Of a stretch of 64,000 nucleotides of DNA, positions 1 through 64,000 are shown piece by piece (the stretch's first letter is position 1; every line of letters begins with the position of its first letter). The translations under genes and the position numbers were made by a program. The notes beneath the pieces are model-generated. The model ran no database searches. It was not told where the DNA came from and was given only the letters and a program-made list of their open reading frames with translations. The stretch spans positions 1-64,000 of the forward strand of contig CAIXPL010000022.1 in the NCBI GenBank assembly GCA_903921325.1. Reading direction: 5' to 3'. Source of the stretch: an uncultured Pseudomonadota bacterium (GTDB lineage: Bacteria > Pseudomonadota > Gammaproteobacteria > Burkholderiales > SG8-39).

Positions 1-108
1 ATCGCGATCGCCTACCTGCGCATGTCCAAGCTCAAACACCTGCCCCAGAGCCCATTCATCCCTGCCAAGCCGTTCGGCCTGGATCGCTTGCACCATGTTT
101 GCACATAA
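1..108 (+). CDS. C-terminal fragment of an unidentified protein (cut by window start)
   Basis: An open frame with no start codon runs in from the left edge and ends at a TAA. It encodes 35 residues containing the stretch SPFIPAKPFGLDRLHHV. It lies on the strand opposite to the next gene and ends 13 bases before that gene's stop, so the two converge. The residues look like ordinary protein but I do not recognise the family. It is too short to assign a function. Confidence 0.4.
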   Translation: MAIAYLRMSKLKHLPQSPFIPAKPFGLDRLHHVCT

Positions 109-121
109 GTCCAATTCCACA

Positions 122-1450
122 CTAAACGGCATAGAGCCGATAATTGCCATCCTTCACGATGCTCACTTTCGGGATGGCGCTGCCCAGCAGGTCGCCCTGG
201 GCATCTTTGATCGCAACCGCAATGGTCTCAATTCGCCCGCCGTGGCGGCGCACGCCCACCGTCTCGGCAGGCAGGCGGCGCAGATTGACTTCCGACTGAT
301 CGGTATAGCGGGTGGCCGGCAAATAGGTGAGCACCGGTGGCCCGTCATGGCCGGCTGCACCGAGCAAGCCGCCGTGCCCACCGGTGGTGATATAGCCCCC
401 GGGTCGCGCATCGCCCTTTTGCACATCGCGAGCGGCAAACACCTGTTGCTCCTGAATGAGCACCAGACCGGCACGATTGCGCCCCTGCCCATCGGCCCAC
501 ACGCGCGAAGTGATGTACTCGACCGAATCAATCAGGTTCTTGGGGCCGTCGTTACTGACCTGCCCATGGGTGCGCTGCGCGGCGTTGCCACAGATGGGCA
601 GGCGCGTGTCGAGCAGCAGACTGAACCAGTACATGGTCTCCTCGATCCGCGGGCTGCCCTGCGTCCAGATGGCGCCCTCATAGAGGCCGCTGTCGAGAAT
701 TTTCTGCACCCGGTTGGTCATCAGCGCGAGGCTTGCGCGTGGCGGTGAGATCGACAGATGGTAGGGACGGTAGTAGAAGAAATCCTCGCCGCGCTGTTCC
801 GCCGCGATGTCACCAGTGGCGCCATCGGTGCCCGGCAGCGGGGTGTCGGTGCGCTCGGCCGCACTCTGGCCGTGTGTGTAGCCACTGGGAGGCAGGACAC
901 GATAAAAGTCGATATCGGCGCGGGCCGAGATGAGATTGCCCTCGCCATGCTCACCGATGGCCAACCGGTCGATTTCTTCAAAGGGGCGCGAACCATCCGG
1001 GTAGAAGGGCTGTCGCGCGCCACTCACCGGAGCGCCGGGTGCCGTGCAATCGTCCTCCCAGGGCTGACCATCGGCCTGCCGCGCCATATAGGGCAGTGGA
1101 TAGACACCGTCATCGGGGTGCAATTGCACTTCATACACCGGCTTGTCGCTCGCTGCGGCGCGCTCGCGATGAAAGACCCCCTGGGCATCCAGATAGCCAT
1201 CGGGCGGGCCATAGAGTGTGGCGGCGTCCCGCTCCAGAGGATGGGCCGAGAACTGCTCGACATAGACGGTCACCGGGCTTGCCAGCCGCTGCGGTCGCAG
1301 CACATCGAAGCGCGCCGGGGCCCCGTCGGGCAGTGTGACTGGCGGCAGGCCGTATTTGACGCGCGCCTTGTTGCTGGTGATCAGCGGCGGACTGTTCTGG
1401 ATCGTTGCATTCGGACCCGCCAGATGCGCGATGCGAGGTTTGCCGGACAT
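122..1450 (-). CDS. Asparaginase/glutaminase-fold family protein, atypical active site
   Basis: The 442-residue product carries a block like the core of type I/II L-asparaginases: an EET motif followed by a hydrophobic strand, then a segment ending in SNDGPKNLIDSVEYI that matches the SADGPxNLxxAV region of that family. The usual HGTDT motif in front of EET is replaced by GSPRI, and the usual N-terminal TGGT is not obvious, though PNATIQN may be its counterpart. At 442 residues it is about 100 longer than typical asparaginases. A GGAG sits 6 bases before the ATG. It lies 25 bases downstream of a Bug-family binding protein gene, so the two are probably co-transcribed. Family membership is fairly likely. 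Amidase activity on asparagine is doubtful given the changed motif. Confidence 0.65.
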   Translation of the reverse strand: MSGKPRIAHLAGPNATIQNSPPLITSNKARVKYGLPPVTLPDGAPARFDVLRPQRLASPVTVYVEQFSAHPLERDAATLYGPPDGYLDAQGVFHRERAAASDKPVYEVQLHPDDGVYPLPYMARQADGQPWEDDCTAPGAPVSGARQPFYPDGSRPFEEIDRLAIGEHGEGNLISARADIDFYRVLPPSGYTHGQSAAERTDTPLPGTDGATGDIAAEQRGEDFFYYRPYHLSISPPRASLALMTNRVQKILDSGLYEGAIWTQGSPRIEETMYWFSLLLDTRLPICGNAAQRTHGQVSNDGPKNLIDSVEYITSRVWADGQGRNRAGLVLIQEQQVFAARDVQKGDARPGGYITTGGHGGLLGAAGHDGPPVLTYLPATRYTDQSEVNLRRLPAETVGVRRHGGRIETIAVAIKDAQGDLLGSAIPKVSIVKDGNYRLYAV

Positions 1451-1475
1451 GATGACTCCAGAGCCAGTTCGTTAA

Positions 1476-2468
1476 TTATTGCTTCTCGATCTTTGCGCGT
1501 TCAATGACCATGCGCCATTTGATCGTCTCGCTTGCCAGCAGGTCACGCAAGCCCTCTGGCGTGCTTGCTCTTGCTTCGACGCCAATCTCCTGCATGCGAT
1601 GACTGAATTCGCTTTGCGCAATCACTTTGCCGATGGCCTGATTGAGCCGGTCGATGATGGCGCGCGGCGTCTGCGCCGGTGCCGCCACGGCATTCCAGGC
1701 GCTTGATTCATAGCCTGGCAAGGTCTCGGCAATCGCTGGCACATCAGGCAGCGCCGCGAAGCGGTTGGCAAAGGACACGCCAAGCGCTCGTACGCTGCCA
1801 CCGCGAATATGCGACATGAGCGGGGCAAGCACCTCCACCATTCCCTCGACATCGCCTGCTTTGAGTGCAGCAAAAATCATCGGTGTGGCCTTGAAGGGCA
1901 CGGTCTGGGCATCAATGCCGGCCATCGACTTGAAAAGCTCAGCGGTGATGTACTGGGTGCTGCCGATGTTGGTGGTGCCCACGTTGAGGCTGCCCGGACG
2001 TGCTTTCGCCGCGGCAATGAATTGCGCAGTCGTGTGAATGGGCGAGTCAGCATTCACCACCAACGCCAGCCCGAAAAATCCCACGGTCGATATTGGCGCA
2101 AAGTCGCGCACCGGGTCATAGCTCAGGCTGCGAAACAGGGACACGCTGACCGCATGGCCCTGGTTAAGCCAGAGCAAGGTGTAGCCATCGGGGGCGGCCT
2201 TGGCAACGATTTCCGAGGCTACTGTCTGGCCGGCACTGGGCCGGTTATCAACCAGCACCTGCTGACCGAGCATTTCCGACAGACGCTGGGCGAGCAACCT
2301 GGCAACGATGTCGGCCGAGCCGCCCGCCCCATACGGTAACTCCAGGCGGATCGGTTGATTGGGCCAGGTTTGCGCATGGGCGGGGGTACACGCCATGACG
2401 CTCGCCGCGAGGGCGCACACAGGTGCGATAAGCACACTGCATAGACGTGCTTTGAGTTTGATCGACAT
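1476..2468 (-). CDS. Bug-family (TTT) periplasmic substrate-binding protein
   Basis: The product has a signal peptide ending ACTPAHAQ, then the family landmarks WPNQPIRLELPYGAGGSADIVAR, VDNRPSAGQ, APDGYTLL, a KARPGSLNVGT block and a C-terminal PDVPAIAET segment. Bug proteins bind small carboxylates, amides or aromatic acids in the periplasm and normally feed a TctAB permease. No permease gene is nearby. I chose the internal ATG at 2468 because it gives a normal signal peptide of about 32 residues. The in-frame ATG at 2516 would add 16 polar residues, and neither has a clear ribosome binding site. The downstream neighbour is the asparaginase-fold gene. Confidence 0.85.
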   Translation of the reverse strand: MSIKLKARLCSVLIAPVCALAASVMACTPAHAQTWPNQPIRLELPYGAGGSADIVARLLAQRLSEMLGQQVLVDNRPSAGQTVASEIVAKAAPDGYTLLWLNQGHAVSVSLFRSLSYDPVRDFAPISTVGFFGLALVVNADSPIHTTAQFIAAAKARPGSLNVGTTNIGSTQYITAELFKSMAGIDAQTVPFKATPMIFAALKAGDVEGMVEVLAPLMSHIRGGSVRALGVSFANRFAALPDVPAIAETLPGYESSAWNAVAAPAQTPRAIIDRLNQAIGKVIAQSEFSHRMQEIGVEARASTPEGLRDLLASETIKWRMVIERAKIEKQ

Positions 2469-2546
2469 GCGCGGTGTGAGCCGGGTGGACTGCGTCAGGT
2501 AGCTATTGAGTGTCATAGCGTGCAGAGTGCACCAGGGCCATGACTT

Positions 2547-2633
2547 GCGTCAATCCGGATGATTACGCAAGGCACCCCAGACCCCTGAGCCGCGTCAATC
2601 CGGATGATTACGCAAGGCACCACAGACCCCTGA
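2547..2633. repeat. Tandem 42-bp direct repeat (period 45) with ATCCGGAT palindromes
   Basis: Two copies, 2547-2588 and 2592-2633, differ at one base. Each contains GCGTCAATCCGGATGATTACGC, shown here only as its parts: the 8-bp palindrome ATCCGGAT flanked by GCGT and ACGC. The copies sit between the divergent Bug gene (minus) and ligB (plus), so they are in the shared promoter region. A further short inverted repeat, TGAAT-CA-ATTCA, is at 2681-2692. The copies could be paired operator sites. Confidence 0.7.
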
Positions 2634-2776
2634 CCCCCGACAATTCGGTTCATCGTGCGCGGTTTACCGCGGCGATGATTTGAATCAATTCAGGCGAACG
2701 CGAGCGGGCCATGGGGCTGCACGCGAGCACTATCCGCGGTAAGCTTGAATCGACCGATTGAGGGCAGGTGGACAGC

Positions 2777-3628
2777 ATGGCAAAAATCATTGGTGGCATT
2801 GGCACATCGCATGTGCCAACGATCGGACTGGCCTACGATCGCAAGAAGAACGAAGACCCCGACTGGGCGCCGCTGTTTGCCGGCTACGCCCCGGTCGCTC
2901 GCTGGCTGGAAGAAAAGGCACCCGACGTTCTGGTGTTTTTTTTCAATGACCATGCGACCACGTTTTTCTTTGATCACTATCCGACTTTTGCGATCGGTGT
3001 GTGGGACGAATACCCGATTGCCGATGAGGGCATGGGGGCGCGCAAGGTGCCGCCGCTGCGCGGCCACGCACCGCTGTCGCGTCACATTGCCACCTGTCTG
3101 GTGAATGACGAATTCGACATGTCGATTTTTCAGGACCTGTCGCTTGACCATGGCCTGAATTCCCCGCTCACGATGCTCTATCCCAAGGCAACCCCCGAGG
3201 GCCACTGGCCGGCATCGCTGGTGCCCATCGAGGTCAACGTGCTGCAGCATCCGGTGCCAACACCCCTGCGTTGTTTCAAACTGGGTCAGGCGGTGCGCCG
3301 TGCGGTGGCCTCCTGGCCCGAGGATTTGAAGGTGGTGGTAGTGGGCACGGGTGGCCTGTCGCATCAGATGAATGGCGAGCGTGCCGGATTCAACAATGAA
3401 GCCTGGGATCGCGAGTTTCTTGAACTGATCGCCGCTGACCCGCTGGCCCTCACCCGAATGCGGTTGGCCGACTTTGCCCGACTGGGTGGATCGGAGGGCG
3501 CCGAAGTCATCATGTGGCTTGCCATGCGTGGCGCGCTTACCGAAAAGGTACGTACTGTGCACCAGAGCTACTACCTGCCAATGACCACGGCAATGGCCGT
3601 GGCGGTCTACGAGGAGATCGAGCAATGA
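2777..3628 (+). CDS. LigB-type extradiol ring-cleavage dioxygenase, beta (catalytic) subunit
   Basis: This is a 283-residue class III extradiol dioxygenase of the protocatechuate 4,5-dioxygenase / gallate dioxygenase group. These enzymes use Fe(II) to open catecholic rings. The N-terminus MAKIIGGIGTSHVPTIG is the family's conserved opening, with the iron-ligand His in SHVP. NDHATTFF supplies the second His, PIEVNV the Glu ligand, and GTGGLSHQMNG the catalytic His near residue 195. I chose the ATG at 2777 rather than the GTG at 2768 because it gives the conserved N-terminus and follows GGCAGG. The alpha-subunit gene overlaps its end by four bases (ATGA). Beta-before-alpha is the domain order of fused gallate dioxygenases such as DesB, so the substrate could be gallate or protocatechuate. 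Confidence 0.9.
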   Translation: MAKIIGGIGTSHVPTIGLAYDRKKNEDPDWAPLFAGYAPVARWLEEKAPDVLVFFFNDHATTFFFDHYPTFAIGVWDEYPIADEGMGARKVPPLRGHAPLSRHIATCLVNDEFDMSIFQDLSLDHGLNSPLTMLYPKATPEGHWPASLVPIEVNVLQHPVPTPLRCFKLGQAVRRAVASWPEDLKVVVVGTGGLSHQMNGERAGFNNEAWDREFLELIAADPLALTRMRLADFARLGGSEGAEVIMWLAMRGALTEKVRTVHQSYYLPMTTAMAVAVYEEIEQ

Positions 3629-4011
3629 GCGGCGCACCGGTCAGTCCACCCGGCAATCCGCAGCTGGCCGGACTCGAAGACCTCGAGGGCACGTATCTGT
3701 TTGACCTCGAGCGCAGCGCACGCGGACTGCGCGTGAACCGCTTCATGCATGATCTGGTGCGCCCCGAGTGGCGGGCGCTCTTCAAAGAAAACCCAGAGGC
3801 AGCCTTTGACCAGGCCAAACTCACCGTAGAGGAGCGGCGCATGCTGCGCGAGCGCGACTGGCGCGCGTTGATTCAGTATGGCGCGAGTTTTTTTACCATG
3901 GAAAAGCTCGGCCGCGTCAGCGGAGTGTCCAATCCCGAAATGGTCGCCGCAATGCGCGGGGAAAGCCTCGACACATTCTTGAAGACTCGGCGGGTGCCGG
4001 GCGCCCGTTGA
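3625..4011 (+). CDS. LigA-type extradiol dioxygenase, alpha subunit
   Basis: The product of 128 residues is a small helical LigA-domain protein. It is the partner that covers the active site of the catalytic LigB subunit and shapes substrate specificity. Family features are the FDLERSARGLRVNRF start region, the ERDWRALIQYGASFFTMEKL helix and the final AAMRG segment. Its ATG overlaps the ligB stop as ATGA, so translation of the two subunits is coupled. No other gene of the 4,5-cleavage pathway (hydratase, aldolase, dehydrogenase) is in the window, so the rest must lie elsewhere. Confidence 0.9.
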   Translation: MSGAPVSPPGNPQLAGLEDLEGTYLFDLERSARGLRVNRFMHDLVRPEWRALFKENPEAAFDQAKLTVEERRMLRERDWRALIQYGASFFTMEKLGRVSGVSNPEMVAAMRGESLDTFLKTRRVPGAR

Positions 4012-4138
4012 GCGTTACGCTTGGTCACTGCCCGCCAGGTGGCATGTATTCCATTCGAAGACATCGTGCGTTGTAGAGCGCATGATTCGCCCGCTAGGTC
4101 GTGCGAGCGAATGGCGGTTCACTTCGAGGAAAATGACC

Positions 4139-4606
4139 ATGAGACAGGACCGGACGATAATGGCACTGCGTAATCGCGCCGCGAGCCTCCTTGGCTTCGG
4201 CGTCCTGTTGCTTGCGATGTCGAGCGGCATGGCCCAGGCGCATGGAGGGCACGGCGGTCACGGTGGCGGGCATGGCGGTGGCGGGCATGGCGGTGGCGCC
4301 GCGGGACACGGATGGGTGGGTCATGGTGGTGCAGTACACGGTGGTGGCTATCGCGGTGGTGTGTATTCGGTGGCGCCTCTGTATTACGTTGCCCCGGTCG
4401 TCGGGGCCGGGTACTACGGCTATGCCGATCCCTACTACGGCGAGCCGAGCGCCTATATTGAACAACCCGCCTATCCAAGTGGCTACAATGCGGCCCCACC
4501 GGCCCCGGAGGTTGCGCCGCAGGTGTTTTACTACTGCCCGGCGTACCGGGTGTACTACCCGAAGTTGAACTATTGCCCGGGTGGCTGGATGTCGGTGACG
4601 CGCTAA
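4139..4606 (+). CDS. Secreted Gly/His-rich protein with C-terminal Tyr-Cys motif
   Basis: The 155-residue product has a signal peptide ending SGMAQA, then a long low-complexity tract of HGG and GGH repeats, a Tyr-rich middle (YYVAPVVGAGYYGYADPYY) and a C-terminal region FYYCPAYRVYYPKLNYC ending PGGWMSV. That last block is a recurring ending in small exported proteobacterial proteins, with two Cys that could form a disulfide. The His-rich part may bind metal, which is inference. I chose the ATG at 4139 because GAGGA lies 8 bases before it; the ATG at 4133 is only 2 bases from that site. Confidence 0.75.
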   Translation: MRQDRTIMALRNRAASLLGFGVLLLAMSSGMAQAHGGHGGHGGGHGGGGHGGGAAGHGWVGHGGAVHGGGYRGGVYSVAPLYYVAPVVGAGYYGYADPYYGEPSAYIEQPAYPSGYNAAPPAPEVAPQVFYYCPAYRVYYPKLNYCPGGWMSVTR

Positions 4607-4630
4607 GGGTTGAGACTGAGGAGGGGCGCT

Positions 4631-5866
4631 GTGGAGGTCATTATTGTTGGCGGGGGCATCGGTGGTCTGACCACGGCGCTATTCCTGCATCAAAAAGGGA
4701 TTGCCTGCCGGATCTTTGAATCCACATCGCAATTCCGTCCGCTCGGGGTGGGGATCAACATGCTGCCCCATGCCATGCGCGAGCTCGATTCGCTGGGCCT
4801 CACGCCGGGTCTGGCCGCGCGTGGCATCGAGGCGCGAGAATTCGGCTTCTACAACCGCCACGGCCAGCACATCTATAGCGAGCCCTGCGGCCGTCATGCG
4901 GGTTATGACTTCCCGCATTTTTCGATCCACCGCGCTGATTTGCATGCCGTCCTCCATGAGGCGGTGGTGGCGCGCCTGGGTGCAGACGCCCTCACCATGG
5001 GGCGACGCTGCGTGCGTGTCGACCAGGACGAGCGCGGGGTGAGTGTCTATCTTGAGGATAGTGTGAGTGGCGAGCCGCTACCAGCCGAGCGTGCCACGAT
5101 CGCCATTGCCTGTGACGGCTATCACTCGGCGGTGCGGGCGCAGTTCTACCCGGACGAAAAGCCTGCTTTCGGTGGCATCAATTTGTGGCGCGGCGTGACG
5201 CGCGGCAAGCCGTTTCTGAGCGGGGCGAGCGTAACGCGAGCCGGTGCCATTGACACCGGCAAGATGGTGATCTATCCGATTCGCAACTTTCCCGATGGCA
5301 CCCAACTGATCAACTGGGCGGCGGAAATCCGTCAGGACAGCTGGACCATGAATGACTGGCATACGCCGGGGCGCAAAGAAGATTTTGAACGCTGGTATGC
5401 CGACTGGCATTTTGACTGGATCGATGTACCGGATCTATTCAATCGGGCCGAGTTCATTTTGCAATACCCCATGGTCGATCGCGATCCGGTCGATCGCTGG
5501 GCGTTTGGGCGTGTGTGCCTTTTGGGCGATGCAGCCCATCCGATGTATCCGCGCGGGGGCAATGGCGCCGCGCAATCGATCATCGATGCCCGCACGATGG
5601 CCAGACTCCTGGTCGAGCACGCGGACCCGGTCGCTGCCTTGCAGGCGTTCGAGGCCGAACGGCTGCCGCCGACCGCTAAAATCGTGCGTACCAATCGGGT
5701 GCAACCGCCTGATGCCATCATCAATGTGGTCGAGGAGCGCACAGGTGGCAAACGTTTCGAGCGCATCGAGGATGTGATCAGCGACGCCGAGCTGCAGGCC
5801 ATATCGCAGGGCTATGCGTCGATCGCAGGCTATGACCTGGCTGCGACAAACAGGCGCGCGGCATAA
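4631..5866 (+). CDS. FAD-dependent aromatic monooxygenase, salicylate-hydroxylase-like
   Basis: The 411-residue product is a group A flavoprotein monooxygenase. It starts with the dinucleotide-binding GGGIGGLTTALFL motif, has the middle CDGYHSAVR motif and the second FAD motif GDAAHPMYPRGGNGAAQSI. These enzymes use NAD(P)H and O2 to hydroxylate an aromatic or heteroaromatic ring. I chose the GTG at 4631 because GAGGAGG precedes it and it places the Rossmann strand at the very N-terminus. A Bug binding protein gene follows 13 bases later, so uptake and ring hydroxylation are probably linked. The substrate cannot be read from the sequence. Confidence 0.88.
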   Translation: MEVIIVGGGIGGLTTALFLHQKGIACRIFESTSQFRPLGVGINMLPHAMRELDSLGLTPGLAARGIEAREFGFYNRHGQHIYSEPCGRHAGYDFPHFSIHRADLHAVLHEAVVARLGADALTMGRRCVRVDQDERGVSVYLEDSVSGEPLPAERATIAIACDGYHSAVRAQFYPDEKPAFGGINLWRGVTRGKPFLSGASVTRAGAIDTGKMVIYPIRNFPDGTQLINWAAEIRQDSWTMNDWHTPGRKEDFERWYADWHFDWIDVPDLFNRAEFILQYPMVDRDPVDRWAFGRVCLLGDAAHPMYPRGGNGAAQSIIDARTMARLLVEHADPVAALQAFEAERLPPTAKIVRTNRVQPPDAIINVVEERTGGKRFERIEDVISDAELQAISQGYASIAGYDLAATNRRAA

Positions 5867-5879
5867 CCAGAGGTGTAAC

Positions 5880-6878
5880 GTGAGTGTGAAGTCAATGAAC
5901 GGATCGGTATCAACCCTGGTGCGCGGCGCGTTGCTCGTGCTGCTTGTACTCGGAGCCGGCGTCAGCCAGGCGCAGAATTACCCCACCAAAGTGGTGCGGC
6001 TGCTCCTGCCGTATGCGGCCGGGGCGGGTCCGGCGGTGTTCACCCGCATCATGGCCGAGCGCATGTCGCGCGAGTGGGGGCAGCAGGTGGTGGTGGATGC
6101 GCGGCCTGGCGCGAGCGGCTTTGTGGCGATCGAGATGGCCAAGAAGGCAAATCCTGATGGCTACGATCTGATGGTGCTCAGCAATGCACACGTCGCGATC
6201 AACCCGTTCTTGTACAAGAAAGTGCCCTATGACATGGAGGCGGACTTCACGCCCGTGGGCTTGATTTATCTGACGCCGTTTTTTGTGACCGTGTCGGCTA
6301 CGGGCCCCTATCAGAGTGTCACGGCCTTGATTGCCGGCGCCAAGGCGAACCCTGGCAAACTGACCTACGGCACGCCCTATGTTGGCAGCCCGGCGGACCT
6401 TGGGGCCGCACTGTTTGAATATCTGACCGGCACCAAGATCATTCATGTGCCCTTCAAGGATCAGACCCAGATCTACCCGGCGCTGGCCAACAACGATCTC
6501 ACCTGGACACTGTCGACGCTGGGTTCAGCATTGCCGCTACTGAACGCCGGCAAGGTGAAGTTGCTGGCTATTGCGGGTAAGTCGCGCTCCGGCAGTGCCC
6601 CTGATGTGCCAACCATCGCCGAGCAAGGAGGGCCGCACGAGCTGATTGTCGATTCCTGGATGTCGCTCTATGCACAGCGTGGCACACCGCCCGAAATCGT
6701 TCATACCGTCAACACAGTCATGAACAAGGCATTGGCGGATCCTGAAGTGCTGGCGCGCATGAAGCAATTGGGTTTCGAGCCGATGTCGGGTACGCCAGAG
6801 AAACTTGCCGCGTTTGCCAAGGCAGACGTGCTCAAGTATTCCGAATTGATCCGCCGCACGGGCGCAGTGGCCGAGTAG
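5880..6878 (+). CDS. Bug-family (TTT) periplasmic substrate-binding protein
   Basis: The 332-residue product has a signal peptide ending AGVSQAQ and the family landmarks YPTKVVRLLLPYAAGAG, VVVDARPGASG, NPDGYDLMV, ANPGKLTYGT and PDVPTIAEQGG. The GTG at 5880 is preceded by AGAGGTG and gives a normal signal peptide. It follows the FAD monooxygenase by 13 bases on the same strand, probably as the last gene of that operon, with tRNA-Arg 42 bases further on. No TctA or TctB permease gene is present nearby. Confidence 0.87.
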   Translation: MSVKSMNGSVSTLVRGALLVLLVLGAGVSQAQNYPTKVVRLLLPYAAGAGPAVFTRIMAERMSREWGQQVVVDARPGASGFVAIEMAKKANPDGYDLMVLSNAHVAINPFLYKKVPYDMEADFTPVGLIYLTPFFVTVSATGPYQSVTALIAGAKANPGKLTYGTPYVGSPADLGAALFEYLTGTKIIHVPFKDQTQIYPALANNDLTWTLSTLGSALPLLNAGKVKLLAIAGKSRSGSAPDVPTIAEQGGPHELIVDSWMSLYAQRGTPPEIVHTVNTVMNKALADPEVLARMKQLGFEPMSGTPEKLAAFAKADVLKYSELIRRTGAVAE

Positions 6879-6902
6879 GCGGGCAGCTCTGAAAAAAGTC
6901 GG

Positions 6903-6908
6903 TATAAT
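6903..6908 (+). promoter_or_regulatory. Likely -10 box for tRNA-Arg
   Basis: A perfect TATAAT lies 12 bases before the first base of the tRNA, which is the spacing expected for a sigma-70 promoter with a short leader. The matching -35 region is poor. It would lie at about 6880-6886, next to the stop codon of the Bug gene. Confidence 0.55.
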
Positions 6909-6920
6909 GTCCGGCTCAGC

Positions 6921-6997
6921 GCGCCCGTAGCTCAGTTGGATAGAGTACCTGGCTACGAACCAGGGGGTCGTGGGTTCGAATCCTGCCGGGCGCGCCA
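6921..6997 (+). tRNA. tRNA-Arg (anticodon ACG)
   Basis: The sequence folds as a full cloverleaf. The acceptor stem is GCGCCCG with CGGGCGC, the anticodon stem is CCTGG with CCAGG, the anticodon ACG is at 6955-6957, and the T-loop is TTCGAAT. CCA is encoded in the gene at 6995-6997. A clean terminator follows, so this is a single-gene transcription unit. Confidence 0.97.
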
Positions 6998-7015
6998 TGA
7001 GACCGAATTTAAATT

Positions 7016-7047
7016 AAGGGCCTAGTCGACACGAGGCCCTTTTTTTG
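7016..7047 (+). terminator. Rho-independent terminator of tRNA-Arg
   Basis: The stem AAGGGCCT pairs with AGGCCCTT across a 10-base loop, and a run of T follows directly. It lies 19 bases after the tRNA end. Confidence 0.85.
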
Positions 7048-7270
7048 TTTCCGAAGCCGCTCAGTGCCATGCATCGAGTGTATTGCGGACCTCATCAGTG
7101 ATGGGTGATTGAGCTGAACCGGTCGATCAGGTTGCAGACTCCAGCGCCTGCCTCAGAACGTGCGTGACCGGGCAACCCGCCGCCGGTTCCTTTTGCGCCC
7201 AATTTCCAGTAGGCTTTCCTGACACGGTCAGGCGTGCAATCGGCATATTGCTTTCCAGGAGGGAAACCCG

Positions 7271-8161
7271 ATGAATGAGTCTAAAGCGATTCGAATCGGA
7301 ATCGGAGCGGTTTTGCTTATCGTCGCATTTTTCGCGGTACGGGGCTTCGTTATCGACTGGACCATCATCCCGCCGGGTTACACCGGCATCAAAGTCAATC
7401 AACTGGTCGATCGTGGCACCTCGAGTGCTGACATTATTACCGGGTTTGTGTTTTTTAATCCGGTTCAGACCTCGATCATCAAGTATCCAACGTTCGTGCA
7501 ACGGGTGGCGTGGACCCACAACCTCCAGGAAGGTAATCCGATCAATGAGGAGTTGACCTTCAACACCCGGGATTCGGTCCCCGTTAATGTCGATGTTGCT
7601 GTTTCGTACATGCTCGATGAAAAAAAAGTTCCGGAGTTTTACACAAAGTTTCGGGCAGATCGGATCGATTCATTTACCCACGGCTACCTCAGGGATACGG
7701 CCCGTAATGCCGTCGTAATGATTGGTTCTGAATACACATTTGATGAAATCAACGGGAACAAGAAGGAGGAATTTCTGAGTCGACTGGCGAAGGAATTGGA
7801 CTCTCGTGTGAATCCAATCGGCGTTGGAATTCAGCAGTTTGGCTTGATCGGTGCGTTACGGCCACCGGCGGCATTGGCTGAGGCAGTCAATGCCAAGACG
7901 AAAGCCATCCAGGATTCATTGAAGGTCGAGAACGAACTGCGCACGACTCAGGCCGAGGCAAAAAAGAAAGTGGCTCTGGCCGAAGGTGAGGCGGCGGCAA
8001 ACCGTGCGCTGGCCTCCTCCATTGACGATCGGTTGCTCGCCTGGGAAAAAATCAAGCTTCAGCGCGAATGGATCAGTAAATGGAATGGCCAAATGCCCTC
8101 GGTGACCAGTGGGGAAAATACCGGCATGATGCTCAGTGTGCCTGCGCCAGGTCGTAAGTGA
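7271..8161 (+). CDS. SPFH/Band 7 (prohibitin-like) membrane-anchored protein
   Basis: The 296-residue product has one N-terminal membrane helix (about residues 8-28). A Band 7/SPFH domain follows, from IIPPGYTGIKVNQL to about residue 190, and then a charged coiled-coil rich in Ala, Glu and Lys (ENELRTTQAEAKKKVALAEGEAAAN). Proteins of this kind form large membrane-bound ring assemblies that organise membranes or guard proteases. A strong CAGGAGG lies before the ATG. No NfeD or FtsH partner is adjacent, so its role here is unknown. Confidence 0.85.
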   Translation: MNESKAIRIGIGAVLLIVAFFAVRGFVIDWTIIPPGYTGIKVNQLVDRGTSSADIITGFVFFNPVQTSIIKYPTFVQRVAWTHNLQEGNPINEELTFNTRDSVPVNVDVAVSYMLDEKKVPEFYTKFRADRIDSFTHGYLRDTARNAVVMIGSEYTFDEINGNKKEEFLSRLAKELDSRVNPIGVGIQQFGLIGALRPPAALAEAVNAKTKAIQDSLKVENELRTTQAEAKKKVALAEGEAAANRALASSIDDRLLAWEKIKLQREWISKWNGQMPSVTSGENTGMMLSVPAPGRK

Positions 8162-8475
8162 CCCAAGGTTTAAGTTGCCCTATGCACCGTCCTGGGTTCC
8201 TTGGACATTGGTCGATTCAGGTGCTTGTCACCTGACACTGTGTACGAATAGGTATTGCCTGATCAGAGCGTTACGCGGCCAGTGAACCTTGGCCACTCAT
8301 AGGTCGTCCAGGACCGACCGCACCGAGCCACTCACTATGTGGGCTAGCGCACAGACCAGGCATCTGGCTTGGCAGTATTAACCATGCACGCAACAGGCCT
8401 TTCCCCGGTCATTATCGCAACCCCGGTAAGGAGATCGCATCCCACGTGTTTGGACGCTCCAACCCGAGGTTCGCT
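8162..8475. other. Intergenic region with one short hairpin
   Basis: About 314 bases between the SPFH gene and the histidine kinase gene show no convincing reading frame. A perfect 7-bp hairpin, TCAGGTG with CACCTGA, is at 8217-8235, but no T run follows, so it is not a typical terminator. A promoter for the kinase operon must lie here but no clear -35/-10 pair is visible. Confidence 0.4.
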
Positions 8476-10230
8476 ATGTCTGAAACAGGCAATGGTTCAA
8501 TCATTCTGGATCGCTCTGACAAGGTCGATGAACTCAGCGAGCGCCAGCGTCAGGAAGGATTGATCAAGACAGGGGCATTGCAGAGCGCGATTTTCAATAG
8601 CGCTAACTTCTCTAGCATCGCCACCGATGCGAAGGGCGTTATCCAGATTTTCAATGTGGGTGCCGAGCACATGCTGGGCTATACCGCCGCAGATGTGATG
8701 AACAAAGTCACGCCTGCCGACATTTCCGATCCGCAAGAAGTGATTCTTCGTGCCAAAGCGCTGAGTGTCGAGCTCGGCACACCGATTACGCCGGGCTTTG
8801 ATGCACTGGTATTCAAGGCCTCGCGCGGTATTGAAGACATCTACGAGCTGACCTATATCCGCAAGGACGGCAGCCGCTTCCCGGCGCTCCTATCGGTCAC
8901 CGCCTTGCGCGATGTGCACAATGCCATCATCGGCTATTTGTTGATCGGCACCGATAACACCGCACGCAAAGGCGTCGAAGCAGACCGGGCGCTTCTGGAT
9001 CAGGCCCTGCAAGAGAAAAACGCCGAGCTTGAGACCGCCACGTTTGTGGCGGAAAAGGCCAACCTCGCGAAATCACATTTCTTGTCATGCATGAGCCACG
9101 AACTACGCACGCCGCTCAGTGCCATCCTCGGATTTGCTCAGGTGCTCGATGCCGGTTCGCCCCCGCTTACAAGTTCACAGAAGCGCAGCGTTGATCAGAT
9201 TCAAAAGGCGGGTTGGTATTTGTTGGAACTCATCAACGAAATCCTCGATCTCGCGCTCATTGAGTCAGGCAAGCTGCCGCTATCGCTCGAGCCGATCTTG
9301 CTGAGTGAGGTCGCGCGCGAATGTCAGGCGATGATTGAACCGCAGGTGCAAAAGCGCGGCATTCGCATGACATTTCAGTGGTCCGGGCTCCCCTACGCGG
9401 TTCAGGCCGACCGCACACGGTTGAAACAGGTTCTCATCAACCTGCTCTCCAATGCGATCAAATATAACCGGATGGGAGGGACGGTCGAGGTGACCTACAC
9501 CGAAAGTGCGCCAGGACGCATTCGTATCTGTGTCAAGGACACTGGCGAAGGACTGCCCGAGGAGAAGCTTGCACAACTGTTTCAACCGTTCAATCGACTA
9601 GGGAATGAAACGGGGGGCGAGGAAGGCACAGGCATTGGTCTGGTGGTATGCAAGCGCTTGGTCGAATTGATGAATGGCGAAATCGGTGTGGAGAGCGCCG
9701 TCGGTATCGGTAGCACCTTTTGGTTCGAACTGGGTCTGACCGCTGAGCGGCAGCGAGCTGAGCACGCGTTGGCGTGCGTGGCCGTTGTGCAGGCGCCGCT
9801 GCACTCGGGTGCCCGGTCAAAGACCCTGCTTTATGTCGAGGACAATCCGGCCAATATGATGCTCGTAGAGGACATCATTGCATTGAGGCCGGATATTCGT
9901 CTGCTCCGTGCAATCGATGGCAAAAGCGGTATCGAGCTTGCGCAAGCTGCCTTGCCCGATGTCATCCTGATGGACATCAATCTTCCAGGTATCAGCGGAA
10001 TCCAGGCGCTGCAGGCGCTCAGTGCCGATGCTTTAACAGCACACATTCCCGTGATTGCGCTGAGTGCCAACGCCATCCCGAGGGATATCGAAAAGGGTCT
10101 GGCCGCCGGCTTCTACCGTTATCTCACCAAACCAATCAGAGTCAATGAATTTATGAATACGCTGGACGAAGCCCTTACGTTTGCGCAATCGCGGGTGCCG
10201 CAGGAAGCCACGGTGCAGAAAGCATCGTGA
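8476..10230 (+). CDS. Hybrid sensor histidine kinase (PAS-HisKA-HATPase-REC), cytoplasmic
   Basis: The product of 584 residues has a PAS domain (about 35-155), a coiled linker, the HisKA box SHELRTPLSAILGFAQ with phospho-accepting His208, and the ATPase N box (LINLLSNAIKYN), G1 box (DTGEGL) and G2 box (GTGIGLVVCKRL). A C-terminal receiver domain carries Asp500 in ILMDINLPG and the conserved KPI. No membrane segment or signal peptide is visible, so it should sense a cytoplasmic signal through PAS. The ATG at 8476 has CGAGG in front; the GTG at 8446 would add ten residues. The downstream gene begins inside its stop codon (GTGA), so the two are a coupled pair. Confidence 0.9.
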   Translation: MSETGNGSIILDRSDKVDELSERQRQEGLIKTGALQSAIFNSANFSSIATDAKGVIQIFNVGAEHMLGYTAADVMNKVTPADISDPQEVILRAKALSVELGTPITPGFDALVFKASRGIEDIYELTYIRKDGSRFPALLSVTALRDVHNAIIGYLLIGTDNTARKGVEADRALLDQALQEKNAELETATFVAEKANLAKSHFLSCMSHELRTPLSAILGFAQVLDAGSPPLTSSQKRSVDQIQKAGWYLLELINEILDLALIESGKLPLSLEPILLSEVARECQAMIEPQVQKRGIRMTFQWSGLPYAVQADRTRLKQVLINLLSNAIKYNRMGGTVEVTYTESAPGRIRICVKDTGEGLPEEKLAQLFQPFNRLGNETGGEEGTGIGLVVCKRLVELMNGEIGVESAVGIGSTFWFELGLTAERQRAEHALACVAVVQAPLHSGARSKTLLYVEDNPANMMLVEDIIALRPDIRLLRAIDGKSGIELAQAALPDVILMDINLPGISGIQALQALSADALTAHIPVIALSANAIPRDIEKGLAAGFYRYLTKPIRVNEFMNTLDEALTFAQSRVPQEATVQKAS

Positions 10231-11048
10231 ACGGCCTGCCCGATATTCTCAACGCCAGCATACTCATAGTCGACGATCAGGATGCCAATGTCGCCTTGCT
10301 GGAAGAGTTGTTGAGTCAAGCCGGCTATACCGCGGTGAGCTCAACGAGGATTCCGCAGGAGGTCTGCGCGCTACATCGCAAGAACCGCTATGACGCGATT
10401 CTGCTCGATCTGCAGATGCCTGGCATGGATGGATTTCAGGTGATGGAAGGCCTGAAGACCAATGAGTCCGACGCCTATCTGCCGGTCATCGTACTGACCG
10501 CGCAACCAGGCCACAAGCTGCGCGCGTTGCAGGCCGGTGCCAAGGATTTCATCAGCAAGCCGTTTGATCTGATCGAAGTGAAGACGCGCATTCACAATAT
10601 GCTCGAGGTACGGCTGCTGTACAGGCAACTCGATGATCATAAGAAACTGCTGGAGCAGACGGTCCAGGAGCGAACGGCTGAGTTACGTGAAAGCGAGGCA
10701 CGCTTTCGCTGCCTGACCGAGCTTGCCTCGGATTGGTATTGGGAGCAGGACGAAAGTGGTGCATTCACCAAGGTGAGCGGGCCAGTCCTGGAAATGCTGG
10801 GTATCCGGGTTGCCACGCTGGTTGGGGAAAATGACTATCAGGAGGTAACCGGTTGGAATGAAGCTGAACGCGCGCAGTTGAAGGCGAAGATCGCAGCGCG
10901 CCAGCCATTCCTCGATTTTGAATTCAGTCGCGTCAATGCCGACGGTTTGCAACAGACATTCCGGATCAGCGGGGAACCGATGTTCAACCAGTTATGCGGC
11001 ATCATCGGTTACCGCGGCATTGGCGTGGAAATTCCGGTCAAGCAATAG
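10227..11048 (+). CDS. Response regulator with REC and PAS domains, no DNA-binding output
   Basis: The 273-residue product starts with a receiver domain: the acidic pair in ILIVDDQD, Asp61 in ILLDLQMPGMDGF, the switch Thr in VLTAQ and the Lys in SKPFD. A coiled linker (VQERTAELRESEARFR) leads to a PAS domain from about 155 to the end. There is no helix-turn-helix, GGDEF or kinase domain, so its output is probably protein contact. The GTG overlaps the kinase stop codon. The coiled linker plus PAS resembles the front half of many hybrid kinases, so this could be a kinase that lost its catalytic part, or a true signalling adaptor. Confidence 0.85.
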   Translation: MNGLPDILNASILIVDDQDANVALLEELLSQAGYTAVSSTRIPQEVCALHRKNRYDAILLDLQMPGMDGFQVMEGLKTNESDAYLPVIVLTAQPGHKLRALQAGAKDFISKPFDLIEVKTRIHNMLEVRLLYRQLDDHKKLLEQTVQERTAELRESEARFRCLTELASDWYWEQDESGAFTKVSGPVLEMLGIRVATLVGENDYQEVTGWNEAERAQLKAKIAARQPFLDFEFSRVNADGLQQTFRISGEPMFNQLCGIIGYRGIGVEIPVKQ

Positions 11049-11058
11049 ACGCAACCGA

Positions 11059-12636
11059 TCAAGGCTCGAATCCGGTTTCATAGAATTGGATCGTCGTGCT
11101 CGGGGTGGCGCGGTTGTATACCCGTTCGCAGTAGTTATCAAAGTAGTATCCCTGAGCATTGGTATCCACGAAACTGGGATCAATCCCGCTCGCTGTACCA
11201 CTGACTCGAAATAGCACCCGATCCACCGCTTCGGTGACTGAATTTCCCCCCAGAGGCCAGGTGTGATAATCCTCCCAGGAGGAATACGTACCTGCCAACT
11301 GATCGTTCAACCAGAACTGAAACACATCGTTCGTCGGACCGTCTGGCATCTCAAGCACCATGCGCACCTTGATCCAGGCGGTGCGGTCGATATGCGTTGG
11401 GGTGATGAAAGTTCGATAGTTACCGGTGAGGGCCACATCGGGATAATCAATCACTACGATTTGAAATCCACCATTGGCATCCAGGTTGTTGATCAGGCGA
11501 AAATAGGTCATCCGGTCGGCGTTGGATGGCGACAGGCTGATGGTGACGGCCGAACCGTCTGCCACCGATGAGACCGGCTTCAACCAGAACACTACTTCCA
11601 TGGAATCGCCCCCCCAATTGCTGCGGACGGCGGACTCACCGCCGGACTGAAGCATCCGCGGTGACATCGGTTGGTTGTCGTAGCCACTGCTTGCAATCTG
11701 GTTACTCAACAGCCAGACATTCTGACCGGCATAGGCGTCTGTCCCAATGTTTTGCACCTGCTCGGAAAAACCTGCCGATTGGCCCCAGCCATTCTGGCCA
11801 TTGATTGATGTTCCGGCGACGAAATGATCCGTTTGGATGAAAGGCTGGGCACAAAAAGACACCGCCGCAGCGGTCGTAAAAGTCCATGTGACTGCGCTTA
11901 CCAGATGATTGCCTTCGACGTCCCGGACGCCGGTGCCGATGTTCGCTGCACAGGTGGTGTTGCTGGGGAGCGAGCCCGCAGTCGGAGTGAAGGTGGCAAC
12001 GCTACCAGTGATCCCGTAGCCCACCGTGCCCACGATTGGCGTGCCAGTGGGGCAGGACAAGGTAAAGCTGTTGTTGGTTATGGACAGGGGATCCATCGGT
12101 TCGCCAAAGATGGCGGTAATGACTGTGTTGATCGGAACACCGGTCGCGTTTGCCAGTGGGACCGTTGAACTGACCGTCGGTGCGGTTGTGTCGGTTGATG
12201 CCCCAGTTGTAAATGACCATACAAAATTACCGGCCAGGGACATGCCGCTGGTGTCGGTGGATGCCGCGGTTACGGTGACCGTACATATCGTGTTAGGGGG
12301 CAGACTGGTCGAAGGAAAGGTGAGGGTGGCGACATTACCCGCAGCTACAAAGCTCACGACTCCGGTCACAGCCGTGCCTGCCGGGCAAGCCAGAGAAAAA
12401 CTTGCCGAGGTCAAGGTGGCGGGATTCATGGCCTTACTAAAGGCGGCCACAATGGTTTGCGTGTTCGTCTTTACTTCGGTGGCATTGGCGAGCGGCGCTA
12501 CCGGACTCACCGTCGGTGCGACCGGCATGGCAGCAGCCGACTGACCACCCCCGCCGCCGCAACCGGCAGCCAAAGTGCTAATCAGCAACGCACTGAACCA
12601 CGCACGGACAGTGAAGCTGCATTCGAGTTTGATCAT
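11059..12636 (-). CDS. Lipoprotein with two bacterial Ig-like domains and a lectin-like C-terminal domain
   Basis: The product of 525 residues begins with a lipoprotein signal peptide whose lipobox is LAAGC, followed by a Gly run. Two similar domains of about 105 residues each follow (about 40-145 and 150-255). Both have the Ig-like 'Big_5' pattern: PLANAT at the start, an SKAMNP or GEPMDP motif, and WSFTT or WTFTT at the end. The remaining 270 residues are rich in Trp, Tyr and Asn and look like a secreted beta-sandwich (concanavalin-like) domain, possibly polysaccharide-binding. It converges with the response regulator gene, with only ten bases between them, and has no functional neighbour. 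Its role is unknown. Confidence 0.75.
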   Translation of the reverse strand: MIKLECSFTVRAWFSALLISTLAAGCGGGGGQSAAAMPVAPTVSPVAPLANATEVKTNTQTIVAAFSKAMNPATLTSASFSLACPAGTAVTGVVSFVAAGNVATLTFPSTSLPPNTICTVTVTAASTDTSGMSLAGNFVWSFTTGASTDTTAPTVSSTVPLANATGVPINTVITAIFGEPMDPLSITNNSFTLSCPTGTPIVGTVGYGITGSVATFTPTAGSLPSNTTCAANIGTGVRDVEGNHLVSAVTWTFTTAAAVSFCAQPFIQTDHFVAGTSINGQNGWGQSAGFSEQVQNIGTDAYAGQNVWLLSNQIASSGYDNQPMSPRMLQSGGESAVRSNWGGDSMEVVFWLKPVSSVADGSAVTISLSPSNADRMTYFRLINNLDANGGFQIVVIDYPDVALTGNYRTFITPTHIDRTAWIKVRMVLEMPDGPTNDVFQFWLNDQLAGTYSSWEDYHTWPLGGNSVTEAVDRVLFRVSGTASGIDPSFVDTNAQGYYFDNYCERVYNRATPSTTIQFYETGFEP

Positions 12637-12976
12637 CGGGTTCGCCTATCTGCGTTACGTGTTCAGGAACACCTTTGAGGCGAGAACCCTGCCAGTCAGT
12701 GACGCGACGCTGTTGAGAGCGATACGACCGATACGTAGAGACAAGAGGAGTTCTTCGACTCGCGCATGTCAAGGTAACCGGTTCATTCATTCTGGATCGT
12801 TCGGTATCCAACATACGAGACGAACACATTCATGTTTGCCCTTGTGCCTTCGCTCACCGATGGACGTTTAACCGGGACAGGGCAAGGGAAACGATGCCCT
12901 GTGCCCTATGACCTTTGAATCTCGCGCATAGATGGCTCCGCGCTACAATTCCGCTTGGAAAAATGGGTCGGCGACT
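12637..12976. other. Intergenic region upstream of the polyamine cluster
   Basis: About 340 bases separate the Ig-like lipoprotein gene (minus strand) from the start of the polyamine cluster (plus strand). No credible gene is visible. TACAAT at 12944-12949, 28 bases before the first ATG, could be a -10 box. No good -35 lies at 17 bases from it. Confidence 0.4.
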
Positions 12977-13306
12977 ATGACTACGAAACGCTCGCTGGTT
13001 TTGCTTGCCTTGGTGGTTGTTGGTGCGGTCGCGGTCGTTTTGCGCACGGGTCGCTTTGCGCATGGGTCGCGTTGACCCAATCACTGAGCCTGCGAACGTG
13101 ACATCACTGCCGGTGATCGACATCGCGGAAACACAAACCGAGTTACGGAATGTGCTTTCCGCCTATCGCCTGGCCGTCCGGCCACCGAGCTCGCCGCCTA
13201 CGTGGCGCCAGCCGTGGCCGCCGTATCTCACCAGACCCCGGCATTTGGTAGTTTGCCCGGGTCCGAAGGCTTTGCCGTAGCACTCGCAGAGGAGCGCGCG
13301 CCTTGA
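12977..13306 (+). pseudogene. Broken small exported or membrane protein gene at the head of the cluster
   Basis: Coding sense can be followed through two frame changes. The first piece starts MTTKRSLVLLALVVVGAVAV, a clear membrane or signal segment. Removing one copy of a 16-bp tandem duplication at 13039-13070 joins it to VDPITEPANVTSLPVIDIAE and what follows. A second shift near 13160-13185 returns to the first frame, giving TELAAYVAPAVAAVSHQTPA and ending at TGA 13304-13306. That stop overlaps the TTG start of the DUF1190 gene, the same overlap seen at the second DUF1190 copy, which supports a once-real coupled gene. It could also be intact if the frame changes are sequencing errors. I do not recognise the family. 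Confidence 0.45.
13039..13070. repeat. 16-bp tandem duplication causing a frameshift
   Basis: TTTGCGCACGGGTCGC at 13039-13054 is followed directly by the same sequence with one change (C to T) at 13055-13070. Sixteen is not a multiple of three, so the duplication moves the reading frame by one. It puts a TGA at 13073-13075 in the frame of the small upstream gene. Confidence 0.8.
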
Positions 13307-13692
13307 AACGATCCAAAGTTGTCCCTCTGCTGGTCCTTGGTTCACTGTCAGGGTTGTCGGCATGTGGCGACAAAGACGTTCATGAACTTCGGCAACATTA
13401 TTATCAGACGCTGGATGCCTGCCAGCGTGATTGGGGTAGCACGTCAAATTGTTCGACTTCCCCGTCAGGGCACGGGGGTGGGTCTGGCGTGGGACTGTAT
13501 TGGGGACCTCAATTTTACTGGGACAGAAGTACCGGGAATCCAGTCGCAGTCGATGAGAACGGTCGAACCCGCGCCATTTCAACATCCCGATTCACCAGTG
13601 ACGAATCGGCGCTCGGTTCCCGTTTCCGGGCCGGGTCAGTATCACGTGGAGGCTTTGGCGGTACTGGGCGCGGCGGCTCTGCAGGCGGCTGA
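13303..13692 (+). CDS. DUF1190 (YgiB/YjfM-like) lipoprotein, copy 1
   Basis: The 129-residue product starts KRSKVVPLLVLGSLSGLSAC, a lipoprotein signal with lipobox LSAC. It then has a Cys-containing stretch, a GPQFYWDRSTGNPVAVDENG segment and a C-terminal SRGGFG motif. These match E. coli YgiB/YjfM, whose genes sit beside the ATP-grasp genes ygiC/yjfC. The start is TTG at 13303, preceded by GAGGAG, and overlaps the TGA of the broken upstream gene. A second copy lies after homospermidine synthase (15136-15555). The two share the first 20 residues and the middle block but differ elsewhere. Function is unknown; it acts at the inner or outer membrane. Confidence 0.8.
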   Translation: MKRSKVVPLLVLGSLSGLSACGDKDVHELRQHYYQTLDACQRDWGSTSNCSTSPSGHGGGSGVGLYWGPQFYWDRSTGNPVAVDENGRTRAISTSRFTSDESALGSRFRAGSVSRGGFGGTGRGGSAGG

Positions 13693-13745
13693 TGCAACGG
13701 TTCATGACCATCCCCGCGAGAACCACGACAGTCAGTAAGAAATGA
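13692..13745 (+). CDS. 17-codon mini-ORF, likely relic of an ATP-grasp ligase start
   Basis: This short frame begins with an ATG that overlaps the stop of DUF1190 copy 1 (TGATG) and ends with a TGA that overlaps the ATG of homospermidine synthase (ATGA). Its opening bases ATGCAACGG and next codons resemble the start of the ATP-grasp gene at 15555 (ATGCAACGGCTCAAGATCAA). That gene stands in the same place after DUF1190 copy 2. It may be the stump of a duplicated ligase gene that still carries translating ribosomes from one gene to the next. Confidence 0.45.
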   Translation: MQRFMTIPARTTTVSKK

Positions 13746-15139
13746 AAGCGAATCTTCCCTCCTCAGTGCTGATCGTAGGTTTTGGCAGCATTGGGCAAGG
13801 TCTGCTTCCACTGCTGTTGAAGCACTTTGACTTTTGTCCGACTCAGATTGTCGTCATTGCGGCTGATCCAGAAGGTCATTCTGTTGCCTATCGCCACGGT
13901 GTCCAACACGAGGTCTCTGCACTGACAGAATCCAACTATCGTTCAGTCCTTGCGGGTCGCCTACGGGCTGGGGATTGGCTAATCAATGTTTCCGTTGAAG
14001 TATCATCGTTTGCACTCATTGATTGGAGTCGCCAGGCAGGCGTGTTGTACTTGGACACCTGCGTCGAGCCTTGGGCTGGTGGATACCAAGCGTCAACCTC
14101 ATCAAGTGCCACAACGAACTATGCCCTTCGCCATCAAGCACTGTCTCTGAGTTCGCCAGGTTGCCCGACTGCCGTCATCGCCCACGGCGCGAATCCGGGC
14201 TTGGTAAGCCATTTCGTCAAAGCCGGTTTGTCGGCGCTTGCAAAGCTCAAGGGAATTCAGAAAGACCACTCGTGGCCCCACCTTGCTGAGCGCTTGCAGA
14301 TCAAGTCGGTTCAAATTGCGGAACTGGATACTCAAGACGGACCGATAACGCTCGGATCAGATGAATTTGCAAACACATGGTCGGTGGATGGTCTTCTGTC
14401 CGAAGCAGCCCAATGCCCCGAGATGGGGTGGGGTTCTCACGAACAGGCGCTTCCCTTGCTCGGGCGACGCCATTCGTTTGGAGATCAGTCTGGCATTTTC
14501 GTTGATTGCCGGTCGCAAGTTCTCATGGCCAGATCCTGGGTCCCCTCAATTGGCGCTCAGCGCGGACTGATCATTACCCACCATGAAGCCCTTTCCATCG
14601 CAAGTCTCCTGACTGTCCCAGGTCCGTCCGCATCTGAAGCCGTTTACCGGCCTACAGTTTATTACGCTTATCACCCTTGCCGATTAGCACTGAATTCGCT
14701 GAGCGCTTGGCAATTAAGGGGCCGTACGCCCCCGCAGACTAAGGTGTTGCTGCGTGATCAGCTCGATTCCGGCTTCGATGAGTTAGGTGCGTTGCTCGTA
14801 TTTCCGGGTGGGGCGTATTGGTACGGGTCGACACTGCGGCTTGAAGCAGCGCGCCATCTGGCCACCAATAATAACGCGACCACAATGCAAGTGGCGGCTG
14901 GGATCCTCGGTGCCCTGGAATGGATGCGCCACTCTCCCGATGCGGGGGGTGTTGAGGCTGAATCAATGGATCACGACATCGTATTGAGAACGGCGCTGCC
15001 CTTTCTTGGCACATTGCGAGGGGTTCTGACCGACTGGCAACCCAACGCGCGTGGAAGCTTGCGGCTTAACGACTTCTTAGTCGAACCGTCAAACTTCACG
15101 GAATTGAATCCACCCTCGCTGAGGGGGGGCGCAATTTGA
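13742..15139 (+). CDS. hss: Homospermidine synthase
   Basis: The 465-residue product makes sym-homospermidine from putrescine in an NAD-dependent reaction, in the cytoplasm. It starts with a Rossmann motif (VGFGSIGQGLLPLLLKHF) and keeps the family blocks: YLDTCVEPW with Glu109 and Trp111, the HGANPGLVSHFVK block, NTWSVDG with Trp213, GWGSHEQALP, THHEALSIA with His280/His281, and YRPTVYYAYHP. The length is normal for bacterial Hss. It is embedded between two DUF1190 genes with ATGA and TTGA overlaps on both sides, so it is translated as part of the cluster. This predicts that the neighbouring ATP-grasp ligase uses homospermidine or a related polyamine, which is inference. Confidence 0.93.
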   Translation: MKANLPSSVLIVGFGSIGQGLLPLLLKHFDFCPTQIVVIAADPEGHSVAYRHGVQHEVSALTESNYRSVLAGRLRAGDWLINVSVEVSSFALIDWSRQAGVLYLDTCVEPWAGGYQASTSSSATTNYALRHQALSLSSPGCPTAVIAHGANPGLVSHFVKAGLSALAKLKGIQKDHSWPHLAERLQIKSVQIAELDTQDGPITLGSDEFANTWSVDGLLSEAAQCPEMGWGSHEQALPLLGRRHSFGDQSGIFVDCRSQVLMARSWVPSIGAQRGLIITHHEALSIASLLTVPGPSASEAVYRPTVYYAYHPCRLALNSLSAWQLRGRTPPQTKVLLRDQLDSGFDELGALLVFPGGAYWYGSTLRLEAARHLATNNNATTMQVAAGILGALEWMRHSPDAGGVEAESMDHDIVLRTALPFLGTLRGVLTDWQPNARGSLRLNDFLVEPSNFTELNPPSLRGGAI

Positions 15140-15555
15140 AACGATCTAAGGTCGTCCCCCTCATCGTGCTTGGCTCACTGTCAACCCTATCGGCCTGCGG
15201 TGACAAAGAGGACGCGCAGGCGTTTCGGCAACTGACTTATCAAGCCCGAGATGCTGGCCAGCGCGATAGGGGGGCGCCATCCGATTGTTCGGCTTCGCGT
15301 CCGGGCGATGGCGGTGGGCCGACTGCTGCAGGCTATTTGGGACCTCAATTTTATTGGAATAGAAATGCAGGGTATCCAGTTGCCCTTGATCAAAATGGCG
15401 AATCCGTACCTGTTCCCAATTCCCAATCCGCCTGCAGTGGAGCCGGAGGACAGGGAGGTGGCGGCGGCGGGGCAGGCGGGGGAGATTCACATGCCAAGTT
15501 GATTTTGCGAGGCGGTTTTGGCGGAATAGGGCACGGTTTCTCAGGAGGCGGCTAA
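15136..15555 (+). CDS. DUF1190 (YgiB/YjfM-like) lipoprotein, copy 2
   Basis: The 139-residue product shares the opening KRSKVVPL.VLGSLS.LSACGDK with copy 1 and has the same GPQFYWNRNAGYPVALDQNG block and the RGGFG motif near the end. A Gly-rich insert lies before that motif. The start is TTG, overlapping the TGA of homospermidine synthase (TTGA), with GAGGGGGGG in front. Its TAA overlaps the ATG of the ATP-grasp gene (TAATG). Order DUF1190 then ligase is the same as in E. coli ygiB-ygiC and yjfM-yjfC. Confidence 0.8.
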   Translation: MKRSKVVPLIVLGSLSTLSACGDKEDAQAFRQLTYQARDAGQRDRGAPSDCSASRPGDGGGPTAAGYLGPQFYWNRNAGYPVALDQNGESVPVPNSQSACSGAGGQGGGGGGAGGGDSHAKLILRGGFGGIGHGFSGGG

Positions 15556-16673
15556 TGCAACGGCTCAAGATCAACCCTCGCAATGACTATGTCAAAAGGC
15601 TAGAAGCGCAAGGCTTGTCGTTTCACTCCTGGGATGATTACTGGAAGGAGGACGTTTGCTATCAATTCAGTCTGAAGCAGATTGAAGAGATCGAGGCTGC
15701 CACGCAAGAACTTCATGCCATGTACTTGAACGCCATGAAGTTCGCGATCGAGGGCAAGCGACTGGGCAAGTTGGGTATCCCAGCGCAATTCTGGAAGGGA
15801 ATCGAGGCATCAATGGAGCGGGACGATTTCTCGCTGTATGGTCGCTTCGATCTCGCCTATGACGGAAAGTCACCCCCCAAGTTACTTGAATACAACGCAG
15901 ACACGCCCACGTCCTTGCTCGAATCGGCCGTGTGCCAGTGGTACTGGATGGAGGATGTGTACCCGCAGTATGACCAGTTCAATTCCCTTCATGAACGACT
16001 GGTGGCACGCTGGAAGCAACTTCCCGTCAAGGGTCTCGTACATCTGGCCTTGATTGACGGAAACGAGGAAGACTGGGTTTGCGCGACCTACCTGATGGAC
16101 ACACTTGTGCAGGCAGGTCGTGCGACCAAGCACATTTATATTGGCGATGTCGGTTGGGATTCTGCCGCCAAATGCTTCGTCGATCTGGACGATCAACCGA
16201 TTGAAACTCTCTTCAAACTCTATCCGTGGGAATGGTTGATGCGAGAAGAATTTGGAATACACCTGCTGGAAGGTACGACCAGGTTCATCGAACCGTTATG
16301 GAAGTCGGTGCTTTCCTGCAAGGGGTTGTTGTCCATTCTGTGGGAGCTGTATCCCGGGCACCCAAATCTTCTGCCCGCCTATTTCGACCAGCGTTCTCTG
16401 GTGTCCTACGCACGCAAGCCACTGTATTCTCGCGAGGGTGCCAATGTAGAGTTGGTCGACAATGGGCGCATCATTGCACAGGCCGTTGGCTCCTACGGAG
16501 ATGAAGGCTTCATTTATCAGGCACTGCACACGCTGCCGAAGTTCGATGACCGCTATCCCGTTATTGGTGCGTGGGTGGTCAATGGCGCTGCGGCCGGGAT
16601 GTGCATCCGAGAGGACGTTTCACCGATTACAACCAATATGAGCAATTTCGTTCCCCACTTCTTTATCGAATGA
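15555..16673 (+). CDS. Glutathionylspermidine-synthase-family ATP-grasp ligase (YgiC/YjfC-like)
   Basis: The 372-residue product aligns along its length with E. coli YgiC/YjfC and the synthetase half of glutathionylspermidine synthetase. Shared blocks include LYGRFDLAYDG, LLEYNADTPTSLLE, FKLYPWEW, the HPNLLPAYF loop, KPLYSREGANV, YGDEGFIYQ, IGAWVVNG and CIREDVSPIT. Enzymes of this fold use ATP to join a carboxylate to a polyamine amine. It lacks the amidase half, as YgiC does. The real substrates of the YgiC group are not settled. Here the gene follows homospermidine synthase and a DUF1190 gene with stop-start overlaps, which points to homospermidine as the amine. A DUF350 gene follows at once. 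Confidence 0.9.
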   Translation: MQRLKINPRNDYVKRLEAQGLSFHSWDDYWKEDVCYQFSLKQIEEIEAATQELHAMYLNAMKFAIEGKRLGKLGIPAQFWKGIEASMERDDFSLYGRFDLAYDGKSPPKLLEYNADTPTSLLESAVCQWYWMEDVYPQYDQFNSLHERLVARWKQLPVKGLVHLALIDGNEEDWVCATYLMDTLVQAGRATKHIYIGDVGWDSAAKCFVDLDDQPIETLFKLYPWEWLMREEFGIHLLEGTTRFIEPLWKSVLSCKGLLSILWELYPGHPNLLPAYFDQRSLVSYARKPLYSREGANVELVDNGRIIAQAVGSYGDEGFIYQALHTLPKFDDRYPVIGAWVVNGAAAGMCIREDVSPITTNMSNFVPHFFIE

Positions 16674-16684
16674 GGATGATGACC

Positions 16685-17065
16685 ATGGTCGATGCCGTTA
16701 TTGCTTTTGCCATCTATCTTGCGACTGCGTCTGTATTCCTCCTGGCCTTTGTGCTTATCTATATCCGATTCACGCCCTACGATGAGTTTGCCCTGATCGC
16801 GCATGACAATACTGCGGTCGCGATCACTCTGTCCGGTGCCGTTCTCGGTTTCACGTTCCCCCTGGTCTCTTCGATTTACTACACCCAGTCGATAGAGGAA
16901 ATGGCGATTTGGGCCGCCATTACCTGTGCGGTGCAGCTTGCCGTGTTCCTCGTGTTGCGCAGGCAGGCAAAGCGGATCGAACAAGGGCACATTGCTTCAG
17001 CGATCATGGTGGCAACGTTTTCGATCGCCGTCGGCATCTTGAATGCGGTCAGCATTAGCCACTGA
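16685..17065 (+). CDS. DUF350 (YjfL-like) small integral membrane protein
   Basis: The product of 126 residues has about four hydrophobic segments and the family's first-helix and loop pattern (AIYLATASVFLLAFVLIYIR, then ALIAHDNTAVAITLSGAVLG). E. coli yjfL, yjfM and yjfC form the same trio of DUF350, DUF1190 and ligase genes. I chose the ATG at 16685 because AGGA lies 8 bases before it. An ATG at 16670 overlapping the ligase stop is also possible. A 6-bp GC hairpin (17098-17117) without a T run follows the gene. The family's function is unknown. Confidence 0.85.
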   Translation: MVDAVIAFAIYLATASVFLLAFVLIYIRFTPYDEFALIAHDNTAVAITLSGAVLGFTFPLVSSIYYTQSIEEMAIWAAITCAVQLAVFLVLRRQAKRIEQGHIASAIMVATFSIAVGILNAVSISH

Positions 17066-17306
17066 CGATTCAAAGTCGGCGCGTCTTTGGCCCTCCTGCC
17101 GCCAGGCATCAGGCGGCGCACAATCGGGAAAGGTGGGCGCACTGCCCGGTTGCCCAAAACCATTCCCACGCCTGTTCACAGCCCTTCCTGGTCCGTGTCA
17201 TGAACCTGGCATACGCCACTGTTACCGTGCGCTGCGGTTCACTGCAGGTGGACGCCCAAGTCACTTGGGTGCCGTGTGCGGCCGACAACTCCAGGAGATT
17301 TCTCAA

Positions 17307-19835
17307 GTGAAACTCAAATCGGTACTCCTCATTGCGTCGGCTGTCGCCGGTGCGATGATCTCTGGCTGCGGTAGCAGCGACAGCTCAACCGCCGCGGCGC
17401 CGACCTCGACGCGCACCATTGTGATGGTCTGGGACGGCTTGCGGCCCGACTCGATCAACCCGACCGACACGCCCAACCTGTACAACCTGCGGCAAAGCGG
17501 CGTGAACTTCGCCGATAACCACTCGACCTACCCGACGTTCACCATGATGAACGGTCAGAGTTTTGCCTCGGGCTCTTTCCCAGGCCCGGCGGCTGCGAAC
17601 ACCACGGCCGGCACCGGCAGCGGGTTCTACGGCAACACCTATTGGGCGGGTCAGAGTGATACGACCCTTACGGCAGGATCGGAAGATGCCAACTCGAGCA
17701 CCTTCATCGGCAGCGCGACTGTGGCGGTCGGTGCCGGCACAACACTGTTCGTTGAACCCGTATTTACCGAAGACCATCTGATCCTTGATCAGTTGAACGC
17801 GTATTACAAGACTCAGGGCGATGTCGGCCTGCTGCTGGTCAAATCGCTGTTTGCGACCGCGCAGGCGGCTGGCTTGAAGACCGCGGCGATCGGAAAGTCC
17901 GGTGCTGCCTTCATTCAGGATTTCACGCAAAGCACGGCGACCAGCGCTGTATTTGTGGATGAAAACTCCGTGCGGCCGGCCAAACTGGTGAAAGACCTGG
18001 TCGCCGCCGGCTACCCGCTGCCGCTCAACACCAAGAATGATGTTCAGTACGCCGGTGCGAACGACCCGACTGGTACGGCAGGCGGGTTGACGACCTACAT
18101 GAGCACCCAGTTCCCTGCGGCACCGACCTATTTCGGTGGTGCAGTGACGCTGCAGACTGCCGCGTACGCCGATCCGGTCACCAACACCGGCGGGTTGATT
18201 GCCGCGAACGATCCCTCCGACAACGCGCAGGGCGCAACCGAAGACCCTTCCAACAAATACATGATGCATGTGTACAAGGACTTCATCCTGCCCAACGCAA
18301 GCTACCGGCCTGACCTCACGCTGATCTGGTTTCGTACACCGGACAATGTCGAGCACAGTTACGGTCCAGGTTCTCCCAACGCGCTGGCCGGTCTGCGTTC
18401 GCAGGATGCCCGTCTGGGTGAGTTGATCACTGCGCTGAAAGACAATGGTCTGGACACCACAACCAACATCATCGTCGTGTCTGACCACGGTCACAGCACG
18501 GTCTCGGGTCCTGTCACCACGTTCCCGCTGATTGCGCTCACTCCGAACTCGAGTGCAGCCGTGGCCTACACCTATGGACCCAATGGCGCCGCCTACCCCG
18601 GCACGACCACCAATACCGGCACAGCGTTGGGGGCCACCACGACCAATACCGGTAGTTTTCGTAGTACCACGGTCGCCACGGATCCAACCAAACCTGCAAC
18701 GTTCGGTAACTTGAGCACGGCCACCCCCGGCGGCTATTCGTTCTCTGGTGATATTCGAATCGCTGATCTGCTGTACTACCGTGGTCTGAATGCTTATGAC
18801 GGTAGCGGTTGCTCAAGTTCCTTCATGGCGGGTCTGGTCGCCGGTACGACGCCAGTGCTCCTGCAGAAGAAGGAAACCTCAGTGGGTCAGTATTGCAATC
18901 CGGTCGTAGGTGCTGCCAACGTCGCGGTGAAAACCTATATGGGCATCAGCGATGTACCGGGCCCGAGCCAGACACTGGGTGGACGTGCCAATTTCCAGCT
19001 TCCCTCGAAGAGCGCGACCTACGCCGCAAACTTCGTGATGTCGACCAATCAGGGCGGTTCGGATTTCATTTACGTACCCTCCGGTAACCAGGCCACGGTC
19101 GCCGCAGTTGTGAAATCTCTGCAGCAACGTCAGGAAATCGGAGCGATATTTGTCGCGAGCAAGTATCTGGTGTCGTCTGCCTCGCCCGCGATCAACGGTG
19201 TCATGCCGATGTCGGCGGTCAATCTTGAGAACACGACCCGCGCCGGCAAAGGTCAACCCGATATCGTGGTCAGCTTCAACTGGGATGGCACCATCGTCTC
19301 GACGACATCGACCATCGACGCAGGCACGGTGAGCCATGTGGGCCAGATGGTGCAGGGCATGCCCGGCACCACGTTCGAGAGTTTTGCCGCACGCCATGGC
19401 ATGCATGGCAGCATGGGTACCACTGATGTGCACAACACCTTGATCGCCAACGGACCGTCGTTCAAGATCGGTTATGTCGACACATTCCCGAGCGGCAATG
19501 TCGACGTGGCGCCCACAGTTGCCTATGTGTTGGGCACTTCGATGTCACAAGCGCAGGGGCGGATTCTTTCCGAGGCTATCGTAGGCAGCGTGGCAACTCC
19601 GACGGTGGTGTCGCAAGTGCTTGATCCAAGCGCCTTTGGCGTCACCAAGCTTGCCACTGGTCTCGTTCACGAATCGTTGACCGATCAGACCGGTGTCAAG
19701 GCGGCGACGGTTGCCAATGGCGACCCGGCCACGCTGTCAGTGGGTAGCTATTCGATCAACATGGCGGTCAAGGATCTGACACTGAATGGTGCGAAGTACC
19801 GCTACTTCGACTACGCTCAACCAGTCAGAAACTGA
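17307..19835 (+). CDS. Large alkaline-phosphatase-superfamily lipoprotein (phosphodiesterase/pyrophosphatase type)
   Basis: The 842-residue product starts with a lipoprotein signal (lipobox ISGC, Cys21). It then has the metal-binding motifs of type I phosphodiesterase/nucleotide pyrophosphatases: VWDGLRPDS, the nucleophile region NHSTYPTFTMMNG, WFRTPDNVEHSYGPGS, VVSDHGHS, and far downstream RHGMHGSMGTTDVHN with the last His ligand. Inserts of low-complexity Thr/Gly sequence (about 410-470) lengthen it well beyond the usual 400-500 residues. The GTG at 17307 is supported by AGGAGA 8 bases upstream; the longer frame from 17043 has no signal peptide. The substrate is unknown. It would act in the periplasm or at the cell surface, and an exported protein gene follows 19 bases later. 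Confidence 0.82.
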   Translation: MKLKSVLLIASAVAGAMISGCGSSDSSTAAAPTSTRTIVMVWDGLRPDSINPTDTPNLYNLRQSGVNFADNHSTYPTFTMMNGQSFASGSFPGPAAANTTAGTGSGFYGNTYWAGQSDTTLTAGSEDANSSTFIGSATVAVGAGTTLFVEPVFTEDHLILDQLNAYYKTQGDVGLLLVKSLFATAQAAGLKTAAIGKSGAAFIQDFTQSTATSAVFVDENSVRPAKLVKDLVAAGYPLPLNTKNDVQYAGANDPTGTAGGLTTYMSTQFPAAPTYFGGAVTLQTAAYADPVTNTGGLIAANDPSDNAQGATEDPSNKYMMHVYKDFILPNASYRPDLTLIWFRTPDNVEHSYGPGSPNALAGLRSQDARLGELITALKDNGLDTTTNIIVVSDHGHSTVSGPVTTFPLIALTPNSSAAVAYTYGPNGAAYPGTTTNTGTALGATTTNTGSFRSTTVATDPTKPATFGNLSTATPGGYSFSGDIRIADLLYYRGLNAYDGSGCSSSFMAGLVAGTTPVLLQKKETSVGQYCNPVVGAANVAVKTYMGISDVPGPSQTLGGRANFQLPSKSATYAANFVMSTNQGGSDFIYVPSGNQATVAAVVKSLQQRQEIGAIFVASKYLVSSASPAINGVMPMSAVNLENTTRAGKGQPDIVVSFNWDGTIVSTTSTIDAGTVSHVGQMVQGMPGTTFESFAARHGMHGSMGTTDVHNTLIANGPSFKIGYVDTFPSGNVDVAPTVAYVLGTSMSQAQGRILSEAIVGSVATPTVVSQVLDPSAFGVTKLATGLVHESLTDQTGVKAATVANGDPATLSVGSYSINMAVKDLTLNGAKYRYFDYAQPVRN

Positions 19836-19854
19836 CTCCAAAAGGACTTCATCC

Positions 19855-20586
19855 GTGACTCTGCTCCCGACTCAACGGGAGCGGCAAGTTCGCTCCGCCA
19901 CCCCCCGGGTGGCGGTTGCGTTTCTGCTTGCCGCTACCGCACTGCTTAACGTCTCTGCCATTTCGGCCGCAACGCCGGCGGATGCCGCTACGAGCGTGGC
20001 GTCGAATTTTGATCAGGTATTTTCTGCAACGGGTGAACCCAGCGCAGTCCATTACAAGGCGCACTATCAGCTTCGTGGCGCCGAGCATGAACTGGAAGTC
20101 TGGCGCGATGGCAAGACCCGTGTGAGGCGCCGCACCGGTGTAACGAGCGATGCCTACATTACACGGGTCGGAACGCAAGAAGATTGGCAGATGATTCTCT
20201 TGGACCATCAGCGCCACGCCGCTGCTCATCTCGACCGGCAGAGTCTGATGAAACTGGGTAATTTTACCGACTGGTTTGACTGGTCACACGGTCTGATTCG
20301 TCCGTTCGGTCCTCACCATGTGTCCGCGGGAAAACGGCCCGACGCGCTCGTGGGCAGCGCCATCGAGGCCTGCGATTGGTATGACCTCAAAGTAAAGGAA
20401 ACGACCAGCCACATCTGCTGGAGCCCCCGAGTGCGCTTGCCCCTGTTGATCGCGCCCGAGAGGGCGACACATCCGGCATGGAAAATTGTCTCGCTCGACA
20501 CGCGACCCATTGCCGCATCGGTATTCGTGGTCAATGACAAGGGCTATCAGAAAACAGATGCCGCCCGTGACATTTTGGATGACTAG
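19855..20586 (+). CDS. Exported protein of unknown function, partner of the phosphatase lipoprotein
   Basis: The 243-residue product has an N-terminal signal (VAVAFLLAATALLNVSAISA) and no domain I recognise. The middle is rich in Trp and charged residues (LEVWRDGKTRVRRR, NFTDWFDWSHG), and two Cys (near CDWYDL and HICW) may form a disulfide. The GTG start follows AAAGG by about ten bases. It lies 19 bases after the phosphatase-like gene and is probably co-transcribed, which suggests a shared role at the envelope. Confidence 0.6.
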   Translation: MTLLPTQRERQVRSATPRVAVAFLLAATALLNVSAISAATPADAATSVASNFDQVFSATGEPSAVHYKAHYQLRGAEHELEVWRDGKTRVRRRTGVTSDAYITRVGTQEDWQMILLDHQRHAAAHLDRQSLMKLGNFTDWFDWSHGLIRPFGPHHVSAGKRPDALVGSAIEACDWYDLKVKETTSHICWSPRVRLPLLIAPERATHPAWKIVSLDTRPIAASVFVVNDKGYQKTDAARDILDD

Positions 20587-20592
20587 GGATAT

Positions 20593-21873
20593 CTAGTGAT
20601 GTCCCGGTCCGGCATCCAGTTCGCGTTGCAATTGCTCTGTGTCCAAATCACCTGTCCATTTCGCCACCACAATCGTGGCAACGCCATTGCCGACCAGATT
20701 CGTCAGTGCGCGGGCCTCGGACATGAAGCGGTCAATACCGAGAATCAGCGCCAGACCAGTGACGGGCACGGCACCAACCGCTGATAGTGTGGCGGCGAGC
20801 ACGATGAATCCGCTCCCCGTCACACCGGCGGCCCCTTTGCTGGTGAGCATCAGCACGGCCAGCAGCGTGAGTTGCTGCACCAACGTCATCTCTGTATTGG
20901 TCGCCTGGGCGATGAACACCGCCGCCATGGTGAGGTAGATCGACGTGCCGTCCAGGTTGAACGAATAACCGGTCGGGATTACCAACCCGACGACCGACTT
21001 GTGTGCGCCCAGTCGCTCCATCTTGTTCATCATGCCGGGCAGCGCCGATTCACTGCTCGATGTGCCAAGAACGATCAGCAATTCTTCCCTGATGTACTTG
21101 ATGAGCTTCCAAACCGAGAAACCGTGGGCGCGGGCAATGATCCCGAGCACCACAAAAATGAAAATCAGGCAGGTGCCGTAAAACGCCGCCATCAATTGAC
21201 CCAGGGAAAATAGCGATCCGAGGCCATATTTGCCGATTGTGAAGGCCATGGCACCGAACGCACCGATCGGCGCCGCCCGCATGATGTAGCCCACGATGCC
21301 AAAGAGCACCTGAGAGGTCTTCTCGATCCAGTCAAAGACGAGAGATCCGCGCCCGCCGGCGCGTTGCAGCGCGAAGCCAAACAGGACGGATATCAACAGC
21401 ACTTGCAGAATGTCGCCCTTGGCAAAGGCATCGATCAAGGTGCTCGGAATGATGTTGAGCAGGAAATCGACCGTACCGACCATCTTGCCTGGACCGGTAT
21501 AGGCCGACACCGCCTTGGTATCGAGACTCGCCGGGTCAATGTTCATGCCACTGCCAGGCTGCAACACGTTGATGATCAGCAGGCCCACCAACAGGGCAAT
21601 CGTGCTCACCACTTCGAAGTACAGCAACGCAAGTCCCCCGGTCTTGCCGACCTTCTTCATATCCTCCATGCCGGCAATGCCCACCACCACGGTGCAGAAG
21701 ATGATTGGCGCTATGATCATCTTGATCAGCTTGATGAAACCATCACCAAGGGGCTTCATCGCTGCACCGGTTTCTGGCCAGAAATGTCCTAGGACCACAC
21801 CGACGATGATCGCCGTGATCACCTGGAAATACAGGGATCGATACAGGGGTTTTTTGCTGGATGCTGAATCCAT
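20593..21873 (-). CDS. dctA: DctA-type dicarboxylate/amino acid:cation symporter
   Basis: The 426-residue product is a DAACS-family inner membrane carrier that brings in C4-dicarboxylates such as succinate, fumarate and malate with cations. Family hallmarks are the serine-rich [20 protein letters not shown] hairpin, [19 protein letters not shown] and the [18 protein letters not shown] segment. Eight or more hydrophobic helices are visible. I chose the ATG at 21873 because it follows CGGAG at 7 bases and starts [17 protein letters not shown], as DctA proteins do; the frame extends 31 residues further up without support. It converges with the exported-protein gene and stands alone. Confidence 0.92.
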
Positions 21874-21978
21874 GAGTGTCTCCGTCTGCGAGGCGTCCGC
21901 TGCCCCGTTCTTTGGCAGATAGTAGCCCAAGGATGACACGATCGGTATCCGCTGTGTCCACGGCACCTCGTCTGACCT

Positions 21979-22251
21979 ATGATGCTGATCAAATCACCGC
22001 TCGCGATCCTCTCGATGGTCACGTCCTCGCAGTACTTGAAGGTCAAAGTCAAACCCAATGCCAGCGTCAGTGCGCTTCAATCCCTTGAGGACGGCACCTG
22101 GTTTGCGCAATTGAAGTCACCGCCCGTTGATGGCAAGGCCAATGCCGAGCTGATCGGTTTGGTGGCACGCTATTTCGGCTGCGCCCGTTCATCGGTGCTT
22201 ATTCGCAGCGGCGCCGGGGCAAGACTGAAGCTGGTGAGAATCAGCACCTGA
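21979..22251 (+). CDS. DUF167 (YggU) family protein
   Basis: The 90-residue product carries the family's [33 protein letters not shown] and [14 protein letters not shown] blocks. Family members are small cytoplasmic alpha/beta proteins of unknown function found in bacteria and eukaryotes. The start is uncertain. ATG codons at 21979, 21982 and 22015 are possible, and the last would place the first conserved strand near the N-terminus. The rmuC gene follows after 16 bases. Confidence 0.85.
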
Positions 22252-22267
22252 GCAACGGACCCTATCC

Positions 22268-23743
22268 ATGACTATCGATGCGCTGAATGTGTCGTCGGGA
22301 CTGATCGGTCTTGCGCTTGGGGCGCTGTTGGTTGCGATCGTGCTGCGGGCTAACCACGTTCGCGAGCTTGCTCGACGGATCCGTCAAACCGAGGAGCAGA
22401 CTCGCGCGCAGGCCGCCGTGAGCATAGCCACGCTCAATGAGCGCCTCAATCGCCTGCCACAGATGGAGGCGCGCGAGATGCGCCTGGAGGCGCTGCTGAG
22501 CGCGGCGCGTCAGGAGATCGCTTCGCTCAAGACACGCCTGGAGGCCGAACGCGAGCAGTCCGCCGACAAGCTCGTTTTGTTGAGTGAAGCGCGCCAGGGC
22601 TTCACTGATCAATTCAAGAACCTTGCCAACGAAATCCTTGAGGACAAGTCGCGTCGATTCATCGAACAGAATCAGACTCAGCTTGGCCAGTTGCTCGACC
22701 CGCTCCGAGCGCGCATCGCTGAGTTCCGCAGTACGCTGGAGGATATTCATCGGCACGACACCGCCCAACAGGCGAGCTTGCAAAGCGAACTGCAGCAGAT
22801 GAAGGACATCAATATGCGCATGACGCGCGAGGCCCATGAATTGGCCACCGCGTTGCGTGGAGAGGTCAAGGCACAAGGCAACTGGGGCGAACTGGTGCTC
22901 GATAACGTGCTGCAACGCAGCGGATTACGCGAAGGCGACGATTACCGGCGCGAGGTGAGCTTTGCAACCGAAGAGGGTCGCAGGCGCCCCGATGTGATTG
23001 TCGATCTGCCGCAGCACAAACACTTGGTGATCGACGCCAAGGTCTCGCTCAACGCGTATACCCGCTATGTCAATGCAAGTGACCCGGCGGCGGCCGAATT
23101 GGCCCTGCGCGAGCATGTTGCGGCGGTGGTGGCACGCATTGATGAACTCTCCGATCGGCGTTATTTTGAATTGCCGGGACTTGACTCCCCTGAGCTTGTG
23201 TTCCTGTTCATGCCGATCGAATCGGCGCTGGTTGCGGCGCTGCGCGCCGACGAAACCCTTTTGTTGCGAGCCATTGAACGTCAGGTGCTGATCGCAACAC
23301 CTACGACGTTGCTATCGAGCCTGCAGATTGTTCGGCAACTCTGGCGTTTTGAGCAGCAAAACGCGCATAGCGCCGAGCTCGCCGAACGTGCAGGCAAGGT
23401 CTACAAGAAGCTGCTCGGATTCTTGGAGAGCATGGAGGGGTTGGGCCGCCAATTGGATCGCGCTCGCGAATCGTTTGGTGCGGCGATGGGGCAACTCTAT
23501 TCCGGCAAGGGCAACCTCATCAGCCAGGCGCGCGAATTTGAGCGCCTTGGCGTAGCGGTGCAGGCGCCACTGCCCGATTCTGCGCCATTTAGCCTGTTGA
23601 GCGCGATTGGCCTGCCAGTGTCACAATCGGATCCTGGCGAGGACGCGACCAACCTGGCAATGACACAATTGCAGGATGCCAAGGCTGGAAACCGTGGGGC
23701 AGCGCCACAGTCCGATCTTGGTGAAGATGCCAACGGCCCGTGA
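22268..23743 (+). CDS. rmuC: RmuC-family DNA recombination protein
   Basis: The product of 491 residues has an N-terminal membrane helix (about 10-28) and a long coiled-coil (about 30-200). The RmuC nuclease-like domain follows: [41 protein letters not shown], then [14 protein letters not shown]. The PDxx(V/I)D...DAK pattern is that of a PD-(D/E)XK-type fold. RmuC limits inversions at short inverted repeats. The tail after residue 440 is low in complexity and repeats SQSDPGEDA and PQSDLGEDA, which is unusual. The gene sits between DUF167 and an MFS carrier, with short gaps. Confidence 0.92.
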
Positions 23744-23759
23744 TCAAGGGGTACACATA

Positions 23760-25067
23760 ATGACCAGAGAGACAATCCAGGCAGTGGCCACCAAACCCAG
23801 CCAATGGGCCTCTGTGCTACGCGTTACAAGCGGCAATTTTCTCGAGCAATTCGATTTCTTCTTGTTTGGTTTCTACGCAACGCATATTGCGCGCACGTTC
23901 TTTCCGTCGCAAAGCGAGTTTGCGTCGCTCATGCTCACGTTCAGTGCGTTCGGGGCCGGATTCCTGATGCGCCCGCTCGGTGCGATTGTGCTCGGTGCTT
24001 ATATCGATCAGGTGGGGCGACGCAAAGGGTTGATTGTCACCCTGGGCATCATGGCGTGCGGCACCCTGATGATTGCTTTGGTCCCTGGTTACGCATCGAT
24101 CGGACTGTTCGCACCTTTGCTGGTGCTGCTCGGGCGGCTGTTGCAGGGGTTCTCTGCCGGGGCTGAATTGGGTGGTGTGTCAGTGTATCTGGCCGAGATG
24201 TCCACGCCGGGTAACAAGGGTTTCTATACCAGTTGGCAATCGGCCAGCCAGCAGGTGGCCATTGTCGTGTCGGCGGCGCTGGGCTATGGGCTGAATCAAA
24301 CCATGGCTGCGGATACGGTGAACGCTTGGGGTTGGCGTATTCCGTTTTTCGTCGGCTGCGCGATCATTCCACTGATTTTCTTCCTGCGCCGCTCGCTGCT
24401 TGAAACCGATGAGTTCAAATCTCGCACCCATCACCCCAGCACTCGAGAGGTGTTTCAGTCCATGGCACAGAACTGGTCGGTGGTCATCCAGGGCATGCTG
24501 ATGGTGGCCCTGACGACCACAACGTTCTACCTGATTACGGTCTATACCCCCACGTTCGGCAAGACCGTGCTCAAACTCACGGCATCAGACAGTCTGATTG
24601 TCGCTTTCTGCGTGGGAATTTCCAATTTCATCTGGTTACCGATCGGTGGTGCAATTTCCGATCGCATTGGCCGCCGACCGGTCCTGGTCGGCATGTCGAT
24701 ACTCGCGGTGCTCACGACCTATCCTGCGCTGTCCTGGCTTACTCTTGCACCGGATTTTGTGCGGATGCTGACGGTGCTGCTGTACTTGTCGTTCATTTTT
24801 GGCATGTACAACGGCGCGATGGTGGCAGCGCTCACCGAGGTGATGCCAGCGCAGGTGCGCGTGGCCGGATTCTCACTCGCCTACAGTCTCGCCACCGCTC
24901 TATTCGGCGGCATGACGCCCGTGATCTCAACCTGGTTGATAGAGACCACGGGAGATAAGGCGGCACCTGCGTACTGGATGAGCGCGGCGGCGGTTTGCAG
25001 TCTGATCGGTGCGGTGCTCCTGTATCGGCGAACCGATTGGGAGCGGCCGGCTACGCGCGTGGTCTGA
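23760..25067 (+). CDS. MFS (metabolite:H+ symporter type) organic acid transporter
   Basis: The 435-residue product has about twelve membrane helices and the metabolite:H+ symporter pattern: [25 protein letters not shown] at the first helix (shown in part), [20 protein letters not shown] in loop 2-3, and [20 protein letters not shown] in helix 4. Relatives carry citrate, tricarballylate or similar acids. AAGGGG lies 8 bases before the ATG. Its last 17 bases overlap the 3' end of the convergent molybdenum hydroxylase gene. The substrate is not certain. Confidence 0.88.
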
Positions 25068-27366
25068 CAGCAGAAATCAAGGTCCAGACCGATTCCGGGT
25101 CAATCCAGCTGCTGTTCCATTCAATGCCCTGATCGGAAAACGCGTCGCATAGCGCGTTGATGATCGCACCTGGCACACCGATGATGCCGCCTTCGCCCAG
25201 CCCTTTGACACCGAGCGGATTCAGCGGGGAGGGCGTTTGCCTATGATGGATTTCAATGGGCGGTACGTCGGAGGCAAGCGGCAGCAGGTAATCGGCTAGT
25301 GAGGCGTTCAAGTGCTGGCCTTCATTGTCGTAGCGCACGCGCTCGAGCAGGCAGCCACCGATGCCTTGCACGATTGCACCAATCAACTGACCTTCGGCGA
25401 CCATGGGGTTCAGCAGCGTTCCGGCATCGTGGGCGAGCACGTAACGCAGCAGTTCGACTCGTCCGGTTGCACAATCCACTTCAACGAGCGCCACATGGGT
25501 GCCATAGCCCCAGGTAACTGTGACTGGTTCAAAGTACTCGGTGGCTTTCAGGGGCCCGAGACCAGAGTCCTCGGCCATTTGAGCAACGCGGGCAAGGCTC
25601 ACTTGATGCGCGGGTACGCCCTTCACCCCGACACCCCCGGAGCGCAATTCCAGATCATCGCGGCTACATTCGAGAAGTCCTGCGGCAATGTCCAGCACTT
25701 TGATCCGTAGCGTGTCGCTCGCCATGCACAGCGCCGCCGAGGAATTCACTGCGCTGCGACTGGCGATGGTGCCAAAGCCGCGCTCGATCGCAGCAGAGTC
25801 ACCGATTTGAACGTCAACCAGGGCCGGATCGACCTGCCACTGATCGGCAATGACTTGCGCGAACACTGTCTCATGGCTTTGGCCCTGACTGCACGCACCT
25901 GTAGCGGCGACCAAGCGGCCCGATGAGGTAATGCACACCGTGCCACCTTCAAATGGACCGGCACCGCTGCCCTCGACATAGGCGCTGATGCCTAGCCCGA
26001 TACGCCGGCCCTTGGCGCGCTCAGCACTTTGCCAGGTACGCAATGGGTCGATGCCGCCCATGGCCGAGAGCGCTTGTTCAAAGCTTGCCGGAAAGTCACC
26101 ACTGTCGTAGCGCACCATCACACCGTCGCGATAGGGAATGCCGACCGAGTAGGGCATCTCTTCGGTCTGAATCAAGTTACGTCGTCGTATCTCGACCGGG
26201 TCAAGTCCGAGCTCGCGCGCTGCAATGTCGAGCAGCCGTTCAATCACAAAGGCTGCTTCAGGCCGCCCTACGCCGCGATAAGGTGCATTGGGTGCCTTGT
26301 TGGTCAACACAATTCGCGCACGCAACTGCATATGCTCGATGCGGTACTGGCTGGCGATATGGGTGAGCGTATTGGAGGGTGAACCGATGCCCACCGGGCA
26401 ATAGGCGCCGGAATCCTTGATCAGATCATCGATCAGACCGAGAATGCGCCCACTGCGATCAACAATGAGTTCCGCCTCGTGATGGTCATCGCGTGAGTGC
26501 GGTGAATGGAGCAGGTGTTCGTGCCGGTCCTCCGTCCAGGCAACCGGTCTACCCAACCGACGAGCGAGCCAGGCGACCAGGATTTCCTCCGGGTAGACAT
26601 GGCCCTTCACGCCAAAGCCACCGCCCACGTCCGGCGCAATACAGCGGATCCGTGATTCATCCATGCGCAACTGGCGCGCAAGTTCACGACGCACCCAGTG
26701 CACCACTTGCGTGGCAGACCACACGGTGAGCCGATCGCTGGCTGAGTCATACTGCGCCCGGATTGCACGGCATTCAATGGGTGCCGCGAGCGTGCGGTGA
26801 TTGTCAAATGTTCGCCTTACTCGCAGCACCGTGGGGTCCCTGGCTGAGGGCAGGCAATCGACGTTGCCTGTGCTCAGGGTGAAATCGGCAACGGTGTATT
26901 GCGAGGAGCCGCTATGCAAGGGATCGAGCAGGGCGGGCAACGGGTCGATCTGCACGCGGATCCGGTCAAGCGCATCTTCGGCGATGTAGCGTGACTGCGC
27001 GACCACCAGCGCAATGGGCTCCCCGGCATAGCGCACGGTGTCGAGCGCCATCAAAGGCTGATCGGGGATGTTGATCTGATGTTCGACCCGCTCTGCCCAG
27101 CCAGGCGGTGGCCGATTCTGCATGCCTGGTAGGGCAAGCAGCTCATCCTTCAGATCCTGTGCGGTGAATACCGCAATCACCCCGGGCATGGACAGCGCGG
27201 CCGAGGCATCAATGGACGCCACATGGCCATAGGCATGGGCACTGCGCAAAAAGGCAATCTGGAGTTCGCCAGGCACAGCCATGTCTGCCACGAACCGGCC
27301 CTGGCCGGTGAGCAATCGTCTGTCTTCTTTACGTGGTAGCGGTCGCCCGATCTGATCAATCGGCAT
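25051..27366 (-). CDS. Molybdopterin hydroxylase large subunit (xanthine / CO dehydrogenase family), orphan
   Basis: The product of 771 residues is a complete large subunit: [21 protein letters not shown] start, [46 protein letters not shown] and the C-terminal GVKGLGEGG with the catalytic Glu. Such subunits hold Mo-cytosine-dinucleotide cofactor and hydroxylate aldehydes or N-heterocycles. The FeS (small) and FAD (medium) subunit genes that normally flank it are missing here. It lacks the CODH active-site loop AYxCSFR, so it is not CO dehydrogenase. A Bug binding protein gene lies 2 bases upstream on the same strand, probably in one operon. The missing subunits must be encoded elsewhere. Confidence 0.88.
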
Positions 27367-27368
27367 GA

Positions 27369-28349
27369 TCAGTTCGCACTGGCTCCAGCGGCACGCACCA
27401 CAGGGTCCATGCGTTCATAGTCGGCCTTGATATAGGCGTCGAATTCGGCCGGTCCGAGGTGGCGCCCAAAAAACGCCAAAGTAGAAAAGCGGGCACGAAT
27501 CGCCGGTTCGTCCGTGATTTGGTGAATCACGCCACTCAACTGTTCCAAGATGGTCGATGGCACTTTGGCACCAGCGACGAAACCGTAATACGTTGCATAT
27601 TCAAATCCGGGGATGACTGTTTCGCTCACCGATGGCAACGCGATGGGTTCGCGCAACGGTTCGCGAGTGGTCATCGCGAGACCCACCAGTTTGCCCTCGC
27701 GAATTTGTTGCAGCACATAGGTGAGCGGCACAAAAATCGATTGCACCCGGCCGGCGAGCAGGTCGGTCAGGAGTTCCGCGCCCTTATAAGGCACGTGCAC
27801 AAGGGATATCCCCGCGAGTGAGGAAAAGTAGGCCGCACCAAGGTGGGTGGTCGTTCCGACACCGGCAGACCCGTAGGTAATCTGCCCGGGCTTCTGACGC
27901 GCAAGGGTCACAAAATCCTTCAGGTGAGTGACGCCGAGGGACGGATGAACTGCGATCACGCTTGGCGCCACGCCGATCATTGCAACGCCTGAAAAATCAC
28001 GCAGCGTGTCAAAAGGCAGGCTGTGATACAGCGTTGGATTGATCGAGTGCTGCGAGTTGACGATCAGCAGGGTATAGCCATCGGGGGTAGCCTTGGCCAC
28101 TGATTGCGCGGCGATCGTCCCGCCGGCGCCGGGCCGGTTCTGCACGACCACTGTCTGACCGAGGCGCTCGGTGAGACGCTCGGCGTAAGTGCGTCCGATG
28201 AAATCGATCGTGGTGCCTGGGGCCAACGGGATCACCAGTTGCAACGGGTGGTTTGGATAGTGCTCATCGGCACTTCTGGCAATCGGGGCAACCAGAACCG
28301 CGGCGGCCAGGCCGCACAGGGCCACCCATCTGCATGCAATTGTCTTCAT
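27369..28349 (-). CDS. Bug-family (TTT) periplasmic substrate-binding protein
   Basis: The 326-residue product has a signal peptide ending IARSA, then YPNHPLQLVIPLAPGTTIDF, VVQNRPGAGGTIAAQSVA, TPDGYTLLIVNSQ, QKPGQITYGSAG and ALPSVSETV. I chose the ATG at 28349 for its signal peptide and the GGGAG just upstream. The molybdenum hydroxylase gene begins 2 bases after its stop, so uptake and oxidation of one substrate (perhaps an N-heterocycle or aromatic aldehyde) are likely linked. It diverges from the Rieske dioxygenase operon. Confidence 0.87.
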   Translation of the reverse strand: MKTIACRWVALCGLAAAVLVAPIARSADEHYPNHPLQLVIPLAPGTTIDFIGRTYAERLTERLGQTVVVQNRPGAGGTIAAQSVAKATPDGYTLLIVNSQHSINPTLYHSLPFDTLRDFSGVAMIGVAPSVIAVHPSLGVTHLKDFVTLARQKPGQITYGSAGVGTTTHLGAAYFSSLAGISLVHVPYKGAELLTDLLAGRVQSIFVPLTYVLQQIREGKLVGLAMTTREPLREPIALPSVSETVIPGFEYATYYGFVAGAKVPSTILEQLSGVIHQITDEPAIRARFSTLAFFGRHLGPAEFDAYIKADYERMDPVVRAAGASAN

Positions 28350-28378
28350 GGTGCTCCCGGTCTCCCCGTTTCTCGCTC

Positions 28379-28403
28379 TGATAATACCGGCTGATGATAC
28401 CGG
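28379..28403. promoter_or_regulatory. Direct repeat TGATRATACCGG in a divergent promoter region
   Basis: TGATAATACCGG (28379-28390) and TGATGATACCGG (28392-28403) stand 13 bases apart, start to start. They lie between the divergent Bug gene and the Rieske dioxygenase operon. An 8-bp palindrome CACTAGTG is at 28421-28428. Closely spaced direct repeats in such a position are candidates for a regulator binding site. No regulator gene is adjacent. Confidence 0.4.
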
Positions 28404-28521
28404 TTGAGACCTGCGGTTTACACTAGTGCATGTGAACGTTGCGCCGCGCGCCACCCGCGTACCTGTCGAGGGAAGGCGGGGAGGCGAGCGGCGGGGTGAG
28501 CCAAACGGCGAGGGGCTGCAG

Positions 28522-29865
28522 ATGACCATGTTGGACCTGGGTGACTATGTCGACGATCGGCCGCGGGAAGGGATCTTTCGGGTGCATCGGGATGTGTACT
28601 CCGACCCGGATCTCTTCGAGCTTGAGCTGAAGTACATCTTCGAGCGCAGTTGGTGTTTTCTTGGACTGGACGTTGAGATCGAACAGCCGGGTGACTACGT
28701 CACGCGCTGGATTGCGCGCACCCCGATTTTGCTCACCCGCGCATCCGATGGTGAAGTACGCGCCTTCATCAACGTGTGTCCACATAAGGGCGCGCAGCTG
28801 GCAGTCGCGCACAAGGGCTGCACCAAATACCATGTCTGTCCCTACCATGGCTGGGCCTTTGATGCGGCAGGACAGTGCGTCGATGTCAAGGACAAGGCGG
28901 CCGGTGCCTATCCGAGCGCCTTTGACCGTGAGGATCACAATCTGATCGCCCTGCCGCGCCTGGCGAGCTACCGTGGTCTGATCTTTGGCAGTCTGAGCGC
29001 GGACGTGCCGAGCCTTGAGGCTTATCTGGGCGACATGCGCACCTTCATTGATCTGGCGATGGACCAGGCCCCCGACGGGATGGAAATCGTACCGGGTCGC
29101 ATCGCCTATACCTACCGCGCCAACTGGAAGCTGCAGATGGACAATGCGATGGACCAATACCACCTCACCTCGACGCACGCGTCGTACATGGGGGTGATGG
29201 AGAAGCGCTCGCGTGGTCAGGGTAATGTCGGGGCGCAGCAGTTCGACTGGAAAAAGCGCCTCGAGCAGGAATGCGGCGCGTTCAACTTTGCCAACGGCCA
29301 CGCGATGATCTGGCTCAATCAGGCCGAACCGCAAAAGCGCCCGATTTACCCGCGTATCGGTGAAATCGAGGCGGTGCATGGCGCGGTACGCGCGCAATGG
29401 ATGCTCAAGGCTCGTAACTCACTCATTTTTCCCAATATGCAGATCGCCGATGCGACCACGCTCAACGTACGCACCTTCCGGCCGATTGCAGTCGACAAAA
29501 CCGAGATGCGCGTGCATTGCATTGCGCCCAAGGGTGAGTCACCCGAGGTGCGGCGCTGGCGATTGCGCCAGTTTGAAGACTTTTTCATGCCCACTGGGTT
29601 TGCCTCTCCGGATGACACGGTTTGTTTTGAATCGCTGCAAACCGGCTATAACGCGCATGGGCTCGATTACCTGCAAGGCTACTACCGGGGTATCGAGACG
29701 GTGGTGAGCGGCGCCGATGGCGCGGCGCGCGAGCTGGCGATTGAGCCTCAATTCAGTGTCCGTGGCGGCTTTGATCTGAATATGGAAACCAGCATGCACG
29801 CCCCCTACCGGCAATGGCGTCGCCTGATGTGCGCTGGCATGAACGGTGAGAAGGTCTGGTCATGA
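28522..29865 (+). CDS. Rieske non-heme iron ring-hydroxylating dioxygenase, alpha subunit
   Basis: The 447-residue product has a Rieske [2Fe-2S] domain with ligands Cys86, His88, Cys106 and His109 (CPH and CPYHGW). The catalytic domain has the bridge Asp211 and iron ligands His214 and His219 in the sequence DQYHLTSTH. It belongs to the benzoate/anthranilate-type alpha subunits that dihydroxylate aromatic acids. The ATG at 28522 lies after GAGGGG; the upstream 32 codons are Arg/Gly-rich and unlikely to be translated. The beta subunit gene overlaps by four bases. No ferredoxin or reductase gene is nearby, so electrons must come from elsewhere. Confidence 0.92.
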   Translation: MTMLDLGDYVDDRPREGIFRVHRDVYSDPDLFELELKYIFERSWCFLGLDVEIEQPGDYVTRWIARTPILLTRASDGEVRAFINVCPHKGAQLAVAHKGCTKYHVCPYHGWAFDAAGQCVDVKDKAAGAYPSAFDREDHNLIALPRLASYRGLIFGSLSADVPSLEAYLGDMRTFIDLAMDQAPDGMEIVPGRIAYTYRANWKLQMDNAMDQYHLTSTHASYMGVMEKRSRGQGNVGAQQFDWKKRLEQECGAFNFANGHAMIWLNQAEPQKRPIYPRIGEIEAVHGAVRAQWMLKARNSLIFPNMQIADATTLNVRTFRPIAVDKTEMRVHCIAPKGESPEVRRWRLRQFEDFFMPTGFASPDDTVCFESLQTGYNAHGLDYLQGYYRGIETVVSGADGAARELAIEPQFSVRGGFDLNMETSMHAPYRQWRRLMCAGMNGEKVWS

Positions 29866-30401
29866 CCCCTGATGAGCGCGCTCTGTTTGAGTCTGCCTGC
29901 CAGGTGGTCTATCGCGAAGGCATGCTGCTCGATGAGCAGCGCTGGGACGAATGGCTGGGGTTGTACAAGCCTGACTGTGTCTACTGGTTGCCGATGTGGT
30001 CAGAGGAGGGCGTGCTCACGCCCGACACCGACCGCGCTCTGTCCTATATCTTTTATGAGAGTCGCAGCGGACTGGAAGATCGGGTGATGCGGTTCACTTC
30101 GCGCCGCTCACCGGCCACAACACCGATGCCGCGCACCTGTCATCTGTACAGTAATCTGTTGCCCCTTGCACCGCCCCTTGCCGATGAGGTCCGGCTGCGC
30201 GCAGCGTGGACAACACAGGTGATGTTTCTGCGCGGCAATGTGCAACATGCCTTTTTTGGGTGGACTGAATACACGCTGCATGCGGCCACCGAGGCGGCCG
30301 ATCAGGCCTTCAGTCCGGCGGCCGGCTGGCGCATCGCGCGCAAGAAAATCGTCCTGCTGAACGACCAGATCCCCACCATGCTCGATGTCTACTGCATCTG
30401 A
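29862..30401 (+). CDS. Ring-hydroxylating dioxygenase, beta subunit
   Basis: The product of 179 residues is a small SnoaL/NTF2-like cone-fold subunit that supports the alpha trimer. Typical features are the ACQVVYREGMLLDEQRWDEW start, YKPDCVYWLPM and the closing WRIARKKIVLLNDQIPTMLD. Its ATG overlaps the alpha subunit stop (ATGA). The next gene, a COG0523 GTPase, starts 17 bases inside its 3' end in another frame. Confidence 0.9.
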   Translation: MTPDERALFESACQVVYREGMLLDEQRWDEWLGLYKPDCVYWLPMWSEEGVLTPDTDRALSYIFYESRSGLEDRVMRFTSRRSPATTPMPRTCHLYSNLLPLAPPLADEVRLRAAWTTQVMFLRGNVQHAFFGWTEYTLHAATEAADQAFSPAAGWRIARKKIVLLNDQIPTMLDVYCI

Positions 30402-31623
30402 GCGACCGCCCGGCGAGAACCGATCACTTGGAGAGGATCGGTCGCCCAGCGAAGATCGATCGCATCGAGCGGATCAATCGCCCCGAGAAGATCGACCGAC
30501 GCGTATCCCGGTCATTCTGTTGACCGGATTTCTGGGTACGGGGAAGACCACGCTGCTGCGCGCGGCGTTGCGCGAACCCTCGCTTGCTGCCACAGCCGTC
30601 CTCATCAACGAGATTGGCGAGGTGGGGCTTGATCACCTCATCGTATTTGGCGCCGGCGCGGCCCCTACCGGCGATGCCGGCGCCGCACTGCGTAGTGCGC
30701 TCCTGCTCGATAACGGCTGTGTCTGCTGCACGGTGCGCGATGAACTGGCACTGGCGCTCGATGATCTGCTGGTTCGCGCCGCCGCTGGTGATATTCCGGG
30801 TTTTGATCGCGTGATCATCGAGACCACCGGGCTTGCCGATCCGGTGCCGGTCATTGAATCACTCAATGCCAGTCCGCTGACCGCCAGTCGATATACGCTC
30901 GAGCGCGTGATTTGCACCGTGGATGCAGCCGCGCCAATTGATCGCTACACACGCCATCGGGAGTCACTTGCGCAAATTGTCTGTGCCGATGATCTGATCA
31001 TCACTCGCACCGATCTGTCCGATTCGGTGCGCATTGAAGCACTGGAGCACGCACTGGGCCAATGGAATCGACAGGCGTGTATTCATGGGGCCCGCCCTGG
31101 ACTGCTCGCGGAGTTATGTGCCAGACGGCCGCTTGACCCGCAGGGCGCGATTGCGCAGCAGACTTTGCCGATTTTCGCACCGGGTAACGCCGTCGTACCC
31201 GATGCGCTCGGGGATGAAGACCTGATCGCGGCGGCCGAAGCGCCTGCAGAGGGCCGCATTCTTGCGACGAACTTCCCCATGACGGCGCGTAATTTTCTCA
31301 GGGAGAGCAACCCCCTTGCGGCAAGTGGTGGCCTCGCGCGGCGCGGCAGCATCCGTGCCTTGAACCACGCCAGGGTGCAAACCAACACCGTGCGCTTCAG
31401 CGGTCCGTCGGTCTGGAGCAAGGCGCTCGAGATGATCGAGGCGAGCATTGCCGAGGATGCGCACGAGGTGCTGCGGGTCAAGGGCGTGCTGCGCCTGAGC
31501 GGGTTTGAACACCCCATGCTGGTGCAGTATGCTGGGGCACGGATCAGTCCGCTGGAACCCCTGCCCGGGGCGCTGGCCGATGGCGAGGCAGGCTACCTTG
31601 TGATCATTCGCGCGCTAAACTGA
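30385..31623 (+). CDS. CobW/COG0523 (G3E) GTPase, possible metallochaperone
   Basis: The 412-residue product has the P-loop TGFLGTGKTTLLR (about residues 47-59), the INEIGEVGLD switch, the COG0523 Cys motif CVCC (about 112-115) and the ETTGLADPVPVI Walker B region. A CobW C-terminal domain ends it. Proteins of this family insert or deliver metals such as Co, Zn or Fe to client enzymes. The first 40 residues are a charged low-complexity tract of repeated EDRS/EDRP units, unusual for the family, and the common His-rich metal stretch is absent. The gene overlaps the dioxygenase beta subunit by 17 bases, which suggests the Rieske enzyme could be its client. That link is inference. Confidence 0.87.
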   Translation: MSTASERPPGENRSLGEDRSPSEDRSHRADQSPREDRPTRIPVILLTGFLGTGKTTLLRAALREPSLAATAVLINEIGEVGLDHLIVFGAGAAPTGDAGAALRSALLLDNGCVCCTVRDELALALDDLLVRAAAGDIPGFDRVIIETTGLADPVPVIESLNASPLTASRYTLERVICTVDAAAPIDRYTRHRESLAQIVCADDLIITRTDLSDSVRIEALEHALGQWNRQACIHGARPGLLAELCARRPLDPQGAIAQQTLPIFAPGNAVVPDALGDEDLIAAAEAPAEGRILATNFPMTARNFLRESNPLAASGGLARRGSIRALNHARVQTNTVRFSGPSVWSKALEMIEASIAEDAHEVLRVKGVLRLSGFEHPMLVQYAGARISPLEPLPGALADGEAGYLVIIRALN

Positions 31624-31644
31624 CAACAAAACTGGGAGACACCG

Positions 31645-32802
31645 ATGGCCTTGCAGCAGAACGTAAATCGCATTCAGACGACCCATGTCGGCAGCTTGCC
31701 GCGCCCGAAGTCTGTGCTCGATCTGATGAAGCGACGGGTCGCCGGGGAGTCAGTCGATGAGGCTGCCTGGGAGGCTCTGGTGCGCACCGAGGTTGCCGCG
31801 ATGGTGCAAAAGCAGGTCGATCTGGGGTTGGATATTGTCTCTGATGGCGAAGTGTCCAAACCGGGGTTCTTCAGCTATGTGCAGGACCGATTGGAGGGGT
31901 TTGAGTCGCGGCCAGATGTGAAAATCAACTGGTGGCCGAAGGAAACCGCCCTGTTTCCGGAGTATTACGAACGCTATTTTCGCGAGGCCATGGTCGGTGG
32001 CATGGTGGCCCGCTTCGCACCGCAAGTCTGCGTCGGACCGGTGCGTTACAAGGATCGCAGCGCGCTTGATCGTGACATCGCCAATCTGAAGGCAGCAGTC
32101 GCGAAATCGGGTGCGGCCAAGGCATTCATTCCGGCCATCGGCACCAGCGGCATTGGCAGCAATGAGTATTACAAGACCGAAGAGGAATACTTCCACGCGG
32201 TTGGCGCTGCCATGTCGACTGAATATCGCGCGATTGTCGATGCCGGGTTATTGCTGCAGGTCGATGATCCTTTCCTGCCCGATATCTTCATTGACGACAG
32301 CCTGGATGACGCCGGCAAGCGGCGGCGCGCGCAGATCTACATTGAGTCGATCAATGCCGGCATCAAAGGCATTCCGGAGGAAAAGATTCGCTTTCACACC
32401 TGCTACAGCATCAATGAAGGCCCGCGCGTGAGTGAGGTCCAGTTGGGCGACTTCATTGAATTCGTTCTCAAGGTGAATGCCGGTTCCTATTCATTCGAGG
32501 CCGCCAATCCGCGCCATGAGCATGATTACCATGTGTTTGAACGGGTCAAGCTGCCCGATGGCAAGGTGATCGCCCCTGGCATGCTCGCCCACGCGAGCAA
32601 TATCGTCGAGCATCCCGAGCTGATTGCCGAACGGCTGCTGCGCTATACCAATCTGGTAGGTCGCAATAACGTCATTGCCGGGGCTGATTGCGGCTTCTCA
32701 TCGCAAGCCACCTACACCACAGAGGTTCATCCCACGGTGTTGTGGGCCAAGTTCAAGGCCCTGCGCGAAGGCGCTGACATCGCCAGTCGCAAACTCTGGT
32801 AG
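31645..32802 (+). CDS. MetE C-terminal-like (cobalamin-independent methionine synthase family) protein
   Basis: The 385-residue product has the TTHVGSLPRPKSVLDLM start and the IVSDGEVSKPGFFSY, LLLQVDDPFLPD and VIAGADCGFSS blocks of the MetE C-terminal TIM barrel. The zinc ligands of MetE appear as His (RFHTCYS region) and the late Cys in DCGF. It lacks the N-terminal half of true MetE, so it probably moves a methyl group to or from another compound. O-demethylation or a related step in aromatic breakdown would fit the neighbourhood but is only inferred. TGGGAG precedes the ATG. It follows the GTPase gene by 21 bases. Confidence 0.82.
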   Translation: MALQQNVNRIQTTHVGSLPRPKSVLDLMKRRVAGESVDEAAWEALVRTEVAAMVQKQVDLGLDIVSDGEVSKPGFFSYVQDRLEGFESRPDVKINWWPKETALFPEYYERYFREAMVGGMVARFAPQVCVGPVRYKDRSALDRDIANLKAAVAKSGAAKAFIPAIGTSGIGSNEYYKTEEEYFHAVGAAMSTEYRAIVDAGLLLQVDDPFLPDIFIDDSLDDAGKRRRAQIYIESINAGIKGIPEEKIRFHTCYSINEGPRVSEVQLGDFIEFVLKVNAGSYSFEAANPRHEHDYHVFERVKLPDGKVIAPGMLAHASNIVEHPELIAERLLRYTNLVGRNNVIAGADCGFSSQATYTTEVHPTVLWAKFKALREGADIASRKLW

Positions 32803-32831
32803 GCGCGGCCGCGCGCATCGGATGATGAGGG

Positions 32832-32861
32832 GGCCGCAACGAGTGCTCTTGCGGCCTCTCT
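32832..32861 (+). terminator. Possible terminator after the dioxygenase operon
   Basis: An 8-bp stem, GGCCGCAA with TTGCGGCC, has a 9-base loop and is followed by TCTCT, a weak U-rich tail. It lies 30 bases after the MetE-like stop. Confidence 0.5.
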
Positions 32862-33010
32862 AACCGACGTGACATGGCGATTCTTGCCCTGCGCAATGTC
32901 CATTGAATTGAACAGCACACGGCGTACAAGTGTGTTATCGTACATGGGCATATTTCTCGAGTAGCGGCTCAGTTCCCATCACTAGTGCCGGTTGCCGCGG
33001 CGCTTCTTGT

Positions 33011-33037
33011 TTGGTCCGGTTCTCTCTCAGTCATAAT
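33011..33037 (+). promoter_or_regulatory. Possible promoter of the cold-shock gene
   Basis: CATAAT at 33032-33037 could be a -10 box, with TTGGTC at 33011-33016 (15-base spacing) or TTGTTT at 33007-33012 (19-base spacing) as the -35. The leader to the ATG at 33089 would be about 45 bases. The match is modest. Confidence 0.35.
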
Positions 33038-33088
33038 GCCCGTCGCCCTGACGCGGCTACAGTCAGGATTTAAAGGAAGTCGACTTAC

Positions 33089-33292
33089 ATGAGCACCGGA
33101 ACAGTCAAGTGGTTCAATGATGAGAAGGGCTTTGGATTCATTACACCGGAAGACGGTGGCAAGGATCTGTTCGCCCACCACAGCGCCATCCAGATGAGCG
33201 GTTTCAAGAGCTTGAAGGAAGGCCAGCGGGTTGAGTTTGATGCGCAACAGGGTCCGAAGGGTCCCCAAGCCGCCAACATCCGTCCGCTGTAA
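33089..33292 (+). CDS. Cold-shock protein (CspA family)
   Basis: The 67-residue product is a single cold-shock domain with the RNA-binding motifs KGFGFI (RNP1) and DLFAHHSAI (RNP2-like) after the usual GTVKWFN start. It binds single-stranded RNA or DNA and melts RNA structure. AAGGAAG lies 9 bases before the ATG. Two hairpins follow (33315-33335 and 33351-33371). The second has a T run and should end the transcript before the next gene. Confidence 0.95.
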
Positions 33293-33314
33293 TCTCGCGT
33301 TCGGACTTGAGTGT

Positions 33315-33335
33315 CCGCCAGAGTTGATCTGGCGG
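33315..33335 (+). other. GC-rich hairpin after the cold-shock gene
   Basis: A perfect 8-bp stem, CCGCCAGA with TCTGGCGG, closes a GTTGA loop 22 bases after the stop codon. It has no T run, so it may protect the 3' end of the transcript rather than stop transcription. Confidence 0.5.
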
Positions 33336-33350
33336 CATTCGACTCGAGAG

Positions 33351-33373
33351 GAGCCCCTTGCGGGCTCTTTTCA
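33351..33373 (+). terminator. Rho-independent terminator of the cold-shock gene
   Basis: GAGCCC pairs with GGGCTC across a 5-base loop and TTTT follows. It ends 18 bases before the start of the small Lys-rich protein gene, so that gene either has its own promoter or is reached by read-through. Confidence 0.7.
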
Positions 33374-33390
33374 TTTCAACAGGACATTGT

Positions 33391-33570
33391 GTGGCTCAGC
33401 CTAACTACTCGTTTACCAAGCGCCAGAAAGAACTGGCCAAGAAGCAGAAGAAAGAAGAAAAGCTCAAGCGTCGCGCTGCTTCACAGGAACAGCCAAACCC
33501 CGACGAACAAGCCGATTCGACTGCACCGCCCGCCGCGGGTGTCCCGGACGATCCGGCAACCTCCGGTTAG
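33391..33570 (+). CDS. Small Lys/Glu-rich conserved protein
   Basis: The 59-residue product begins AQPNYSFTKRQKELAKKQKK and continues as a charged helix, then ends in a Pro/Ala/Asp-rich tail. Small proteins with this YxFxKRQKELAKKxK opening recur in proteobacteria. Their function is unknown. The start is GTG at 33391 with AGGAC six bases before it; the longer frame from 33358 begins inside the terminator. It directly follows the cold-shock gene. Confidence 0.65.
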   Translation: MAQPNYSFTKRQKELAKKQKKEEKLKRRAASQEQPNPDEQADSTAPPAAGVPDDPATSG

Positions 33571-33604
33571 GCAGCGGCAGGCAGCGCAGGAGCCGGCGGC
33601 GAAT

Positions 33605-33654
33605 GGTCTGCCGCCAGTCCTTGCCGCAAGCGGTCTGCCGGCAAGCCTTGCCGC
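33605..33654. repeat. Short direct repeat (period 27) between convergent genes
   Basis: A 23-base unit beginning GGTCTGCCG and ending CCTTGCCGC occurs at 33605-33627 and 33632-33654 with three mismatches. The second copy contains CGGCAAG, which pairs with CTTGCCG of the first, so a hairpin can form. A run of T follows at 33675-33680. Confidence 0.5.
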
Positions 33655-33671
33655 GACCGTTCGCGAGCAGG

Positions 33672-34487
33672 CTATTTTTTCTCGGTATGGCTCTCGAGGC
33701 CTGGTTTGTACAGGCCTTTGACGAAATCACCAATGCCGCTCTCGAGCCACGCCCCTTTTTGCAGCACCATCACCTCGTGCTCCTTGGCGGCGGTGTAGCT
33801 CATGGATGCCTCCCAGCTCATCTCGAGTGAGAAGCGGTAACCGTCCTTACAGGCGCGCAATGCAACGGGGTCTTTCGCGGCAATTTCCCGGGCGAGTGCC
33901 ATCGTCTGCTCTTCCAGATCCGCAAGAGGCACCGACATATTGACCCAGCCCATGTCAGCGGCCTTCACGCCATTGAAGCGTCGTCCGGTCATGGCGTAGA
34001 GCAGGGCATCGCGCGGCCGCAGCAGGTTGGCGAGCGACTTTGACACGCTACCGCCCGGGAACATGCGGAAGTTGATCTCCGACAGCCCAAACTGTGCTTC
34101 GTTCGCCGACACTGCCAGATCGCAGCCTTCCACAATCGAGAATGCACCCCCAAAGCAATACCCGTTGACCATCGCAATGGTGGGCTTGGGGTAATAGCGC
34201 AGGGTGCGTCCACGCCACTCGGTTGCCATCCGGTAGATGCGGTCGTACTCGGACTGCACGCCCTTCAGTTCGTGGAAGAACTCCTTCAAGTCCATGCCCG
34301 CACAAAACGCGTCGCCCGCGCCGGTGATGACCAGCACTTTGGCATCATCGACGTAGCGCAGGTCCTCGAGCGCCTGGGTCATGTCGCGATGCAGTTGCGG
34401 GCTCATCGCGTTCTTTTTCTCAGGCCGGTTCAATGACACCCGCGCGACATGGTCTTTGATTTCGACTTTGACTGTTTTGTATTCCAT
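33672..34487 (-). CDS. Enoyl-CoA hydratase/isomerase family, hydroxycinnamoyl-CoA hydratase/lyase-like
   Basis: The product of 271 residues is a crotonase-fold enzyme closest in pattern to p-hydroxycinnamoyl-CoA (feruloyl-CoA) hydratase/lyase: YKTVKVEI start, RPEKKNAMSPQL, CAGMDLKEFF, KPTIAMVNGYCFGGAFS, QFGLSEIN with the catalytic Glu, and MTGRRFNGVKAADMGWVN. That enzyme turns feruloyl-CoA into vanillin and acetyl-CoA. In known lyases the residue after AGMDLKE is Tyr (EYF), which contacts the phenol. Here it is Phe, so the substrate may not carry a 4-hydroxyl. A class III CoA-transferase gene lies just upstream on the same strand and could supply the CoA ester. Confidence 0.85.
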   Translation of the reverse strand: MEYKTVKVEIKDHVARVSLNRPEKKNAMSPQLHRDMTQALEDLRYVDDAKVLVITGAGDAFCAGMDLKEFFHELKGVQSEYDRIYRMATEWRGRTLRYYPKPTIAMVNGYCFGGAFSIVEGCDLAVSANEAQFGLSEINFRMFPGGSVSKSLANLLRPRDALLYAMTGRRFNGVKAADMGWVNMSVPLADLEEQTMALAREIAAKDPVALRACKDGYRFSLEMSWEASMSYTAAKEHEVMVLQKGAWLESGIGDFVKGLYKPGLESHTEKK

Positions 34488-34535
34488 GGTGTTCTCCTCC
34501 TGTTGACTTCAATAGCCGAAGGCCTGGGCAGCGCT

Positions 34536-35711
34536 TCAGACAATGCTGGATTGATGAAACTGAGCAATCTCTTGTTCGGTGTAGCCGGCCTGCACAAGTA
34601 TCTCATCGGTGTGTTCACCGAGCGTTGGTGCGCGTGTACCGCCTTGCTCGCGCTCGCCATCGATCAGCACCGGCCGATGAATGGCGCGCATGGTGCCCCG
34701 CTCAGGGTGTTCGGTTTGATAGAAAAGCCCGAGGTGCCTGACCTGCGGGTCCTGATCTACCTCCGATACGCGGTGGATCGGTGCATGCGGTACGTCATTG
34801 GCCTCCAGCAGCGGCAGCCAATCAGCGCGCGGCCGGGCCTTGAATGCCGTGCCGAGGAGCGCACGCAATGTGTCGTAGTGAGTGACGCGTCCGTTGCGAG
34901 TGGTGAAGCGCTCGTCCTGTGCCAGTTGTGGCTGCTCGATGGCATTGAGCATTCCGAGCCAGAATTTCTCAGGCGATGATAGATGCACTGCGAGCATCTG
35001 ACCGTCAGCGCACTCCACCGTATAGGACTGTGACGCGGCGACCCGGCTATACGGGGTCTGTTCTGACTCCAGTTGATCCTGATTGGTGAACGGATCGGGT
35101 ATGAAGGCGATACTGGCCTCGAGCATGTTGACCTCGACGCGGCGACCGCGGCCGGTGCTCTGACGCTCAAACAGGGCACCCAGTATTCCGTAACAGGTAT
35201 ACATCCCGGTGACGTTGTCGCTGATGGTCGGCCCGCGCACTTCGGGCCGCTCGGCATCGACGTACAGGCTGGCAATGCCCGAAAGAGCCAGCCCCACAGT
35301 GTCAAACGCCGGGCGTTCGGCATAAGGGCCATCGGCACCAAAGCCAGTAATGCTGGCGTGGATCAGACGCGAATTGATTGCCTCAAGGGCGGCCTTGTCC
35401 AGTCCGAGCCGCTGCATCACGCCGGGCCGGAAGTTCTCAAGGAGCACGTCGGCACCCTGCAGCAAGCGGGTAAGGATCGCATGGCCATCCTTTTTTGCCA
35501 GATCGAGGGTAATGCTGCGTTTGCCGCGGTTGTAGGCAGTGAAGTGCGGGCTGTAGATGCCGCCGCGAAAGCCGCGAAATGGATCGCCGCCTTCACGCCG
35601 TTCCACTTTGATCACTTCGGCGCCAAGGTCGGCCAGCATCATTCCGGCCAGCGATGCCGTGATCATCGTGCCTACTTCGATCACGCGAATACCTGCCAGC
35701 GGCGCGGCCAT
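34536..35711 (-). CDS. Class III CoA-transferase (CaiB/BaiF family)
   Basis: The product of 391 residues carries the family blocks PLAGIRVIEVGTMITASLAGMMLADLGAEVIKVE (given here as its ends, PLAGIRVIE and LGAEVIKVE), LLENFRPGVMQRLGL and ERPAFDTVGLALSG, with the catalytic Asp in FDT. RGRRVEVNMLEA follows. It moves CoA between carboxylic acids. I chose the ATG at 35711, which follows GGGGAG and gives the usual N-terminus; the frame extends 17 residues upstream. It is the first gene of a two-gene operon with the crotonase-fold gene and diverges from a MarR regulator gene. Confidence 0.9.
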   Translation of the reverse strand: MAAPLAGIRVIEVGTMITASLAGMMLADLGAEVIKVERREGGDPFRGFRGGIYSPHFTAYNRGKRSITLDLAKKDGHAILTRLLQGADVLLENFRPGVMQRLGLDKAALEAINSRLIHASITGFGADGPYAERPAFDTVGLALSGIASLYVDAERPEVRGPTISDNVTGMYTCYGILGALFERQSTGRGRRVEVNMLEASIAFIPDPFTNQDQLESEQTPYSRVAASQSYTVECADGQMLAVHLSSPEKFWLGMLNAIEQPQLAQDERFTTRNGRVTHYDTLRALLGTAFKARPRADWLPLLEANDVPHAPIHRVSEVDQDPQVRHLGLFYQTEHPERGTMRAIHRPVLIDGEREQGGTRAPTLGEHTDEILVQAGYTEQEIAQFHQSSIV

Positions 35712-35831
35712 GACTCGGAGTCTCCCCAGGATAGATGAACCTAAGCGATGCGTGGCTGGCACGGCACGGGTGAGCGTGCTGACAATGCCTGCATCGCATG
35801 ATCTAATTTGCCAGTCTCGGGCTGTGCGCCT

Positions 35832-35856
35832 GATACATAGCTATCTACCGAAGGTA
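35832..35856. promoter_or_regulatory. Overlapping palindromes between CoA-transferase and MarR genes (candidate MarR operator)
   Basis: The 18 bases at 35832-35849 form an imperfect palindrome (14 of 18 matched) centred on ATAGCTAT. They overlap a second one, TACC-GAA-GGTA, at 35846-35856. Both end 11 bases before the MarR start codon, in the divergent intergenic region. MarR proteins commonly bind palindromes of this length next to their own gene. Confidence 0.5.
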
Positions 35857-35866
35857 AAGTAAGCCG

Positions 35867-36373
35867 ATGGGCGTGTCAACAAAGAGAACGAGTGAGGCAC
35901 ACGGACACACTGCCAGGCGCAGCGCGATGTCCGGCGAGGCCCCCAAAGAGGAAACGCTGGGTTACCTCCTGTGGGACGCCACGCGCCATTTCAGCCGCGA
36001 ATTTGCGCGGCGCATTGCGCGTCATGGCCTGAACTTCGGTCAGTTCCCGTTCATGCGCGAGCTATGGGCCGAGGATGGGCTCACCCAGCGCGAGTTGGCC
36101 GAGCGGGCGGGCATGCGTGGCCCGACGGTGGTCGCGGCGGTTCAGTGGCTGGAGGCTCATGGCATGGTAAGGCGCGTCAAGAGCGCCGATGACCGGCGCA
36201 AGACCCACATCTTTCTGACCCGCAAGGGGCGTGACGTGTTTCGCCGAGTCCTGCCAGAGATTCAGTTTATCAATACCACCATCACCCAGGGATTCAGCAA
36301 GGCCGATGATGCAGCCCTCAAGGCGCTACTTGGTCGGTTGCGCAACAACATTCGGGATTCGGGGCTTGCCTGA
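35867..36373 (+). CDS. MarR-family transcriptional regulator
   Basis: The 168-residue product is a winged-helix dimer-forming regulator. The helix-turn-helix is seen in LTQRELAERAGMRGPTVVAAVQWLEAHGMV and the wing in RRVKSADDRRKTHIFLTRKG (residues about 80-130). MarR proteins respond to small aromatic acids or their CoA esters. It diverges from the CoA-transferase/crotonase operon, and a palindrome lies between them, so it probably controls that operon and itself. The start at 35867 has GAAGG upstream at rather long spacing; the ATG at 35927 is an alternative. Confidence 0.88.
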   Translation: MGVSTKRTSEAHGHTARRSAMSGEAPKEETLGYLLWDATRHFSREFARRIARHGLNFGQFPFMRELWAEDGLTQRELAERAGMRGPTVVAAVQWLEAHGMVRRVKSADDRRKTHIFLTRKGRDVFRRVLPEIQFINTTITQGFSKADDAALKALLGRLRNNIRDSGLA

Positions 36374-36566
36374 TCGTTGGTTCGGCTTGGGGGCGGCAGC
36401 GCGGACGCGCATCCGAGGCACAGGCGCTGAGGCAGGCGAGCGGCGCGCTGCCAGACATTCGGCGGATGAACCCGGGTGTCGCTCGTTTGGCTCAACCGGC
36501 CTAACTACGGCATGATGTCGGCCGCAACGTGGCCCACATGAGGGTTGCCGGTTTGGAGCGTACCCA

Positions 36567-37118
36567 ATGAATGACCCGCAGCAGCGAACGGTGAATGTCG
36601 GATCGTCGAGTGGGCTCGCGCCCTCGGCGCAGTTGATCGCCGATTTCAAGGCTGGCATGCAGCGCCTGGCTGCCGCCCCGTGCGTGCTCACCACCATTCA
36701 CCAGGGCGTACGTCGCGGTCTTACCGCCACTGCGGTGTGTTCGCTGACGGCCGATCCGCCCACCTTGATTGCGTGCATCAACGAGTCGGCCGAAGCATTT
36801 GCCGCCATGGAGCAGGCCGGCCGCCTTTGCGTGAACGTGCTCACCGCTGAGCAGGTCGACATTGCACGGCGGTTCTCAGGTGCAATGGGGCACAAGGGCG
36901 AGGCCCGGTTCGAGCAGGCACAGTGGTTTGAATTGAAGACCGGCGCCCCCGCGTTGGCAGGGGCGATGGCCGTGTTCGATTGTTCCATCGTGCAGCGTAC
37001 CCGCTGGTCAACCCACAGTGCATTTATCTGTCAGGTCGAGGCTGTCCAGGTGGGTGAGGTGGCTACGCCACTCCTCTACGCGAATCGGGAGTTTCTGCGT
37101 GCGGGGCCGCTCGGCTGA
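36567..37118 (+). CDS. Flavin reductase-like (HpaC family) protein
   Basis: The 183-residue product has the flavin-reductase-like FMN-binding split barrel: CVLTTIHQGVRRGLTATAVCSLTADPPTLIACIN, given by its ends CVLTT and TLIACIN, then GRLCVNVL and a late CQVEAVQVG strand. These proteins reduce FMN or FAD with NAD(P)H and pass it to a partner monooxygenase. No two-component monooxygenase is adjacent, so the partner is unknown. It is separated by 193 bases from marR on the same strand. Confidence 0.85.
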   Translation: MNDPQQRTVNVGSSSGLAPSAQLIADFKAGMQRLAAAPCVLTTIHQGVRRGLTATAVCSLTADPPTLIACINESAEAFAAMEQAGRLCVNVLTAEQVDIARRFSGAMGHKGEARFEQAQWFELKTGAPALAGAMAVFDCSIVQRTRWSTHSAFICQVEAVQVGEVATPLLYANREFLRAGPLG

Positions 37119-37187
37119 GCCAATTCAGCAGGCTCGGCGGTCGCAGCCCGCAGGGCTGGCGTCGATGGCCCTGATGGGGCGTGGTGT

Positions 37188-37220
37188 GCCCTGGTGAGCC
37201 TTGATAAGCCCTGGTGAGCC
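37188..37220. repeat. 13-bp direct repeat between convergent genes
   Basis: GCCCTGGTGAGCC occurs at 37188-37200 and 37208-37220, period 20, between the flavin reductase gene and the 3' end of asnS. The surrounding 130 bases are GC-rich and hold no gene. Confidence 0.5.
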
Positions 37221-37251
37221 CGCAAAGGGGGCTGTTGTGCGGCCCCGGATT

Positions 37252-38664
37252 TCAGTAGCGGGCATGGCCCGGGGTGCGCGGAAAGGGAATGACATCGCGC
37301 ACATTGGCTACCCCGGTCACATAGGACACCGTGCGCTCGAAACCGAGTCCGAACCCGGCGTGCGGCACGCTGCCATAGCGCCGCAAGTCCCGATACCAGC
37401 CATAGTGATCAGGGTCGAGGCCGCATTCGACCATGCGCCGATCTAGCACGCCGAGACGCTCTTCGCGTTGGCTGCCACCGATGATCTCGCCAATGCCCGG
37501 TGCCAGTACGTCCATCGCCGCCACCGTTTTGTCGTCGTCATTGAGCCGCATATAGAACGCCTTGATGCCCTTTGGATAATTCATCAGAATCACCGGTCGG
37601 CCGACGTGTTGTTCTGTCAAATAGCGTTCATGCTCTGATTGCAGGTCGACGCCCCAGTGCACCGGAAACTCAAAGTCCTGCTTCGAACGTTCGAGAATCG
37701 CGATGGCATCGGTATAGTCCATCCGCTCGAAAGGCGCGTCCACGATCGAGCGCAACTTGCTGATCAGACCCGGCTCGACCCGCTCATCGAACAGCCCCAT
37801 GTCGTCGGCGCGTTGCTCGAGCACACTGGCGAACACGTGCTTGAGTAAACCCTCGGCCAGATCGGCATCGGCCCGCAGGTCGGCAAAGGCAATTTCGGGT
37901 TCAACCATCCAGAATTCGGCCAGATGGCGGCTGGTGTTGGAGTTCTCGGCACGGAAGGTCGGGCCGAAGGTGTACACCTTGGACAGAGCGAGGCAGTAGG
38001 CCTCGACATTCAATTGCCCGGACACGGTGAGGAACGCTTCGCGCCCAAAAAAGTCCTGGCGGTAATCGATTGCACCCTGCTCTGTGCGGGGAAGGTTGGA
38101 CAGATCGAGGGTTGACACACGGAACAGGTCGCCCGCGCCTTCGGTATCAGAGGCCGTGATGATCGGCGTGTTGATCCACAGAAAGCCCTGATCGGAGAAA
38201 AACCGGTGAATGGCTTGCGCAATCGTGTGGCGCACCCGACTCACGGCACCAATCACGTTGGTGCGCGGCCGTAGATGCGCCACCTCGCGCAGGAACTCAA
38301 AGCTGTGCGGTTTTGGGCTGATCGGATAGGACTCAGGTTCATCGACCCAACCGATCACTTCAACCGCGCTCGCCTCCAATTCAAAAGGTTGCCCGCGGGC
38401 CGGTGAGGGCACCACCTGTCCGATCGCCCTGATGGCACAGCCGGCTGTAAGCCGCTGTAGTTCGCTCGCGAAATTGGCCAGCGCCGCCGCGGCCACCACT
38501 TGCACCGTTGCGAGGCACGATCCGTCAGAGATATTGATAAACGAAAATCCGGCTTTGGAATCGCGCCGGGTGCGCACCCAGCCGTTGAGGATGACCGGTA
38601 GCTCGGTCGCCACGGCGCCGGCGAGCACCTGCGCGCAGTTCACCGTCACCGGTGCGCTGCTCAT
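37252..38664 (-). CDS. asnS: Asparaginyl-tRNA synthetase
   Basis: The product of 470 residues charges tRNA-Asn with asparagine. It has an N-terminal OB-fold anticodon-binding domain ([20 protein letters not shown]) and the class II motifs: motif 2 [21 protein letters not shown] (shown in part) and motif 3 [15 protein letters not shown]. It also has the AsnRS C-terminal ending [12 protein letters not shown]. Residues are those of AsnRS, not AspRS. The ATG overlaps the stop of the MetE-like gene (ATGA), so asnS is the last gene of an operon with a MetE-like protein and a 2OG-Fe dioxygenase, which is unusual company for a tRNA synthetase. Confidence 0.95.
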
Positions 38665-39713
38665 GCCCGCGCGTTGCCAGTCAGTTCGGCGCGGACAATG
38701 GCGGCACCATTGGCCAGAGCACACAACTTCCCGAACGCCTGTTCGCGGGTGAGGTACTTCATGCCGCAATCGGGGGCGAGTACCAGCCGTTCAGCCGGAA
38801 TGTGGACGAGCGCCTCACGGATGCGTGCGGCCACCGTCTGGTCGGACTCGATGGCCTGGTCAGCCAGATCGATCACGCCCAGCACCACCGTCTTATTGCC
38901 CAGTTGGGTGAGCTCGGCCAGGTCGAGATGCGATTGTGCCGCTTCGATCGACACCTGCTGTGCGCGGCAGGCCGCCAATTGTTCGAGCACCCGATAGCGC
39001 CGCGGCTTGTCGGGAACGACGAAGGCGTAGCCGAAGCAGACATGGACCACGGTGGGCCCGTCAATGCCTTCCAGCGCGCGGTCAAGGGCAGCCAAACCAT
39101 AACTGCGGGCCGCTACCTCGCGCTCCTCCAACCACGGTTCGTCCAGTTGCACCACATCGGCACCGGCCGCTTTCAGCGCGTGCAGCTCCTCGTTAACTGC
39201 GATCGCGAAATCATGCGCCATCTCGGCCTCATCGCGGTAGAACTCATTTTTTGCCTGTTGCGCCATGGTGAACGGGCCCGGCAGCGTGATCTTGATCGCA
39301 CGATCGGTATTGCGGCGCAGGAACTCAACATCGCGCACCTCGACCGATGCCCGACGCCGGATCGGTCCGGTAACCCTGGGTACGAACATCTTGCGATTGG
39401 TCCGTCCGACGATCTCGCCGGGGGGCGCGATCTCGACGCCTTCCAGTGCGTTCGAGAAATGATTGGAATAGCTCTCGCGACGAATCTCGCCATCGGTAAG
39501 GATATCGATGCCGGCACGCTCCATATCGCGCACGGCGATCAAGGTCGCATCGTCCTGGGCACGCTGCAGCAGCGGACCTTCAAAGCGCCAGATTTCCGGG
39601 GCGCGAATCCGCGGCACCCGCACTTTCAGCAGCGCGGCAGGATCGACCAGCCATTCTGGTTGGGGATAGCTGCCGACCAGGGTGGTGGGCAGTAGGCTAT
39701 TCGGCAAGGGCAT
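38661..39713 (-). CDS. MetE C-terminal-like protein (second subfamily)
   Basis: The 350-residue product has the [17 protein letters not shown] start, [17 protein letters not shown], the [12 protein letters not shown] block, a HVCFGY zinc-ligand segment and [11 protein letters not shown] with the late Cys. It is a stand-alone methyltransferase barrel of the MetE family and differs clearly from the one at 31645-32802. GGAG lies 6 bases before the ATG at 39713; the TTG at 39728 is less likely. It lies between a 2OG-Fe dioxygenase gene (29 bases upstream of its ORF) and asnS (overlap). Its methyl donor and acceptor are unknown. Confidence 0.83.
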
Positions 39714-39757
39714 GCGGACTCCGGGCAATCAGTGAGCAATCGAGCAGCGGAATTTTC

Positions 39758-40501
39758 TCATAACGGCCCCTGAAAGCCATTGTGCCTATAGGTGAGTACC
39801 AGCGTGTCACGATGCCCTCGGGCGCCCAGCGGTTGCACCGGACTGGTTTCGTGGATGACCCGCGCGTCATCGAGCAGCAGTGCGGTCCACGGATGGGCCA
39901 TGGTGAAGCGCACCCCGTGCGGCCCGCTCGCCTGAAAGACGCGGGTCTCGCCACCGCGAACGGACTCGCGGGCAATCAGAATGACCGCGACAAAGTCGAC
40001 ACCGTCGCGGTGCGCACCCTCCGGCGTCGGCCGCCCGATGCCGCCTTCGGTGTCGATGCGGAACTGGTGCGACTCGATCGACCATTGTGCGCAGGGTCGA
40101 ACGGCGCAGAACACGGCCCCCAGCGCGCGCAGCAGCATGTGGTAAAAAGCCGAGTCGCGTAACGCCGGTTCAATCGGCTCATACCAGCGCTCGATGCCAC
40201 CGTGCAAGGCGTTGTAGTCGACTGGCTGCCAGTGCGCGCGCTGTGCGCTGGTCGTTATCTGTCCAGTGTCATTCTGTAACACATGGCAGCTATGACGGCG
40301 CTGGCGGTAATGACCGCCATCGCGCAAATAGCCGTCGGCGGGTAGTCGATCCCACAGCAGATCGATGTCTGAGGCAGGCGGTGGCTGCTCACCGAGCAGT
40401 TCGCCCAAGCCTGTTGCAGACAGAATGGCATAGCCTTCCTTGCTCAGGATCTGGGCGAGTGATCCTGCAGTCATCAGCAGTTGGGGCGGGGAATCCATCA
40501 T
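39758..40501 (-). CDS. 2-oxoglutarate/Fe(II) dioxygenase family protein (amino-acid hydroxylase-like)
   Basis: The product of 247 residues fits the 2OG-Fe dioxygenase group that includes BsmA and free amino acid hydroxylases. It has the iron-binding HRD (in PEGAHRDGVDFV), a distal His in RVIHETSPV and an Arg in RDTLVLTYR for the 2-oxoglutarate carboxylate. An N-terminal helix pair precedes the barrel. Two consecutive ATG codons (40501, 40498) are the likely starts. It is the first gene of a three-gene minus-strand operon with a MetE-like gene and asnS. A link to amino acid (perhaps asparagine or methionine) chemistry is possible but unproven. Confidence 0.8.
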   Translation of the reverse strand: MMDSPPQLLMTAGSLAQILSKEGYAILSATGLGELLGEQPPPASDIDLLWDRLPADGYLRDGGHYRQRRHSCHVLQNDTGQITTSAQRAHWQPVDYNALHGGIERWYEPIEPALRDSAFYHMLLRALGAVFCAVRPCAQWSIESHQFRIDTEGGIGRPTPEGAHRDGVDFVAVILIARESVRGGETRVFQASGPHGVRFTMAHPWTALLLDDARVIHETSPVQPLGARGHRDTLVLTYRHNGFQGPL

Positions 40502-40606
40502 GGCTGGTCTATTATCCGCCCGGGCGCTCTCTGAGCGTTCGCGAAATTTCGCTATGCTTGCGAACTTCTTTCTTTCCGCTGCCAATCAACCCTCATTCCG
40601 CCACCG

Positions 40607-41830
40607 ATGAAAACCTTGATGCCTTTTCGCTTCGGATGCACTCGTCACGGATTGGTCCGTTCCGGCTTCTCCGCGGCGCTCGCTGCCCGCGCTGCCGTTG
40701 TGCTGATGCTGCTCGCCCCGATGGCCTCGGCCGCCGATGCGCCTGGCATGCACGGGGTCTGGCTGACCACGGACTATCCGACTCGCACCGCACGTCCCGG
40801 TGACACGGCCAATCTGAAGCTCAAGCTGCAGAACTACAACAGCGCGCCGGAAGTCCTGGAGCTGCGCGTGGGTGGCCTGCCGGCTGGCTGGAAGGCGGTC
40901 ATCCTGGGTGCCGGTTCGCCCGTCGCATCAGCGATGCCCGGCATTAACGAAAATGTTGCGTTGCAGCTCAGGGTGGATGTGCCGAATGACGCGAAGGCTG
41001 GCAGCTACCGGCTGCTATTGAGCGCAGGCGGCAACAGCCAGCGTGCCGATCTGCCGGTGGCCATCGTGATCGGACAGGAGTTGCCTGCCAAGTTGCAGTT
41101 GCGCGCCAAGCTGCCGTCGCTGCGCGGTACGCCGAAATCGTCGTTTGAGTACCAGTTCACGGTACAAAACGAGAGTGACAAGGACCTGATCGTGCGCTTT
41201 GGTGCCGATGCACCCCCTGGTTTTCAGGCGACCTTCAGCGAGGGTTATGGCAGTCAGGAAATCAGCTCGATCCCGATCGAGGCCGGGCAGAGCAAGGACA
41301 TGAAGGCCAAAATCCAACCACCGGAGAACACGCCGGCCAATGACTACCCGGTGCGAATCAACGCCAATGCCGAGGGTACCGAGGCAGGAGCCGAGGTGAC
41401 TTTGCAGATTTCCGGGCAGCCGACATTGCGTCTGAGCGGCCCCGAGGGGCGTCTGTCCGGTGAAGCGCAGGCGGGCAGTGAGACACAGTTTTTGCTGACC
41501 CTGGCCAATGAGGGCAGTGCGCCGGCGAGCAATGTGGAATTGACCGCCAACGCGCCCGCGCAATGGAAGGTCGAGTTCAACCCCAAGCTGATGCCGCAGA
41601 TCGCACCTGGGCAGAAGATCGAAATCAGCGCCCTGGTGACCCCATCCTCGAAAGCGGTGAGTGGCGACTACATGGCCACGTTGCGGGCCAGTGGCAATGG
41701 CGCTTCGACATCGGCAGAATTTCGTGTGACGGTAACCACATCAACCCTGTGGGGCATCCTCGGCATACTGATCATCGCGATCGCGCTGATGGTGGCTGTC
41801 GGTGCGGTGTCGCGCTTCGGTCGTCGGTGA
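40607..41830 (+). CDS. Exported NEW3-domain protein with C-terminal membrane anchor
   Basis: The 407-residue product has a signal peptide (ending PMASAAD) and three related beta-sandwich repeats of about 110 residues of the NEW3 type, each with a 'YNSAPEVLEL' or 'NEGSAPASNVEL'-like strand and a 'GSYRL/GDYMATL' ending. One C-terminal membrane helix (about 380-400) is followed by RFGRR. The domains would face the periplasm. An ABC ATPase and an ABC-2-type permease gene follow directly, a pairing seen repeatedly in bacteria for export or envelope systems of unknown cargo. Confidence 0.82.
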   Translation: MKTLMPFRFGCTRHGLVRSGFSAALAARAAVVLMLLAPMASAADAPGMHGVWLTTDYPTRTARPGDTANLKLKLQNYNSAPEVLELRVGGLPAGWKAVILGAGSPVASAMPGINENVALQLRVDVPNDAKAGSYRLLLSAGGNSQRADLPVAIVIGQELPAKLQLRAKLPSLRGTPKSSFEYQFTVQNESDKDLIVRFGADAPPGFQATFSEGYGSQEISSIPIEAGQSKDMKAKIQPPENTPANDYPVRINANAEGTEAGAEVTLQISGQPTLRLSGPEGRLSGEAQAGSETQFLLTLANEGSAPASNVELTANAPAQWKVEFNPKLMPQIAPGQKIEISALVTPSSKAVSGDYMATLRASGNGASTSAEFRVTVTTSTLWGILGILIIAIALMVAVGAVSRFGRR

Positions 41831-41862
41831 GTGATCGCGCAGTAGCGGTGAGCGAGCAGCTG

Positions 41863-42849
41863 ATGAGCATGATCGAACCGTCATCGAGCGAGTCGACCGG
41901 AGCCGCGGGCGAGCCGGTGATTCGCGTCCGTGGGCTGCGCAAACACTATGGGGCAAAGGTTGCTGTCGATGGCATCCACCTGTCGGTCGATGCCGGTGAG
42001 ATTGTCGGCTTGCTGGGACCCAACGGGGCCGGCAAGACCACCACCATCCTGATGTTGCTCGGGTTGACCGAGGCCACCAGCGGCTCGATCGAAGTCTGTG
42101 GCTTTGACCCGATGCACAATCCGCTCGAGGTGAAGCGCACGGTGGCCTACCTGCCCGATTCGGTCGGATTCTATGACCAGCTGAGTGCGCGCGAGAATCT
42201 GCGCTATATCGGACGCCTGGCGGGCATTGCGTCGAATGAACTCGAAGCACGCATGGATGAAGCCCTCGAACGCGTGCGTCTGTCGGCGGTCGCACGCAAC
42301 CGTGTCGGCACCTTCTCGCGCGGCATGCAGCAGCGCCTGGGAATCGCTGAGGTGTTGATCAAGCGCGCGCGGGTTGCCATTCTCGATGAGCCCACTAACG
42401 GCCTTGATCCGCAGTCGACCTATGAGTTGCTCGAGATGATCCGCACGTTGAAATCCGATGGCATTGCCGTGCTGCTCAGCTCACATATTCTCGATCGGGT
42501 GCAGGCAGTGTGCGACCGCGTTGCGCTGTTTCATCAAGGGCGCATTGAGCTCGAAGGGTCAGTCGAATCGCTCGCCGCGCAGGTGCTGGGTGCAAGCCAT
42601 GGCGTGCATGTGCAGTCATCTGCCGATGCGCCGGTTGCGCAATGCCTCACCGAGATCGCCGGGGTCAAGTCGGTGGTGACCGATGGACCAGGCTTGTTTC
42701 GCGTGCTGGCTGAATCCGATGTGCGGGATCTGATTGCGCGCACCTTGGTAGCGCGCGATCTGCCCGTGCTGCGCCTGGATCGCATCGAGCCGAGCCTGGA
42801 TGAAATCTATCGCCGGCATTTCGCAGGGGCGCAGCATGAACAAGCCTGA
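41863..42849 (+). CDS. ABC-2-type exporter ATPase
   Basis: The product of 328 residues has Walker A GPNGAGKTTT, Q-loop LPDSVGFYDQ, signature TFSRGMQQRLGIAE (an FSRGM variant), Walker B VAILDEPTNGLDP and the switch His in SSHIL. It powers the permease encoded next. The start is uncertain: the ATG at 41863 is chosen, but a GTG at 41827 overlaps the stop of the NEW3 gene (GTGA) and would couple translation. The C-terminal 90 residues form the regulatory domain common in exporters of this class. Confidence 0.88.
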   Translation: MSMIEPSSSESTGAAGEPVIRVRGLRKHYGAKVAVDGIHLSVDAGEIVGLLGPNGAGKTTTILMLLGLTEATSGSIEVCGFDPMHNPLEVKRTVAYLPDSVGFYDQLSARENLRYIGRLAGIASNELEARMDEALERVRLSAVARNRVGTFSRGMQQRLGIAEVLIKRARVAILDEPTNGLDPQSTYELLEMIRTLKSDGIAVLLSSHILDRVQAVCDRVALFHQGRIELEGSVESLAAQVLGASHGVHVQSSADAPVAQCLTEIAGVKSVVTDGPGLFRVLAESDVRDLIARTLVARDLPVLRLDRIEPSLDEIYRRHFAGAQHEQA

Positions 42850-42906
42850 TCGGTGGCAACTCGCGCGCGAGGGTAGCTTGTGTCACACCCTGGCCGCGGA
42901 GGTGAC

Positions 42907-43869
42907 ATGAATAAGCGCGCTGGCTCGCCCTGGACCGGTTGCGGTATCGTGGCCGTGAAGGAGATCAACGATCACTTGCGCAGTGCACGCATGCTGGTGC
43001 TCGAACTACTCGTGCTGCTTACCGGCATCGCCGCGGTCTATAGCGCGATTCAGGGGCTGCGCACCACCACTGGGCAGGATGCCTTCCTGTTCCTGCGGCT
43101 ATTCACCGACGCACGCAATCCGATGCCCTCGTTTGCCGGCATCCTCGTGTTCCTGATTCCGCTGATGGCCATCGGCCTGGGCTTTGACGGTGTGAACGGG
43201 GAATTCAACCGCCGCACCATGAGCCGGATACTGGCGCAGCCCATCTTTCGTGATGCCCTGCTGCTCGGGAAGTTTCTGGCTGGGTTGGCAACATTGTCGA
43301 TCGGACTGTTGTCGTTGTGGTTGCTGGTGATCGGGTTGGGTTTGCTCACTCTGGGCATACCGCCAGGTGGTAGCGAAGTGGCGCGCGCGCTCAGCTTTTT
43401 GCTGCTGGCCGTGCTCTACGGGGGATTGTGGCTTGCCATTGCGCTTTTCATGTCAACGGTATTTCGCTCACCGGCAACGGCGGCGCTCAGTTCGCTCGGG
43501 CTGTGGCTGTTCTTCAGCGTTCTGTGGCCCATGCTCAGCCAGTTTCTGGCCGCGGCCATCTATCCCAATGACGCCGCGCTGCTGCTTGGTGTTCAAAGTA
43601 TCGAGCAACTGCAAGCACAGCAATGGTTGTCGCGCATCTCTCCGGGCGCGCTCTTCGAGGAGGCCATGGTGGGCGTGTTGAGCCCGATGACCCGTTCACT
43701 GGGTCTGGTGTTTCCTGAGCAGATGCGCGGTGCCGTGAATGGTGCCCCGCTCGGTTTTGTGCAGAGCCTGCTGCTGGTCTGGCCGCAGGTAACCGGTTTG
43801 GTGGCGGCGATGATTCTGCTGTTTGTCGGCACCTACGTCGCCTTTCAGCGGCAGGAAGTGCGCGCCTGA
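42907..43869 (+). CDS. ABC-2-type exporter permease
   Basis: The 320-residue product has about six membrane helices, including LELLVLLTGIAAVYSAIQG near the start and MAAMILLFVG-like helix near the end. A large polar loop lies between helices 1 and 2. ABC-2 permease pattern GVNGEFNRRTMSRILAQPIFR follows helix 2 (shown in part). GGAGGTG precedes the ATG. Together with the ATPase and the NEW3 protein it forms a complete exporter of unknown cargo. Confidence 0.87.
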   Translation: MNKRAGSPWTGCGIVAVKEINDHLRSARMLVLELLVLLTGIAAVYSAIQGLRTTTGQDAFLFLRLFTDARNPMPSFAGILVFLIPLMAIGLGFDGVNGEFNRRTMSRILAQPIFRDALLLGKFLAGLATLSIGLLSLWLLVIGLGLLTLGIPPGGSEVARALSFLLLAVLYGGLWLAIALFMSTVFRSPATAALSSLGLWLFFSVLWPMLSQFLAAAIYPNDAALLLGVQSIEQLQAQQWLSRISPGALFEEAMVGVLSPMTRSLGLVFPEQMRGAVNGAPLGFVQSLLLVWPQVTGLVAAMILLFVGTYVAFQRQEVRA

Positions 43870-43895
43870 GTCCGGCGCGGTTACACTCTCGGCCC

Positions 43896-45632
43896 ATGGA
43901 CAAAGCTCAGCTCAAGTCAGCGGTGGCGATCGTCGGTGGCGGGCCGGTGGGCATGATGCTCGCCCTGTTCCTTGACCGGCACGGCGTGCCCAGCGTCATT
44001 TTCAATCTCGATGAGAGTGCCCGCTGGCACCCCAAGGGCAGTACCCATAACTCGCGCACCATGGAGCACTATCGCCGACTGGGCCTCAGTGCGGCGATTC
44101 GACATCTGGGACTGCCGGCCGATCATCCGACCGATGTGGCCTATTACACCCGCTACAACACCCATGAAATCGCGCGGGTGGTCATGCCCTCCGAGGCAGA
44201 AAAGCTCGGTGCGGTCATCAATGCGCCCCGCACGCATCAGAATTTCGAACCGATCCACCGTGCCAATCAGATGTATGTCGAGCGATTTTTGTTCGAGCAG
44301 ATTCGCCTGCGACCGAATATCACGCTACGTTTTGGCTGGCAGGTGGGTGAATTCAGTGAGACAGCCACCGGGGTGCAACTGCACGCCGAACGGGTCGCGC
44401 GCCGCGACGAGGATGGTCAGGCCGATTATTCGGCGGGCGCTGAAGAGCTCGTGCGCGCGGTGGCCGGTGATATGGCCCAATCCGAAACGTGGTCGGTTGA
44501 CTATCTGGTCGGTTGCGATGGTGGCCAGAGCCACATCCGGCGCACCCTTGGCATCCGTTATGAAGGCCATGACACCCTGAACCAGGCCTTTCTGGGTGGC
44601 TCGATGATCGCGAGTTATATCCGCGCCCCAGCGCTTCGCTCGCAATGCTTCGCGGGGCGACGTGCCTGGCAATATTGGGCGGTGAATCCACAAATTCGCA
44701 CGGCGTTGGTCGCGCTGAACGGCGATGACGAATATCTCTACTGGACTCGGCTTGCCGAAGGCGCGCAGTTCGATGAACGCGAGGCCGCCCGTGGCTTTCA
44801 CGCGGCCTGCGGGCACGCGACACCGGTCACTTTCCTTGGTAATCGAAACTGGACCGCCGGGGTCGCTCTGTGGGCCGAGCGGCTGTGGTCAGGGCACCGG
44901 ACGTTTCTGGCCGGAGATGCCATTCATCTGTTCACACCGACTGGCGGCTTTGGCATGAACACGGGCATTGATGGGGTGGCCAATCTCGCCTGGAAGCTCG
45001 CCGCGCTGGTGCAGGGCTGGGGTGGCAGCCGGTTGGCGGCAAGCTATGAAGTCGAACGCAAACCCATCGCCCGGCGTAACACCACCGCGGCACAGGGCCT
45101 GGCCAAGAACGTAGGTGCCGTCAAAGTGGGCGAAGAGATGGAGGCCGACACGCCGGCCGGTGCCGCCGCGCGGCGTGAAGCCGGGGCGTACCTGGCCACC
45201 TTTGGTGAGGAATTCGCCTACCTCGGCGTGCAGCTTGGCGTGCGCTATGACGGCTCGCCCATCATCTGGGAAGACGGGGCACCACCGCGCGACAGTTTCA
45301 CATCCTATCTGCCCAGTGGCGTACCAGGCGGCAGAGCGCCGCATGTGTTTTTTGATCCGCCCGGAATGGTCGAGCGCCGGTCATTGTTTGATCAGTTCGG
45401 CGTCGGTTTTACGCTTCTGCGCCTGCAGGCAACGGCGGCAGGCGGGGCCGCGCTCGCCGCCCGCGCGGCTGCGCGCGGTGTGCCACTCAAGATTGTCGAT
45501 GTCGATGACCCCGATGCGCGCGAACTCTACGGGCGCGACCTGGCGATCATCCGGCCTGACCAGCATGTGGCCTGGCGTGGTGACCAGCTACCCGATGCCG
45601 ATCGGCTGCTCGATCGTCTCACCGGAGCGTAA
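43896..45632 (+). CDS. FAD-dependent aromatic hydroxylase (PheA/MhpA family)
   Basis: The product of 578 residues has the FAD motif AIVGGGPVGMMLALFLDRHG, the middle CDGGQSHIRRTLGI motif and the second FAD motif GDAIHLFTPTGGFGMNTGIDG. A C-terminal thioredoxin-like domain (about 440-570) follows, typical of the phenol hydroxylase / 3-(3-hydroxyphenyl)propionate hydroxylase group. It adds a hydroxyl to a phenolic ring with NAD(P)H and O2. The next gene starts 4 bases later, so it opens an operon with a second flavoprotein and an ABC importer. Confidence 0.9.
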   Translation: MDKAQLKSAVAIVGGGPVGMMLALFLDRHGVPSVIFNLDESARWHPKGSTHNSRTMEHYRRLGLSAAIRHLGLPADHPTDVAYYTRYNTHEIARVVMPSEAEKLGAVINAPRTHQNFEPIHRANQMYVERFLFEQIRLRPNITLRFGWQVGEFSETATGVQLHAERVARRDEDGQADYSAGAEELVRAVAGDMAQSETWSVDYLVGCDGGQSHIRRTLGIRYEGHDTLNQAFLGGSMIASYIRAPALRSQCFAGRRAWQYWAVNPQIRTALVALNGDDEYLYWTRLAEGAQFDEREAARGFHAACGHATPVTFLGNRNWTAGVALWAERLWSGHRTFLAGDAIHLFTPTGGFGMNTGIDGVANLAWKLAALVQGWGGSRLAASYEVERKPIARRNTTAAQGLAKNVGAVKVGEEMEADTPAGAAARREAGAYLATFGEEFAYLGVQLGVRYDGSPIIWEDGAPPRDSFTSYLPSGVPGGRAPHVFFDPPGMVERRSLFDQFGVGFTLLRLQATAAGGAALAARAAARGVPLKIVDVDDPDARELYGRDLAIIRPDQHVAWRGDQLPDADRLLDRLTGA

Positions 45633-45636
45633 ACGA

Positions 45637-47367
45637 GTGGTGATCGAGCTGAGCGCGCTGCCCGCAGAGGCCGAGTTTGATGTCGTGGTGGTGGGTGCCG
45701 GCGGTGCTGGCATGGCGGCTGCCTTGTTCAGTGCACTCCAGGGATTGAAACCGCTGCTGGTTGAGAGCACGCCTTACCTGGGTGGAACGACCGCGTGGTC
45801 GGCCGGCAGTGCGTGGCTGCCCAATTCGCGCCATGCGGCTACGGTCGGGGCGCAGGACAGCCTTGAGCAGGCGATGACCTATCTGCGCGAGGCGACGCAT
45901 GGTGAGTCGAGCGAATCGATGCGCCAGACATTTCTCGAGTTGGCGCCGCAGGCGGTGGAGTGTCTGGAGACAAGGAGTGAGGTGCATTTTCGCGCGCGAC
46001 CCTTGCATCCGGATTACAACACCGAGATGGCTGGATCGAGTCTGCGCGGCCGGGTGCTGGAAGCCATGCCGTTTGACGGTGCGCGCCTGGGACGCGATCT
46101 GCGTTACGTCCGCCCGCCAATCCCGGAATTCACCATTTTTGGCGACCTGCTGGTGAATCAGCATGACGTCCTGCAATTATTGAGTGCATTTCGCTCACCC
46201 CGTGCGTTTGGTTATTCGCTGCGCTTGCTGTTGAGCCATCTGCTCGATCGGCTGCGCAATGGGCGCAGTACCCGCATGATGATGGGCAATGCGCTCATCG
46301 GCCGCCTGCTCTACTCACTCAACGCACAGGCGGTTCCTGTCGTCTTGCAAACCGAGGTGAGCGCGATTGAGCACGCTGCGAGCGGAGTCACCGGCGTGCG
46401 GCTCAGGCAGGGGGCGCGCGAGCGGCATATCCGGATCGGGCGCGCTCTGATTGCCGCGACTGGCGGATTCACCCGTCACCCCGAGCGCCGCTCAACGATG
46501 CTCGATATGCCGGTGCCCGCGTATTGCCCCGGTGCCCCGGGCCATACCGGGGCTTTGCATGACCAAATGCTTGCCCTGGGTGCGCACTACGGTGGATTTT
46601 CAACCAATGGCTTCTGGGCACCAGTGTCGGTGCGGCAAAGAACCGACGGCAGCACGGCAGTGTTTCCGCATTTCATTTTTGATCGGGGCCGACCAGGGAC
46701 GGTGACAGTCGATCAGCAGGGGTGGCGCTTTGTAAACGAGGCGCTGTCCTACCATCCATTTGTGCGCGGCATGTATGCGGCGCACCAGCGCTCGCCGGCG
46801 ATTCCCGCTTTCCTGATCACCGACCGCGATGGACTCAATCGGTATGGCCTGGGCATGGTGCGGCCCGGTACCCTCAGCAACCGGCGCCGCTATATTGCCG
46901 ATGGGTATCTGACCCGCGCCGATACGCTCGAGGAGCTGGCCGGTGCCCTCAAAATTCCACCGGCCAATTTGCGCGAAACCGTAGAGCGCATGAATGAGTT
47001 TGCCAGGACTGGCGTCGACACTGACTTCGGGCGTGGCAGCACCGATTATCAGCGGATCACCGCGGGCGACCCGCTGCATGGCCCCAACCCGTGTCTTGGA
47101 CCGATCGTAAGGGCGCCGTTCTATGCCGTGCGGCTGTATCCGGGTGACATTGGCGCGGCCGCCGGCATGCTCACCAACGAGCATGCCCAGGTACTCAATG
47201 GTGACCATCAGCCGATCGGACGCCTGTATGCCTGCGGCAATGACATGCACTCTGTCATGGGGGGAAATTATCCCGGACCGGGTATCACCATCGGACCTGG
47301 CCTTGCTTTTGCGTATGCTGCTGCTCGACATGCCTCTGCGCAACACGCCGCAGCCCAGGAGCGATGA
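45637..47367 (+). CDS. FAD-binding dehydrogenase (3-ketosteroid delta1-dehydrogenase / fumarate reductase family)
   Basis: The 576-residue product has the N-terminal FAD motif VVVGAGGAGMAAALFSALQG, then YLGGTTAWSAGSAWLPN. The C-terminal ACGNDMHSVMGGNYPGPGIT region is close to that of ketosteroid dehydrogenases. Enzymes of this group remove or add hydrogens next to a carbonyl. The GTG at 45637 follows GGAGCG by 7 bases. It lies between an aromatic hydroxylase gene (4 bases upstream) and an ABC ATPase gene (ATGA overlap), so its substrate is probably imported by that transporter. A cyclic ketone or steroid-like compound fits, as inference. Confidence 0.88.
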   Translation: MVIELSALPAEAEFDVVVVGAGGAGMAAALFSALQGLKPLLVESTPYLGGTTAWSAGSAWLPNSRHAATVGAQDSLEQAMTYLREATHGESSESMRQTFLELAPQAVECLETRSEVHFRARPLHPDYNTEMAGSSLRGRVLEAMPFDGARLGRDLRYVRPPIPEFTIFGDLLVNQHDVLQLLSAFRSPRAFGYSLRLLLSHLLDRLRNGRSTRMMMGNALIGRLLYSLNAQAVPVVLQTEVSAIEHAASGVTGVRLRQGARERHIRIGRALIAATGGFTRHPERRSTMLDMPVPAYCPGAPGHTGALHDQMLALGAHYGGFSTNGFWAPVSVRQRTDGSTAVFPHFIFDRGRPGTVTVDQQGWRFVNEALSYHPFVRGMYAAHQRSPAIPAFLITDRDGLNRYGLGMVRPGTLSNRRRYIADGYLTRADTLEELAGALKIPPANLRETVERMNEFARTGVDTDFGRGSTDYQRITAGDPLHGPNPCLGPIVRAPFYAVRLYPGDIGAAAGMLTNEHAQVLNGDHQPIGRLYACGNDMHSVMGGNYPGPGITIGPGLAFAYAAARHASAQHAAAQER

Positions 47368-48185
47368 ACGTGCCGCCGTCTTTGCAATCGCAGTCTGCAG
47401 TTGACCCGCAACACCCTGATATCGACATCCGCCAGGGTCGCAAGGTATTTGCCTCTGAGCGCGGTGATGTCGAGGCACTGGCTGATATCGACCTGCAGGT
47501 GCGACGTGGCGAGTTTCTGAGCGTGGTCGGCCCCAGCGGCTGCGGCAAGAGCACGCTGCTCAAATGCGTTGCCGGGCTAGAACGGCTCACCTCGGGCAGC
47601 TTGCAGGTGCGTGGTGAGGCGGTGCGCGAAGCGCCCCTGGGACTGGGCATGGTGTTTCAGCGCGACCTGCTGCTCGACTGGCGTACGGTCATCGAGAACG
47701 TGCTTCTGATCGCGCAGTTTCGCGGTCTTGACATGGGCAAGGCGAGGGTGCGGGCGCTTGAGTTGCTGCACCTGTTTGGTCTGGAGGACTTCGTTGACCG
47801 TTATCCCTGGGAGCTCTCGGGTGGCATGCGTCAACGCGCATCGATCTGCCGTGCGCTGGTCGATGACCCGGCCCTGCTGCTGATGGATGAGCCGTTCGGA
47901 GCGTTGGATGCGATGACCCGCGACCAGCTCAACGTTGAGTTGCAACGGATCTGGGAGGACAGCGGCAAGACGGTGCTGTTCATCACCCATGGCATTGCCG
48001 AGGCGGTGTTTCTCTCCGATCGGGTGGCCGTGATGTCACGCAACCCTGGCCGCATCATGAAAATGATCGACATTGATCTGCCACGGCCGCGCAATTTGTC
48101 GATTCGGGACAGCACGCAGTTCACCCACTACACCGGGCAGATACGCGATGTGTTTCTATCCCTTGGCATCCTGAAGAACCACTGA
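47364..48185 (+). CDS. SsuB/TauB-type ABC importer ATPase
   Basis: The product of 273 residues has Walker A GPSGCGKSTLLK, signature LSGGMRQRASICRAL, Walker B LLLMDEPFGALDAMTRDQL and the switch His in FITHGIAEAVFLSD, all as in nitrate/sulfonate/taurine importers. Its ATG overlaps the stop of the dehydrogenase gene. The permease and binding protein genes follow, giving a complete importer. Confidence 0.92.
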   Translation: MNVPPSLQSQSAVDPQHPDIDIRQGRKVFASERGDVEALADIDLQVRRGEFLSVVGPSGCGKSTLLKCVAGLERLTSGSLQVRGEAVREAPLGLGMVFQRDLLLDWRTVIENVLLIAQFRGLDMGKARVRALELLHLFGLEDFVDRYPWELSGGMRQRASICRALVDDPALLLMDEPFGALDAMTRDQLNVELQRIWEDSGKTVLFITHGIAEAVFLSDRVAVMSRNPGRIMKMIDIDLPRPRNLSIRDSTQFTHYTGQIRDVFLSLGILKNH

Positions 48186-48195
48186 GTCGCGGGCC

Positions 48196-48987
48196 ATGAC
48201 ATTCAAGTCAAGCGGTGTTGGACGGTTCCTCGAAGTGATGGCAGTGCTCGTCGGTGCCCTGATCGTTTGGGAGATTGCGGTGCGGATCTGGATGCCCAAG
48301 CCTTTCATCCTTCCGGCCCCGTCGCTCATCTGGAGCGAATTCGCAAGCTCGCCCGGCTACTTTCTGGCGCAAACCGGCTATACCCTGGGCACGACCATGG
48401 GTGGTTTTCTGCTTGCTTTGCTGCTTGGTTTCATCTCGGCCGTGGGCATCGTTTATTCACGCCTGCTCGAGCGCACCTTCTACACGCTGCTGGTGGCACT
48501 CAACAGCGTGCCCAAAGTGGCGCTGGCGCCGCTGTTTGTCATCTGGATGGGCACCGGGGTCGAGCCCAAGATCGCCATCGCTCTTACCATCGCAATCTTT
48601 GCCACGGTGATCGACACCGTACTCGGCTTGCGCTCGGTCGATCCGGAGTTGCTCAGCCTGGCACGCAGTGCGCGCGCCTCTGAATGGCAGGTGCTGCTTC
48701 GCATCCGGCTGCCCAGTGCCTTGCCCAGCATGTTCGCCGGCATGAAACTGGCCATCTCGCTCGCCCTGGTCGGGGCGATTGTCGGTGAGTTTGTCGCCGG
48801 CAATACCGGGTTGGGGCAGGTCATTCTGCAGGCGCAGGGAATGTTCCAGACAGCGCGCATGTTCGTCGCTATCATCGTGCTGGGCATACTTGGCACAGTC
48901 CTCTTTTATGGCCTTGAAGCGCTCGAGCGCTGGCTGCTGCCCTGGCATGTGTCACAGCGCGGTCAGATCATGCAGCACGGCGCGTGA
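48196..48987 (+). CDS. SsuC/TauC-type ABC importer permease
   Basis: The product of 263 residues is a BPD-type permease with about six membrane helices. The EAA loop is seen in ELLSLARSARASEWQVLLRIRLPSALPS (ends ELLSLARSA and RLPSALPS). It lies ten bases after the ATPase gene and pairs with it in the inner membrane. Confidence 0.9.
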   Translation: MTFKSSGVGRFLEVMAVLVGALIVWEIAVRIWMPKPFILPAPSLIWSEFASSPGYFLAQTGYTLGTTMGGFLLALLLGFISAVGIVYSRLLERTFYTLLVALNSVPKVALAPLFVIWMGTGVEPKIAIALTIAIFATVIDTVLGLRSVDPELLSLARSARASEWQVLLRIRLPSALPSMFAGMKLAISLALVGAIVGEFVAGNTGLGQVILQAQGMFQTARMFVAIIVLGILGTVLFYGLEALERWLLPWHVSQRGQIMQHGA

Positions 48988-49023
48988 GCGCACGAACACC
49001 CTCGTCATTCACGGAGAATCAGC

Positions 49024-50073
49024 ATGGCAAACCTGGACTGTTGGGCCTGGCTCGCATCATTCGGTTCGCGCAGCAAGAAGCGCGCTGAGAGGCGCACAGC
49101 GACCCACTGGGCCGCAATGGTGGGCGCGGTCGCGCTGTTGCAACTGGCCCATCCTGCCACCGCGCAGGAAAAGCTCACCATGCGGGTCGATTTCACCCCT
49201 GCGGGCAGCCAGTCTGCTTTTCACCTGGCGGTGGTAAAGGGCTGGTTCAAAGAAGCCGGGTTGGAGGTCGATGTCCAGGACGGCCGCGGTAGCATCAATG
49301 GCATCCAGTTGGTTGGCGCCGGTCAGATTGACTTTGGCTGGGTCAGCCTTGGCCCCTCGGCGATTGCACGCGAGCAGGGCATGACAGTGAAGAGCGTGGC
49401 TGGCGTGTTCCGTCGCGGTGACCTGGCGGTCATCGTCGATGAAAAATCCGGTATCAAGACCCCTAAAGACCTGATCGGCAAACGCATCGTCTGCTTTACT
49501 GCAAGCCCGTGGTTTCCATTCATTGATCCGTTCTTCAAGGCCGCGGGCATGTCGCGTGCCGATGTGAATCTGGCCTTCATTGACCCCACCAGCCTGTTTG
49601 CCAATTATGCGTCGGGTCAATCGGATGCGGTCATGACCCTGGGGCCGTTCGGATTGCCGGTGATCAATGTCACCCGCAAGTCCACTCAGATCATCGCGGC
49701 GGACTATGGCATCAATTTTCCAAGCTTTGGCATCATCGCCACCGAGGAGACGATTGCCAAGCGGCCGGCGACAGTGCAGAAATTCGTCAAAGTGACGCTG
49801 CGCGCCTGGGATTACATCCTGGCCGGGCATGAGGGTGAGGCTGTCGACGCGCTGATCAGTCTGCGCCCCGGCATCAAACTTGATCGAAATGTTCTGCTCG
49901 GCCAGATCGAAGCGTACAAAGACTTCATCTATACGGAGAATACCAAGGGGCGCCCAACGGGCTGGCAGTCTGATCGCGACTGGGCAGCGGCCATCAAGAC
50001 CATGGAATCGGCTGGTGTGATCAAACCGGGCCACAAGCCCGAAGAGTATTTCACCAATCAATTCATCAATTGA
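49024..50073 (+). CDS. ABC importer periplasmic substrate-binding protein (NMT1/SsuA-like)
   Basis: The 349-residue product has a long positively charged N-terminus, a signal segment (MVGAVALLQLAHPATAQ) and an NMT1/THI5-like fold: FTPAGSQSAFHLAVVKGWFKEAGLEV, given by its ends, then GAGQIDFGWVS, and KTPKDLIGKRIVCF. GGAGA lies 6 bases before the ATG. It completes the importer whose genes follow the aromatic hydroxylase and dehydrogenase. THI5-like receptors bind pyrimidines, sulfonates or aromatic acids. The ligand here is probably the substrate of the two flavoproteins. Confidence 0.9.
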   Translation: MANLDCWAWLASFGSRSKKRAERRTATHWAAMVGAVALLQLAHPATAQEKLTMRVDFTPAGSQSAFHLAVVKGWFKEAGLEVDVQDGRGSINGIQLVGAGQIDFGWVSLGPSAIAREQGMTVKSVAGVFRRGDLAVIVDEKSGIKTPKDLIGKRIVCFTASPWFPFIDPFFKAAGMSRADVNLAFIDPTSLFANYASGQSDAVMTLGPFGLPVINVTRKSTQIIAADYGINFPSFGIIATEETIAKRPATVQKFVKVTLRAWDYILAGHEGEAVDALISLRPGIKLDRNVLLGQIEAYKDFIYTENTKGRPTGWQSDRDWAAAIKTMESAGVIKPGHKPEEYFTNQFIN

Positions 50074-50117
50074 TCAGGTGCGACCAGCCAAGCGCGGCGA
50101 TCAGAGCGTGAATTGAC

Positions 50118-51086
50118 ATGCCGTGGACGGCCAATCGCAATGGGTCGTTCGTTGAAATGATGGGGCAGGCCGGAGGGACCGAGTCGCGCGGAGGCGCGCC
50201 TGAAGGGGCGGGCAACAGCCTGCGCGCGCGCTTACGGATCAGTGTTTTGCTCTTCGCGGTAGTCCTTGCGAGCGGCTGCGCCACCGTGCGGTTTGGCTAC
50301 GATCATGCCGAAGGCATGATCCTCTTCTGGGCTGATCGCTATCTCGATTTCGATCGTGAGCAGGAGCAGTTCGCCCGAATGGCCTTGGCGTCGTGGCTGC
50401 AATGGCATCGCCAAAGCGAGGTGCCAGCCTACCGCGGATTGCTGTTGGAAGCGCAAGCCATGCTCGCGCAACCCGTCGATGCCGAGCAACTGTTAGCTCT
50501 GGAGGAACGCATTCGCGCCCGCTTGCTCGGCGAAATCGAGCGGGCGCTGCCGGAACTGGCGCGCCTCGGGCTCATGCTGAACGGCGCGCAAATTGATCGG
50601 CTCGAGGCAAAATTGGCTGAAGGGACAAGGAAGGCCGAGCGTGAGCGGCGCGATGATGAACGCACGGTCGAGACCCGACTCGAGCGCTATCGCGGGCGCT
50701 TCGAGCACTGGATTGGCGACCTTGAACCATCACAGGAACAAACGCTGCGTACTTTGTTGCGCGAGCACCCGTCGCATTGGCAGGATGGATTTGCCGCGCG
50801 ACGGCGCTGGCAGGCCGCGTTGGTGGCCTTGCTGCGGGAGTGGCAGAAAGCGCGCCCCGCCGATGCCATTGCCACCGAGCGCCTGGGCACCTGGTTGAAG
50901 CAGGCGGCCGATCCGCTTGTCGGACAGGATCCGCAGCGAGCGGCCGTCGCCCGTCTGGATGTCGCGCACATTGTCACCGCCATGATCAACAGCGCGACCC
51001 CGGCGCAAAAAGCCAAAGTGCGGGCACGCCTGGCTGACTACGCCGAAGATTTCCGTTCATTGACTGCCTCAGGGCGCGGACCGTAG
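50118..51086 (+). CDS. DUF6279 family lipoprotein
   Basis: The 322-residue product has a lipobox LASGC after a hydrophobic stretch, and the family's FGYDHAEGMILFWADRYLDFDREQ start followed by a helical, Arg-rich body (for example LERYRGRFEHWIGDLEPSQE). Members are envelope lipoproteins of unknown function. The first 40 residues before the signal helix are polar, so a later start (ATG at 50157) is possible. It is 44 bases after the binding protein gene, on the same strand. Confidence 0.75.
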   Translation: MPWTANRNGSFVEMMGQAGGTESRGGAPEGAGNSLRARLRISVLLFAVVLASGCATVRFGYDHAEGMILFWADRYLDFDREQEQFARMALASWLQWHRQSEVPAYRGLLLEAQAMLAQPVDAEQLLALEERIRARLLGEIERALPELARLGLMLNGAQIDRLEAKLAEGTRKAERERRDDERTVETRLERYRGRFEHWIGDLEPSQEQTLRTLLREHPSHWQDGFAARRRWQAALVALLREWQKARPADAIATERLGTWLKQAADPLVGQDPQRAAVARLDVAHIVTAMINSATPAQKAKVRARLADYAEDFRSLTASGRGP

Positions 51087-51197
51087 GCTTGCGTTCCGAT
51101 GCACTGAGCGGCCGGTGCTCACGTACCCGCAGTCATTGCAATTCACGGTGACCTCTGGCAGCCCGTGAGTGCCCCTACGCCTCGCTGGACGCGCGGT

Positions 51198-52196
51198 TTA
51201 CTCGGCGTGGGCGCCTGACTCCTTGACCACCCGGGTCCACATCGGCGCTTCGATGCGAATCTGCTCGGCGAAAGCCTGCGGCGAGGCCGACGGCGTGGCG
51301 TCCATACCCTGTGAGGCGAGGCGATCGCGTACCTTGGGGCGAGCAAGTGCATGGGTGGCGGCCAGAAACAGTCGCTGAATTACCGGCTCGGGGGTACCAG
51401 TGGGCACTTGCAGGCCAAACCAGAAGGTTGACTCATAGCCGGGCAGGTGCGCCTCTTCTGCACCGGGGATACCTGGCACGGCGGGTGAGGCATGGCGGGC
51501 ACTGATGGCCAGCGCGCGCATGCGACCGGCGCGAATGAACTGCAGCACCGTGGGCGGCGTGGCAAACATGACCTGGGTGTCACCGGCGATCAACGACTGG
51601 GCCGCCGGTCCGCCCCCCTTGAACTGGATTGAGGTGAACTTCACCCCGGCTACGCTCTCGAACGTGACAGCGGCCAGGTGGGGCGCCGAGCCATAACCCG
51701 AACCGGCATTGAATAGCTTGCCCGGGTTGGCTTTGGCGTAGGCAATCAACTCCTCGAGCGTATGCACCGGCACTTCATTGTTGACGCACAGGACGGTGGG
51801 ACCGGTGGCGAGCAGGGTGACCGGGGCAAAGTCCCGATCCGGATCGAAGCCGAGCTTGCCATAGAGCGCCTTGGTGATTGCGTGATGCCCCGAGTTGAGC
51901 ATCGTGTAGCCATCGGCGGGCGCTTTGGACACCAGCTCGGAGGCCAGCGCGCCGGCGGCGCCCGGTCGATTATCCACCACCACCGCAACGCCCAATTCCG
52001 GGGCCATTTCTTCGGCGATCAGCCGGGTTATGAAATCCCCCGAGCCACCCGGCGGATAACCCACCACCAGTCGTATCGGCCGTTGCGGCCAGACCTGCGC
52101 GCACACCGGCGCGGCCATGCCGAGCACCATGGCAATGGCCGCGGTGCAGGCAATCGCGTAGCCGATCGGCGGCTTACAGCTTGCAGTCACCGACAT
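51198..52196 (-). CDS. Bug-family (TTT) periplasmic substrate-binding protein
   Basis: The product of 332 residues has a signal peptide ending AAPVCAQ and the family landmarks WPQRPIRLVVGYPPGGSGDF, VVVDNRPGAAGALASELV, APADGYTMLNS, ANPGKLFNAGSGYG and IPGAEEAHLPG. I chose the ATG at 52196, which gives a compact signal peptide and overlaps the 3' end of the LivK-like gene by 23 bases. Being downstream of a LivK-like receptor on the same strand, it may be co-transcribed with it. No permease gene is near. Confidence 0.86.
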   Translation of the reverse strand: MSVTASCKPPIGYAIACTAAIAMVLGMAAPVCAQVWPQRPIRLVVGYPPGGSGDFITRLIAEEMAPELGVAVVVDNRPGAAGALASELVSKAPADGYTMLNSGHHAITKALYGKLGFDPDRDFAPVTLLATGPTVLCVNNEVPVHTLEELIAYAKANPGKLFNAGSGYGSAPHLAAVTFESVAGVKFTSIQFKGGGPAAQSLIAGDTQVMFATPPTVLQFIRAGRMRALAISARHASPAVPGIPGAEEAHLPGYESTFWFGLQVPTGTPEPVIQRLFLAATHALARPKVRDRLASQGMDATPSASPQAFAEQIRIEAPMWTRVVKESGAHAE

Positions 52197-53358
52197 AGGC
52201 ATCCGCATGATGGGTGAAAATCTTGCCCAGCGTCTTGTTGGTGACGCGACCCTTGGCATCGCGACCGATGACGCGCAAATAGTAGTCCTGTATCGGATAG
52301 CCGTTCTTGCTCAGGTCAAACGGCCCGCGCAGGGAATTGAAGCGCACCGTGCGCAGTGCCTTTTTGACCAGCGCCGGATTGTCCAGGCGGCCCTGCACCT
52401 GACGCACGATGGCATCGATCATCAGGGCGGTGTCATACCCTTGCGCAGCATAGATGCTTGGGAGGCGCGAATAGTCAGCCTCGAACGCTGTCACAAATTT
52501 GCGATTTTGCGGATTATCGAAATCGGCTGCCCAGTGCGAGGCGTTGAACAGACCCAGCATCGGATCGCCCACCGCACGGATGATGTCCTCATCGGCCGAT
52601 ACGCTGGGGGCAAGCAGCTGAATGTCGCGCGACAGGCCACCGGCAACGAATTGCTTGACGAAATTGATGCCCATGCCACCGGGCATGAAGTTGTAGACCA
52701 CATCGGGATGACCGGCACGGATCTGCGCCAGCTCAGCAGAAAAATCGAGTTGACCCAGGCGCGGGTAGATCTCGTCGGTGATGTTGCCCTTGTAGAAGCG
52801 CTTGAACCCGGCGAGCGCATCGCGACCGGCCGGGTAATTGGGTGCGATCAGCGCAACGGTCTTGAATCCCTTGTCAGTGGCGTATTGGCCTGCTGCCTCG
52901 TGAAATCCGTCGTTCTGCCACGCCGCGCTTGCAAACCACGGGCTGCATTCGCTGCCGGCCAACTGTGACGGACCGGCGTTCGGGCTGATGTAGGGCATCT
53001 GCGCCTCGAACACCGTGGGTGCCACAGCGAGCAGGATGTTGGAGAAGATGATGCCGGTCATCACATCCACATGATCCTGGCGCACCAGCCGTTCCACGGC
53101 CTGCTTGCCCGTATCGGTGCTGAACTGATCGTCGCGGATCAGCGTGGTTGCCGGCAGGTCGCCCAATTTGCCACCCAGGTGCTTGAGCGCGAGATTCCAG
53201 CCGTCGCGTACTTCAACGCCGAGGGCGCCATTGGGCCCTGAGAGCGTCGTCACGAACCCGACCTTGATCGCGCTCACGCTGTGGGCAGTGCCCGAGAGCG
53301 CGAATAGCGGTAGTGCAATGCTCAAAGAGCTGATGAGCAAACGGACAGAGTGATTCAT
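52174..53358 (-). CDS. LivK/HAAT-type periplasmic binding protein, paralogue 1
   Basis: The product of 394 residues has a signal peptide ending GTAHS and a type I periplasmic binding fold: IKVGFVTTLSGPNGALG, TDTGKQAVERLVRQDHVDVMTG (shown as TDTGKQAVERL and DHVDVMTG), YISPNAGPSQLAGSEC, and APNYPAGRDALAGFK. These receptors bind branched-chain amino acids or aromatic acids. Its closest match in the window is the divergent gene at 53485-54708. No LivHMGF genes are present. Confidence 0.88.
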   Translation of the reverse strand: MNHSVRLLISSLSIALPLFALSGTAHSVSAIKVGFVTTLSGPNGALGVEVRDGWNLALKHLGGKLGDLPATTLIRDDQFSTDTGKQAVERLVRQDHVDVMTGIIFSNILLAVAPTVFEAQMPYISPNAGPSQLAGSECSPWFASAAWQNDGFHEAAGQYATDKGFKTVALIAPNYPAGRDALAGFKRFYKGNITDEIYPRLGQLDFSAELAQIRAGHPDVVYNFMPGGMGINFVKQFVAGGLSRDIQLLAPSVSADEDIIRAVGDPMLGLFNASHWAADFDNPQNRKFVTAFEADYSRLPSIYAAQGYDTALMIDAIVRQVQGRLDNPALVKKALRTVRFNSLRGPFDLSKNGYPIQDYYLRVIGRDAKGRVTNKTLGKIFTHHADAYVGDCKL

Positions 53359-53460
53359 CGCAGCTTGTCTCCTGAAGTCTTGGGGGCTGGTGCCTGCGGC
53401 GATTCTACCCTCACCGACGCAGTGGCATGGAACAGGCTATTACAGGCTATGATTGATTTC

Positions 53461-53470
53461 CCGCTAGCGG
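53461..53470. promoter_or_regulatory. 10-bp palindrome just before the ribosome binding site of LivK-like gene 2
   Basis: CCGCTAGCGG is a perfect palindrome directly in front of AAGGAG. Two copies of CAGGCTAT (53433-53440 and 53443-53450) lie a little upstream, in the region between the divergent receptor genes. They may be control sites but are short. Confidence 0.25.
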
Positions 53471-53484
53471 AAGGAGACTCAACC

Positions 53485-54708
53485 GTGCGCCACTGGATGC
53501 AACTGAAAATAATTTGCGACTTGGTCGGTGCCGCGCGCAGGCCGTCATCGCTGACAGCGTGCCTGGCCGCGGGGCTCATCGGTCTGGGCCTGCCGGCCCA
53601 GGCGCTCGATCGGGTGAAAGTTGGCCTGGTAACCACGCTCTCGGGCCCCGCAGCGGTCGATGGGCAGGATGTGCGCGATGCGTTCCAACTGTTCGTCAAA
53701 TTGAATGGCGATCGCCTGGGTGGCCTGCCAGTGGACCTGGAAATCGCCGACGACGCAGCCAATAGCGAGACCGGCAAGCAGGCCGTCGAGCGGCTGATCA
53801 AGCGCGATCATGTCGATTTGCTGACCGGGATCATTTTCTCCAACGTGCTGTTGCCCTCGTGGGCCACGATTGCCGAGTCGAGCACCTTTTATGTGAGCCC
53901 GAACACCGGCCCGGCCGATCTGGCCGGTGAGCATTGCAGTCCGTATTTCTTCTCCACCAGTTGGCAGAACGAGGATATCCCGGCCGCCATGGGCCAGCAC
54001 GTGCAGGACCTCGGCTTCAAATATGTGGTGGGCCTTGCGCCGAACTATCCCGGTGGGCGCGAAACACTGGCCGGGTTCAAGCGCACGTTCAAGGGCAAGT
54101 TCGAGGAGATCTACTCGCGCATGGGGCAGCTCGATTACGCCGCCGAACTGACCCAGATGCGCTCGCTCAAACCCGATGCGATTTTTGTGTTTCTGCCTGG
54201 CGGGATGGGTATCAACTTTCTCAAGCAGTACACCGCAGCCGGTCTGGGGCGTGACCTGCGCCTGTTTGTGCCCGGGTTCACTGCCGATGAAGATACCCTG
54301 CGCGGGACCGGTGACACACTGCTTGGCGCGATCAATTCAAGTGAGTGGGCGCATGACATGGATAACGCGGCCAACAAGCGTTTTGTGAGCGAATTTCAGA
54401 AGGCCTATGGCCGGCTGCCATCGATGTACGCTGCGCAGTCCTACGATGCGGCGCAACTGTTCGACGGTGCGATTCGCGACGTCAAGGGACATGTTGAAGA
54501 CAAGGCCGCGTTTGGCAAAGCGATGAAGGCGGCTCATTTTGATTCGGTGCGCGGGCCATTCCGGTTCAACAATAACCACATGCCGATTCAGGACTACTAC
54601 CTGCGCGTGGTGATACGCGACAGCAGCGGACGGGTCACCAATCGCCTGCTCAATCGAATCTATGCCAACCACGCCGATAGTTTTGCGGCCAGTTGCGCAA
54701 TGAAATAG
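53485..54708 (+). CDS. LivK/HAAT-type periplasmic binding protein, paralogue 2
   Basis: The 407-residue product shares long blocks with the divergent paralogue: VKVGLVTTLSGPAAVDG, ETGKQAVERLIKRDHVDLLTG (in part), FYVSPNTGPADLAGEHC, APNYPGGRETLAGFKR, LPGGMGINFLKQY and PIQDYYLRVVIRD. A signal segment (LTACLAAGLIGLGLPAQA) lies about 25 residues from the start. The GTG at 53485 has AAGGAG 8 bases upstream; the frame is open to 53350 but without a signal. The porin gene follows after 111 bases. Confidence 0.87.
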   Translation: MRHWMQLKIICDLVGAARRPSSLTACLAAGLIGLGLPAQALDRVKVGLVTTLSGPAAVDGQDVRDAFQLFVKLNGDRLGGLPVDLEIADDAANSETGKQAVERLIKRDHVDLLTGIIFSNVLLPSWATIAESSTFYVSPNTGPADLAGEHCSPYFFSTSWQNEDIPAAMGQHVQDLGFKYVVGLAPNYPGGRETLAGFKRTFKGKFEEIYSRMGQLDYAAELTQMRSLKPDAIFVFLPGGMGINFLKQYTAAGLGRDLRLFVPGFTADEDTLRGTGDTLLGAINSSEWAHDMDNAANKRFVSEFQKAYGRLPSMYAAQSYDAAQLFDGAIRDVKGHVEDKAAFGKAMKAAHFDSVRGPFRFNNNHMPIQDYYLRVVIRDSSGRVTNRLLNRIYANHADSFAASCAMK

Positions 54709-54781
54709 GGCACTAAACCGGCTCTATTTCCGATTAAGGATACGGGTTGGCCTGCCGATAATCCCCCCATCAGCGCCGCGA

Positions 54782-54798
54782 ACCGTCCGACGGACGGT
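54782..54798. promoter_or_regulatory. Perfect 17-bp inverted repeat upstream of the porin operon
   Basis: ACCGTCCG-A-CGGACGGT is fully symmetric and ends 21 bases before the porin ATG, just ahead of the ribosome binding site (GAGGGGAG). It could be an operator or a leader hairpin. No T run follows. Confidence 0.6.
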
Positions 54799-54819
54799 GC
54801 GAGCGCGCGTGAGGGGAGT

Positions 54820-56244
54820 ATGTTTAAGCAGACAAAGGGACCGTTCCAGCGTGGCACGCTGGCGATCGCGGTGGCTTGTGCGCTGGCCTCCGGCGTCGCA
54901 GCAGCGGCCGATACCGATCGCATTCAGGAGCTTGAGACCAAGCTTAACCGCAGCATGGAGCTGATCAACAAGCTCACGGCTCGGCTAAACGAGATCGAAT
55001 CGTCCAAACAAGCGGTTCCGACACCGGCCGCAGCCGCCAACGCTGCGCCTTCTGCTGCTGACGCCGCGACGACTGCGCGCATCGATCAGCTCGAACAATC
55101 CCTGCTCCAGGTGTCCGAGTCGTCAGCCAAGAAGGCCGATCTCGGACTGCCGCTGCACGGCTTTATCGATGTCGGCTATGGCCGCGTCGGTACCGAGGAT
55201 CCGCAAAATGCGAACAAGAACCGGCGCTCGGGCTTTGGCCTTGGTAACGTCGACTTTTACCTGACACCGCAGCTGAGCGACCGAGTGCGCGCGCTGGTCG
55301 AATTGAATTTTGAATACAACCAGGCCGGCGATCTGAGTTCGGACCTCGAACGGATGCAGATTGCGTATGCATTCAGTGACGCGGCAACTGTATGGGCAGG
55401 CCGCTTTCACACCCCCTATGGTTATTGGAACACGGCGTTTCACCATGGCGCCCAGTTGCAAACCAGCATCTTGCGTCCACGGATGATCGCTTTCGAGGAC
55501 CAGGGCGGCTTCATGCAGGCGCACACCGTCGGCGGCTTGCTGTCGGGCAGTATGCCGTTGCGCGTCGGGAAATTTCAGTATGACTTCTGGGTAGGCAATG
55601 GCGCCATCACCACCGACGATCGAACCGGAGGCAATGGCGGGCTTGATTTCAATCGCGTCAGAAATACCGGTGGCAACATGGTCGGAGCCAACTTGCGTTA
55701 CGCCTTCGGCGGCAAGCTGAGTGGCCTGACGCTGGGCGTGCATGGCTACCACGACATCGCCACCAACCTCCAGGGCAGTCTCACGGGCGCAGAGGATAGT
55801 CGCACCGAGATCAATATGCTGGGCGGCTTTGGTGCCTACGATGCTGACGACTGGGAGATCATCGGCGAGTACTACCACTTCAACAACAAGAATCTGTGGG
55901 TCGATAACACGCTGTGGGCAGCGGGCAATCCGCCCGGCACACACGACAGCTGGGCCGGGTTCCTGCAAGTTGGCAAGACCCTGCATGAAAGCTGGACGCC
56001 CTACGTGCGAACCGAGAAGGCGGTTCTCAATCCGGATGACAATTATTTCGCAAGTATCAATAATTACAACGAAGTCCAGTCTGGACGGTCCTACCAGCGC
56101 AATTCGATCGGACTACGCTACGCCATCGATCAGCGCTCAGCGGTCAAGCTGGAAATATCCAGTACCAACGAGCTGCGGCCGGGAGTCGCCACCGGTGATT
56201 ACAAAACCACCGATGTGCGTTTGCAATACGCCATTCGATTCTAA
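54820..56244 (+). CDS. Outer membrane porin-like protein with N-terminal coiled coil
   Basis: The product of 474 residues has a signal peptide ending SGVAAAA, a periplasmic coiled coil with Leu heptads (RIQELETKLNRSMELINKLT) and an Ala-rich linker. The rest is a beta-barrel rich in alternating aromatic residues, from HGFIDVGYGRV to the C-terminal VRLQYAIRF, ending in Phe as outer membrane barrels do. The coiled-coil plus barrel plan is known from trimeric anion or phosphate-selective porins. A small phosphate-receptor-like gene follows 10 bases later, then a chemoreceptor and an SCO gene. The substrate is not certain. Confidence 0.82.
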   Translation: MFKQTKGPFQRGTLAIAVACALASGVAAAADTDRIQELETKLNRSMELINKLTARLNEIESSKQAVPTPAAAANAAPSAADAATTARIDQLEQSLLQVSESSAKKADLGLPLHGFIDVGYGRVGTEDPQNANKNRRSGFGLGNVDFYLTPQLSDRVRALVELNFEYNQAGDLSSDLERMQIAYAFSDAATVWAGRFHTPYGYWNTAFHHGAQLQTSILRPRMIAFEDQGGFMQAHTVGGLLSGSMPLRVGKFQYDFWVGNGAITTDDRTGGNGGLDFNRVRNTGGNMVGANLRYAFGGKLSGLTLGVHGYHDIATNLQGSLTGAEDSRTEINMLGGFGAYDADDWEIIGEYYHFNNKNLWVDNTLWAAGNPPGTHDSWAGFLQVGKTLHESWTPYVRTEKAVLNPDDNYFASINNYNEVQSGRSYQRNSIGLRYAIDQRSAVKLEISSTNELRPGVATGDYKTTDVRLQYAIRF

Positions 56245-56254
56245 AGGGATGATC

Positions 56255-56659
56255 ATGTCCATAGTCCGCATCCTCGCCGCGAGCTGTGCCAGTCTTGCAC
56301 TGCTGGCAGGCTCCGCACAAGCCTTGGCTGGTGATGTCTTTGTCATTGGCAATGCCGTGACACTGACCCCCGACGATATCAAGGACGTGTATCTCGGCGA
56401 AAAGCAGATCGTCGGTGGCACCAAGCTGGTTCCGCTTGACAACGCCAGTCTGCAAAAAGACTTTCTTGAAAAAGTGGTCAAGCTCGATGCCGCGAAATAC
56501 GGTTCTGTCTGGACCAAGAAGGGATTTCGCGATGGTTTGACCGCGCCTGCAGTCAAGAACTCCGATGCCGAAGTGATCGTCGTGGTCAAGGCGACTGCGG
56601 GGGCCGTCGGATATGTGTCGGCCGCACCGGCTGGCGTCACAGTGCTTCAGAAGTTCTGA
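56255..56659 (+). CDS. Small periplasmic phosphate-receptor-like (PBP) protein
   Basis: The 134-residue product has a signal peptide (LAASCASLALLAGSAQALA) and a half-size periplasmic binding fold: VTLTPDDIKDVYLGEKQIV, YGSVWTKKGFRDGL, and AEVIVVVKATAGAVGYVS. The last block is the recurrent 'PGAIGYVS' strand of PstS-like receptors. It is too short to be a complete two-lobed transport receptor, so it may act as a sensor subunit. The ATG at 56255 has AAAGGG six bases before it. It lies between the porin and chemoreceptor genes. Confidence 0.78.
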   Translation: MSIVRILAASCASLALLAGSAQALAGDVFVIGNAVTLTPDDIKDVYLGEKQIVGGTKLVPLDNASLQKDFLEKVVKLDAAKYGSVWTKKGFRDGLTAPAVKNSDAEVIVVVKATAGAVGYVSAAPAGVTVLQKF

Positions 56660-56710
56660 TTTGAATTTGGCACTGGGCCATTGACTGGCCCGGCGTCATT
56701 TCAAGGAGTC

Positions 56711-58963
56711 ATGACTATGCGCTCATCGATCCGCCGGCGGATGTATGTCCGGCTGACCATCGCAGTGCTGCCCCTGCTGGTTGTGTTGCTCTATCGGACA
56801 TTTGCCGTGAGTGATCTGCCGCAGCGGCTGGCGCACCTGTTCGAGGCCAACGATTACGCGCTCCAGGCATCCAGCAGCTACAAGCTGTTTCTCAACGGTG
56901 TGACCGATGCTGTTGATACCGGTAAGCTGAGCGATGCGGCCTTGCAGGCGTTGCAAAAAAGCCTTGTGAATGTCAATGGTCTGGCTGGCGTTGCGCCGCA
57001 GATCGACCTCACGGCGACCGCCGCCATGCTGGAGAGAATCAGCGGTGCGATCAAGGCAAAAAATACGCTCGAAACGCTGATGCCGCTGCGCGGCGACATC
57101 AATGCCGCCGATGCAAATCTTGCCAAACCGGTCGAGGCGATCAAGCAGCAGTTGACTGCCGCGATTGAATCCGATGCCACGCAGGAGTCACGTAAGCAGC
57201 AGATGGCGATTGCCGCCATCATTGCCACACTGGTGATGATGGTGCTCATCATTCGTCAGCTCGTGCGTTCGATCACCGGGCCGATCGGCAACGCGGTCGA
57301 CGTAGCAACCCGAATTGCCCGCGGTGATCTGACCGCAACAGTGCCCGCTGGGGGCAACGATGAAACCGGCGCCTTGCTGGGCAGTCTCGCCACGATGCAG
57401 AAGGATCTGGTTGCCCGGATTGATTCGGAACGTGCCGCTGCTGCCGAGAACCTGCGCGTGCGCATCGCATTGGACAATTCGAGCACGGGCGTGGTCATCG
57501 CCAATGCGGACGGATTGATTGTCTATGCCAACGGCGCAGCGAGCGCCATTGCACGCGAGGCCGAGTCCGGTTTTCGCGCACGCAGTGCGGACTTCGATGC
57601 CGGCGCTTTGGCCGGAATGCCGGTCGAAAAGCTCTACGACAATACGGTGGCGGTGGCCCAGCGGCTACGCACATTCACCTCGACCTTCGAACATGCCATG
57701 GCAGTCGGTTCGCGCAATCTGGTGGCGGTTGCCAATCCGGTGCTGTCTGCCGAGGGCGAGCGTCTCGGCGTGGTGATTGAATGGCGTGACCGGACACTCG
57801 AAGTCCAAACACAACGCGATATCCAGGCGATCATCGATGCAGCGTCGCGCGGTGACTTCAGCAAGCGCGTCAAAGTCTCCGGCAGCAACGAATTTTTCGT
57901 TCGCCTGTCCGATGGGTTGAATACCCTGTCAGCGACCATCGAAAAGGGCTTTCGGGATGTGGCCGATGTACTGCGTGCGGTTTCACTGGGTGATCTGACG
58001 CACAAGATTGATGCGCAATACGAAGGCATCCTGGGTCAGGTCAAGGATGACGCCAATGCTACCGTTGATCGTTTGCGCGAGCTGGTCGGCAGCATCCAGC
58101 AGGCCGCGCTGAAGATCAGCGACGCTTCGAAGGAAATCGCAGCCGGCAATCAGGATCTGTCTGAACGCACCGAAGAGCAGGCACGCAACGTGGCTGACAC
58201 CGCTCGCTCGATGAGCGATATCAACGGGACGGTGACCAACAACTCGGACAATGCATCACAGGCGCGCAGCCTGGTCATCAGTTCCAATGAAGTGGTCGGC
58301 AACGGCGGCTTGACCGTGAAGAAGGTCGTCTCCACGATGCGTGAGATTCAGGAAAGCTCGATCAAGATTGCCGAGATCATTGGCGCAATCGACGGCATTG
58401 CTTTCCAGACCAATATCCTCGCGCTGAACGCTGCGGTTGAGGCGGCACGCGCGGGTGAGCACGGGCGCGGTTTTGCGGTGGTTGCCTCTGAGGTGCGCAA
58501 CCTGGCGCAACTCAGCGCCAAGTCGGCAAAGGAGATCAAGCTGCTCATCTCCGACTCGGTCGAGCGCGTCAAGGCAGGCGATCAGCTTGCGCAGGATGCC
58601 GGTGCCGCAATGGCTGAGGTCGTGACAACCTTCAAACGGGTCGCTGGCCTGGTGACCGAAATTGCCGATGCAGGAATTGCCCAGGTAAATGCGATCGGGC
58701 AGGTCAGCGCAACACTGTCGCGCATCGATGACTCAACCAATCAGAATGCTGCACTGGTTGAGCAAGCTGCCGCGGCGGCCAGCAGTCTTGCCGAGCAGTC
58801 ACAGGGTTTGGTCACGGCGGTTGGCATGTTCAAGCTCAAAGACACTCATTCAGGGAGAAATGACCGCACAGGCCTCGATACCCGCGGCGCTCACCTGAGT
58901 AGCGACAGGCACGTGGCTGGTCGGGAAGGGCCGATGACGCTGCGATCTGAAGCGGCCGCATGA
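56711..58963 (+). CDS. Methyl-accepting chemotaxis protein with PAS domain
   Basis: The product of 750 residues has an N-terminal membrane helix (about 14-30), a periplasmic segment of about 130 residues and a second helix (about 165-183). A HAMP domain follows, then a PAS domain (about 250-360), a second HAMP-like segment ([14 protein letters not shown]) and the cytoplasmic signalling hairpin. The hairpin tip is [20 protein letters not shown], which contacts CheA/CheW. There is no CheR-tethering pentapeptide at the end. AAGGAG precedes the ATG. Its place after the small PBP suggests it reads that protein's ligand, which is inference. Confidence 0.92.
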
Positions 58964-59544
58964 TCAGGGCATTGCGCGTGTCGATCGGCAAGGCAATGGT
59001 CGGTGCGTTGTTGATCTCTGTTGCGGTCGCCGGCGCGACCGCGCAGGCGCGCGGCCTGCTGTATCAATTGCCGTATCACTGGAAGGATGACAGATCGCAG
59101 AACGTCGATCTGGCGGATTTTCGTGGGCAGCCTGTTGTGATCACCATGGCCTATGGTGCGTGCCGAAAAATCTGCTCTACAACGCTGCGCCGCCTGGAAG
59201 AGCTGCAGGCGCTGGCCGATCGCGACGGCATCAAGGTCAACTTTGTCGTGGTCAGCCTCGACCCCAAGTCCGATACGCCAGAGGCTTGGCAGGACTATCG
59301 CAAATGGCGAAAGCTCGATCGGGACAACTGGTCGTTTCTGTCCGGTAGTGCACTCAATACACGCGGGCTGGCCGGTCATCTGGGTATCAGTTACTGGGTC
59401 TATCAGGACCACGTCGTGCACGATTTCGGCATCACGCTGCTCGATGCTGAAGGCAATATCGTGCGCCATCTGAAGTGGGCCGACACGGCGATCGAGGGTT
59501 TTCTGCTTCAGCCCGCCGCAGGCCATCAAACACGCGTCAACTAG
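58960..59544 (+). CDS. SCO1/SenC family copper-binding thioredoxin-like protein
   Basis: The product of 194 residues is an exported thioredoxin-fold protein with the copper ligands Cys68 and Cys72 (CRKIC) and His154 in [22 protein letters not shown] is the usual strand between them. SCO proteins deliver copper to the CuA site of cytochrome oxidase or act in redox sensing. Its ATG overlaps the chemoreceptor stop (ATGA). A link to a chemoreceptor rather than to oxidase genes is unusual. Confidence 0.88.
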
Positions 59545-59672
59545 CCGCAGGCGGTATGCTGGCCGGCGTGGCGGGTCGCCGCCAAGCCAGTGTCAATCAG
59601 GCCCCTCGAGCGTGCTTGCCTGCAGACGAGCACTGACACGGCGCAGATACCCTGCCTGCCGTCAAACGGGCT
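59545..59672. other. Intergenic region between convergent genes
   Basis: These 128 bases hold no gene. CCAGTGTCA (about 59588) and TGACACGG (about 59634) can pair across roughly 40 bases, which may help end transcripts from both sides. No T run is present. Confidence 0.3.
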
Positions 59673-61151
59673 TTAATCTGGTAAGGAGCGCGAGCCGTCA
59701 GCCAACCAGCGCGGTGGGGTCAGGCGGCGCTTGCCATCCGGAGTCTTGGCGATGCCAGGTTCTCCGAGATCGAGGCGATCCCATAGCTGGCAGGTCACCA
59801 CCTCGTGGTGCTGATCGAGGGCCTCACAGTAATTGGTGTATTCGCACACGCGCACTTGCGCACCATTGCCTGTTCTGACCTTCAGAAACCAGTCGGGATC
59901 GGCAAGGCTCTGGCGCGCGAGGCCGACGATATCGGCCGAACCGTCTGCGAGCATCGCTTGTGCCGCTTGAAAGTCGAATACTCCGCCAGCGGTCACAACG
60001 GGTGTGTCAAGACCAGCCGCCCGGATTGCTGACCGGATAGTGCGTGCCGCATTGCGATTGCGTCCGAACGGTCCAAACTCATCGGAGACATATTGCGGCA
60101 TGCATTCGTAGCCGCTTGGGCCGGTGTAGGGGTAGGCGGCGTGACCTGGTTTGGGTTGTTTGGCGTCATCGAACTTGCCACCCCGCGAGAGTGAAACGAA
60201 ATCCATCCCGGCGCGGGCAAATTCGACGCCAAAATAAGGGGTGTCCGAGAGCGTGTTGCCCCCTTCGATGCATTCTTCGGCCAGGTAGCGGCAGCCCACT
60301 ACATAGTCCGCGCCAACTGCCTGGCGCACCGCCCGATAGACCTCCAATGGCAGTCGTACGCGCTCTTCAGGGGTGCCGCCATAACCATCTGTGCGGGTGT
60401 TGAGCGCCGACAGAAAGGACGCCATGGTGTAGGCGTGGGCGTAGTGCAGCTCGACACCATCAAATCCCGCGTCACGGGCGCGGCGCGCGGCATTGGCAAA
60501 CAGGGTGGGGAGGGTTTGTGGCAGATCTGCGATCGCCGCTTTCGAGGTGTCAGTGACCCGTTCGCGTTCACCATAGCGCATGGCTTCCAGCTCACGGGCT
60601 GTCAGCACCAGCGCCAACTGTTGCTCATTCAACGCCAGCAGCCGCTCGCGCACGGTCTGTTCGTCAACGCTGGCAGCCAGTTGCAGGGCGTCACGATGGT
60701 GTGGACCAATTCGTAGAAATCGTTCCAGAAATCGCTGTGGTTCAGGGCGTCGGCGGATCGACAGGAAATCAATCAGCTGGATATAGAGCCGCGTCTCGCC
60801 GTCGCTTGCTTCGCGCACCGCTTGCGCGATTTGTGCGAGGCCTGGGACGAACCGATCATCGCCGATGCGTAGCAGCGGGCCGCTGGGCAGGTCACGAATG
60901 CCGGTGGCCTCGAGCACGATCGCACCGGGTCGACCGCTGGCGAATCGCGCATACCACTCAATGTTGGCGGCTGTGACAAACCCTTCGTCGGTGGCGCGCC
61001 AGGGCACCATCGCAGGCACCCAGGTGCGGGTCGCCAGGGACAGCGCCTGATAGTGCAGCGGTTGGAACAGCGGCGAGCCTGCGGCCTGCTGTGCACTCGG
61101 CCAGGGGCCAGGGCTTGCCTTCCACTTGATACGTTGCGGGGGACGCCACAT
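59673..61151 (-). CDS. Old-yellow-enzyme-type NADH:flavin oxidoreductase
   Basis: The 492-residue product has the FMN-binding TIM barrel of the OYE family: PLFQPLHYQALSLATRTWVPAMVPWRATDEGFVT (ends LFQPLHY and DEGFVT), DAGFDGVELHYAHAYTMASFLSALNTRTDGYGG (ends GFDGVELHYAHAY and NTRTDGYGG), then TAGGVFD and GSADIVGLARQSLADPDW. The His-x-x-His of many relatives appears as HYAHAY. It is longer than typical 360-residue OYEs. These enzymes reduce activated C=C or nitro groups. It converges with the SCO gene, and the NodT gene lies 47 bases upstream on the same strand. Confidence 0.85.
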   Translation of the reverse strand: MWRPPQRIKWKASPGPWPSAQQAAGSPLFQPLHYQALSLATRTWVPAMVPWRATDEGFVTAANIEWYARFASGRPGAIVLEATGIRDLPSGPLLRIGDDRFVPGLAQIAQAVREASDGETRLYIQLIDFLSIRRRPEPQRFLERFLRIGPHHRDALQLAASVDEQTVRERLLALNEQQLALVLTARELEAMRYGERERVTDTSKAAIADLPQTLPTLFANAARRARDAGFDGVELHYAHAYTMASFLSALNTRTDGYGGTPEERVRLPLEVYRAVRQAVGADYVVGCRYLAEECIEGGNTLSDTPYFGVEFARAGMDFVSLSRGGKFDDAKQPKPGHAAYPYTGPSGYECMPQYVSDEFGPFGRNRNAARTIRSAIRAAGLDTPVVTAGGVFDFQAAQAMLADGSADIVGLARQSLADPDWFLKVRTGNGAQVRVCEYTNYCEALDQHHEVVTCQLWDRLDLGEPGIAKTPDGKRRLTPPRWLADGSRSLPD

Positions 61152-61198
61152 GATGGTGTTGACGAGGCTGGACGAGCCCCGATCATACCGCGCGGCGG

Positions 61199-62725
61199 CT
61201 ACGGCGCTTTCTGTTCATGGCCGGCGCTGACCGCTACGTCGTCATCTCGCCAGCCACCGCCCAATGCCTGATACAGGGAAACGGTGTCCCCGGCATAGCT
61301 CGCCTCGGCACTGATGCGTGTCAGGTTGGCCTGCAAATAGGACTGTTCGGCGATCAACAGCAGCAACAGCGAGGTGTAGCCCGACCGATATTGCTCGCGG
61401 ATATGATCGCGCAGTTTCAATGTGGCCTGTTCGACATCTCGCGCAGCCTGCAGCGCACGTTGGTCGTTCTCCAACGCATAGAGCGTGTCGGCCACATTCT
61501 GAAACGCGGTCAGCACCACCACCTTGTACTGCGCGCGTGCCGCCTCGGCGATGTCTTCGGCTGCGCGTTTGCGCGCACTCAACGTGCCACCTGCATACAG
61601 TGGTTGCGTCAATCCGGCGATCAAGCTCCAGGCCGGGCCACCTGAAAACAGATCGTTGAAGGTGGAGGCGCTATTGCCAACGCTCGCTCCAAGGCTCAAT
61701 TGCGGGAGCAAATTGGCGGTCGCCACGCCAATTTGTGCCAAAGCCGAGTGAAACTGTTCTTCTGCCGCCTTCACATCCGGGCGGTGGGCCACCAGTTGTG
61801 AGGGCAGCACCCGGGGCATCTGCGCTGGCAGGGTCGGCGAGCCCTTTTCGGCTGGTGGGAGCGCCTGCGCGGGTAACTGACCGCACAGCACGGCGATGAG
61901 GTCGCGAGTCTGTTCCAGCGCCTTTTGCAGCGGCGGCAGCAGGGCAATGGTCTGCGCGTACGCTACCTGTTGTTGTGCCAGATCGAGTCCGCTTGAGTAG
62001 CCGGACTGTTGGGTGATGCGCAAATGCTCAAGCTGATCTTTGGCCGCCTTGATCGCGCTTCGACTTACGTCGATCTGATTGGTCAGATAGGACTCTTGCA
62101 GTACAGCGGCCACCACGTTGCTCGCAATACTGGTGCGCAGGGCTTCGAGTTGATGCCGTTGGCTGTCAGCCTGCGCCTGCAGGGATTCAACCGCACGGCG
62201 ATTGCCGCCAAAGACATCGGGCACGAACCCCACGGTAAGCTGGGCCGTATGCAAAGAATAGGGATTGGCGTTGGAGACCAACGGCGAGGTGAGATTGGGA
62301 CCGACGTTTTCGCGCGTTGCTGAATAGCCCGCCTGCACCGTCGGAAAGAAAAAGCCGCGTTGTGCGGCCACATAGTTCTGCGCTGCTTTTAAATTCCCGA
62401 TGGCGACATCAATCGACGGATTGTGCGCAAGTGCAAGTGCGACCAATTGATTGATTCGCGCTGACTGGTAGTTCTCCCACCAGTGGCTGGAGAGGTCGCC
62501 GGACGCACCCGGTACGTCATCGGCGGCGCGCGTATAGGCCGGGCCGGTCGTACCCAAGCCTGCCATGGCAGGGTCCAGGCGCTTGAAATCCGGCCCGACA
62601 ACGCACCCACCGAGCAGCAGGCACGTCAGTGCGGTGGCAAGCGGAAGCCGCCGCGCGGCGTGCAGTGCGGGCCGCGAGGGACGCTGCCCATTCAAGCTAT
62701 TGCTGCCCGCTGGAAGAGGATTCAT
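61199..62725 (-). CDS. NodT-type outer membrane efflux lipoprotein
   Basis: The product of 508 residues is the outer membrane channel of a tripartite pump. It has a lipobox LLGGC, then VGPDFKRL, NWWx-like SSHWWENYQS, and two similar long-helix repeats with GYSATRENVGP and GLTQPLYAGGTLSARK segments. I chose the ATG at 62725; the frame continues 18 codons upstream into the end of the pump gene. The inner membrane pump gene lies 31 bases upstream. The periplasmic adaptor gene is presumably beyond the window. Confidence 0.9.
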   Translation of the reverse strand: MNPLPAGSNSLNGQRPSRPALHAARRLPLATALTCLLLGGCVVGPDFKRLDPAMAGLGTTGPAYTRAADDVPGASGDLSSHWWENYQSARINQLVALALAHNPSIDVAIGNLKAAQNYVAAQRGFFFPTVQAGYSATRENVGPNLTSPLVSNANPYSLHTAQLTVGFVPDVFGGNRRAVESLQAQADSQRHQLEALRTSIASNVVAAVLQESYLTNQIDVSRSAIKAAKDQLEHLRITQQSGYSSGLDLAQQQVAYAQTIALLPPLQKALEQTRDLIAVLCGQLPAQALPPAEKGSPTLPAQMPRVLPSQLVAHRPDVKAAEEQFHSALAQIGVATANLLPQLSLGASVGNSASTFNDLFSGGPAWSLIAGLTQPLYAGGTLSARKRAAEDIAEAARAQYKVVVLTAFQNVADTLYALENDQRALQAARDVEQATLKLRDHIREQYRSGYTSLLLLLIAEQSYLQANLTRISAEASYAGDTVSLYQALGGGWRDDDVAVSAGHEQKAP

Positions 62726-62756
62726 GAACGTGGCTATCCGCTGCGAGTCGGTCGAA

Positions 62757-64000
62757 TCACTCGATATTGTCACCGCCAAACCCCTTTCTGCGCCTCTTCA
62801 TGGTCAGATTGCGCAAGACCAGCAGCCGAATCGCCGGTACGACGAGCAGCAGGAATACCGGACCGACCAACATGCCACCGACGACGACGGTGGCGAGCGG
62901 CCGCTGCACCTGACTGCCGATGCCGTGACTCAGAGCAGCCGGGAACAGACCGATGAAGGCAGAGAATGCGGTCATCAGCAGAGGTCGCATGCGATGGATA
63001 TAGGCATCTGCGACCGCATCCTCGGCGCTGCGCCCGTCCAGTCGCGCTTCCTTGTAGTAGCTGAGAATGAGGATCCCGTCCATCACGGATACGCCCAGGA
63101 GCGAGATGAACCCGATCACCGCCGAAATACTGATCACCTGGCCCGATACGTAGAGTGCCAGAACGCCGCAGGCCACTGTGAAGGGTACGGCGACCAAGGC
63201 GAGCAGGCTATAGGCAAAGCTGCTGAAAAGCGCGTATAGCAACACCAGAATCAAAGCGAAGGCGATCGGTATCAAAACGCCCATGCGCTCCTTGGCCAGT
63301 TTCAGGGATTCAAATTCTCCGGCATAGGTGACCCGGTAGCCATCTGGCAGAATGAGTTCACTCGCCATCTTTTGCTGCAACTCACTGACCGTGCTCCCGA
63401 GGTCGCGATCGCGGATGCTGAATTTGATCGGGATATAGCGCTCATTACGTTCGTGGTAAATATAGGTCGCGCCGGTGTCCAGAGTGACGGTTCCCAAGTC
63501 ACTCAGCGGAACAAAGGCTGCACTGCCATCGGTGGCGGTGTAGCCGACGCGAAGGTTGCGAACGTTATCCAATGTGAGGCGACTCTCTGGAACATAGCGA
63601 ACGCTTAACCCGAACTGCCGCTCCTCTTCGTGCACCGTGCTCACGATCGAACCACCCATTGCCGCCTGGATCACTGCAGTCACATCACCGGTGTTCAAAC
63701 CATAGCGTGCTGCCTTCGCCCGGTCGATGTGAATGTTGAGATTCGGCTGGCCGAGAGTGTAGAAAATACCGACGTCCTCGATGCCGTAAACCTTTGCCAT
63801 GATGCGCTGTGCCTGATCGGCCAGCTGCTCCAGAGTGGCCAGATCAGTGCCGATGATTTTGACTGAATTGGCACCTTTTACGCCCGACAGCCCTTCCTCA
63901 ACATTGTCTTGAATGTATTGCGAAAAATTGAATGTCACCCCGGGAAATTCGAGGGCGAACTTGCGCTGGAGCTGATCGATCAACTGGTCCTTGGTGAAAC
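62757..64000 (-). CDS. RND efflux pump inner membrane protein (CzcA/CusA-like), 3' part only
   Basis: The frame covers about 414 C-terminal residues and runs off the right edge. It begins TKDQLIDQLQRKFALEFPGV, matching the periplasmic loop of HME-type pumps. It has the FNFSQYIQDNVEEGLSGVKG segment, then about six membrane helices with VIGFISLLGVSVMDGILILS in the position of the proton-relay helices. An ATG at 63983 is internal, not the start. Heavy-metal export is typical of this group, but the cargo is not proven. The outer membrane factor gene follows it. Confidence 0.88.
   Translation of the reverse strand, partial: FTKDQLIDQLQRKFALEFPGVTFNFSQYIQDNVEEGLSGVKGANSVKIIGTDLATLEQLADQAQRIMAKVYGIEDVGIFYTLGQPNLNIHIDRAKAARYGLNTGDVTAVIQAAMGGSIVSTVHEEERQFGLSVRYVPESRLTLDNVRNLRVGYTATDGSAAFVPLSDLGTVTLDTGATYIYHERNERYIPIKFSIRDRDLGSTVSELQQKMASELILPDGYRVTYAGEFESLKLAKERMGVLIPIAFALILVLLYALFSSFAYSLLALVAVPFTVACGVLALYVSGQVISISAVIGFISLLGVSVMDGILILSYYKEARLDGRSAEDAVADAYIHRMRPLLMTAFSAFIGLFPAALSHGIGSQVQRPLATVVVGGMLVGPVFLLLVVPAIRLLVLRNLTMKRRRKGFGGDNIE

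Follow-up and report, generated by a model that had tools for sequence, protein, structure and literature searches.

Homospermidine synthase genes (hss) located beside genes called "gss" have been reported in beta-proteobacteria and in the phage Motura (PNAS 2023, PMC9992855), and section 7 of that paper, which reads the product of the hss-gss pair as glutathionylhomospermidine, does not discuss the companion tail described below. Passages of another paper (PMC11237479) describe polyamine genes lying next to those of an ATP-grasp ligase, a DUF350 protein and a DUF1190 protein. The core of the operon presented here, the pairing of hss with a ligase gene, is not new, since the relevant part of PMC9992855 has been in print since 2023. 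What looks new is that the YgiC-family ligases usually lie beside an envelope protein with a recurring glycine-rich tail signature; the portions of the literature on RGGFG, DUF1190, YgiB/YjfM and ATP-grasp ligases that were searched gave no pointer to this tail, which may be in print already.

Organization of the locus and its genes

The operon lies in the window, the whole analysed stretch of 64,000 nucleotides, and comprises lipoA, hss, lipoB, the ligase gene and the DUF350 gene, read from the sequence as overlapping by stop-start junctions (Table 1). The hss-lipoB, lipoB-ligase and ligase-DUF350 junctions are TTTGA, TAATG, and ATGA, respectively. The sequence-only reading counted six overlapping units, but the TGATG and ATGA junctions in front of hss are those of a mini-ORF that follows lipoA, and positions 12977-13302 contain no supported gene. 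The latter segment was rejected as a part of the operon, as it is made up of interrupted open stretches and an ORF of 32 codons, and the two ORFs scanned in it, 12977-13075 and 13005-13280, match no Pfam family at E<=1. The mini-ORF shares 13 of its first 15 and 21 of its first 33 bases with the start of the ligase gene and is situated within a 70-base repeat (76%), and it is probably a stub left by duplication of a segment comprising the lipoprotein gene and the beginning of the ligase gene. lipoA is an extra copy; of the Hss-linked loci examined, the window alone carries another ORF of this type in front of hss. A scan for promoters and terminators gave signals no more frequent than in shuffled sequences.

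Table 1. Coordinates of the genes and sequence signatures of the hss-ligase locus in the window
Feature	Position	Strand	Basis or remark
lipoA, YgiB/DUF1190-like lipoprotein-like protein, 129 aa	13303..13692	+	TTG start; ends RGGFGGTGRGGSAGG
lipoA RGGFG motif and C-terminal Gly-Gly tail	13645..13689	+	
Mini-ORF, 17 codons	13692..13745	+	Resembles the start of the ligase gene
Homospermidine synthase (Hss), 465 aa	13742..15139	+	Similarity to PDB Hss, conserved residues
lipoB, second YgiB/DUF1190-like protein, 139 aa	15136..15555	+	
lipoB RGGFG motif and C-terminal Gly-Gly tail	15508..15552	+	Proposed acceptor carboxylate
YgiC/YjfC-type ATP-grasp peptide-polyamine ligase, 372 aa	15555..16673	+	Pfam, PDB similarity, tree
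W174-V175, signature of the Hss-linked clade	16074..16079	+	Adjoins E172/D173 (aligned to GspS Glu391/Glu392)
N364	16644..16646	+	Aligned to GspS Asp610
DUF350/YjfL-type membrane protein, 131 aa	16670..17065	+	Pfam PF03994

By its family and catalytic residues, the hss product is assigned as a bacterial homospermidine synthase, which would convert putrescine to homospermidine. Its best match among the PDB homospermidine synthases has an E value of 2.5e-104 and covers residues 3-436 of 465. Moreover, the eight residues Asn162, Glu210, Trp229, Glu237, His296, Glu298, Tyr323, and Asp361, named in the part of PMC4725965 concerned with them (published number equal to chain index + 2), are all identical in the alignment to the Blastochloris viridis Hss.

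The ligase is most similar to YgiC in the PDB (E 1.1e-99), followed at a distance by glutathionylspermidine synthetase (GspS, E 1.8e-33), and residues 15-369 of its 372 match Pfam GSP_synth (PF03738, E 4.3e-143). It consists of this domain without the amidase domain and is nearest to YgiC/YjfC. A glutathionylspermidine synthetase proper, with amidase and synthetase parts in ca. 620 aa, was ruled out, the length of the protein corresponding to the synthetase part only; against the NCBIfam model of the bifunctional enzyme it scores 164 bits at a cut-off of 882. Residues R97, D99, E112, N114, K250, K288, and R352 are identical in all 18 rows of the Hss-linked ligase clade described below, and they align with residues which, from the GspS literature, we take to be the ATP and Mg residues of the family. 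The presence of these residues, on which the sequence-only reading depended, holds throughout the clade, and several active-site residues of GspS are retained in the aligned ligase as well. YgiC and YjfC of E. coli were reportedly described as peptide-spermidine ligases by Pederick in 2023. The family had been called orphan on the basis of sequence, which is no longer apt, as RefSeq names both E. coli proteins peptide--spermidine ligases.

The last gene product matches Pfam DUF350 with 102.5 bits (E 2.4e-29) at a cut-off of 26, and would serve as the membrane partner in the conjugation unit proposed below. PspA, DUF2170, DUF2491, SpeD, and SpeE gave no match up to a distance of 5 kb from the window ligase, PspA and DUF2170 having been searched for with the E. 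coli proteins by tblastn (E<=1e-3). The locus was therefore not assigned to the PspA-linked stress operons, which are recognized by the presence of PspA together with DUF2170.

The companion lipoproteins and their C-terminal tail

lipoA and lipoB show no match to Pfam DUF1190 (PF06693) at E<=1, so they were rejected as members of this family and filed as YgiB/DUF1190-like. lipoA matches phrog_3739 (E 6.9e-5), to which E. coli YgiB is matched at E 2.4e-63 and lipoB not at all, and their relative from phage Motura scores 20.9 bits (E 4.9e-4) against DUF1190, just below the cut-off of 22; with the same model a further relative (L064) gives 18.0 bits and another (L039) no match. The DUF1190 label of the sequence-only reading is thus indirect, resting on phrog_3739 and the Motura relative, with no Pfam match of its own. 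The feature set by which we define the companion, i.e., an N-terminal anchor, an RGGFG motif and a Gly-Gly end in a protein encoded beside a YgiC-type ligase, is found in the locus. A lipobox pattern is present in 77 of the 109 companions of a reduced set, and the companions of the Hss group have a pair of cysteines. lipoB lacks one Cys and one Trp nearly invariant among its relatives and retains the RGGFG...GG tail; in its AlphaFold model (13 sequences) the mean pLDDT is 57.5, falling below 50 in the tail.

A companion of the RGGFG type is encoded at 124 of 134 bacterial loci of YgiC-family ligases and at 74 of 81 viral ones vs none of the 14 GspS-type loci (open frames of 621-673 aa) taken as controls and none of the 40 loci with Hss only. 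The ligase set included 80 fetched ligase places, with 11 bacterial loci and the window entering through Hss; loci with less than 1 kb upstream of the ligase (3 of 137 bacterial and 7 of 88 viral) were left out, and so was a spurious ORF pick (L148) from the bacterial count of 124. The viral loci include duplicates, Motura appearing twice; among the 69 distinct viral ligase sequences with room upstream, 60 have a companion by a narrower test. No companion was found at 10 of the 134 bacterial and 7 of the 81 viral loci, and at four companion-less loci (L223, L255, L119, L323) the upstream ORF carries a variant of the motif. A true companion is present at each of L139 and L143, while the ORFs picked at L148 and L151 are spurious.

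The companion ends converge on S-x-G-G, as a preference. A Gly-Gly end occurs in 115 of 172 unique tails vs 14.9 after shuffling of each tail (sd 3.6, maximum 29 in 5000), and in 68 of the 109 tails of the reduced set vs 10.3, these counts not being probabilities, given the kinship among the sequences and the duplicates among the viral loci. After removal of three wrong ORF picks, which are present in the reduced set as well, 169 tails remained, with Gly at position -2 in 143, Gly at -1 in 119, Ser at -4 in 116, and the Gly-Gly end in 115; 37 of them end in Ser, 7 in Ala, and 5 in Glu. The end positions are conserved despite a distance from RGGFG to the C-terminus varying from 7 to 48 residues. 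A strict rule that all companions end in Gly-Gly was rejected, as only the 115 of 172 unique tails do.

Linkage of hss with the ligase gene and the probable amine

One genome scan, with patterns drawn from the window's own Hss and thus favouring near relatives, matched 79 stretches, 51 of which were confirmed as Hss loci. A ligase gene is adjacent in 11 of the 51, always in the order hss-lipoprotein-ligase, which exceeds what chance would bring, and the arrangement recurs across several lineages and in phages, so that it is not limited to one genome. Among 131 ligases placed in a tree, 15 of the 16 Hss-linked ones share a clade of 18 rows (SH-aLRT 99) with three unlinked ones; the exception is L269, and two ligases, one with an interrupted frame (L084) and one cut (L285), were left out. 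In the Hss tree (87 rows), several branches of which are long and drew a warning from the program, one branch divides the ligase-linked enzymes from the rest, so that a single label change suffices. Four members or near kin of the ligase clade have no adjacent hss. For three of them (G052, G1019, identical with L275, and G1022, identical with L285) an Hss is encoded elsewhere in the genome or record and groups with the solo Hss, apart from the linked ones, while the record of the fourth (L278), a 111-kb fragment, contains none. Hss is likewise absent from five records, which may also be fragments, of phages with other ligases.

In the ligase-based samples hss lies within 5 kb of the ligase in 3, a SpeE-like gene in 9, and an E. 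coli-type speD in none of 124 loci, and the notion of a polyamine synthase at every ligase locus was rejected. The flanks were surveyed for protein groups common to at least 3 of 14 loci (ORFs of at least 45 codons, groups that were looked up). Enoyl-CoA hydratases recur at 4 of the 14 loci, no closer than ca. 2 kb, and various EAL, response-regulator and sensor-kinase proteins at 6 of the 14, neither group having a fixed place, so the idea that nothing recurs there was discarded.

Within the ligase, W174 and V175 are present in all 18 clade rows, and position 364 is Asn, His or Tyr in the Hss-linked clade and Arg in 86 of the 113 other rows. Several residues specific to the clade lie next to positions that align with the polyamine-binding residues of GspS, of which Glu391/Glu392 and Asp610 are described in parts of PMC6272389 and PMC2702004 as binding spermidine or recognizing its N8 amine. 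The host genome (98% complete) encodes one Hss and one protein over the spermidine-synthase family cut-off (33.8 bits), and no AdoMet decarboxylase, deoxyhypusine-synthase-type (SpeY-type) enzyme or carboxy(nor)spermidine decarboxylase was found in it, which leaves Hss as the only complete triamine route recognized in the host. Gene linkage, clade structure, ligase residues and the polyamine genes of the host all point to homospermidine as the likely amine of the window ligase, as the sequence-only reading proposed, though the hss-ligase part of that proposal had appeared in 2023 in the corresponding section of PMC9992855. The Hss version of the locus further suggests a change of amine from one ligase clade to another.

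Proposed reaction and comparison with known systems

We propose that Hss supplies homospermidine locally and that the ligase couples it to the C-terminal glycine of the companion, i.e., of the RGGFG...GG tail of lipoA/lipoB, a reading drawn from sequence comparison to which we give a probability of about one half. The operon would then be a self-contained polyamine-conjugation unit, in which the ligase, by the chemistry of its family, uses ATP to activate a C-terminal carboxylate and joins to it what is probably homospermidine, so that the lipoprotein would end in a cationic polyamine. In GspS the activated group is the C-terminus of glutathione, also a glycine, according to the pertinent part of PMC6272389. 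The envelope or peptide carboxylate guessed at earlier is thereby sharpened to the position-conserved, mostly Gly-Gly end of the companion as the putative acceptor. Given the N-terminal anchor and the Cys pair, this tail should come to lie in the periplasm, apart from a ligase that depends on ATP, which speaks against the reading unless the tail is modified first; the ligase being presumably cytosolic, modification would precede export. Against the explanation, the last residue is not always Gly, some bacterial and viral ligase loci showed no companion, lipoB is missing residues conserved in its relatives, the Hss of the three unlinked cases group with the solo Hss, and the host has a protein over the cut-off of the spermidine-synthase family.

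That the ligase instead joins homospermidine to glutathione, the glutathionylhomospermidine so formed being a soluble thiol sensed or used by the companion and the DUF350 protein as envelope partners, seems rather unlikely to us. This product is the one proposed for the hss-gss clusters in section 7 of PMC9992855, and the ligase is akin to glutathionylspermidine synthetase and keeps several of its aligned active-site residues, but the E. coli members bear peptide--spermidine ligase names in RefSeq, and a soluble product leaves unexplained a companion usual at YgiC-family loci and absent from the 14 GspS-type ones. We regard as unlikely a ligase making another small peptide-polyamine product, with the companion tail a product-mimicking sensor or regulator rather than a substrate: the tail could occupy the site for a peptide C-terminus, the body of the companion would be periplasmic and the last residue of some companions is Ser, Ala or Glu, but no peptide gene (ORFs of at least 45 codons) has a fixed place beside the four genes. 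The scarcity of hss and SpeE-like genes at ligase loci, including those of E. coli ygiC and yjfC, would also fit an hss adjoining the ligase merely for shared expression of a general polyamine supply, from which the ligase uses whatever polyamine is present. We hold this improbable, as the linked Hss form a group apart from the solo ones, the linked ligases have signature residues of their own at the amine site, and the same gene pair is found in phages.

The preferred reading, ligation to the companion tail, can be extended, more tentatively and at slightly under even odds, to the whole family: YgiC/YjfC ligases may be dedicated protein-tail polyaminases amidating the C-terminal glycine of a partner lipoprotein (RGGFG, then terminal S-x-G-G) with the polyamine of the cell, homospermidine here and spermidine elsewhere. 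If true, it would be a bacterial system of C-terminal protein polyamination, found also in jumbo and T4-like phages, in which the clade of the ligase sets the amine. The pairing would then account for the joint occurrence of ligase and lipoprotein in many phages. In E. coli the tail signature addresses the in vivo targets of YgiC/YjfC and the role of YgiB/YjfM (DUF1190). As S-x-G-G goes with the YgiC family in both bacteria and phages and is missing from the GspS-type loci examined, the lipoprotein as substrate is a single testable answer to both.

Among the described systems, the hss-gss clusters, as presented in the corresponding section of PMC9992855, are of the same kind as that of the window, with Hss adjoining a homolog of glutathionylspermidine synthetase; the window differs in its two lipoprotein copies and ligase stub. 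Achromobacter phage Motura has hss, a companion with a GG tail and the ligase in this order, with a DUF350-type protein two genes on. The PspA-linked operons covered in passages of PMC11237479 combine polyamine genes with ligase, DUF350 and DUF1190 partners of the same types, but they differ from the window in having a CesT/Tir-PspA pair, or what replaces it, together with AdoMet decarboxylase or spermine-synthase-like genes. GspS and trypanothione synthetase belong to the same ligase family and share the conserved active-site residues; unlike the bifunctional GspS, the window ligase has no amidase domain, and none of the 14 GspS-type loci has the RGGFG companion. E. coli YgiC and YjfC, of the same ligase family, are 46% and 45% identical to the window ligase and, as in the window, have a companion with a GG end (YgiB and YjfM, respectively) encoded directly upstream. 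They differ in having Arg at the positions of W174 and N364, and their loci, as stated in the sequence-only reading and confirmed here, contain no polyamine synthase, unlike that of the window.

Architecture of the operon

The genes of the operon are collected in the table. The hss gene (homospermidine synthase, Hss), lipoB, the ligase gene and the DUF350 gene are connected by stop-start overlaps, as the sequence-only reading had described; its gene order stood as well, while its DUF1190 label and its designation of the segment upstream of lipoA as a gene did not. LipoA and lipoB, lipoprotein-like at their N-terminal starts and 54% identical to each other, both failed the Pfam DUF1190 test and are tied to DUF1190 through related proteins; the two ORFs scanned in the upstream segment matched no Pfam family, and this segment is possibly a decayed gene.

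The window Hss is a full-length enzyme (best E 2.5e-104), identical by alignment in all eight residues proposed in PMC4725965 for substrate binding and catalysis. The ligase, of 372 amino acids, is nearest among solved proteins to E. coli YgiC (E 1.1e-99), then to YjfC (1.6e-94), with trypanothione and glutathionylspermidine synthetases as remoter kin, and the DUF350 gene product gives a clear Pfam match. In lipoB a Cys and a Trp that its relatives almost always carry are gone, while the C-terminal tail is retained. Among the Hss-linked loci (hss beside the ligase gene), a second ORF with the RGGFG motif upstream of hss is found in the window only. On the simplest account, a lipoprotein gene was duplicated together with the ligase gene start, the mini-ORF being the stub left by this event. 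The phosphodiesterase-like protein encoded downstream is absent from the gene groups common to the compared loci.

Coordinates of the operon, its flanks and a split ligase gene
Feature	Locus	Position	Strand	Remark
lipoA, hss, lipoB, YgiC/YjfC-type ligase gene, DUF350 gene, in this order	window	13303-17065	+	
Mini-ORF between lipoA and hss	window	13692-13745		17 codons; similar to ligase gene start
Short ORF and broken open stretches upstream of lipoA	window	12977-13302		
Large phosphodiesterase/nucleotide pyrophosphatase-like protein, downstream of operon	window	17307-19835		lipoprotein-like start; Pfam PF01663, E 8.5e-34
Hss-linked ligase in two ORFs	L084 (Telluria antibiotica)	8687-9889		ORFs 8687-9295 and 9302-9889

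Homospermidine as the probable amine of the ligase

A search of genomes for hss beside the ligase, proposed along with the sequence-only reading, found the arrangement beyond this genome, in phage Motura and in 11 of 51 Hss loci of the genome collection, where the ligase adjoins the Hss-relative gene always in the order hss-lipoprotein-ligase, with DUF350 next in 8 of the 11. The hosts include Methylovorus, Zoogloea, Massilia and Telluria, and metagenome-assembled Gallionella, Comamonadaceae and Cellvibrionaceae; in Motura a DUF350-type protein is encoded two genes after hss, companion (the RGGFG lipoprotein-like protein near the ligase) and ligase. Of 300 genomes from the window's order, 42 encode Hss and 28 the ligase; the two are neighbours in the window's own genome and in G082, where one open reading frame (L122/L033) spans Hss and the companion with no stop between. 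In a comparison of the flanks of 14 loci, the gene groups in common that were looked up encode enoyl-CoA hydratases (4 loci) and an assortment of EAL, response-regulator and kinase proteins (6 loci), none at a constant position, and the four genes therefore have the appearance of a unit.

A tree of 131 ligases groups 15 of the 16 that are Hss-linked into one clade of 18 rows (SH-aLRT 99), the other three rows being L121, L275 and L278. The Hss-linked L084 is missing from this tree because its ligase frame is interrupted, either genuinely or by a sequencing error. The sixteenth ligase, L269 (genome G953), lies inside a group in which several members have SpeE-like genes upstream; Hss seems here to have become linked a second time, independently, to a ligase from a different clade. 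The L269 companion is downstream of the ligase and ends GGG. At nine loci (L123, L124, L128, L132, L134, L139, L142, L143, L145) a SpeE-like gene on the same strand, 1.2 to 2.8 kb upstream of the ligase start, occupies the region of the window's hss, as if the polyamine synthase were exchangeable.

In a tree of 87 Hss proteins, which gave long-branch warnings, a single branch separates all ligase-linked Hss from the others (one label change). Clade members or near kin lacking an adjacent hss carry Hss elsewhere in genome G052 and in the L275 (231,255 bases) and L285 records; these three group with solo Hss (those without a ligase), which weakens strict co-inheritance. No Hss was found in the L278 fragment or in five phage records with other ligases.

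The columns that best discriminate the Hss-linked clade are 26 and 22, and for these or others such as 350 we know of no polyamine-binding or amine-recognising role. The distinguishing residues also include W174, V175 and E171, each in 18/18 rows, and position 364, which is Asn (10), His (5) or Tyr (3) in the clade and Arg in 86 of 113 other rows. In the alignment the former adjoin Glu391/Glu392 of GspS (glutathionylspermidine synthetase/amidase) and the latter matches its Asp610, residues described as spermidine-binding or N8-amine-recognising (PMC6272389, PMC2702004).

The host genome (98% complete) encodes one Hss and no AdoMet decarboxylase, deoxyhypusine-synthase-type enzyme or carboxy(nor)spermidine decarboxylase. 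Its one protein above the spermidine-synthase family cut-off (33.8 bits) would be without the usual co-substrate, and it has one match to the ornithine/arginine-decarboxylase family. The ligase clade, the Hss tree, the residues and these host genes thus favour homospermidine as the amine, which the sequence-only reading had suggested for this or a similar polyamine, though the idea was largely in print already.

The companion tail as putative acceptor

The 225 ligase loci collected, some duplicated, comprise 137 bacterial (the window, 11 reached through Hss, 2 of E. coli K-12 and 123 from genome searches) and 88 viral or phage ones. A companion was scored wherever an ORF near the ligase combined a [GS]G[FYW][GTF] motif with a Gly/Ser/Ala-rich tail. 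Of the loci whose sequence extended 1 kb or more upstream of the ligase, 115/134 bacterial and 72/81 viral ones had such an ORF, whereas 27 of 6180 other ORFs showed these features; with both strands of each locus examined, the counts were 124/134 (leaving out the spurious L148) and 74/81. It was found in none of 14 GspS-type and 40 Hss-only control loci. It lies upstream or downstream of the ligase, or in a divergent operon. T4-like and jumbo phages (L117, L118, L275-L354) carry the ligase together with an RGGFG lipoprotein, mostly with no hss nearby (hss in 4 of 88 viral loci, Motura counted twice); a YgiB-like lipoprotein of unknown role was noted in the phage Moon paper (PMC4319498). At L116 (phage DSS3_VP1), no companion was found on the available sequence piece, and a potassium-channel-like gene adjoins the ligase; 21 of the 137 bacterial loci also have a match to this neighbour.

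The tail ends in Gly-Gly in 115 of 172 unique cases, against 14.9 when each tail is shuffled (sd 3.6, maximum 29). Kinship among loci inflates the counts, an effect that is lessened, not removed, by taking one row per ligase cluster (68/109 versus 10.3; sd 2.9, maximum 24). In 169 tails, the unique set minus three wrong picks, Gly occupies position -2 in 143 and position -1 in 119, Ser occupies position -4 in 116, and -3 is variable; these positions are fixed despite a distance of 7 to 48 residues from RGGFG to the C-terminal end. All 17 Hss-linked companions listed end in GG, and that of the clade member L278, where Hss was not seen, in GGS.

Since GspS, a member of the family, activates the C-terminal glycine carboxylate of glutathione (PMC6272389), and the Gly-Gly end of the partner is fixed in position, we infer that the companion's C-terminus may be the acceptor of the ligase. 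The envelope or peptide carboxylate of the sequence-only reading would thereby take a concrete form. However, the companion is anchored at its N-terminus and in the Hss group carries a pair of Cys residues, so that it should face the periplasm, a difficulty given that the ligase needs ATP; modification of the tail before export would reconcile the two. Moreover, the Gly-Gly rule is not absolute, since phages and some groups of bacteria have tails with a final Ser, Ala or Glu.

Relation to described systems

In RefSeq, E. coli YgiC and YjfC are named peptide--spermidine ligases, for which Pederick 2023 is cited. Clustering of hss and gss in a number of beta-proteobacteria was described in PMC9992855, with glutathionylhomospermidine suggested, and PspA-linked operons with ATP-grasp, DUF350, DUF1190 and polyamine genes in PMC11237479, which credits an earlier AdoMet-decarboxylase study of 2019. 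Neither the gene arrangement nor the homospermidine idea is therefore new. What is new with respect to these systems, and open to testing, is the companion's C-terminal tail.
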